The notes below the pieces were generated by a model. It saw nothing but the letters and a program-made list of their open reading frames with translations, had not been told where the DNA came from and did no database searches. Made by a program: the position numbers and the translations under genes. This document shows, in pieces, positions 1 to 32,955 of a stretch of 32,955 nucleotides of DNA. Position 1 is the first letter of the stretch. Every line of letters starts with the position of its first letter. The stretch comes from Oceanicaulis sp. (GTDB taxonomy: Bacteria; Pseudomonadota; Alphaproteobacteria; Caulobacterales; Maricaulaceae), in contig JAIUMW010000008.1 in the NCBI GenBank assembly GCA_022565365.1, positions 1-32,955 of the forward strand, written 5' to 3'.

Positions 1-59
1 GGCCCGGCCCTGGGGCCCGGGCTCCCCCATTTATTACCCGCCGGGCTTAATGTAAAACC

Positions 60-81
60 CCCCCCCGGATGGCCGGGGGGG
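60..81 (-). terminator. Rho-independent terminator downstream of metK
   Basis: CCCCCCCGG-atgg-CCGGGGGGG stem (9 bp); on the minus strand it is followed by TTTT (complement of aaaa at 54-57); lies about 50 nt past the metK stop. Confidence 0.7.
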
Positions 82-131
82 CGTTCACAGTTCGCGGCTG
101 GCGCGCCGGACAGAACGCGCCAATCAGATCA

Positions 132-1304
132 TCAGGTCAGGGATTTCAGCTGCTCGGCCAGATCGGTCTTCTCCCAGGAGAAGCCGCCATCGGCGTCGGG
201 CGTGCGGCCAAAATGGCCATAGGCCGCCGTGCGCGCATAGATCGCCCGGTTGAGGCCCAGATGGGTGCGGATGCCGCGCGGGGATAGATTGACCATCTCC
301 GGAAGGCGCTTTTCCAGCACCGCTTCACCGATCTCGCCCGTGCCGTGCAGGTCGACATAGACCGAGAGCGGCTTGGCCACGCCGATGGCGTAGGAGAGCT
401 GGATGGTGCACTTCTTTGCGAGACCCGCGGCCACCACGTTCTTGGCGAGATAGCGCGCCACATAGGCCGCCGAGCGGTCCACCTTCGTGGGATCCTTGCC
501 CGAGAACGCGCCGCCGCCATGGGGCGCCGCGCCACCATAGGTGTCCACGATGATCTTGCGGCCGGTCAGGCCGGCATCGCCATCGGGTCCGCCAATGACG
601 AACTTGCCGGTCGGGTTGACGTAGAACTCGTCCTCGGGCGGGAACCAGCCCTCGGGCAGGACCTGTTTGACGATCGGACGCACCAGCTCGCGCACCGTGT
701 CGAGCGAGACGCCATCCTTGTGCTGGGTGGAGACCACCACGCTGGTCACCGCGACCGGGCGGCCATTTTCATAGCGCAGGGTCACCTGGGACTTGGCGTC
801 AGGCTCGAACTCGGGCCGCTCGCCGGATTTACGCAGGCGGGCCATCTCTTTGAGAATCTGGTGGGAATAGGTGATCGGCGCAGGCATCAGCTCGGGCGTC
901 TCGTCGCAGGCAAAGCCGAACATGATGCCCTGGTCGCCCGCGCCCTCTTCCTTGTAGGCGCCGGTGCCCTCGTCAACGCCCTGGGCGATGTCGGCGGACT
1001 GTTCGTGCAGATAATTGGCGAAGTTGGCGGTTTCCCAGTGGAAGCCGTCCTGCTCATAGCCGATATCGCGCACGGCGGCGCGCACGGCCGCTTCGATCTC
1101 TTCGCCGGGGACGTCGGCGGCGCAGCGGGTTTCGCCGGCCAGCACAATGCGGTTGGTGGTGGTCAGCGTTTCGCACGCCACCCGCGCCACCGGGTCACGC
1201 GCCAGAAACAGGTCCACCACCGTATCGGAGATGCGGTCGCACACCTTGTCCGGGTGACCTTCGGAAACGCTTTCGCTGGTGAAGAGATAGGAAGTTCGGG
1301 CCAC
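132..1304 (-). CDS. metK: S-adenosylmethionine synthetase
   Basis: [30 protein letters not shown]..., [22 protein letters not shown] start at 1304. Confidence 0.97.
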
Positions 1305-1312
1305 GCGGGATG

Positions 1313-1340
1313 CTCCATATAAAGATTGCTTTATATGGAG
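1313..1340 (-). promoter_or_regulatory. Perfect inverted repeat (12-bp arms, 4-nt spacer) directly upstream of metK, overlapping its SD
   Basis: CTCCATATAAAG-ATTG-CTTTATATGGAG; the GGAG of the arm is the apparent metK SD, 8 nt from the GTG. Confidence 0.75.
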
Positions 1341-1413
1341 GGCTTAAAGCCTATCCCCGCCGCAATTGCAAGCCGGTTGGCGAAGCCGGGCCGTCGCCAG
1401 CCCGGCGCGCGCC

Positions 1414-1850
1414 TCAGGCCTCGTCCACTTTGGCGGCCGCCGCTTCGGCTTCTTCAGCGGCCAGTGTGCGCACCAGCTCCAGAATCCGGCGGCGCACCTT
1501 GCCGTCCTTGATGCGCGCAAAGGCCTGGGCCAGCGCCACGCCATCGGCCGACTGGATGAAATCGTCCACGATCGGGGTCTGGTCGCCTTCGGAAAAACCA
1601 GGCTGGGCGGCCGCTTCAGACACGCCGTCATAAAAGAAGGACACCGGCACATCGAGCACCCGCGCCATCAGCCACAAACGCCCCGCGCCCACACGATTGG
1701 TGCCGCGCTCATACTTCTGTATTTGCTGGAAAGTCACGCCCAGCTCATCGCCCAGCTTTTCCTGCTCATATTCAGAAGCTGGCGGCGCAGACGCACGCGC
1801 GAGCCAACATGACGATCTACGGCGTTGGGGCCACGGGGATTTACGCTCAT
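1414..1850 (-). pseudogene. XRE/Cro-C1 family HTH transcriptional regulator, apparently frameshifted (1-nt deletion near 1762-1766)
   Basis: From ATG at 1850: MSVNPRGPNAVDRHVGSRVRLRRQLLNMS; then a frame change into QEKLGDELGVTFQQIQKYERGTNRVGAGRLWLMARVLDVPVSFFYDG...VDEA. Length 437 nt = 3n-1. The tracked ORF 1414..1902 has a nonsense N-terminus. Confidence 0.85.
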
Positions 1851-1902
1851 AATGGGCTTTTCCTGTCTTCAGCGCCGGACCGTGTGATCCTGCTGCATTC
1901 AA

Positions 1903-3552
1903 TCATACGGTGCAATGCGGCATTCGTGTGTCGAACCTCCGGCGAAACAGTAACCAAGCAACGACGCTATTCAACGCAAGGAGATTCAAAAACGCGATGC
2001 CCCATGGGCCATTTCCGTAAAGGGCGTAGGGGGTGTCGTCCAGTCTCTCCAGCAACACTACGTCAATAAATGCTTCCGCATCAACTGTGAGAGCGTGCTC
2101 AATGCGACCATAGGGGTCAATCTGTCCCGAAACGCCGTTTGAGGCGGCCCGCACGAGCGGCAAGCCCTCTTCCAAGGCCCGGTACTGCGCCTGGTTGAGA
2201 TGCTGGCGCGGTCCCGAAGACGATCCATACCACGAATCATTGGAAATATTCACCAGCCAATGGGGCCGCTCGGCCCCGCGCGGCGCAAAACGCGCGAATA
2301 TCACCTCGTAACAAATCAGCGGCGCAAACGGACCAAGACCATCCAGGATCAGCGTGCGCGCGCCCGCCCCCGGCGTGTAGAACGGCACCAGGCTGGACAG
2401 GGTGTCGAACCCGATCAGCCTTGTCAGCGGCGCCAGCGGATTGCCCTCCCCGAACGGCACAAGGCGCACCTTGTCATAGGCCGCCTCGATCTCCATCCAG
2501 TCGGCGTCCATACGCAGGGCGGCCATCGAGTTGAAATACAGGTCAGGGGCGCCGGGCGCGCCGCGCTCAGCGCGCGTTACGCCAGTCAGCAGGAGCGCGC
2601 CTTCCGGCAAAGCCCGGCGGATATCGGCCAGCAGATCGGGTTCATGGAGCAGGAAGCCCGGCACGGCGCCTTCAGGCCAGACAATGGCCGAGACATCCTC
2701 CACGCCGGGCGCGGATGACAGGGTGAGATAGCGCTGCAATATCTCGCGGCGCACGGCGTAGGTCTTGTCGCGTTGCTCGATATTGATCTGCACCACGCGC
2801 ACGGTCTGGCCGGTGGCGGTCATCCGGGCGTCGGACAGGCGCTGCGCGCCCCAGCCCCACGCGCCCGCCAGCAGAACAATCCCCAGCACCAGGGGCATGG
2901 CGCGCGCCAGCTTGGGTCCACGCCCGATCAACGCTGCGGGCGCGGCGAAGGCGAACAGCACCAGCGCCGACAGGCCTGCGGCGCCGATCACGCTGGCGAT
3001 CTGGCTGACCGCGCCGCCCGCGGCGAAGACATGGCCGGGCAGATTCCAGGGGAACCCGCTCAACACCACCGACCGGCCCAGCTCCACGACCATGACAGCG
3101 GCGGCGAACACGGTGATGCGGTGGACGCCGCGCGGCGCGATCCGGGCATAGACCGCGCCCGCAGCGCCCCAGAACAGGGCGAGGCCGGCGGGCAAGAGGA
3201 TGAGCGGCGCCCAGATCAGCCAAGCATAATCTTCCGCCTGCACCAGAAAGGCGTTGGCCACCCACCAGGTTCCAGCCAGGAACTGGCCTGCGGCGAAGGA
3301 CCAGGCCCGCGCAAAGCCCGCCCTGACCGGCGCTGCCGTCCGCTGCGCCCCGTCCAGCGCCCAGATGAGCGCGCAATAGGCGGCGATGAGCGCGGGCTGA
3401 AAATGGAAGGGTGCGTGGGCGAGCACGCCGAATGCGCCGGCTGCGAACAGGACGCCATGCAGGCGGAGCCCACGCAGGGCGCGCCCGCGGGCGCGCAGCC
3501 GCCTCAGGCGCGCACGTGCTGAAGCGCGCACAGGCGCATCCTGGGCCATCAC
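1903..3552 (-). CDS. lnt: Apolipoprotein N-acyltransferase
   Basis: N-terminal membrane segments plus CN-hydrolase domain (WPEGAVPGFLL, YDKVRLVPFGE, CYEVIF, NISNDSWYGSSSGPRQHL). Confidence 0.95.
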   Translation of the reverse strand: MMAQDAPVRASARARLRRLRARGRALRGLRLHGVLFAAGAFGVLAHAPFHFQPALIAAYCALIWALDGAQRTAAPVRAGFARAWSFAAGQFLAGTWWVANAFLVQAEDYAWLIWAPLILLPAGLALFWGAAGAVYARIAPRGVHRITVFAAAVMVVELGRSVVLSGFPWNLPGHVFAAGGAVSQIASVIGAAGLSALVLFAFAAPAALIGRGPKLARAMPLVLGIVLLAGAWGWGAQRLSDARMTATGQTVRVVQINIEQRDKTYAVRREILQRYLTLSSAPGVEDVSAIVWPEGAVPGFLLHEPDLLADIRRALPEGALLLTGVTRAERGAPGAPDLYFNSMAALRMDADWMEIEAAYDKVRLVPFGEGNPLAPLTRLIGFDTLSSLVPFYTPGAGARTLILDGLGPFAPLICYEVIFARFAPRGAERPHWLVNISNDSWYGSSSGPRQHLNQAQYRALEEGLPLVRAASNGVSGQIDPYGRIEHALTVDAEAFIDVVLLERLDDTPYALYGNGPWGIAFLNLLALNSVVAWLLFRRRFDTRMPHCTV

Positions 3553-4481
3553 GAGCTGGCGCGCCGGTCGCCGCCCGTATCGCCGCCAGTATCACTGTCA
3601 TCGGCCGGCGGCGCAGGCACAGTCGGCCGGATGCGCATGCGTTTGATACGCCGGGGATCGGAATCGAGAATCTCAAACTCGAACCCTGACGGGTGGGATA
3701 ACACCTCCCCGCGTTCCGGCACCCGGCCGGCCAGCCGGAAGATCAGCCCGCCCAGCGTGTCCACATCGGCTTCTTCCGCTTCAGTGGCCACCTCCCGGCC
3801 AAGCTCGCGCTCCAGCTCCTCGATGGGCGCGCGGGCGTCCACCTCCCAGCAATCGACGCCCTTGGGGCGGATGGAGGGGGCTTCGGTCTCGTCGTGCTCG
3901 TCCTCGATATCGCCCACGATGGGCTCGATCAAATCCTCCAGCGTCACCAGGCCGTCCGTGCCGCCGAACTCGTCGACCACGAGCGCCATGTGCATGCGCC
4001 GCGATTGCATGCGCAAAAGCAGGTCCAGCGCGCGCATGGAGGCGGGCACATACAGAAGAGGGCGGCGTACGGCGGGCAGGATGCGCGCCTCGGCCCAGTC
4101 GCCATCCGGCTCATCGGCATAGCGCACCAGATAGCTGATAATGTCGCGGATATGGACCACGCCGACCGGATCATCGAGCGTCTCGCGATAGACCGGGAAA
4201 CGTGAGTGGCCCGCCTCGGTGACCAGCCGGGCGATCTCTGTGAGCGGGGTGTCGATCTCCACCGCAATGATGTCCGCGCGCGGCACCATCACATCCTCGA
4301 CCCGCTTGGTGTGAAACTCACGCAGATTGAGGAACATGTCCCCGCCCGGCGCGGGCGCCTCGACCGGTCCGGACAGGGTCTGCGTCATCACCGGTCCGTA
4401 ATCCCCGTTGGTGTGGGGCGTGCGCCGGAATACGGCGGTAAAGCGCGAAATCAGACCGTGGCCTGTATCAGTGTCCGTCAT
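3549..4481 (-). CDS. corC: CorC/HlyC-type CBS-domain protein (hemolysin family)
   Basis: VEDVMVPRADIIAVE, CBS repeats, LVVDEFGGTDGLVTLEDLIEPIVGDIEDEHD, C-terminal CorC_HlyC domain; overlaps neighbours by 4 nt. Confidence 0.93.
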   Translation of the reverse strand: MTDTDTGHGLISRFTAVFRRTPHTNGDYGPVMTQTLSGPVEAPAPGGDMFLNLREFHTKRVEDVMVPRADIIAVEIDTPLTEIARLVTEAGHSRFPVYRETLDDPVGVVHIRDIISYLVRYADEPDGDWAEARILPAVRRPLLYVPASMRALDLLLRMQSRRMHMALVVDEFGGTDGLVTLEDLIEPIVGDIEDEHDETEAPSIRPKGVDCWEVDARAPIEELERELGREVATEAEEADVDTLGGLIFRLAGRVPERGEVLSHPSGFEFEILDSDPRRIKRMRIRPTVPAPPADDSDTGGDTGGDRRASS

Positions 4482-4936
4482 GGTCCTTCCACCGCAGCGT
4501 AGGGGTCGGCGATGCCGAACCCGGCGAGCACGGCTGTCTCCAGCCGCTCCATCTCGCGCGCCGCTATCTCCTCTTCATGATCAAGCCCGTTAAGATGCAG
4601 AACGCCGTGCAGGGCCAGATGCGCGGCGTGATCGATGAGCCGCTTGCCCGCAGCCTGCGCCTCGCGCGCACATACCCCGTAAGCCAGCGCCACATCGCCG
4701 GGATAGCCTTCGCGCCCGGGTGCGGGGAAAGACAGCACGTTGGTCGGGCTGTCCTTGCCGCGGAAGCGGGCGTTGAGCGCTTGCACATTGTCGTCGCCGG
4801 TGAGCAGGATCACCGCCTCGCCGTCGCGCGGCGCGGGCAATTGCTTCAGGCCCGCCTCCACAACGCGCGCGATCAAGGCCTCAAGTCCTGAAACCGCCTC
4901 CCAGGCGGGATCATCGATGACAATCTCCAGGCTCAT
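4478..4936 (-). CDS. ybeY: Endoribonuclease YbeY / rRNA maturation factor
   Basis: NVLSFPAPGREGYPGDVALAYGV...HLALHGVLHLNGLDHEEEIAAREMERLE (H-x3-H-x5-H motif). Confidence 0.96.
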   Translation of the reverse strand: MSLEIVIDDPAWEAVSGLEALIARVVEAGLKQLPAPRDGEAVILLTGDDNVQALNARFRGKDSPTNVLSFPAPGREGYPGDVALAYGVCAREAQAAGKRLIDHAAHLALHGVLHLNGLDHEEEIAAREMERLETAVLAGFGIADPYAAVEGP

Positions 4937-5966
4937 GACGCGCGGTCCGTCTCCCGGCGCTCATCATCGCGCTCATAGGCGTGGACGATCCGGGCCACCA
5001 GGCCGTGGCGAACCACATCGGACCGGGTAAAACGATGAATGGCGATGCGCGGCTCCCCGGTGAGGATGCCCAGCGCATGGGCCAGGCCCGACGGCTCGCC
5101 GCGCCTGAGATCAGTCTGGGTGGGATCGCCGGTCACCACCATGCGCGAGCCTTCGCCCAGCCGGGTGAGCACCATGCGCATCTGCGGAATGGTGGCGTTC
5201 TGCGCCTCGTCCACGATGACGAAGGCCTTGTTCAGCGTGCGCCCGCGCATGAAGGCCAGCGGCGCCACCTCCACCCGGCCCTCTTCGCGGTATTTCTCCG
5301 ACAGGCGCTGACCCAGCGCATCGCGCAGCGCGTCCCAGATCGGCAGGAGATAGGGATCAATCTTCTCCGTCAGATCGCCCGGCAGGAAGCCCAGGCGCTC
5401 GCCCGCCTCCACGGCGGGGCGGGTGATCACCAGGCGCTCCACAGCGCCTTCGGCGAGCTGGCCGGCGCCATAGGCCACCGCCAGCAGGGTCTTGCCCGTG
5501 CCCGCCGGACCCACGCCGAACACCATGTCATAGCCCAGCGCGTTCTTGAGCGCGCGCACATAGCTCGCCTGCCCGTCAGTGCGGGCGGCGAAGCTGGCGC
5601 CGCGCGGCACGCGGATGATCGCGTCAATCGCCTCGGCTGCAGGGTCATCAGCCATGCGGCAGGCGGCGCGCACGGCGGGCGGATCGATTGATAAGCCTTC
5701 GCTCAGGCGGGCATAGAGCGCATGCAGGACACGCGAGGCGTCGATGCGGGCGCGCGCCTCCTCGCCCATGATCTGGATCTGGCCGCCGCCGGGCGCCTCG
5801 ACGCGTACGCCGAGCTCGGCCTCCAGCACGGCGAAATTCTCATGGCCCGGCCCGGCGAGCGCGCGCACCAGCGCCGCATCATCAAAATGCACGGTTTCTG
5901 CTGGCAGGCGGCGGCCCTCGCGGGCGGGCGGGCGGCTGGCCGGGGGGCGTGATTTGGGACTTCGGC

Positions 5967-5970
<4 letters not shown>
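4933..5970 (-). CDS. phoH: PhoH family ATPase
   Basis: [85 protein letters not shown]. Confidence 0.95.
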
Positions 5971-7367
<1,397 letters not shown>

Positions 7368-7497
7368 GGGCGCGGCCGGCCTCCTCGCCGGCGTGACATG
7401 TCACCTACAGCCAGAGCAAGGCCCGTGGGGCCCCGCGTCAGCCTTGCGTTATGGGCATTGACGCCTCGCGATGCAAGAGCGGGGAGGTGCGCCGCCC

Positions 7498-7914
7498 CTA
7501 CGCCCCGTCCTTCAGCTTCACGCCGTAGAGCTCCAGCCGGTGATCGACGAGCTTGTAGCCCAGGCGCCGGGCGATGGCTTCCTGCAGGCGTTCGATTTCC
7601 TCGTCGTAGAACTCGATCACCTCGCCCGAATTCATGTCGATCAAATGGTCGTGGTGATCCTCGGGCGATTCCTCATAGCGCGAGCGGCCGTCGCGGAAAT
7701 CATGGCGCTCGATAATGCCGGCGTCCTCGAACAGGCGCACGGTGCGGTACACGGTCGCCAGCGAGATGCCCTTGTCGATCTCGTTGGCGCGGCGGTGCAG
7801 CTCTTCGGCGTCGGGATGGTCATCGGCGCGTGACAGGACGCGCGCGATCACGCGGCGTTGTTCGGTCATGCGCAGACCCTTGTCCACGCACAGCTGTTCG
7901 ATCCGGTCGGTCAT
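7498..7914 (-). CDS. fur: Fur family transcriptional regulator (ferric uptake regulator)
   Basis: MTEQRRVIARVL...GISLATVYRTVRLFEDAGIIERHDF...HHDHLIDMNSGEVIEFYDEEIE. Confidence 0.93.
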   Translation of the reverse strand: MTDRIEQLCVDKGLRMTEQRRVIARVLSRADDHPDAEELHRRANEIDKGISLATVYRTVRLFEDAGIIERHDFRDGRSRYEESPEDHHDHLIDMNSGEVIEFYDEEIERLQEAIARRLGYKLVDHRLELYGVKLKDGA

Positions 7915-8010
7915 GGGCGTCCTCGCTGCGGGTCTGGCGCGCTGGCGCGGCTGAACCCCCTAGATACGCTCCGCCCTTGCAGCCTGTCCATCCCAAAGGG
8001 AGTAGGGTCA

Positions 8011-8448
8011 TTACAGATCACGCGCCAGAACCCGTGCATCGGCCCCGTCGCGGTAATAGCGTTTGCGCTCGCCCACCTGAACGTATCCGGCGCGCTGATA
8101 CAGACCAGCGGCGGGCGCATTGACGTGTGAGACCTCCAGAAACAGGCGGGCGGCTCCGGCCTTGCGGGCGGCGGTCTCGGTGGCGGCGAGCAAGGCCAGG
8201 CCATGGCCGCGGGCGCGCCGGTCCGGCAATACGCCCAGGGTCAGAAGCTCAGCCTCATCCAGCACCACCCGGATGAGGGCCAGGCCGGCCGGCTCGCCCT
8301 CCTCCTCGATCACCAGCGCACTGACGCCCGGGCTGGCGAGCAGACCCGCCATCTCCGCCTCGTTCCAGCATTCAGAAAAGCAGCGCGCGTGCAGCGCCGC
8401 CAGCAGAGCTTCGGAGCCGGGTCCGCAGGCGGAGATCTGCACGCTCAT
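8011..8448 (-). CDS. rimI: Ribosomal-protein-alanine N-acetyltransferase (GNAT)
   Basis: LLTLGVLPDRRARGHGLALLAATETAARKAGAARLFLEVSHVNAPAAGLYQRAGYVQVGERKRYY; operon position next to tsaB. Confidence 0.92.
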   Translation of the reverse strand: MSVQISACGPGSEALLAALHARCFSECWNEAEMAGLLASPGVSALVIEEEGEPAGLALIRVVLDEAELLTLGVLPDRRARGHGLALLAATETAARKAGAARLFLEVSHVNAPAAGLYQRAGYVQVGERKRYYRDGADARVLARDL

Positions 8449-9086
8449 GCCAGGTCCGCTCCGCCAGCCAGCTTGGCGTCGGGCGCGCGGGCATAGACCG
8501 GGGCGGGGGGCGGCGCATCGGCGGGCGCTGCGCGGGCGAGGCTCAGCAAAGCGTGAAGCGGCGGTTCGGGATCAAATTCAGGCCCGCCCAGCAGGGCTGC
8601 GCCGGAACCGGCCAGGCGCGCGCCCGGCGCGGCGCTGAGCGCGGCGCGGGCCGCGTCCAGATCACCGCGCTGAGAGTCATTTAGAGGGACGCCTTTGCGG
8701 AACAGCCGCCAGATCAGCTCGCCGCGCCTGGCGTCATGTACGCAGAGAACATCGCCGGCCCGGTCAGGATCGGCGTGCAGCGCCCAGGCGTCCAGCGCGC
8801 CGACGCCCACCGCCTGCGCCCCGCAGGCCAGCGCCAGACCGCGCGCAAAGGCGACGCCCACGCGCACGCCGGCGAACCCGCCGGGGCCGACATTGACGCC
8901 GATGCGATGCAGATCACGCGGGGCGCACCCCGCCTCATCGAGAAGCGCGCCCACCCAGGGCGCCAGCACTTCGGCATGGCCGCGGCCGATATCGTGCGCC
9001 CGGACCCGCACCAGGCCGCCTGCCTCCAGCGCGCAGGCGCACCATGGCCCCGCCGTATCGATGACCAGGACCGGCGTGGTCAACAC
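8445..9086 (-). CDS. tsaB: tRNA threonylcarbamoyladenosine biosynthesis protein TsaB
   Basis: VLVIDTAGPWCACALE...GRGHAEVLAPWVGALLDEAG...VNVGPGGFAGVRVGVAFARGLALA. Confidence 0.93.
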   Translation of the reverse strand: MLTTPVLVIDTAGPWCACALEAGGLVRVRAHDIGRGHAEVLAPWVGALLDEAGCAPRDLHRIGVNVGPGGFAGVRVGVAFARGLALACGAQAVGVGALDAWALHADPDRAGDVLCVHDARRGELIWRLFRKGVPLNDSQRGDLDAARAALSAAPGARLAGSGAALLGGPEFDPEPPLHALLSLARAAPADAPPPAPVYARAPDAKLAGGADLA

Positions 9087-9116
9087 AGCCCCCTCACGCG
9101 GGAGACAGCGTCCGCC

Positions 9117-11723
9117 CTAGAGCGAACGCTTGAACTCCTCGACCTGGAAGCACTCGATGAGGTCGCCCACCTGGATGTCCTCATATTTCTCGAACGCCAT
9201 GCCGCATTCCACGCCGGCGCGCACTTCAGGCACTTCATCCTTGAAGCGCTTGAGCGTGGACAGCTTGCCTTCGTGCAGCACTGTGTCGTCGCGCAGCAGG
9301 CGTACGCCGCAGCCGCGCTTGACCACGCCTTCGGTGACGCGGCAACCGGCCACCTTGCCGACACGGGTGATGGAGAAGACTTCCTTGATCTCGGCATAAC
9401 CGATGAAGGTCTCGCGCTGTCCGGGCGTCAGCAGGCCTTCCAGCGCCGCCTTCACATCGTCGAGCAGGTTGTAGATCACCGAGTAATACCGGATTTCCAC
9501 GCCCTCGCGCTCGGCCAGCTCGCGCGCCTGCTTGTTGGCGCGCACGTTGAAGGCCAGGATCGGCGCGTTCGAGGCGGCCGCGAGCAGCACATCGCTCTCC
9601 GACACCCCGCCGGGGGCGGAATGGATGATGCGCGCGCGCACCTCCTCATTACCCAGCATCTCCATGGCGCCGCTGATGGCTTCGGCTGACCCTTGCACAT
9701 CGGCTTTGACCAGAAGCGCCATTTCGGTGACTTCGGCCTGCTGCAGGCGGGCCATCATCTGTTCAAGCGAGGCGCCCACGCTGGTGCGCGAGGCCGCCGA
9801 GCGGTCGCGCATCATGCGCTGGCGATAATCGACCAGCTCACGCGCACGCGCTTCGTTTTCGACCACGGCGAACACTTCGCCAGGCTCCGGCGCACCGTCG
9901 AGACCCAGGATCTCGGCGGGCAGGGACGGGCCGGCGTCGGACATTTGCTGGCCGCGCTCATTGTTCAGCGCCCGCACCTTGCCCCACTGGGCGCCGGCCA
10001 CGACGATATCGCCGCGCTTCAGCGTGCCGCGCTTGACCAGAACCGTAGCCACCGGGCCGCGGCCCTTGTCGCTCTGGGATTCGATCACCACACCTTCGGC
10101 CTGGCGGTCGGGATTGGCTTTCAGCTCCAGCAGTTCGGCCTGCAGATTGATCGCTTCGGTCAGCTCGTCCAGGCCCATTTTCTTGAGCGCAGAGACACTC
10201 ACCGCCTGCACGTCGCCGCCCATGGATTCCACGAACACTTCGTGCTGCAACAATTCCTGCAACACCTTGTCCGGGGTGGCGTCGGGCTTGTCGATCTTGT
10301 TGACCGCCACGATGATCGGCACCTCGGCCGCCTTGGCGTGCTTGATGGCCTCGACGGTCTGCGGCATGACGCCGTCATCAGCGGCCACCACCAGAATGAC
10401 GATATCGGTGGCCTGGGCGCCGCGCGCCCGCATCGAGGAGAACGCCGCGTGACCGGGCGTATCCAGGAAGGTGATGCGCTCGCCGCCTATGAGCTGCACC
10501 TGATAGGCGCCGATATGCTGGGTGATGCCCCCGGCCTCGCCGGCGGCGGTATCGGTCTGGCGCAGCGCGTCCAGCAGGGATGTCTTGCCGTGGTCGACAT
10601 GGCCCATGACCGTGACCACGGGCGGGCGCGGCTTCTTCACGCCGTCATCATCCTCTTTGGAGATGAAGCCCACCTCCACGTCGGATTCCGACACGCGCCG
10701 CACCGTGTGGCCGAATTCCTCGACGATCAGTTCGGCCGTATCGGCGTCGATCACATCGTTGGCCCGGAGCATCTGGCCCTGGGTCATGAGGTATTTCACC
10801 ACGTCGGCGGCGCGCTCGGCCATGCGCTGGGCGAGATCCTGAATGGTGATCGCCTCGGGCACCACCACTTCGCGCGCGACCTTGTCGCGGCCCTGGCCCA
10901 GCTGAGACCGGCGCATTTTTTCACGTTCTCGCGCGCGGCGCATGGAGGCGAGCGAGCGCTGACGGCCCTCATCGTCCTCCACCAGATTCTGGATGGTCAG
11001 CTTGCCGGTATGACGCCGGGAATCGCGCCCGGCGCGGCCCGAACCCGTCTTGTCGGCGGGCTCGGCCTTCTTCTCTTTGACCCGGCCGCCCAGCTTGCGC
11101 AGCATGTCGCCATCGTCTTCAGGCTCGCTGCGATCGCGCGCCTTGTCGGGCTTGTCCGCCTTGCGCTGCGGCTTGCCCGAGGGCTCCACCGGGATATCCG
11201 CCGGATCGAGCGCTGTGCCGGATGCGTCTTCGGCAGCGTCCGCTTCCGGTTCAGCGTCACGGCGCTTGGCGGCGTTTTCACGCGCCACGCGCTCGGCTTC
11301 CTCGCGCTCGCGCTGTTCTTCCAGCGCGCGCATCTCGCTGTCCTGACGGCGCGCGCGCTCTTCTTCCTCGGTGCGCTTCTGGGCGTCGCGCGTTTCCGCT
11401 TCGGCCCGGGCCCGCTGGATGGCGGCCTGGCGCTTGAGCAGCTCCTCTTCGGACAGGCCCATCTGCTTGGCCTTGGCCGCGATCAGGGCGCGCGTGCGGT
11501 CCTTGTCGGACATGCCCGGCTTGCCGGCCGGCGCAGGGGCTTCCTTGGCGCCAGCCGCGCCCGGCGCCCCCGGCGTGCCGGGGCGCTTGCGCTTCTTCTC
11601 GACCACCACCGCCTTCTGGCGCCCGCGCGGAAAGCTCTGGCGCACCGTGCCGGACGGTGTGGAGCCTCCACCGAGGGAGAGGGGTTTACGGCCCGAGGTG
11701 TTACGTTCGTCAGCGTCGCTCAT
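9117..11723 (-). CDS. infB: Translation initiation factor IF-2
   Basis: [76 protein letters not shown]. Confidence 0.98.
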
Positions 11724-11885
11724 AAGCGTCCTTGCCGCGGCAGTCCGTGTGAGACGGCGGCAGCCGCCGCGTGCTGCCCGCCGTCATATGCAAAATGGGC
11801 CACCCGTAGGGACGCGCCCTGCGCCCCGCCCGAAGGCCCGCTAAACTAGCCGCCTCGCCCGGCGGATCAACCGTCCTGTGCGCCT

Positions 11886-12515
11886 TTACGGGCGCGCAGC
11901 CGGATCGAGGTCGCGAAAGCCGGCCAGCTTGCTGACCAGACCTTTAAAACTCTGCGCTTCGGGCCCCTGAGCCAGAAGCAGATGCACGACGCCGGACCGT
12001 CCCAGCGCCGCGCCCAGCGCCTCGGCGCTGAAACATGACACCGTCGCCAGGCCCGGGCGGGCTGCGCGCGCGAGCGCGTCCAGCTTGCCGCGCCCGTCCG
12101 CCGCGCCGTCGCTCGCCTCGATCCGCAACGCCGGATCGGGACCCTTCTGCAGCGCGAGACGCACCGCATCATAACCCATTGCGAGCCGTCCCGCACGCCG
12201 CGCGAGACCGAGCGCTGACAAGGCGCGCGCCTCTAGCTGCGCCTCGAACTGGCCGGCCAGGTCGACGGGGACCTCCACCGGCTCGCCGAAGGCGCGGTGA
12301 AAGGCCTTGCGTCTCGCCGCCTGATCCAGCGTGGCGCGGTCCGCCTTCACCCAGGCGCCCCGTCCGGGGAGGCGGGCGGAGACGTCCGGAACCACCTGCC
12401 CGCCGGGCGCCAGGGCGACGCGCAAGAGGCTGGCCTCGCCGAGCACCTCTCCGGTGACGGCGCAACGGCGCTCGCGCACCGTCTTGACCCGGCTTGTGCG
12501 CGCTCCGCGGCTCAC
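11886..12515 (-). CDS. YlxR (DUF448) RNA-binding protein fused to an L7Ae-like domain
   Basis: RRCAVTGEVLGEASLLRVALAPGGQVVPDVSARLPGRGAWV then ALSALGLARRAGRLAMGYDAV; located between nusA and infB. Confidence 0.9.
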   Translation of the reverse strand: MSRGARTSRVKTVRERRCAVTGEVLGEASLLRVALAPGGQVVPDVSARLPGRGAWVKADRATLDQAARRKAFHRAFGEPVEVPVDLAGQFEAQLEARALSALGLARRAGRLAMGYDAVRLALQKGPDPALRIEASDGAADGRGKLDALARAARPGLATVSCFSAEALGAALGRSGVVHLLLAQGPEAQSFKGLVSKLAGFRDLDPAARP

Positions 12516-14278
12516 GATTTGGCGTCGTCCTCCTCGCCGTCTGCTGCGTCCTCGTCACTGGCCGCGCCACCGGCGTCATCGCCCAGCAACTCATTCAGAT
12601 CGACGCCCAGGCGCGCAGCCTCGGCCTCGAGATCGGACAGATCGAGACCATCGAGATCCGCGTCGGACACCTCGGCGTCCTCTTCGGCGGCGTCTTCAAC
12701 CTCTTCAACTTCCGGCTCGAGCGCCTCGGCCTCGATCCAGCCCGCAGCGACCCGCGCGCGCATGATCAGGGCCTCGGCCTCGGCGGCGTCCACCTCCAGA
12801 CCGTCCCGCATGCCCGGCTCGCGCCCCCGCTCGCCATCGCGGGTCTCGTACCAGCCGCGCAGATCGTCCGGCGTCAGGCCGGCGAGGTCTTCGACGTTCT
12901 TGACGTCGTTTTCGCCCAGGCGCACGGCCAGCGGCAGGGTGATGCCCTCGATCTCCAGGAGTTCGTCTTCCACGCCCAGCTCGGTGCGGCGGGCATCCTG
13001 CTCGGAGGCCTGACGGTCCAGCCATTCGCGCGCGCGGGTCTGGATTTCGGACGCCGTGGCGTCGTCAAAGCCCTCGATCACCGCGATCTCGTCAAGATCG
13101 ACATAGGCGATGTCTTCCATATCGCCGAAGCCTTCGGTGGCCAGCAGCTGGGCGATCACCTCGTCCACATCCAGCCCCTCGAGGAACAGGGCGGTGCGTG
13201 TGGCGAATTCCTTCTGGCGGCGTTCAGATTCCTCGACCTCGGTGAGGATGTCGATGGACCAGCCGGTCAGCTGGCTGGCCAGACGCACATTCTGGCCGCG
13301 CCGGCCGATGGCCAGCGACAACTGGTCGTCAGGCACCACCACTTCGATGCGCTGGGATTCCTCGTCGAGCACCACCTTGGAGACTTCGGCGGGCTGCAGC
13401 GCGTTGACGATGAAGGTCGCCGGATCGGGGTTGAACGGGATGATGTCGATCTTCTCGCCCGCCAGCTCGTTGACCACGGCCTGCACGCGCGAGCCGCGCA
13501 TACCCACGCACGCGCCCACCGGATCGATGGAGCTGTCATTGGAGATGACGGCGATCTTGGCCCGGCTGCCCGGATCACGCGCAACGCGCGGGATCTCGAT
13601 GACGCCTTCGTAGACTTCGGGCACTTCCTGGGCGAACAGGGCGGACATGAAGTCGTTATGGGCGCGCGACAGGAAAATCTGGGGCCCGCGCACTTCGGGG
13701 CGCACGTCATAGATATAGGCGCGCACGCGGTCATTATTCTGCAGCGCCTCGCGCGGAATGCCGTCAGCGCGGCGGATAATGCCCTCGGCCTTGCCCAGAT
13801 CGACGATGACATTGCCGTACTCGACGCGCTTGACGATGCCGTTGATGACCTCGCCCACGCGGTCCTTGTACTCTTCGTACTGGCGCTCGCGCTCGGCTTC
13901 GCGGACCTTCTGGGTGATCACCTGCTTGGCGGTCTGGGAGGCGACACGGCCGAACTCGATCGGCGGCAGCTCTTCTTCGAACACGGTCCCGATTTCGGCC
14001 TGCGGGTCGCGCTTGCGGGCGGCCTCCAGCGTGATCTCGTGGGACTCATTCTCGACCTCTTCCACAACCGTGGTGCGGCTGGTCAGCCGCATCTCGCCGG
14101 TCTTGGAGTTGATCTTGCAATGGATATCCAGCTCGGCGCCGTAGCGCGAGCGCGCCGCTTTCTGAATCGCCTCTTCAATGGCGCCCAGGACGATCTTCTC
14201 GTCGATCATCTTTTCCTGTGCGACCGCGCGGGCGATCTGCAGGATTTCCAGCTTGTTGGCGCTGACCCCGATGGCCAT
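12512..14278 (-). CDS. nusA: Transcription termination/antitermination factor NusA
   Basis: S1 and KH domains ([50 protein letters not shown]), acidic C-terminal tail. Confidence 0.97.
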
Positions 14279-14298
14279 GAGTGTCTTCCTTCTGTCGG

Positions 14299-14886
14299 TT
14301 AATCGTCCGAGGCCGGCCTGGCGCCGTCCCCCTCGCCCATATCGTTCTCGCCGGCGTCGTCACCGCCGATATCGTCTGAAGGCGGCGTGCGCCCTTTGAG
14401 GCTTTCCGCCAGCAGCGCATCGGTGAGCACCAGCTTGGCGTCGCTGATCCAGTCGAACGGGATGACGGCGGTGTCCTCTTCGCCGGCCAGATCGATCAGC
14501 ACGGCGTTGTCTTCGACCCCGGCCAGCAGGCCGCGATAGCGCTTGCGCCCCTCGACCAGACGGTCCAGCTCCAGCTTGGCCTCGAAGCCTTCCCAGCGGG
14601 CGAAGTGGGCCAGCGTGGTCAGCGGCCGGTCAATGCCCGGCGAGGACACTTCCAGATCATATTCGCCGGCGATCGGATCAACCTCTTCAAACACGGCTGA
14701 CAGGGCGCGCGACAGGCGCGCGCAATCGGCCACGTTCACGTCGCCATCATGGCGCTCGGTCATGATCTGGCAGGTGGTCTTCTTGCCGCCCATCACGCGC
14801 ACGCGCACGATCTCCAGCCCCAGGGCCTCGGCGACGGGCTCGGCGAGCTCGAGAATGTGCACATCCTGGGGTGAGCGGGTTTTCAA
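14299..14886 (-). CDS. rimP: Ribosome maturation factor RimP (TTG start proposed at 14886)
   Basis: LELAEPVAEALGLEIVRVRVMGGKKTTCQIM...DCARLSRALSAVFEEVDPIAGEYDLEVSSPGIDRPL; SD-like AGGAG precedes TTG. The tracked 294-aa ORF is over-extended upstream. Confidence 0.92.
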   Translation of the reverse strand: MKTRSPQDVHILELAEPVAEALGLEIVRVRVMGGKKTTCQIMTERHDGDVNVADCARLSRALSAVFEEVDPIAGEYDLEVSSPGIDRPLTTLAHFARWEGFEAKLELDRLVEGRKRYRGLLAGVEDNAVLIDLAGEEDTAVIPFDWISDAKLVLTDALLAESLKGRTPPSDDIGGDDAGENDMGEGDGARPASDD

Positions 14887-14919
14887 AACGGCTCCTGCGG
14901 CCAGCCGGGCTAACGAAAA

Positions 14920-14945
14920 GGGCGGCCCGGTTACCCGAGCCGCCC
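14920..14945 (-). terminator. Intrinsic terminator/attenuator-like hairpin in the rimP leader
   Basis: Minus strand: GGGCGGC-t-CGG-gtaa-CCG-g-GCCGCCC followed by TTTTCG, 34 nt before the proposed rimP start. Confidence 0.6.
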
Positions 14946-14982
14946 GAACATGCCATCCGGCATATCGAACTTGTTGGTCGCG

Positions 14983-15011
14983 TATATACGCGCTTAAGGC
15001 GGCGCGCGCAA
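14983..15011 (-). promoter_or_regulatory. Candidate sigma70-type promoter for the rimP-nusA-ylxR-infB operon
   Basis: Minus strand TTGCGC (15011-15006), 17-nt spacer, TATATA (14988-14983). Confidence 0.5.
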
Positions 15012-15082
15012 CGGGGCGGCGCTTGCGTGGGTTTCGCGTTCGAGGTGTAGTGAATTCACATGAAACGCCGAGGGAGGACGCC

Positions 15083-15766
15083 ATGCTGAGCCTGATCGCC
15101 GCCGCCTTACTGACATTGCAGCCCGGCGCCGCCGAACCTGAACCCTTCGACGCCCCGCCGGGCGCGGCCCTGTTCGCCGCCATGGGCGGCGAGAGGGCGC
15201 AAACCGTGCGCGGCTGCGGCGTGGATGAGGATGAACTGAGCCGCCTGATCGGGCTGGGACCGAGGGCCTTTGATCAGGACATGCAGGGCGGCTGGCGGCT
15301 GGTGGCGCGCGAGCCGGAGTGCTGGCCCGCCGCCGCCATACTGATCGAGACCTATCTGCATTTTGCGCCGCGCCTGGAAGACCGCTACCTGACGATCCTG
15401 CGCTGGCATGCTGGCCAGATGCATGTCTCCGGCGGCGATGCCGAGACCGCCATTGCCTGGTTTCTCGCCTCCAAGCAGCCGGGCGACGGGCCATGGAATG
15501 CATATGCGCACGCCACCATCGCCTTTCTTCAGGGCGACCGGGAGGCCGCCGAAGCTGCACGGGCGGAGCTTGCAGCCTTTGTCCCCAGTGAAGAGGAGCA
15601 GGAGGCCCGCCGCCAGGTCATGGCGGCTCATCCCGACATCCGGTTTCGCGAGGATTTCATCACCCAGCCGCCGAACCTCGATATTGTGGACGCCATGCTG
15701 GCCTGCTGGGGGCGGCCCTATTCGGAAGCCTACGGGCAGCGTTGCGAAGCGGCTGGGGGCGACTAA
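15083..15766 (+). CDS. Uncharacterised secreted/periplasmic protein (tetratricopeptide-like)
   Basis: ATG after SD agggagg; MLSLIAAALLTLQPGAAEP signal-like N-terminus; helical repeat-like body. Tracked ORF 14543..15766 is over-extended. Confidence 0.7.
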   Translation: MLSLIAAALLTLQPGAAEPEPFDAPPGAALFAAMGGERAQTVRGCGVDEDELSRLIGLGPRAFDQDMQGGWRLVAREPECWPAAAILIETYLHFAPRLEDRYLTILRWHAGQMHVSGGDAETAIAWFLASKQPGDGPWNAYAHATIAFLQGDREAAEAARAELAAFVPSEEEQEARRQVMAAHPDIRFREDFITQPPNLDIVDAMLACWGRPYSEAYGQRCEAAGGD

Positions 15767-16461
15767 AGCTTCTCAAAATCCATGAACACCGGGTCGATAT
15801 CGCCCAGATGCTTGGACTGGTAGCGGGTGATGATGTGGTCGGCGGGATTATCGCGCCAGCTGTCCGGGCCATCGGCGAGCCAGTTGAGGCCCGGCGTCTC
15901 CAGAAGGATCGGCAAGGCGTGGTCGGCATAGGCGCGCACATCGGTGGCCAAGCGCAATGTCCCGCCGGGCTTCAGAAGGCGGGCGAGCGCGCGCGCCGTG
16001 TCGGCCTGCACGAAACGCCTTTTGGCGTGGCGCGATTTGGGCCAGGGATCGGGAAACAGGAGATAGATACGGTCGAAGGCGCCATCGGGCATGCGCTCGA
16101 TCTCGGTGCGGGCGTCGGCGCGTTTGACGCGCACATTCTTGAGCGCGTGATCCTCGATCCCCGCCAGCGCCTTGGCGACGCCGTTGAGGAAGGGCTCGAC
16201 GCCAAGATATCCGGTCCCCGGATTGCGCTGCGCCTGGCCGATCAGATGCTCGGCGGCGCCAAAGCCGATCTCCAGCACATGGGCGGCAAAACCCGGCAGC
16301 AGGGCCGCCGGATCGAGCGCGCCCTCATCGGGCCAGGTCAGCTGCTCGCCGAGCCCCTCCACCAGCGCCTGCTGGCGGGCGGACAAGGGATGGCCCTTGG
16401 CCCGGCCATAGAGGCGGCGCGGGGCGGCGGCGGAGGTGGAAGGATCGGGCGTCTGGCTCAT
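15763..16461 (-). CDS. trmB: tRNA (guanine-N7-)-methyltransferase
   Basis: LEIGFGAAEHLIGQAQRNPGTGYLGVEPFLNGVAKAL...DRIYLLFPDPWPKSRHAKRRFVQ. Confidence 0.95.
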   Translation of the reverse strand: MSQTPDPSTSAAAPRRLYGRAKGHPLSARQQALVEGLGEQLTWPDEGALDPAALLPGFAAHVLEIGFGAAEHLIGQAQRNPGTGYLGVEPFLNGVAKALAGIEDHALKNVRVKRADARTEIERMPDGAFDRIYLLFPDPWPKSRHAKRRFVQADTARALARLLKPGGTLRLATDVRAYADHALPILLETPGLNWLADGPDSWRDNPADHIITRYQSKHLGDIDPVFMDFEKL

Positions 16462-16550
16462 GGCGCGCGGGTTTAGCGCGCGGCGCGGCGCGAGGCCAGC
16501 GCGTCACGCGCCTCTTGCGCGTTGCGCCAGCACAGCTACGTGATGATGCC

Positions 16551-17399
16551 ATGGAGATGACACCCGATCCGGCCCGCGCGGTGGTGGACGCGCTGATCGC
16601 AGAGCGCGCCCCGCGCCTACGCACGCGGCGGCGATTATGGGCGCTGACCCGCACGCTGGGCTTTCCGCTTCTGGGCTATGATAGGGCGGTGGCGATGACC
16701 CGCGCCATCCAGACCCTGGGCGCCGATGAGGTGTTCGCCTGGGCGCAGGATTATCTGCGCCTCGATGTACGGGTGGAGGGGCTCGATCAGGTCCCGGCTA
16801 CCGGGCCGGTGATGATCGCGGCCAATCATCCCGGCGGCGTGCCCGACGGGGTGGCGGTATGGCAGGCGCTCCATGCGCGCCGCCCGGACATGATCTTCTT
16901 CGCCAATCGCGACGCCCTGCGCGTGGCGCCGGGCCTCGCCCCGCGCCTGATCCCTGTAGAATGGCGCACGAAGGAACGCGACCGGTCGAGCGCGCGCGAC
17001 ACGCTGCGCACCGCCATGGAGGCGCTTAATGCCGGGCGCTGTGTGGTGGTGTTTCCCGCCGGGCGCATGGCCCCCTGGGACTGGCGAAAGCCCGCCATGA
17101 CCGAACCGGACTGGGCGCCGGCCTTCGTCTCGCTGGCGCGAAGGTTTGATGCGCCGGTCGTGCCGCTGGGCGTGCGCCAGCGCATGCCGCTTTTGTACTA
17201 CGCCCTGTCGCAGATCAGCATTGAACTGCGCGATATGACGGTGTTTCACGCGTTTCTCGCCCAGCGCGGCAAGACCTATGGCTTGCGCTTTGGAGCGCCG
17301 CTGGCGGCGCGCGCCATACCGGGCAATGACGCCGTGGCGGCGGTCCATGTGCGCGCCGTCACAGAGGCGCTGGCCTGGGGGCGTGAGCCGCCAAACTAG
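16551..17399 (+). CDS. PlsC-like lysophospholipid/glycerolipid acyltransferase family protein
   Basis: VPATGPVMIAANHPGGVPDGVAVWQAL...CVVVFPAGRMAPWD. Confidence 0.8.
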   Translation: MEMTPDPARAVVDALIAERAPRLRTRRRLWALTRTLGFPLLGYDRAVAMTRAIQTLGADEVFAWAQDYLRLDVRVEGLDQVPATGPVMIAANHPGGVPDGVAVWQALHARRPDMIFFANRDALRVAPGLAPRLIPVEWRTKERDRSSARDTLRTAMEALNAGRCVVVFPAGRMAPWDWRKPAMTEPDWAPAFVSLARRFDAPVVPLGVRQRMPLLYYALSQISIELRDMTVFHAFLAQRGKTYGLRFGAPLAARAIPGNDAVAAVHVRAVTEALAWGREPPN

Positions 17400-18397
17400 A
17401 ACTCGCGCACAATCGAGAAATCGGCCCGGCTGTCGCCATTTGTGAAACCGGGCTCAGGCTCGAACTGGTAGCGGTACCGGTAGCGCAGCTCCAAAGACCA
17501 CACCGCCCCCAGAGCCGTGGCCAGCGACAGGGTCTGGTCGGCCTGCGCGCCATCGGTGAGCAGAAGATTGGAGTTGGCGGTAAAGCGCATACTGTCGGTC
17601 AGGCTGGCCTGAAAGTCGGACGCCAGATCCAGCGCTCCGAATGTATTGGTGTCGCCGGTGACCAGACGGCTGCGCCGCACGCCGGGCGCGGCCCGAAGCG
17701 TCCAGGACAGCGCATCGCGTGCGTAGACCCGGTAACCGATCCCGCCGCCCATGAAGGTCTTCCACTCAAAGCCGGAGAGCCGGTCGCGCTCATACCGGGC
17801 GTCCAGGAAATTGGTCCAGCGCTCGCCGCGTTCGCGCTCGCCCCGCGCGCGGGTGATCAGCTCGTCACGGCCCGTAGCGCCGTTCACTTCCGAAAAATTG
17901 TAATCAATCGCGCCTACAAACCCCCAACCGGCGAGGGCGCGGGTGACCTCGAGGCCCAGGCTGTAGTCGTGGCGGTCAACATTGCCGCTATCGTGGCGCA
18001 CGCCCGCGCGCACCCGGCCTGACCAGTTGTCCAGACGCCCATTGGCCAGAAACGCCAGCGCCTGTTCGGGCACGGAGGCCGGCTCGTCCGCGTCACCATC
18101 CCGCGCCTCGGCCAAGGCGTCATCATCCGGCGCCTCGGGCGCCATCAGCTCCAGCCCCAGCGCGGCGCGGGCCTGAACACCGCTATCCCGGGACAAATCT
18201 CCGGCGGCGGCGGCGACGATCGCGGCGTCATGGGTGAGGGAGATCAGACGCACGGCCTGGGAAAACACCTCCGGATCGCCGGTCTCATGGGCCGCCGACA
18301 GCAGCGCCGACAGGCTGTCAGGCAAGCGGGGCTCATCAGCTGGCGCCGCCGCGGACAGGGCGGAGGCGAGGGCCAAGGCTGCAAGAGAGGCGGGCAT
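17396..18397 (-). CDS. DUF481-family outer-membrane beta-barrel protein
   Basis: Signal peptide MPASLAALALASALSAAAPA; alternating beta-strand C-terminal half ending ...RADFSIVREF with terminal aromatic residue. Confidence 0.75.
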   Translation of the reverse strand: MPASLAALALASALSAAAPADEPRLPDSLSALLSAAHETGDPEVFSQAVRLISLTHDAAIVAAAAGDLSRDSGVQARAALGLELMAPEAPDDDALAEARDGDADEPASVPEQALAFLANGRLDNWSGRVRAGVRHDSGNVDRHDYSLGLEVTRALAGWGFVGAIDYNFSEVNGATGRDELITRARGERERGERWTNFLDARYERDRLSGFEWKTFMGGGIGYRVYARDALSWTLRAAPGVRRSRLVTGDTNTFGALDLASDFQASLTDSMRFTANSNLLLTDGAQADQTLSLATALGAVWSLELRYRYRYQFEPEPGFTNGDSRADFSIVREF

Positions 18398-18461
18398 GAC
18401 AGTCACCGTCGGTGGTTTTCGGTTTCTCAAGGCTGTTAAAACCTCCTAGCCTTTATGAGCC

Positions 18462-19184
18462 GTGAACGTAACCGGGAGCCTGAACGTGACCGACCGCTAC
18501 GCTGATGACGAACCGCTCATCCCTGACTGGGCCGGTCCGGCCTATCTCGTGGTCTCCCTGATCACGTCGGTGATCTATTTCGGGCTGGACAATTTCACCG
18601 CCTCCACCTCGGGCCTGCTGGTGATCGCCAAGACACTTTCGGTGGTGCTGCTGGCGGCCTATGCGGGGTTTTCACGCGCGCCGCTGCTGACCCTGGCGCT
18701 GCTGGCCTCGGCGGGCGGGGATTTCGCGCTGGCGCTCAGCCCGCCTGCGCGCGAGGCGGGCATCGCCTTCTTCGCTGCGGCCCATATCGTCTATGCCGTG
18801 ATCTTCGCCCTGGCGATCTGGCGCGGCGGCTGGCGGCGCGCCGGCCTGGTCATCGCCGCCGGGCTGGCGGTGTTCGGCGTGGTGATGCTGCTCTGGCTGC
18901 GCCCGGGCATGGGCGAGCTTGCCGGTCCCGCCAGCGCCTATCTCGGCATCATCCTGGCCATGGCCATGCTGGCGGGGTTCGTTAAAGGCCCGCGCCTGAT
19001 CGTCATCGGCGCCCTCGTCTTCATCGCCTCCGACGCCATCATCGCCGCGCGCTGGTTCGGCGGCGCCCTGCAGCCCGAAGGCTTTGACTGGCCGGCGGCG
19101 ATGATCTGGATTTTGTACTATGGCGCCCAGGTGGCCCTGGCGCTGGGGATTGTGCGGATGAAGCGGGCGGGGGCGAAGGCCTAA
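18462..19184 (+). CDS. YhhN/TMEM86 (lysoplasmalogenase-like) integral membrane protein
   Basis: Multi-TM protein with LLASAGGDFALAL...FFAAAHIVYAVIFAL and C-terminal YYGAQVALALG; start may be GTG 18462 or GTG 18486. Confidence 0.8.
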   Translation: MNVTGSLNVTDRYADDEPLIPDWAGPAYLVVSLITSVIYFGLDNFTASTSGLLVIAKTLSVVLLAAYAGFSRAPLLTLALLASAGGDFALALSPPAREAGIAFFAAAHIVYAVIFALAIWRGGWRRAGLVIAAGLAVFGVVMLLWLRPGMGELAGPASAYLGIILAMAMLAGFVKGPRLIVIGALVFIASDAIIAARWFGGALQPEGFDWPAAMIWILYYGAQVALALGIVRMKRAGAKA

Positions 19185-20068
19185 GCCGGCATCAGCCCGC
19201 GCTCATTGGCCAGGCGCTTCATCTCGGTCTGGAGTTTTTCAAACGCGCGCACCTCGATCTGGCGGATGCGTTCGCGGCTGACCTTGTACACGTCGGCGAG
19301 CTCTTCCAGCGTCTTGGGCGCCTCGGTCAGGCGGCGCTCCTGGATGATGTGACGCTCGCGCTCGTTCAAGCCCCCCATGGCCTCCTGCAGGAGGGTCATG
19401 CGGGTGTCGAACTCGTCGCTATCGGCCAGATCCTCTTCGGCGTTGTCGGCATTGTCGTCGGCCAGCCAGTCCTGCCACTGACTCTCTCCATCGGCGCGCA
19501 TGGGCGCGTTGAGCGAGGCGTCGGGGCCGGACAGGCGCCGGTTCATGGAGATGACCTCGGCGTAGGTCACGCCCAGGTTGGTGGCGATATGCTCGACCTG
19601 TTCCGGCTTGAGATCGCCCTCTTCAAGCGCCTGCATCTGGCTTTTCATCCGGCGCAGGTTGAAGAACAGTTTCTTCTGGGCCGCCGTAGTGCCCATTTTC
19701 ACCAGCGACCATGAGCGCAGAATATATTCCTGGATGGCCGCACGCACCCACCACATGGCGTAGGTGGACAGGCGGAAGCCCTTGTCGGGATCGAATTTCT
19801 TGACCGCCTGCATCAGGCCCACATTGCCCTCGGAGATCACCTCGGCGATGGGCAGGCCGTAGCCGCGATAGCCCATGGCGATCTTGGCCACCAGGCGCAG
19901 ATGGGAGGTGACCATGCGGTGGGCCGCTTCGGTGTCCTCATGCTCCTGCCAGCGCTTGGCCAGCATGAACTCCTCGTCCTTTTCCAGCATGGGAAACTTG
20001 CGGATCTCGGCGAGATAGCGCGACAGCCCGCCTTCGGGCGTAATGGCGATCATGGAAGCGTTGGCCAT
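19181..20068 (-). CDS. rpoH: RNA polymerase heat-shock sigma factor (sigma-32)
   Basis: SRYLAEIRKFPMLEKDEEFMLAKRWQEHED...GNVGLMQAVKKFDPDKGFRLSTYAMWWVRAAIQEYILRSWSLVKMGTTAAQKKLFFNLR (RpoH box). Confidence 0.97.
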   Translation of the reverse strand: MANASMIAITPEGGLSRYLAEIRKFPMLEKDEEFMLAKRWQEHEDTEAAHRMVTSHLRLVAKIAMGYRGYGLPIAEVISEGNVGLMQAVKKFDPDKGFRLSTYAMWWVRAAIQEYILRSWSLVKMGTTAAQKKLFFNLRRMKSQMQALEEGDLKPEQVEHIATNLGVTYAEVISMNRRLSGPDASLNAPMRADGESQWQDWLADDNADNAEEDLADSDEFDTRMTLLQEAMGGLNERERHIIQERRLTEAPKTLEELADVYKVSRERIRQIEVRAFEKLQTEMKRLANERGLMPA

Positions 20069-20289
20069 AGCTGGTCTCCCCGGTCACTTAAGGCGCGGCA
20101 GGCTGGCGGGACCGGCGCGCGAGCCTGCATGTAGGGTGCCCGTTTGCGCGATGCGAGGGCCTCACAGTGCATCTCAACCGCGTGCGGGCATGTGCGTTCC
20201 CAATGCAACACACAATCGCGCCGGAATTAAGGGCGGCGATGGACATTCTCTCTTGCCTGCCCCGCATGCCCGGCGTAATCGCGGCGCGC

Positions 20290-20808
20290 ATGAGCATCTC
20301 GATCCGCAAATCCGTCCCCGGCGACGAAGCGGCGCTCGCCCTGGTGGGCGCGGCGACGTTTCTGGAAAGCTATGCCGGCGTGGTGGACGGCGCGGCCATC
20401 GTGCGCCATTGCGCGCAGCGCCAGACGCCGGATGTCTACGCCGCCGCCCTGGCCGATCCCGCTCAGGCGCTGTGGCTGGCTGAAGCCGCGCCGGGTGCAG
20501 CCCCCGTCGGCTATCTCCATCTCGCCCCGCCCGACCTGCCGGTGGAGACACGCCCCGGCGATATCGAGATGAAGCGCATCTATGTCCTGTCGAAACTGCA
20601 CCGCTCCGGGCTGGGCCTGATGCTGCTGCAGGCCGGGCTGGCCCATGCCCGCGCGGCCGGGTTCAGGCGCATGCTGCTGGGCGTGTACAAGCAGAATGCG
20701 CGCGCCATCGGCTTTTATAAGGCCCACGGGTTCCACAGCGTCGGCGAGCGTCAGTTCGATGTGGGCGGCGCGGTCTATTGCGACTGGGTGATGGCGCGCG
20801 ATCTCTAG
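20290..20808 (+). CDS. GNAT family N-acetyltransferase
   Basis: MSISIRKSVPGDEAALALVGAATFLESYAG...IYVLSKLHRSGLGLMLLQAGLAHARAAGFRRMLLGVYKQNARAIGFYKAHGF. Confidence 0.88.
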   Translation: MSISIRKSVPGDEAALALVGAATFLESYAGVVDGAAIVRHCAQRQTPDVYAAALADPAQALWLAEAAPGAAPVGYLHLAPPDLPVETRPGDIEMKRIYVLSKLHRSGLGLMLLQAGLAHARAAGFRRMLLGVYKQNARAIGFYKAHGFHSVGERQFDVGGAVYCDWVMARDL

Positions 20809-21644
20809 CGCGACAGGCGGCCAAGGCCGTCTGGCAGGGCGATCTCGCGCTCCAGCTCCACAGGCCCGGCCAGATGCACGTGGCCATCCTCCGTCCAGCG
20901 CACGGGCAGATCGCCGCCATCGGCGCGGATCACCGCTTCGCGCCCGGTCCGTCCTTGGCGGCAGGCGGCGACCAGGGCCGCCGCAGCGCCGGTGCCGCAG
21001 GCTTGCGTCAGGCCCGCCCCGCGCTCCCACACCCGCAGACGAATCAGGTCCGGCGCCAGCACGCGGGCAAAGCCGGCATTGACGCGGTCGGGAAACAGCG
21101 CGTCATGCTCCACACCCGGCCCGATGACATCGAGCGGCAGGGCGTCAGGATCGTCCACGAAGAACACCACATGGGGATTGCCCATGGACACCGCGCCCGG
21201 CCCGTCGAGGCGTCCGCCGCCGGGCAGGTCGACTGCATAGTCCATGCGCGCCGTGTCCGGGGCGCGGGCCAGCGGGATGTCGCGCCAGTCCAGCCGCGCG
21301 GGGCCCAGATCCACCTCCGCCCCGCCCTCGCTCAGGCGCCGTGCGCTCAGACGCCCGCCCAACGAGGCCATCTGCAGCGTGTTCTGCGCGTGGTCCTGAA
21401 ACATCAGCCAGGCGGCGGCGCGGGCGCCATTGCCGCAGGCGCCTACCTCCCCGCCATCGCAATTCCACACTCGCAGGCGCGCATCGGCGCCGCCATCGGC
21501 TTCCAGCGCCAGCAGTTGATCGAATGGATGAACCTGCGCCAGCGCCATGATCTCGCCCGGCGTCAGCGCCAGCGGCGCAGCGGCGCCACGCGCATCGATC
21601 AGGATGAAGGCGTTGCCCGCCCCGTTCATCGCAAAGGCTTTCAT
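20805..21644 (-). CDS. dapF: Diaminopimelate epimerase
   Basis: MKAFAMNGAGNAFILIDARG...ACGNGARAAAW...ACGTGAAAALVAA (both catalytic Cys motifs). Confidence 0.95.
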   Translation of the reverse strand: MKAFAMNGAGNAFILIDARGAAAPLALTPGEIMALAQVHPFDQLLALEADGGADARLRVWNCDGGEVGACGNGARAAAWLMFQDHAQNTLQMASLGGRLSARRLSEGGAEVDLGPARLDWRDIPLARAPDTARMDYAVDLPGGGRLDGPGAVSMGNPHVVFFVDDPDALPLDVIGPGVEHDALFPDRVNAGFARVLAPDLIRLRVWERGAGLTQACGTGAAAALVAACRQGRTGREAVIRADGGDLPVRWTEDGHVHLAGPVELEREIALPDGLGRLSR

Positions 21645-21803
21645 GTGGCGAGGCTTTACGCGTTCGGCCGGAGCCATGCAATCGGGGAGGAAATCGGGCG
21701 CGCAGACCTGTGGACATGTTGTGAGAATTTAATGCGGGCGGCTTTGACGCGGCACGCTGCGCGCTGTTGAATGCGCACGCTTTTCACGCTGGGAGGATGC
21801 CCG

Positions 21804-24008
21804 ATGCGCCGCTGGAAATTTAGCCTGACCGCCGCTGCCCTTGTGGCGCTGGCGGCCTGCTCGCCCAATTCACAGGATGCCGAAAACATGGATAGCGCCA
21901 CGCCAACTGAAGAGGCCGAGCACAGCGTGTCTGCGCTCAATCAGGCGATCCAGGCGGGCGAGGAGCATCTTGAATGGCTTGAGGAGGTCGAGGGCGAGGA
22001 TGCGCTGGGCTTCGCCCGCCTGCAAAATGAGCGCTCGCTGGGCCTGTTGCAGGCCGATCCGCGCTACCAGACCCTCTATGACCAGGCGATTGAAGTGCTC
22101 GAGAGCACCGACCGCATCCCTTATGTGGGCGTGCGTGGCGGAGAGCTGTGGAATTTCTGGCGCGACGCGGAGAATATCCACGGCCTGTGGCGCAAGACCA
22201 GCGTGGAGAGCTACGCCACCGGCACGCCGGAATGGGACGTGGTGCTGGATGTGGACGCGCTGGCCCGCGCCGAAGACACAAACTGGGTGTGGGGCGGATC
22301 AAGCTGCCTGGGTCCTGATTACCGCCATTGCATCCTGACCCTGTCGGACGGCGGCTCTGACGCTGCGGTGCGCCGCGAATTCGACACCCAGACCCGCACC
22401 TTCGTGGAGGACGGGTTCGTCATTCCGCAGACCAAAGGCTCGTCGGCGTGGATTGACGAGAACACGCTGCTCATCGCCACCTCGCTTGAGGCGGACGAGA
22501 CCACCACGTCGGGCTATCCTTTCGTGGTCAAGCGCTGGACGCGCGGCACGCCGATCGAGGATGCTGAAATCGTGTTCTCCGGCGCGCGCGGTGATGTGGG
22601 CGGGTGGCCGGCGCGCTTTGAGCAGGCCGACGGAACCGCCTATTTCATGGCGATTCAGCGCGAGAGCTTCTTTGAAGGCGTCTACTGGCTCTTGCCTGAG
22701 GGCGCGACGGGCGAGCCCATCGCCCTGCCCCTGCCGCGCAAATCCACACCCCAGGCCCTGTTCGGCGGCCAGCTGATCTTCACCACCGAGGAAGACTGGA
22801 CGCCCGTGGAGGGCGGACCGACCTTCCCTGCGGGCGCGGCGCTGTCCATCGACATGGCCGCGCTGGCGCAGTCGGGTGAGTTGCCCGAAGTCAAAACCGT
22901 GTTCGTGCCGGATTCGCGCCAGTCCATCGGCTCAGTGGCCGCCACGGCGAATAATCTCCTGGTGGTGATCAGCGATAACGTGGTGAGCCGCCTGGAGGCC
23001 TTCACCTATTCGGGCGGCGCCTGGTCCAGCCGGCCCATCGAGGCGCCGGAGAACGCGTCCATCTCCATCGTCACCGCCGATGACCAAAGCGATCTGGCCT
23101 ATGTGAACGTGTCGGGCTTCCTCAATCCCGAAGCGCTCTACCGCGTCACCTCTGACCTGACGCTGGAGCCGGCCATGTCGGCGCCGGCCTGGTTTGATGC
23201 TGACGGCATGATCGTCGAGCAGCGCCAGGCGCGCAGCTCGGACGGCACGATGATCCCGTACTTCATCGTCCGGCGCGCCGATGTCACCGGCCCGCAACCC
23301 ACCCTGCTTTACGCCTATGGCGGCTTCCAGGTGTCATTGAACCCGTCCTATTCGGGCGTGCGCGGCCGGCTATGGCTGGAAAATGGCGGCACGTATGTGC
23401 TGGCCAATATCCGCGGTGGCGGCGAGTTTGGCCCGGCCTGGCACCAGGCAGGCCTGCGCACCAACCGTCAGCGCATCTTTGACGATCTGATCGCCGTGGC
23501 TGAGGACCTGATCGCCACCGGCGAAACCACCGCGCCGCAGCTCGGCGTGATGGGCGGGTCCAATGGCGGGCTGCTGACCGGGGTGATGTATGTCCAGCGG
23601 CCCGATCTGTGGGGCGCGGTGATCAGCCAGGTGCCGCTTCTGGACATGATGCGCTTCCACCTCCTGCTCGCCGGCGCCAGCTGGCAGGACGAGTATGGCT
23701 TCCCCGACGAGAACGAGGACGAGCGCGCCTTCCTGCGCTCCATCTCGCCGGTGCACAACGTGGAGGAGGACGGCGACTACCCGCCGATCTTCATCCTCAC
23801 CTCCACCAAGGATGACCGGGTTCATCCTGGCCATGCGCGCAAGCTGGCCTTCCTGCTCGATCAACTGGGCCATGAAATGCTGTATTACGAGAACATCGAG
23901 GGCGGCCATTCGGCGGCGGCCAATCTGCGTGAGGCGGCCAACCGTCAGGCGCTGGAATACGTGTTCCTGATGCAGACCCTGATGGACCGCGCGCAGGGCG
24001 AAGACTGA
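21804..24008 (+). CDS. Prolyl oligopeptidase family (S9) serine peptidase, predicted lipoprotein
   Basis: Lipobox LAAC after signal MRRWKFSLTAAALVA; GVMGGSNGGLLTG nucleophile, TSTKDDRVHPGHARKL, EGGHSAA. Confidence 0.93.
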   Translation: MRRWKFSLTAAALVALAACSPNSQDAENMDSATPTEEAEHSVSALNQAIQAGEEHLEWLEEVEGEDALGFARLQNERSLGLLQADPRYQTLYDQAIEVLESTDRIPYVGVRGGELWNFWRDAENIHGLWRKTSVESYATGTPEWDVVLDVDALARAEDTNWVWGGSSCLGPDYRHCILTLSDGGSDAAVRREFDTQTRTFVEDGFVIPQTKGSSAWIDENTLLIATSLEADETTTSGYPFVVKRWTRGTPIEDAEIVFSGARGDVGGWPARFEQADGTAYFMAIQRESFFEGVYWLLPEGATGEPIALPLPRKSTPQALFGGQLIFTTEEDWTPVEGGPTFPAGAALSIDMAALAQSGELPEVKTVFVPDSRQSIGSVAATANNLLVVISDNVVSRLEAFTYSGGAWSSRPIEAPENASISIVTADDQSDLAYVNVSGFLNPEALYRVTSDLTLEPAMSAPAWFDADGMIVEQRQARSSDGTMIPYFIVRRADVTGPQPTLLYAYGGFQVSLNPSYSGVRGRLWLENGGTYVLANIRGGGEFGPAWHQAGLRTNRQRIFDDLIAVAEDLIATGETTAPQLGVMGGSNGGLLTGVMYVQRPDLWGAVISQVPLLDMMRFHLLLAGASWQDEYGFPDENEDERAFLRSISPVHNVEEDGDYPPIFILTSTKDDRVHPGHARKLAFLLDQLGHEMLYYENIEGGHSAAANLREAANRQALEYVFLMQTLMDRAQGED

Positions 24009-24084
24009 CGCGTTAACCCTGGGGCAAGCCGGGCGGCCTAGGAGTGGAGGCGATTGATTATTCCTCCCGCCGGGGCCGCCCGCC

Positions 24085-24795
24085 ATGTTCGACAATCGCC
24101 CACCGCAACCGCCTGAAGCCGGCGCTGACACAATGGCCGCCTCCGGCGCGGACCTGGTTGAGCTGCGCTACTGGCTGCGCGCCAATCCTGACGTGATTGC
24201 CGGCGATCCCGACCTGCTGGCGCGGGTTCACGAGCACCTGACACAGTCCGGCGTGGTCGATCTTGGCGCCCATGCAAGGCGCAAGCTGGAGGCCGAGCTC
24301 GCCCGGGCGCGCGCCACCAATGCCGCCCTGATCGCGCTGGCCAAGGCCAATCTCGCCGCCCAGGCCCAGACCCATGCCGCCATCCTGGCGGTGCTGGAGT
24401 GCGAAAACCTGCAAGCGCTGGATCACAAGCTCGCCGGACGCGCGGCCGGGGCGCTGAGCGTTGATCTGATCCGGGTGTTCATCGAGGGCTGCACGCCGCT
24501 GCCCGGCGCCAAGGCGATCCGCCCCTGCTCGCCCGAACTGGTCGAGGCGCTGCTGGGCGCGCGGTCTGAAAAGCTGGGGCCGGTGGACGCCCGCTATGCC
24601 GACGCCCTGTATGGCGAGCAGGCCAAGGGTATGCGCTCAGAAGCGCTGGTGCGGCTGGAGCTGGCGCGCCGGCCCGCCGTTTTGTGCCTGGCTGCGCGCG
24701 ATGCGCGCGCCTTCAGCCCCGATCAGGGCGCGGACCTGCTGCATGTCTTCGCCCGTGTGCTGGAGCGGCGGATATCGCCATGGCTGGCGGGCTGA
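24085..24795 (+). CDS. DUF484 family protein
   Basis: YWLRANPDVIAGDPDLLARV... GAF-like fold; overlaps xerC as in many proteobacteria. Confidence 0.88.
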   Translation: MFDNRPPQPPEAGADTMAASGADLVELRYWLRANPDVIAGDPDLLARVHEHLTQSGVVDLGAHARRKLEAELARARATNAALIALAKANLAAQAQTHAAILAVLECENLQALDHKLAGRAAGALSVDLIRVFIEGCTPLPGAKAIRPCSPELVEALLGARSEKLGPVDARYADALYGEQAKGMRSEALVRLELARRPAVLCLAARDARAFSPDQGADLLHVFARVLERRISPWLAG

Positions 24796-25727
24796 GCCAT
24801 CCCCGATTGTCCGCGCCGGCGGCGATCCCCGCCTGGCTCGATCATCTGTCCGGCGAGCGGCGGCTGGCGCCACGCACGCTCGAGGCCTATGCCCGCGATG
24901 TCGGCGGCCTGTTTGAATTTTTGAGCGGCCATCTGGGGGGCCCGGTGACGCTGGAGGCCCTGTCGAAGCTTGAGGCCGCCGACTGGCGCGCCTGGCTGGC
25001 GGGGCGCCGGCGCGAGGGCTGCGGATCGCGCACGCTGCAGCGCGGATTGTCCGCCGCACGCAGTTTTTTCAGCTATGGACGGCGGCGCTGGGGGCTCGAC
25101 AACCCGGCGCTGACCCTGGTCGAAGCGCCCAAGGCGCCGCGGCGCATGCCCCGCCCGGTGAGCGAAGCCGCCGCGCGCGCCTTGATTGACGCGCCCGGCG
25201 AGACCGGGGCGCCGGCCTGGATCGCCGCGCGCGACACGGCGATCCTGTCCATTCTTTATGGCTGCGGCTTGCGGATATCCGAGGCGCTGGCCCTGACCGG
25301 CGCCGATCACCCCCTGCCGCAAACCCTTCGCGTGACCGGTAAGGGCGGGCGAACGCGCATCGTCCCGGTCCTGCCCCAGGTGCGCGACGCGGTGAGCGCC
25401 TATGTGGCGCTGTGCCCTCACACAATCGAACGCAAAGACCCGCTGTTCCGGGCCGTGCGTGGCGGCCCGCTGGGCCCGCGCGCGGTACAGGCGGCGATGG
25501 AGTTGCTGCGCGCACGCCTGGGCCTGCCGTCCAGCGCCACGCCACACGCCCTGCGCCACGCGTTCGCGACCCATCTCCTGGCCCATGGCGGGGATTTGCG
25601 GGCCATCCAGGACCTGCTGGGCCATGCCTCGCTGTCCACCACGCAAATCTATGCCGATGTGGATGCCGGCGCGCTGGCTCGCCTGCACGCCGCGACCCAT
25701 CCAAGAGCGCGCAAGCGCACAGCCTGA
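24780..25727 (+). CDS. xerC: Tyrosine recombinase XerC
   Basis: LDHLSGERRLAPRTLEAYARDV...ILYGCGLRISEALAL...TPHALRHAFATHLLAHGGDLRAIQDLLGHASLSTTQIYADVD (R-HxxR-H-Y). Confidence 0.94.
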   Translation: MAGGLSHPRLSAPAAIPAWLDHLSGERRLAPRTLEAYARDVGGLFEFLSGHLGGPVTLEALSKLEAADWRAWLAGRRREGCGSRTLQRGLSAARSFFSYGRRRWGLDNPALTLVEAPKAPRRMPRPVSEAAARALIDAPGETGAPAWIAARDTAILSILYGCGLRISEALALTGADHPLPQTLRVTGKGGRTRIVPVLPQVRDAVSAYVALCPHTIERKDPLFRAVRGGPLGPRAVQAAMELLRARLGLPSSATPHALRHAFATHLLAHGGDLRAIQDLLGHASLSTTQIYADVDAGALARLHAATHPRARKRTA

Positions 25728-25743
25728 CATCACTGGGGCTGAA

Positions 25744-25784
25744 ATGAACAAGGCCCGGAGCAATGCGCTCCGGGCCTTGTTCAT
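25744..25784. terminator. Long perfect hairpin (18-bp arms, 5-nt loop) downstream of xerC, probably a bidirectional terminator
   Basis: ATGAACAAGGCCCGGAGC-AATGC-GCTCCGGGCCTTGTTCAT. Confidence 0.75.
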
Positions 25785-25805
25785 GGATCGGGCCTGGTGA
25801 TGGCT

Positions 25806-26018
25806 TTAGCGCATTTCCCAGTACGGGCGGCGGCCCGTCAGGCTGAGCGAAAGCGGATCAGGGCGCGAGACACGGCCCGACAGGGCCAGAACCGCGACCG
25901 TAGCCACCATGCCTGCCAGCGCCAGCACGCTCGTGACCTCAGGGGTCAGCAAACGGGTAGCGAGCGCGGCGAAAACGAGCCAGGCGCCGATCAGAAGGAT
26001 CGCAGTCAGTCTTGGCAT
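25806..26018 (-). CDS. Small two-TM membrane protein, uncharacterised
   Basis: MPRLTAILLIGAWLVFAALATRLLTPEVTSVLALAGMVATVAVLAL...; strong SD GGAGG before ATG at 26018. Confidence 0.6.
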   Translation of the reverse strand: MPRLTAILLIGAWLVFAALATRLLTPEVTSVLALAGMVATVAVLALSGRVSRPDPLSLSLTGRRPYWEMR

Positions 26019-26088
26019 ATCACCCTCCATGGGCTGGCTTTTGATGTCACCAAACTGTCACCTGAGCCGATGGCTGTCAAGTTTTTTA

Positions 26089-26246
26089 GCAGTATACGGA
26101 CGTAATAATGCGGTGCAGTATCCAGAAATATCATTAGAAAACAAATTGTTAAATTCGCTTTCGAGCCGTCAAGGCAATCGCAGGAGGCAAAAATTTCATA
26201 GCGCCCACTTTGCCACAAGATACGGTAAATCAGCTGTATACTGCAC
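26089..26246. repeat. AT-rich intergenic island bounded by inverted GCAGTATAC/GTATACTGC
   Basis: GCAGTATAC 26089-26097, GTGCAGTAT 26113-26121, and the reverse complement of both in GTATACTGCAC 26236-26246. Confidence 0.55.
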
Positions 26247-26278
26247 AATATATGGGGCTTTGGGGCCGTTTCGCCAGT

Positions 26279-27154
26279 TCAGCCGGGCCCCTGCACCCCG
26301 GCCATGACATCGACCCGGTCGGTGATGATCCCGTCCACGCCCAGCTCCATGAGCGCGGCCATGTCATCAGGGTCATTGATGGTCCAGACCTGCACCGCCA
26401 GACCACGCGCCCGGGCCGCCGCGATCAGGCGCGGATGGGCGACATCCAGGCCCGAGGCGCGCGGCGGAATCTGCATCGCATGGGCGCGGGTGGGATGCCA
26501 TTTGGCCAGCCCCAGCCGGGCGGCGATGTAGAAGCTCAGCGCCTCGTTGGACGCCATGCCGGTGGCGACCTCCGGGCAGGCCTCGCGGAAATGGCCCATG
26601 GCGCTGTCATGGAAGGAGCCGACCATGACGCGCTCGCCCATGCCGGCCTCGCGGATCGTGTTGCACATGGCCTGCGCAGCCTCAGCCGTGTCGGGCTTGA
26701 TCTCCACGATCCAGCGCCTGTCAGGATGCGCCGCCAGCGCCTCGGCCAGGGCCGGCGCGCGCACGCCCTGTCGCGCAAAGCGGTCCGCCTCCTCGCCCTC
26801 ATAGCCAAAGGCCGCGTCCAGCGCGCTGACCTGCTCCAGCGTCAATTCTTCCACCCGGCCTGACCCGTTGGTGGTGCGGTCCACCGTATCGTCATGCATC
26901 AGCACCAGCACGCCGTCGGCGGTCATCTGGGTATCCACCTCCAGCACGTCCGCGCCGTCCGCCACCGCCTGGGCGAGCGCTTCCAGCGTATTGGCCGGCG
27001 CCCGGCCGAGCCCGCCGGCATGGGCGATGCGCTCGGCCCGCTCAGGCGTCCGCGCCTCCAGCCAGGGATGGCTCACCGGCGCCGGTCCCGGCCACAGCGC
27101 CGCCCCGGTCCAGACGAGTGCGATGACGGCGATCAGGATCACAAATATACGCAT
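26279..27154 (-). CDS. Glycerophosphodiester phosphodiesterase family protein
   Basis: IAHAGGLGRAPANTLEAL...DVLEVDTQMTADGVLVLMHDDTVDRTTNGSGRVEELTLEQ...VWTINDPDDMAALMELGVDGIITDRVD; start trimmed to ATG 27154. Confidence 0.92.
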   Translation of the reverse strand: MRIFVILIAVIALVWTGAALWPGPAPVSHPWLEARTPERAERIAHAGGLGRAPANTLEALAQAVADGADVLEVDTQMTADGVLVLMHDDTVDRTTNGSGRVEELTLEQVSALDAAFGYEGEEADRFARQGVRAPALAEALAAHPDRRWIVEIKPDTAEAAQAMCNTIREAGMGERVMVGSFHDSAMGHFREACPEVATGMASNEALSFYIAARLGLAKWHPTRAHAMQIPPRASGLDVAHPRLIAAARARGLAVQVWTINDPDDMAALMELGVDGIITDRVDVMAGVQGPG

Positions 27155-27262
27155 GGCGGCCCCCTCAGGCTTTGATCTCAAATCCGCCCACAGACTGGAC
27201 CGACTTGTTGACGCGCCCATGACAGGGCAGTCTGGCCGCGCTTTCAAGGGTGGGGGCGAACA

Positions 27263-28108
27263 ATGCGCGCAAAGATGCTGATGCTGGCGGGCGCCGCCCT
27301 CGCCTTGCTGGTCATACTCGCCCTTGGCGCGCTGATGCTGGGCCGCACCCTGTTCAATGAGCCCAGCGTGGCCCGCCTTGGCTCCGTGACGGATCAGTTT
27401 GGCGAGGCGGGCGTGTTGTTCGTGTTCGCCCATCCCGATGACGAGATCACCGCCAATGCGCTGATGGCGCGCATCGTCGCCGAAGGCGTCCCGGTCCATC
27501 TGTTCACCGCCACCCGGGGCGAGGCGGGAACCCAGTACCCGCCCGTGGTGGATCAGGCGCATCTGGGCGTGGTGCGCGAGGCCGAGGCGCGCAAGCACGG
27601 CTTTGCGCTGGGCGTGGCGAGCCACGATGTGCGCGATCTGGGCGATGGCCAGCTGGAATACCGTCCGCTGGACGATCTGACGGCGCTGGTCGCCGAAACC
27701 ATTTCGCGGACCCGGCCTTCAGCCGTGGTGAGCTTTCATCCCGAAAGCGGCGTCTCGCTGCACCCAGACCACATGATGATCGGCGCGGCGGCGCGCGCGG
27801 CGGTGGAGGCGCTCGGCGAGGACGCGCCAACACTGATTTACGTCCTCGCGCCGCGCCCGGCCCTGCGCCGGTTTGGCGGCGCGCGCGGCCAGCATATCGC
27901 CGCCCTGCAGCCGGACCCGGACTTTGCCGTCCACGCGCCGCCAGGCCCCAAAATCCGCGCCTGGCGCATCCATGAAAGCCAGGCGCGCTATCTGCAGGCC
28001 GCTTACGGCCTGCCGCCGGGCGTTTTGCACCGGCTGTGGACGCAGGAATATTACGCCGTCGCGCCCGCGCCGCCGGGTGATGAAACGGGGCTTGCGCAGC
28101 CGCAGTGA
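27263..28108 (+). CDS. PIG-L/LmbE family deacetylase
   Basis: LFVFAHPDDEITANALMARI...TRGEAGTQ...SFHPESGVSLHPDHMMIGAAAR; N-terminal TM segment. Confidence 0.9.
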   Translation: MRAKMLMLAGAALALLVILALGALMLGRTLFNEPSVARLGSVTDQFGEAGVLFVFAHPDDEITANALMARIVAEGVPVHLFTATRGEAGTQYPPVVDQAHLGVVREAEARKHGFALGVASHDVRDLGDGQLEYRPLDDLTALVAETISRTRPSAVVSFHPESGVSLHPDHMMIGAAARAAVEALGEDAPTLIYVLAPRPALRRFGGARGQHIAALQPDPDFAVHAPPGPKIRAWRIHESQARYLQAAYGLPPGVLHRLWTQEYYAVAPAPPGDETGLAQPQ

Positions 28109-28575
28109 ACGACGTTCAATCGCGCGCCATGAACGAGCTGTTGAGCCTTGCTGCGGTGCTACTGGGTTCGGCCTTGGCCGTCGGGCTCGTGATCGGGCTG
28201 AACGCGGTGCTGGGCGGCTGGACCCCGTCAAAGATCGACAGCGTGGAGAGCGCCGCCGAGGCGCTGGAGCGCGACGTGCTGGGTTTCCGCGCCGGGGGCG
28301 AGGCCGTCGCCGCCACGGACGGGCGCGCCGCGCTGGTGATGGAGGCGGACGGCGCGCGCCTGGGCCTGTCGCTGAGCCGCGGCGATATCATCGTGTCGCG
28401 GGCGCTGCGGCCGGGCGAGGTGCGCAGGGCCGAAGCGCAAGGCGCGCGTCTTGTGATAATCATGGATGACTTCACCCTGCCGCGCGTGTTTGTGACGCTG
28501 GCGGACGAGGCTGAGGCCCGGTTGTGGGCCGACCGCGTGACCGGGTTCGCCAAAGGCCCCGAGCAAGAGACCTGA
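28105..28575 (+). CDS. Uncharacterised protein with N-terminal TM segment
   Basis: GTG start overlapping the upstream TGA (GTGA); NELLSLAAVLLGSALAVGLVIGLNAVLGGW. Confidence 0.65.
   Translation: MNDVQSRAMNELLSLAAVLLGSALAVGLVIGLNAVLGGWTPSKIDSVESAAEALERDVLGFRAGGEAVAATDGRAALVMEADGARLGLSLSRGDIIVSRALRPGEVRRAEAQGARLVIIMDDFTLPRVFVTLADEAEARLWADRVTGFAKGPEQET
28106..28118. promoter_or_regulatory. Palindrome TGAACGACGTTCA (candidate TetR-type operator, copy 1)
   Basis: Perfect 6-bp arms around one central base. Confidence 0.35.
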
Positions 28576-28579
28576 CGCG

Positions 28580-29389
28580 ATGGATGCACCTGAGCTGCCT
28601 GATCCGATCCTGTTTGCGATCCCGGCCTTCGTGGCGCTGATCGTGGCCGAGATGATCTATGCCCGCATGACCGGGCGCGCGCGTTCCGAACCGCGCGACA
28701 GCGCCGCCAGCCTGGGGATGGGGCTGGGCAACACCGTGTCGGGCATCGTGCTGGGCGGGATGGCGCTGGCCTGGTTCCTGTTCATTTCCCAATTCGCCAT
28801 GTTCGATATCGGCTGGGCGCTGTGGGCGTTCGTGCTGTGCTTCGTGCTGGACGATTTCGTCTATTACTGGAGCCACCGCTTCGCCCATACCGTGCGCTGG
28901 TGGTGGGCCGACCATGTGGTCCATCATTCCAGCCAGCACTACAATCTGACCACGGCCTTGCGTCAGCCTTGGCTGAACCCGTTGACCTTCAAGTTCATCT
29001 TTTTCGGGTCCTGGCTGGTCCTCATCGGCTTTCCCGTCGCCATGGTCGCCTTCGTGGGCGCGCTCAATCTGGTCTACCAGTTCTGGATCCATACCGAGAC
29101 GGTGCGCCGCCTGCCCGCGCCCATCGAGTACGTCTTCAACACCCCGTCCCATCACCGCGTCCATCACGCGGTCAATCCGCGCTATCTCGACCGCAATTAC
29201 GCCGGCGTGTTCATCATCTGGGACCGCCTGTTCGGCACGTTCGAGCCTGAACGCGACGACGAGCCGTGCCGCTATGGCATTGTGCGCCAGCTGGGCACCT
29301 ACAACCCGCTGAAAATCTGCCTGCATGAATGGATCGGCATCGTGAAGGACGTGCGCTCGGCGCGCTCGAGCCGCGAAGTGCTGGGTTAG
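28580..29389 (+). CDS. Sterol desaturase/fatty acid hydroxylase family protein (C-terminus interrupted by in-frame TAG)
   Basis: His motifs YYWSHRFAHTVRWWWADHVVHHSSQHYN and HHRVHHAVNPRYLDRNYAGVFIIWDRLFGTFEPE. Reading on past TAG 29387-29389 gives WLGPPGWSPDGSRDCSKTLKKRW... to TAA 29531-29533. Confidence 0.88.
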   Translation: MDAPELPDPILFAIPAFVALIVAEMIYARMTGRARSEPRDSAASLGMGLGNTVSGIVLGGMALAWFLFISQFAMFDIGWALWAFVLCFVLDDFVYYWSHRFAHTVRWWWADHVVHHSSQHYNLTTALRQPWLNPLTFKFIFFGSWLVLIGFPVAMVAFVGALNLVYQFWIHTETVRRLPAPIEYVFNTPSHHRVHHAVNPRYLDRNYAGVFIIWDRLFGTFEPERDDEPCRYGIVRQLGTYNPLKICLHEWIGIVKDVRSARSSREVLG

Positions 29390-29579
29390 TGGCTCGGCCC
29401 GCCGGGCTGGTCGCCGGACGGCAGCCGCGACTGCTCGAAGACCCTCAAGAAGCGCTGGATGGAGCAAAGGCGCGCCGCGGACGGGTCCGAAGCCGCGCGC
29501 GAGGATCCGGCGCAAATTCGCGCGGCGGAGTAAATCCGCGCTAGACACAGGCTGTATCCTGGATCATGGTACCCATAAA

Positions 29580-29594
29580 GTGAACGCTGTTCAC
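29580..29594. promoter_or_regulatory. Palindrome GTGAACGCTGTTCAC upstream of the diiron protein (candidate TetR-type operator, copy 2)
   Basis: 6-bp arms GTGAAC/GTTCAC with a 3-nt spacer, about 93 nt upstream of the ATG at 29687. Confidence 0.5.
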
Positions 29595-29686
29595 GCCTGT
29601 GTCAGGCAAGGAGCGTTCGCAGTTTTGGACCGGACCGCCTGATCATTTCCGGCGCGACGGACGGCCTGACCCGCAGGAGGACGCCC

Positions 29687-30799
29687 ATGACGGCGCTACG
29701 CGATCTCTATCCCATGCCCGGCATTGATGCGCACTGGCATGTGCCCAATGAATTCGAAGCCGTGTTCGATTGGCGCTTCGACGAGGGGCGCACCACGCTC
29801 ATGCACCTGTACCAGAAGGGCAAGGACATGCAGTGGGATGCGGTCAACCGCATCGACTGGACCCTGGAGCTCGACGCCGAAAACCCCATGCAAATGCCCG
29901 ACGAGGCTGTGGCCATCTACGGCTCGGATATCTGGAACCGGATGACGGCGAAGGAAAAGATCGAGCTGCGCCGCCACACCCAGGCCTGGAACATCTCCCA
30001 GTTTCTGCAAGGCGAGCAGGCCGCTCTGCTGGCCGCCTCCAAGATCGTGCAGGCCGTGCCCGATCTCGACTCCAAATTCTATGCCGCCACCCAGGTGATG
30101 GACGAAGCGCGCCACGTGGAGGCCTACCGCAAGCTGGTGGGCAAATTCGGCGTCGCCTATCCCATGACCGATCCCTTGATGGTGCTGGTCAATCAGGCGC
30201 TGTCGGACAGCCGCTGGGACGTGACCTATCTGGCCATGCAGGTGGTGATCGAGGGTCTGGCGCTGGCCGCTTTCGGCACGATCCGCGATCTGGCGCAGAA
30301 CCCGCTGGCGCGCATGGTCAATGCCTATGTCATGGAGGACGAGGCGCGCCATGTGGCGTTCGGCCGGATCTCGTTGCGCGACTACTATCCCCAGCTCACC
30401 CAGGCCGAGCGCGACGAGCGCGAGGAGTTTCTGGTGGAGGCCTGCTATCTCATGCGCGACCGCATGACCCGCAGCAGCGAGTTGTACGACGTGCTTGGCC
30501 TGCCCAAGGACGAATGCAGGGAGTTTGTGGAGAACTCCGAGATCGTGAAACTCTACCGCACTTTGCTGTTCCAGCGCATCGTGCCGATCGTCAAGGATAT
30601 CGGCCTGTGGGGGCCACGCATCCAGAAGGCGTATGCCGATATGGGCGTGTTGCATTTCGCCGAACTCGACCCGCAAGCGCTGCAGGACGATGACGAGCGC
30701 GTGGCGCGCGAGCTGGACGCCAGCCTCGATCCGGCCAAGGCCCGCAGCGACTATATTGACGCCGTCGCCGCCCATGGCGCCGCCGGTCACGCCGAATAG
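29687..30799 (+). CDS. Ferritin-like diiron-domain protein (AurF/oxygenase-like)
   Basis: Helical protein with paired ExxH motifs (VMDEARHVEAYRK, VMEDEARHVAFGR) and QGEQAALLAASKIV; ATG after SD aggagg. Confidence 0.82.
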   Translation: MTALRDLYPMPGIDAHWHVPNEFEAVFDWRFDEGRTTLMHLYQKGKDMQWDAVNRIDWTLELDAENPMQMPDEAVAIYGSDIWNRMTAKEKIELRRHTQAWNISQFLQGEQAALLAASKIVQAVPDLDSKFYAATQVMDEARHVEAYRKLVGKFGVAYPMTDPLMVLVNQALSDSRWDVTYLAMQVVIEGLALAAFGTIRDLAQNPLARMVNAYVMEDEARHVAFGRISLRDYYPQLTQAERDEREEFLVEACYLMRDRMTRSSELYDVLGLPKDECREFVENSEIVKLYRTLLFQRIVPIVKDIGLWGPRIQKAYADMGVLHFAELDPQALQDDDERVARELDASLDPAKARSDYIDAVAAHGAAGHAE

Positions 30800-30841
30800 C
30801 GCCTTTTCCCCGTCGCCTCCCTCGCGATGTGTGGAACACCC

Positions 30842-30875
30842 TGCCGCCCTGCGCCCCCTCGCAGGGCGGCATTTT
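30842..30875 (+). terminator. Rho-independent terminator of the diiron gene
   Basis: TGCCGCCCTGCG-CCCCCT-CGCAGGGCGGCA followed by TTTT. Confidence 0.85.
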
Positions 30876-30894
30876 CGTCGCGCGGCGCACAAAC

Positions 30895-30926
30895 AAAACC
30901 GCCCGCCGGCAGCCGGCGGGCGGTTT
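30895..30926 (-). terminator. Rho-independent terminator of rpmB
   Basis: AAACCGCCCGCCGGC-a-GCCGGCGGGCGGTTT; minus strand reads ...GGGCGGTTTTGTTTG. Confidence 0.85.
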
Positions 30927-30947
30927 CAGAATTCAAGACGCCAGAAA

Positions 30948-31238
30948 TCAGGCTGCGGCGGTCTGGGCTTTTTTCAGCTCGCGCTTGATCTTCTGCGCAT
31001 CCGCCGACAGGTCCGCATCGCGGGCCTTCAGGAGGAAGGCGTCAAACCCGCCGGCGTGGTCCACGCTGCGCAGCGCCTTGGCGGCGACGCGCAGACGGAA
31101 GGACCGCCCGAGGGCTTCCGAAGCCAGCGTCACCTGCACCAGATTGGGCAGGAAGCGGCGCCGGGTCTTGTTGTTCGCGTGGGACACGTTATTGCCCGAC
31201 ATCGGACCCGTACCCGTAAGTTCGCAGCGGCGCGACAT
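30948..31238 (-). CDS. rpmB: 50S ribosomal protein L28
   Basis: [70 protein letters not shown]; start trimmed to ATG 31238. Confidence 0.96.
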
Positions 31239-31453
31239 GGCTTCCACCTTGAGCTGGCTGATTAATCCGGACGCGCCGCCGCAAGCCTCGAAGGTGAGAG
31301 GCGTCTTGCGGCGCAAGAGCGGGCGATCTAACCGAGCAGGGAGACGGCGTCAAGGCGCATGCGCTCTGCACCGGCATTCATCTTGCAGCCATATTCGTGC
31401 TGATTTCATACCGCAACTGCACACTGCCCGCTCCCCAACGACAAGGTTCTCCC

Positions 31454-32257
31454 ATGACCGTGCGCCCGATGATCACCGCCCTCGCCGCCGCCGCTGCTTT
31501 CATGAGCGGCGCGACCGCTGGTGCAGCGGCCCTGCCTGAACAGATTCATGTGGAGTATTCCGGCTCGGTCCTGGTGGCGGTGCCGGTGGCGAATATCTCC
31601 ATTTCAGCCTGGCTGCACGAGGAGACCTATGCGGGCGCGGCCAATTTCCGCGCAGGCGGGCTTTTGCGCTGGTTTGACGATACCGACATTGTGGCCAGCA
31701 CCACCGGCTACCGCAATAATCCCGGCGCGGCGCTGGTCCCCTGGCGCTATGAGCACATAAATCACGCCAGCGGCACCAACCGCACGGTGGGGATCAATTT
31801 CCCCGAGGGCATGGCCGAGCCGGATGTGAGCCCGCCCTTTGGCTCCATGGGCGAACCGCCCGCCTCCGACGACGAGCGCCAGGGCGCGCTGGACCCGGTG
31901 ACGGTGATGCTGAACCTGATGATGTCCCAGCCCCATGGCGAGCGCCCCTGTGAGGGCCGCCTGCCGGTGTTTGACGGCAAGGCGCGCTATGATCTGCGCT
32001 TTGAGTCCGGCGATATGGAGCGTGTGAGCGCGCGCGGCTATCGCGGCGACGCCCTGCGCTGCCGCGCCTATCTGGAACCCATCAGCGGCTATGACGAGGG
32101 CAAGCGCCCGACGCCCGAGGACATCGCCCGTCCGATCAATATCTGGCTGGCCGAGATGGACGGCGCCTGGGTGCCCGTGCGCTTCCGCGCCCGCACCCGC
32201 ATCGGCGACATCAATATCGTCGCCACGCGCGTCTATGCCGGCCCGATGGTGCAATAG
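31454..32257 (+). CDS. DUF3108 domain-containing secreted protein
   Basis: Signal peptide MTVRPMITALAAAAAFMSGATAGAAA; ...FDGKARYDLRFESGD...CRAYLEPISGYDEGKR...PVRFRARTRIGDINIVATRV. Confidence 0.8.
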   Translation: MTVRPMITALAAAAAFMSGATAGAAALPEQIHVEYSGSVLVAVPVANISISAWLHEETYAGAANFRAGGLLRWFDDTDIVASTTGYRNNPGAALVPWRYEHINHASGTNRTVGINFPEGMAEPDVSPPFGSMGEPPASDDERQGALDPVTVMLNLMMSQPHGERPCEGRLPVFDGKARYDLRFESGDMERVSARGYRGDALRCRAYLEPISGYDEGKRPTPEDIARPINIWLAEMDGAWVPVRFRARTRIGDINIVATRVYAGPMVQ

Positions 32258-32341
32258 CGCCGCGCTGCGCCCGCCCCCTTAATCGCGGGCGCGGCGCACC
32301 CTAGATTAGGCGTCAGGGACGGCAGCTGATCGGAGCGCGCC

Positions 32342-32955
32342 ATGACCGCCCGCCACGCCCGGCCCGCGCCCGTTACCGCGGTGCTGGGGCCGACCAATAC
32401 CGGCAAGACCCATCTGGCGCTTGAGCGCATGATGGCGCGCGCCTCGGGCGTAATGGGCCTGCCCCTGCGCCTACTCGCCCGCGAGCTCTATGACCGGGTG
32501 GTGCGGGTGAAGGGCGCCCACGCGGCCGCGCTGATCACCGGCGAGGAAAAAATCGTTCCGCCCCACGCGCGCTATTTCCTGTGCACGGTGGAGGCGATGC
32601 CGCTGGACATGCGCCCGGCCTTCCTGGCGGTGGACGAGATCCAGCTCGCCTCTGATCCCGAGCGCGGCCATATCTTCACCGACCGGCTGCTGCATGCGCG
32701 TGGAACGCAAGAGACCATGCTGCTGGGCGCGGCCTCCATGGGCCCCATCGTGCGCCGCCTGATCCCCGAAGCCGTGATCGAGACCCGCGCGCGCTTCTCC
32801 ACGCTGAGCTATGCCGGGACCAAGAAGCTGACCAAGCTGCCCCGGCGCTCCGCCGTCGTCGCCTTCAGCGCCGAAGATGTCTACGCCATGGCCGAGCTGG
32901 TGCGCCGCCAGCGCGGCGGGGCGGCGGTGGTGATGGGGGCGCTGTCGCCGCGCAC
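32342..32955 (+). CDS. SUV3-like ATP-dependent RNA helicase (partial, runs off the window)
   Basis: Open frame to window end: VTAVLGPTNTGKTHLALERMM...PLRLLARELYDRVV...LITGEEKIVPPHARYFLCTVEAMPLD...FLAVDEIQLASDPERGHIFTDRLLHARG. Not in the ORF track because it has no stop in the window. Confidence 0.9.
   Translation, partial: MTARHARPAPVTAVLGPTNTGKTHLALERMMARASGVMGLPLRLLARELYDRVVRVKGAHAAALITGEEKIVPPHARYFLCTVEAMPLDMRPAFLAVDEIQLASDPERGHIFTDRLLHARGTQETMLLGAASMGPIVRRLIPEAVIETRARFSTLSYAGTKKLTKLPRRSAVVAFSAEDVYAMAELVRRQRGGAAVVMGALSPR

Follow-up and report, generated by a model that had tools for sequence, protein, structure and literature searches.

The metK gene of Oceanicaulis sp., encoding methionine adenosyltransferase (132..1304, minus strand; 390 aa with a GTG start; TIGR01034, 485.8 bits), has its Shine-Dalgarno (SD) sequence inside one arm of a palindrome at 1313-1340. 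This raises the question whether the repeat acts as RNA, by hiding the SD, or as DNA, as an operator, and in the latter case for which regulator. The whole stretch of DNA analysed here, 32,955 nucleotides, is called the window. Positions 1313-1340 read CTCCATATAAAGATTGCTTTATATGGAG, a 12-bp inverted repeat with perfect arms and a 4-nt centre. On the minus strand the predicted operator is CTCCATATAAAG-CAAT-CTTTATATGGAG (CTCCATATAAAG-ATTG-CTTTATATGGAG with the ATTG centre), and it contains the conserved core ATAAAG-N4-CTTTAT at 1319-1334. The GGAG of the SD (1313..1316, minus strand) forms the last four bases of the distal arm and ends 8 nt before the metK GTG at 1304. The perfect arms, the placing of GGAG and the AT-rich composition in a GC-rich genome, as described in the initial annotation, agree with the sequence; the palindrome has 32% GC against 67% in the window.

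Under a first-order Markov model, about 0.03 repeats with perfect arms of at least 12 bp and a loop of 3–8 nt are expected per window-sized sequence. The window contains three further such repeats, GC-rich or terminator-like, and among the four the one at 1313-1340 is the AT-rich, promoter-proximal one. The repeat at 25744-25784 is a perfect 18-bp inverted repeat, ATGAACAAGGCCCGGAGC-N5-GCTCCGGGCCTTGTTCAT, which resembles a terminator or the end of a mobile element. Those at 30842-30871 and 30896-30926 are GC-rich, perfect and terminator-like, with 12 and 14 pairs, and are spaced 25 bp apart.

The region before metK was compared between the source genome and 14 relatives of its genus, and outside the genus in further genera of the order, Sphingomonas, Sphingopyxis, Phenylobacterium and another Caulobacteraceae MAG. 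The core lies 12–15 nt before metK in all 15 genus genomes, with a single substitution in one of them, and GGAG is invariant. Only 7 of the 15 retain the two outermost base pairs of the stem, and 6 of 15 retain the complete four-pair match of CTCC with GGAG (anti-SD/SD). Outside the genus, the palindrome is kept in many genomes at 12 to 84 nt from the metK start, and in most of these the SD is separate from it. Across the genomes compared, the constant element is the DNA palindrome and not its position relative to the SD. The initial annotation had counted absence of the repeat upstream of metK in relatives as evidence against its proposal, and the repeat was found there. One genus relative also carries a second metK-like gene (G013:C1:2985246-2986355), 53% identical to that of the window.

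The source genome was searched with the long repeat, allowing up to 3 mismatches, and separately with its inner 16 bp. The long repeat gave one other copy, CGCATAAAGATATCTTTATATC, on contig C185, which ends about 40 bp before metF, with metH (methionine synthase) directly after metF; the metF SD lies outside this palindrome. The inner 16 bp gave a third, weaker copy, ATAAAGATATGCTTAT (two mismatches), on contig C18. It is followed after about 170 bp by the hom-metX-metB operon, which encodes a homoserine dehydrogenase, MetX and a protein resembling cystathionine gamma-synthase.

Next to this, 41 genomes of the order were searched for the pattern ATAAAGANATCTTTAT, one mismatch being allowed. 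Merging strands, 87 distinct places were counted, while the reversed control pattern matched 2. Neighbouring genes were assigned by tblastn with the source genome's own proteins and the SahR of one relative; 81 of the 87 places adjoin metK, metF/metH, hom-metX or metX, ahcY, or a sahR-type gene. No methionine gene was found near the other six (in G015, G018, G021 and G032), five of which do not show the outer AT-rich dyad and seem to be matches by chance. The recurrence at methionine genes proposed in the initial annotation was thus borne out at metF-metH and, more weakly, at hom-metX-metB, while ahcY and sahR are preceded by the palindrome elsewhere in the order.

These data bear on whether the palindrome has a function at all. 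The window does hold three other long perfect inverted repeats, but so few are expected per window, and the core is kept in 15 genus genomes and recurs at functionally linked genes across the order. The reading as a chance palindrome is refuted by this conservation and retains practically no probability.

A second reading is that the arms pair in the metK leader and hide the SD, so that temperature, SAM or another signal adjusts translation. The leader RNA indeed folds into a 12-bp hairpin (-19.3 kcal/mol; z -2.9), GGAG lies within the stem, and CC-GG pairing is retained in most of the genus. However, before metF, hom, ahcY and sahR the same palindrome is found clear of the SD of each gene, it stands at varying distances before metK outside the genus, and within the genus the SD pairing is poorly kept, as the counts above indicate. 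Moreover, the presumed start of transcription is at odds with it. A candidate -35 hexamer, TTGCAA (1366..1371, minus strand), is followed 17 nt downstream by a candidate -10 hexamer, TTTAAG (1343..1348, minus strand), and the elements CTTGC and TTTA.GC are unchanged in 15 of 15 genus genomes. From these conserved candidates the metK transcript should start inside the first arm, and the anti-SD bases would then be lost. The promoter named in the initial annotation, TTGCAA-17-TTTAAG, is present at 1371..1343 (minus strand) with elements invariant in the genus, although a strict sigma-70 scan found no promoter and did not call it.

Rfam covariance models found no riboswitch in the window or in L001, L031 and L040, while SAM-SAH (RF01727) was clearly matched in the metK leaders of the Rhodobacteraceae controls L110, L132 and L145. 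A SAM/SAH riboswitch at metK was therefore rejected. The idea that sequestering the SD is the main function was not supported, since the motif recurs without an SD and up to 84 nt from other metK starts, the outer pairing is kept in fewer than half of the genus genomes and Rfam is negative. Control by the hairpin is very improbable, and the SD pairing of the palindrome looks incidental.

The other proposal of the initial annotation, a DNA operator for a regulator of the methionine cycle, gains support from the recurrence at metF-metH, hom-metX-metB, ahcY and sahR. In many genera the palindrome stands about 20–60 bp upstream of sahR, which lies just before metF, and this placing directly upstream of sahR-metF makes the sahR product the likely regulator. 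A protein with an ArsR-type HTH and a methyltransferase domain is encoded in 38 of the 41 genomes of the order, including all 14 genus relatives; that of G012 has 315 aa with HTH_5 and Methyltransf_11. SahR is known as an SAH-responsive member of the ArsR family with a 20-bp palindromic motif, and its core regulon consists of sahR, ahcY, metH, metF and metK, while hom-metX-metB is one of several additions to this core (Leyn et al. 2014, PMC4239095). It was reported in Caulobacterales (4 of 4) and Sphingomonadales (7 of 7), and among the Rhodobacterales of that study in the two genomes of Hyphomonadaceae, which have it in place of the SAM-SAH riboswitch and MetR (PMC4239095). A SahR regulon was likewise described in Ensifer aridi (PMC8877191). 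The element before metK, ATATAAAG-N4-CTTTATAT, is 20 bp long like the published palindrome, the two being likened by length, regulon members and taxa. Recurrence at methionine genes, conservation of the core, linkage to sahR and the match to the published regulon together argue that the palindrome is a DNA operator, very probably that of SahR, and with high confidence we predict it to be the binding site of this ArsR-type, SAH-sensing repressor.

In the source draft, no SahR homologue was found at E 1e-25. Of the ArsR/HTH_20 genes listed from the draft, those whose reading frames were inspected, on C337, C15, C18 and C67, were rejected as SahR, being without the ArsR-methyltransferase make-up. 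In G012, sahR is flanked by a photolyase-like gene and pgi. In the source draft, contig C198 begins inside the photolyase-like gene and C143 stops at its last base (8183) inside pgi; about 1.54 kb is missing between them, at the place where sahR is expected. The absence of sahR from the draft is best read as an assembly gap.

The gene just upstream of metK offers another candidate regulator. This XRE-family gene (1414 to about 1857) adjoins the palindrome and its product has an HTH_3 domain, and the initial annotation had named it as a possible owner of the operator. However, the motif recurs at methionine-cycle genes and beside sahR, so that its constant neighbour is the ArsR-methyltransferase protein and not an XRE protein; the XRE gene itself has no repeat marking autoregulation, and its frame is shifted by one base in the source draft. 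An XRE operator was rejected on regulon content and sahR linkage, and we give this reading hardly any weight. As an observation on the gene itself, which lies between lnt and metK (1414-1857, minus strand), the one-base shift is near 1761-1766 in comparison with G012 (NMSRKSWAM in the window, NMSQEKLGDELG in G012) and probably reflects an assembly error in the draft or a recent frameshift.

For the SahR operator, the genomes directly show a conserved site that recurs upstream of regulon genes and a SahR-type gene in nearly all relatives, and a course of regulation can be proposed from them. SahR would be an ArsR-type winged-helix repressor with a C-terminal methyltransferase-like domain, whose dimer is predicted to bind ATATAAAG-N4-CTTTATAT over the presumed metK transcription start and block initiation. 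When S-adenosylhomocysteine rises, SahR would be released, allowing expression of the genes that serve to recycle homocysteine and make SAM (metK, metF-metH and hom-metX-metB). It is also conceivable, but improbable, that in this genus the palindrome doubles as SahR operator and as a translation-limiting hairpin in transcripts starting further upstream, such as read-through from lnt-XRE.

The SahR regulon as predicted here resembles the published one in having a palindrome of matching length upstream of metK, metF/metH, hom-metX-metB, ahcY and sahR across the order, and an ArsR-type regulator gene. It differs in two respects: ahcY and sahR are without sites in the genus, and the metK site overlies the presumed transcription start and the SD. 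Unlike in other genera, no near-exact site was found in the genus at ahcY (four genomes, L244-L247) or sahR (L188-L201), and sahR sits next to pgi instead of metF. By this comparison the genus appears to show lineage-specific shrinkage of the regulon together with an apparent loss of sahR autoregulation. Both losses are small differences between lineages. Elsewhere in the order, G024 has neither a sahR-type gene nor a site, G025 and G029 encode SahR yet have no near-exact site, and G033 and G037 have no near-exact site before metK.

The hom-metXC operon of Oceanicaulis alexandrii was reported to be under both SAM_alpha and SahR (PMC4239095), and relatives of the window show the same arrangement, with weak, sub-threshold SAM_alpha (SAM-II) matches directly after the hom-metX site in genus relatives (L221:2306-2399, L225, L226 and L230). 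This suggests double control with a diverged SAM-II. No SAM_alpha match was reported in the source genome's own hom leader, L017.

Two other known systems were compared. SamR of Xanthomonadales is a SahR-like regulator which also controls metK and other methionine genes via a palindrome (PMC4239095), but its 24-bp motif, in which ATC-10 nt-GAT is shared with the gamma SahR motif, does not fit 1313-1340. The SAM-SAH riboswitch (RF01727) of Rhodobacterales likewise regulates metK in related Alphaproteobacteria and has the SD as part of its RNA element, whereas an RF01727 match is absent in the window, L001, L031 and L040.

In summary, the metK palindrome is very probably a new instance of the published SahR regulon, and thus a regulatory site of an ordinary kind rather than a novel RNA switch; the state of the genus, without sites at ahcY and sahR and with a site on the metK start, is slightly unusual. 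A previously unexplained palindrome can now be assigned to a published regulon. The case also shows how a repeat beside a Shine-Dalgarno can be distinguished from an RNA switch: it recurs at other promoters, and its distance to the start codon varies. The missing sites at ahcY and sahR offer a modest and testable example of how a regulon is rewired within a genus.
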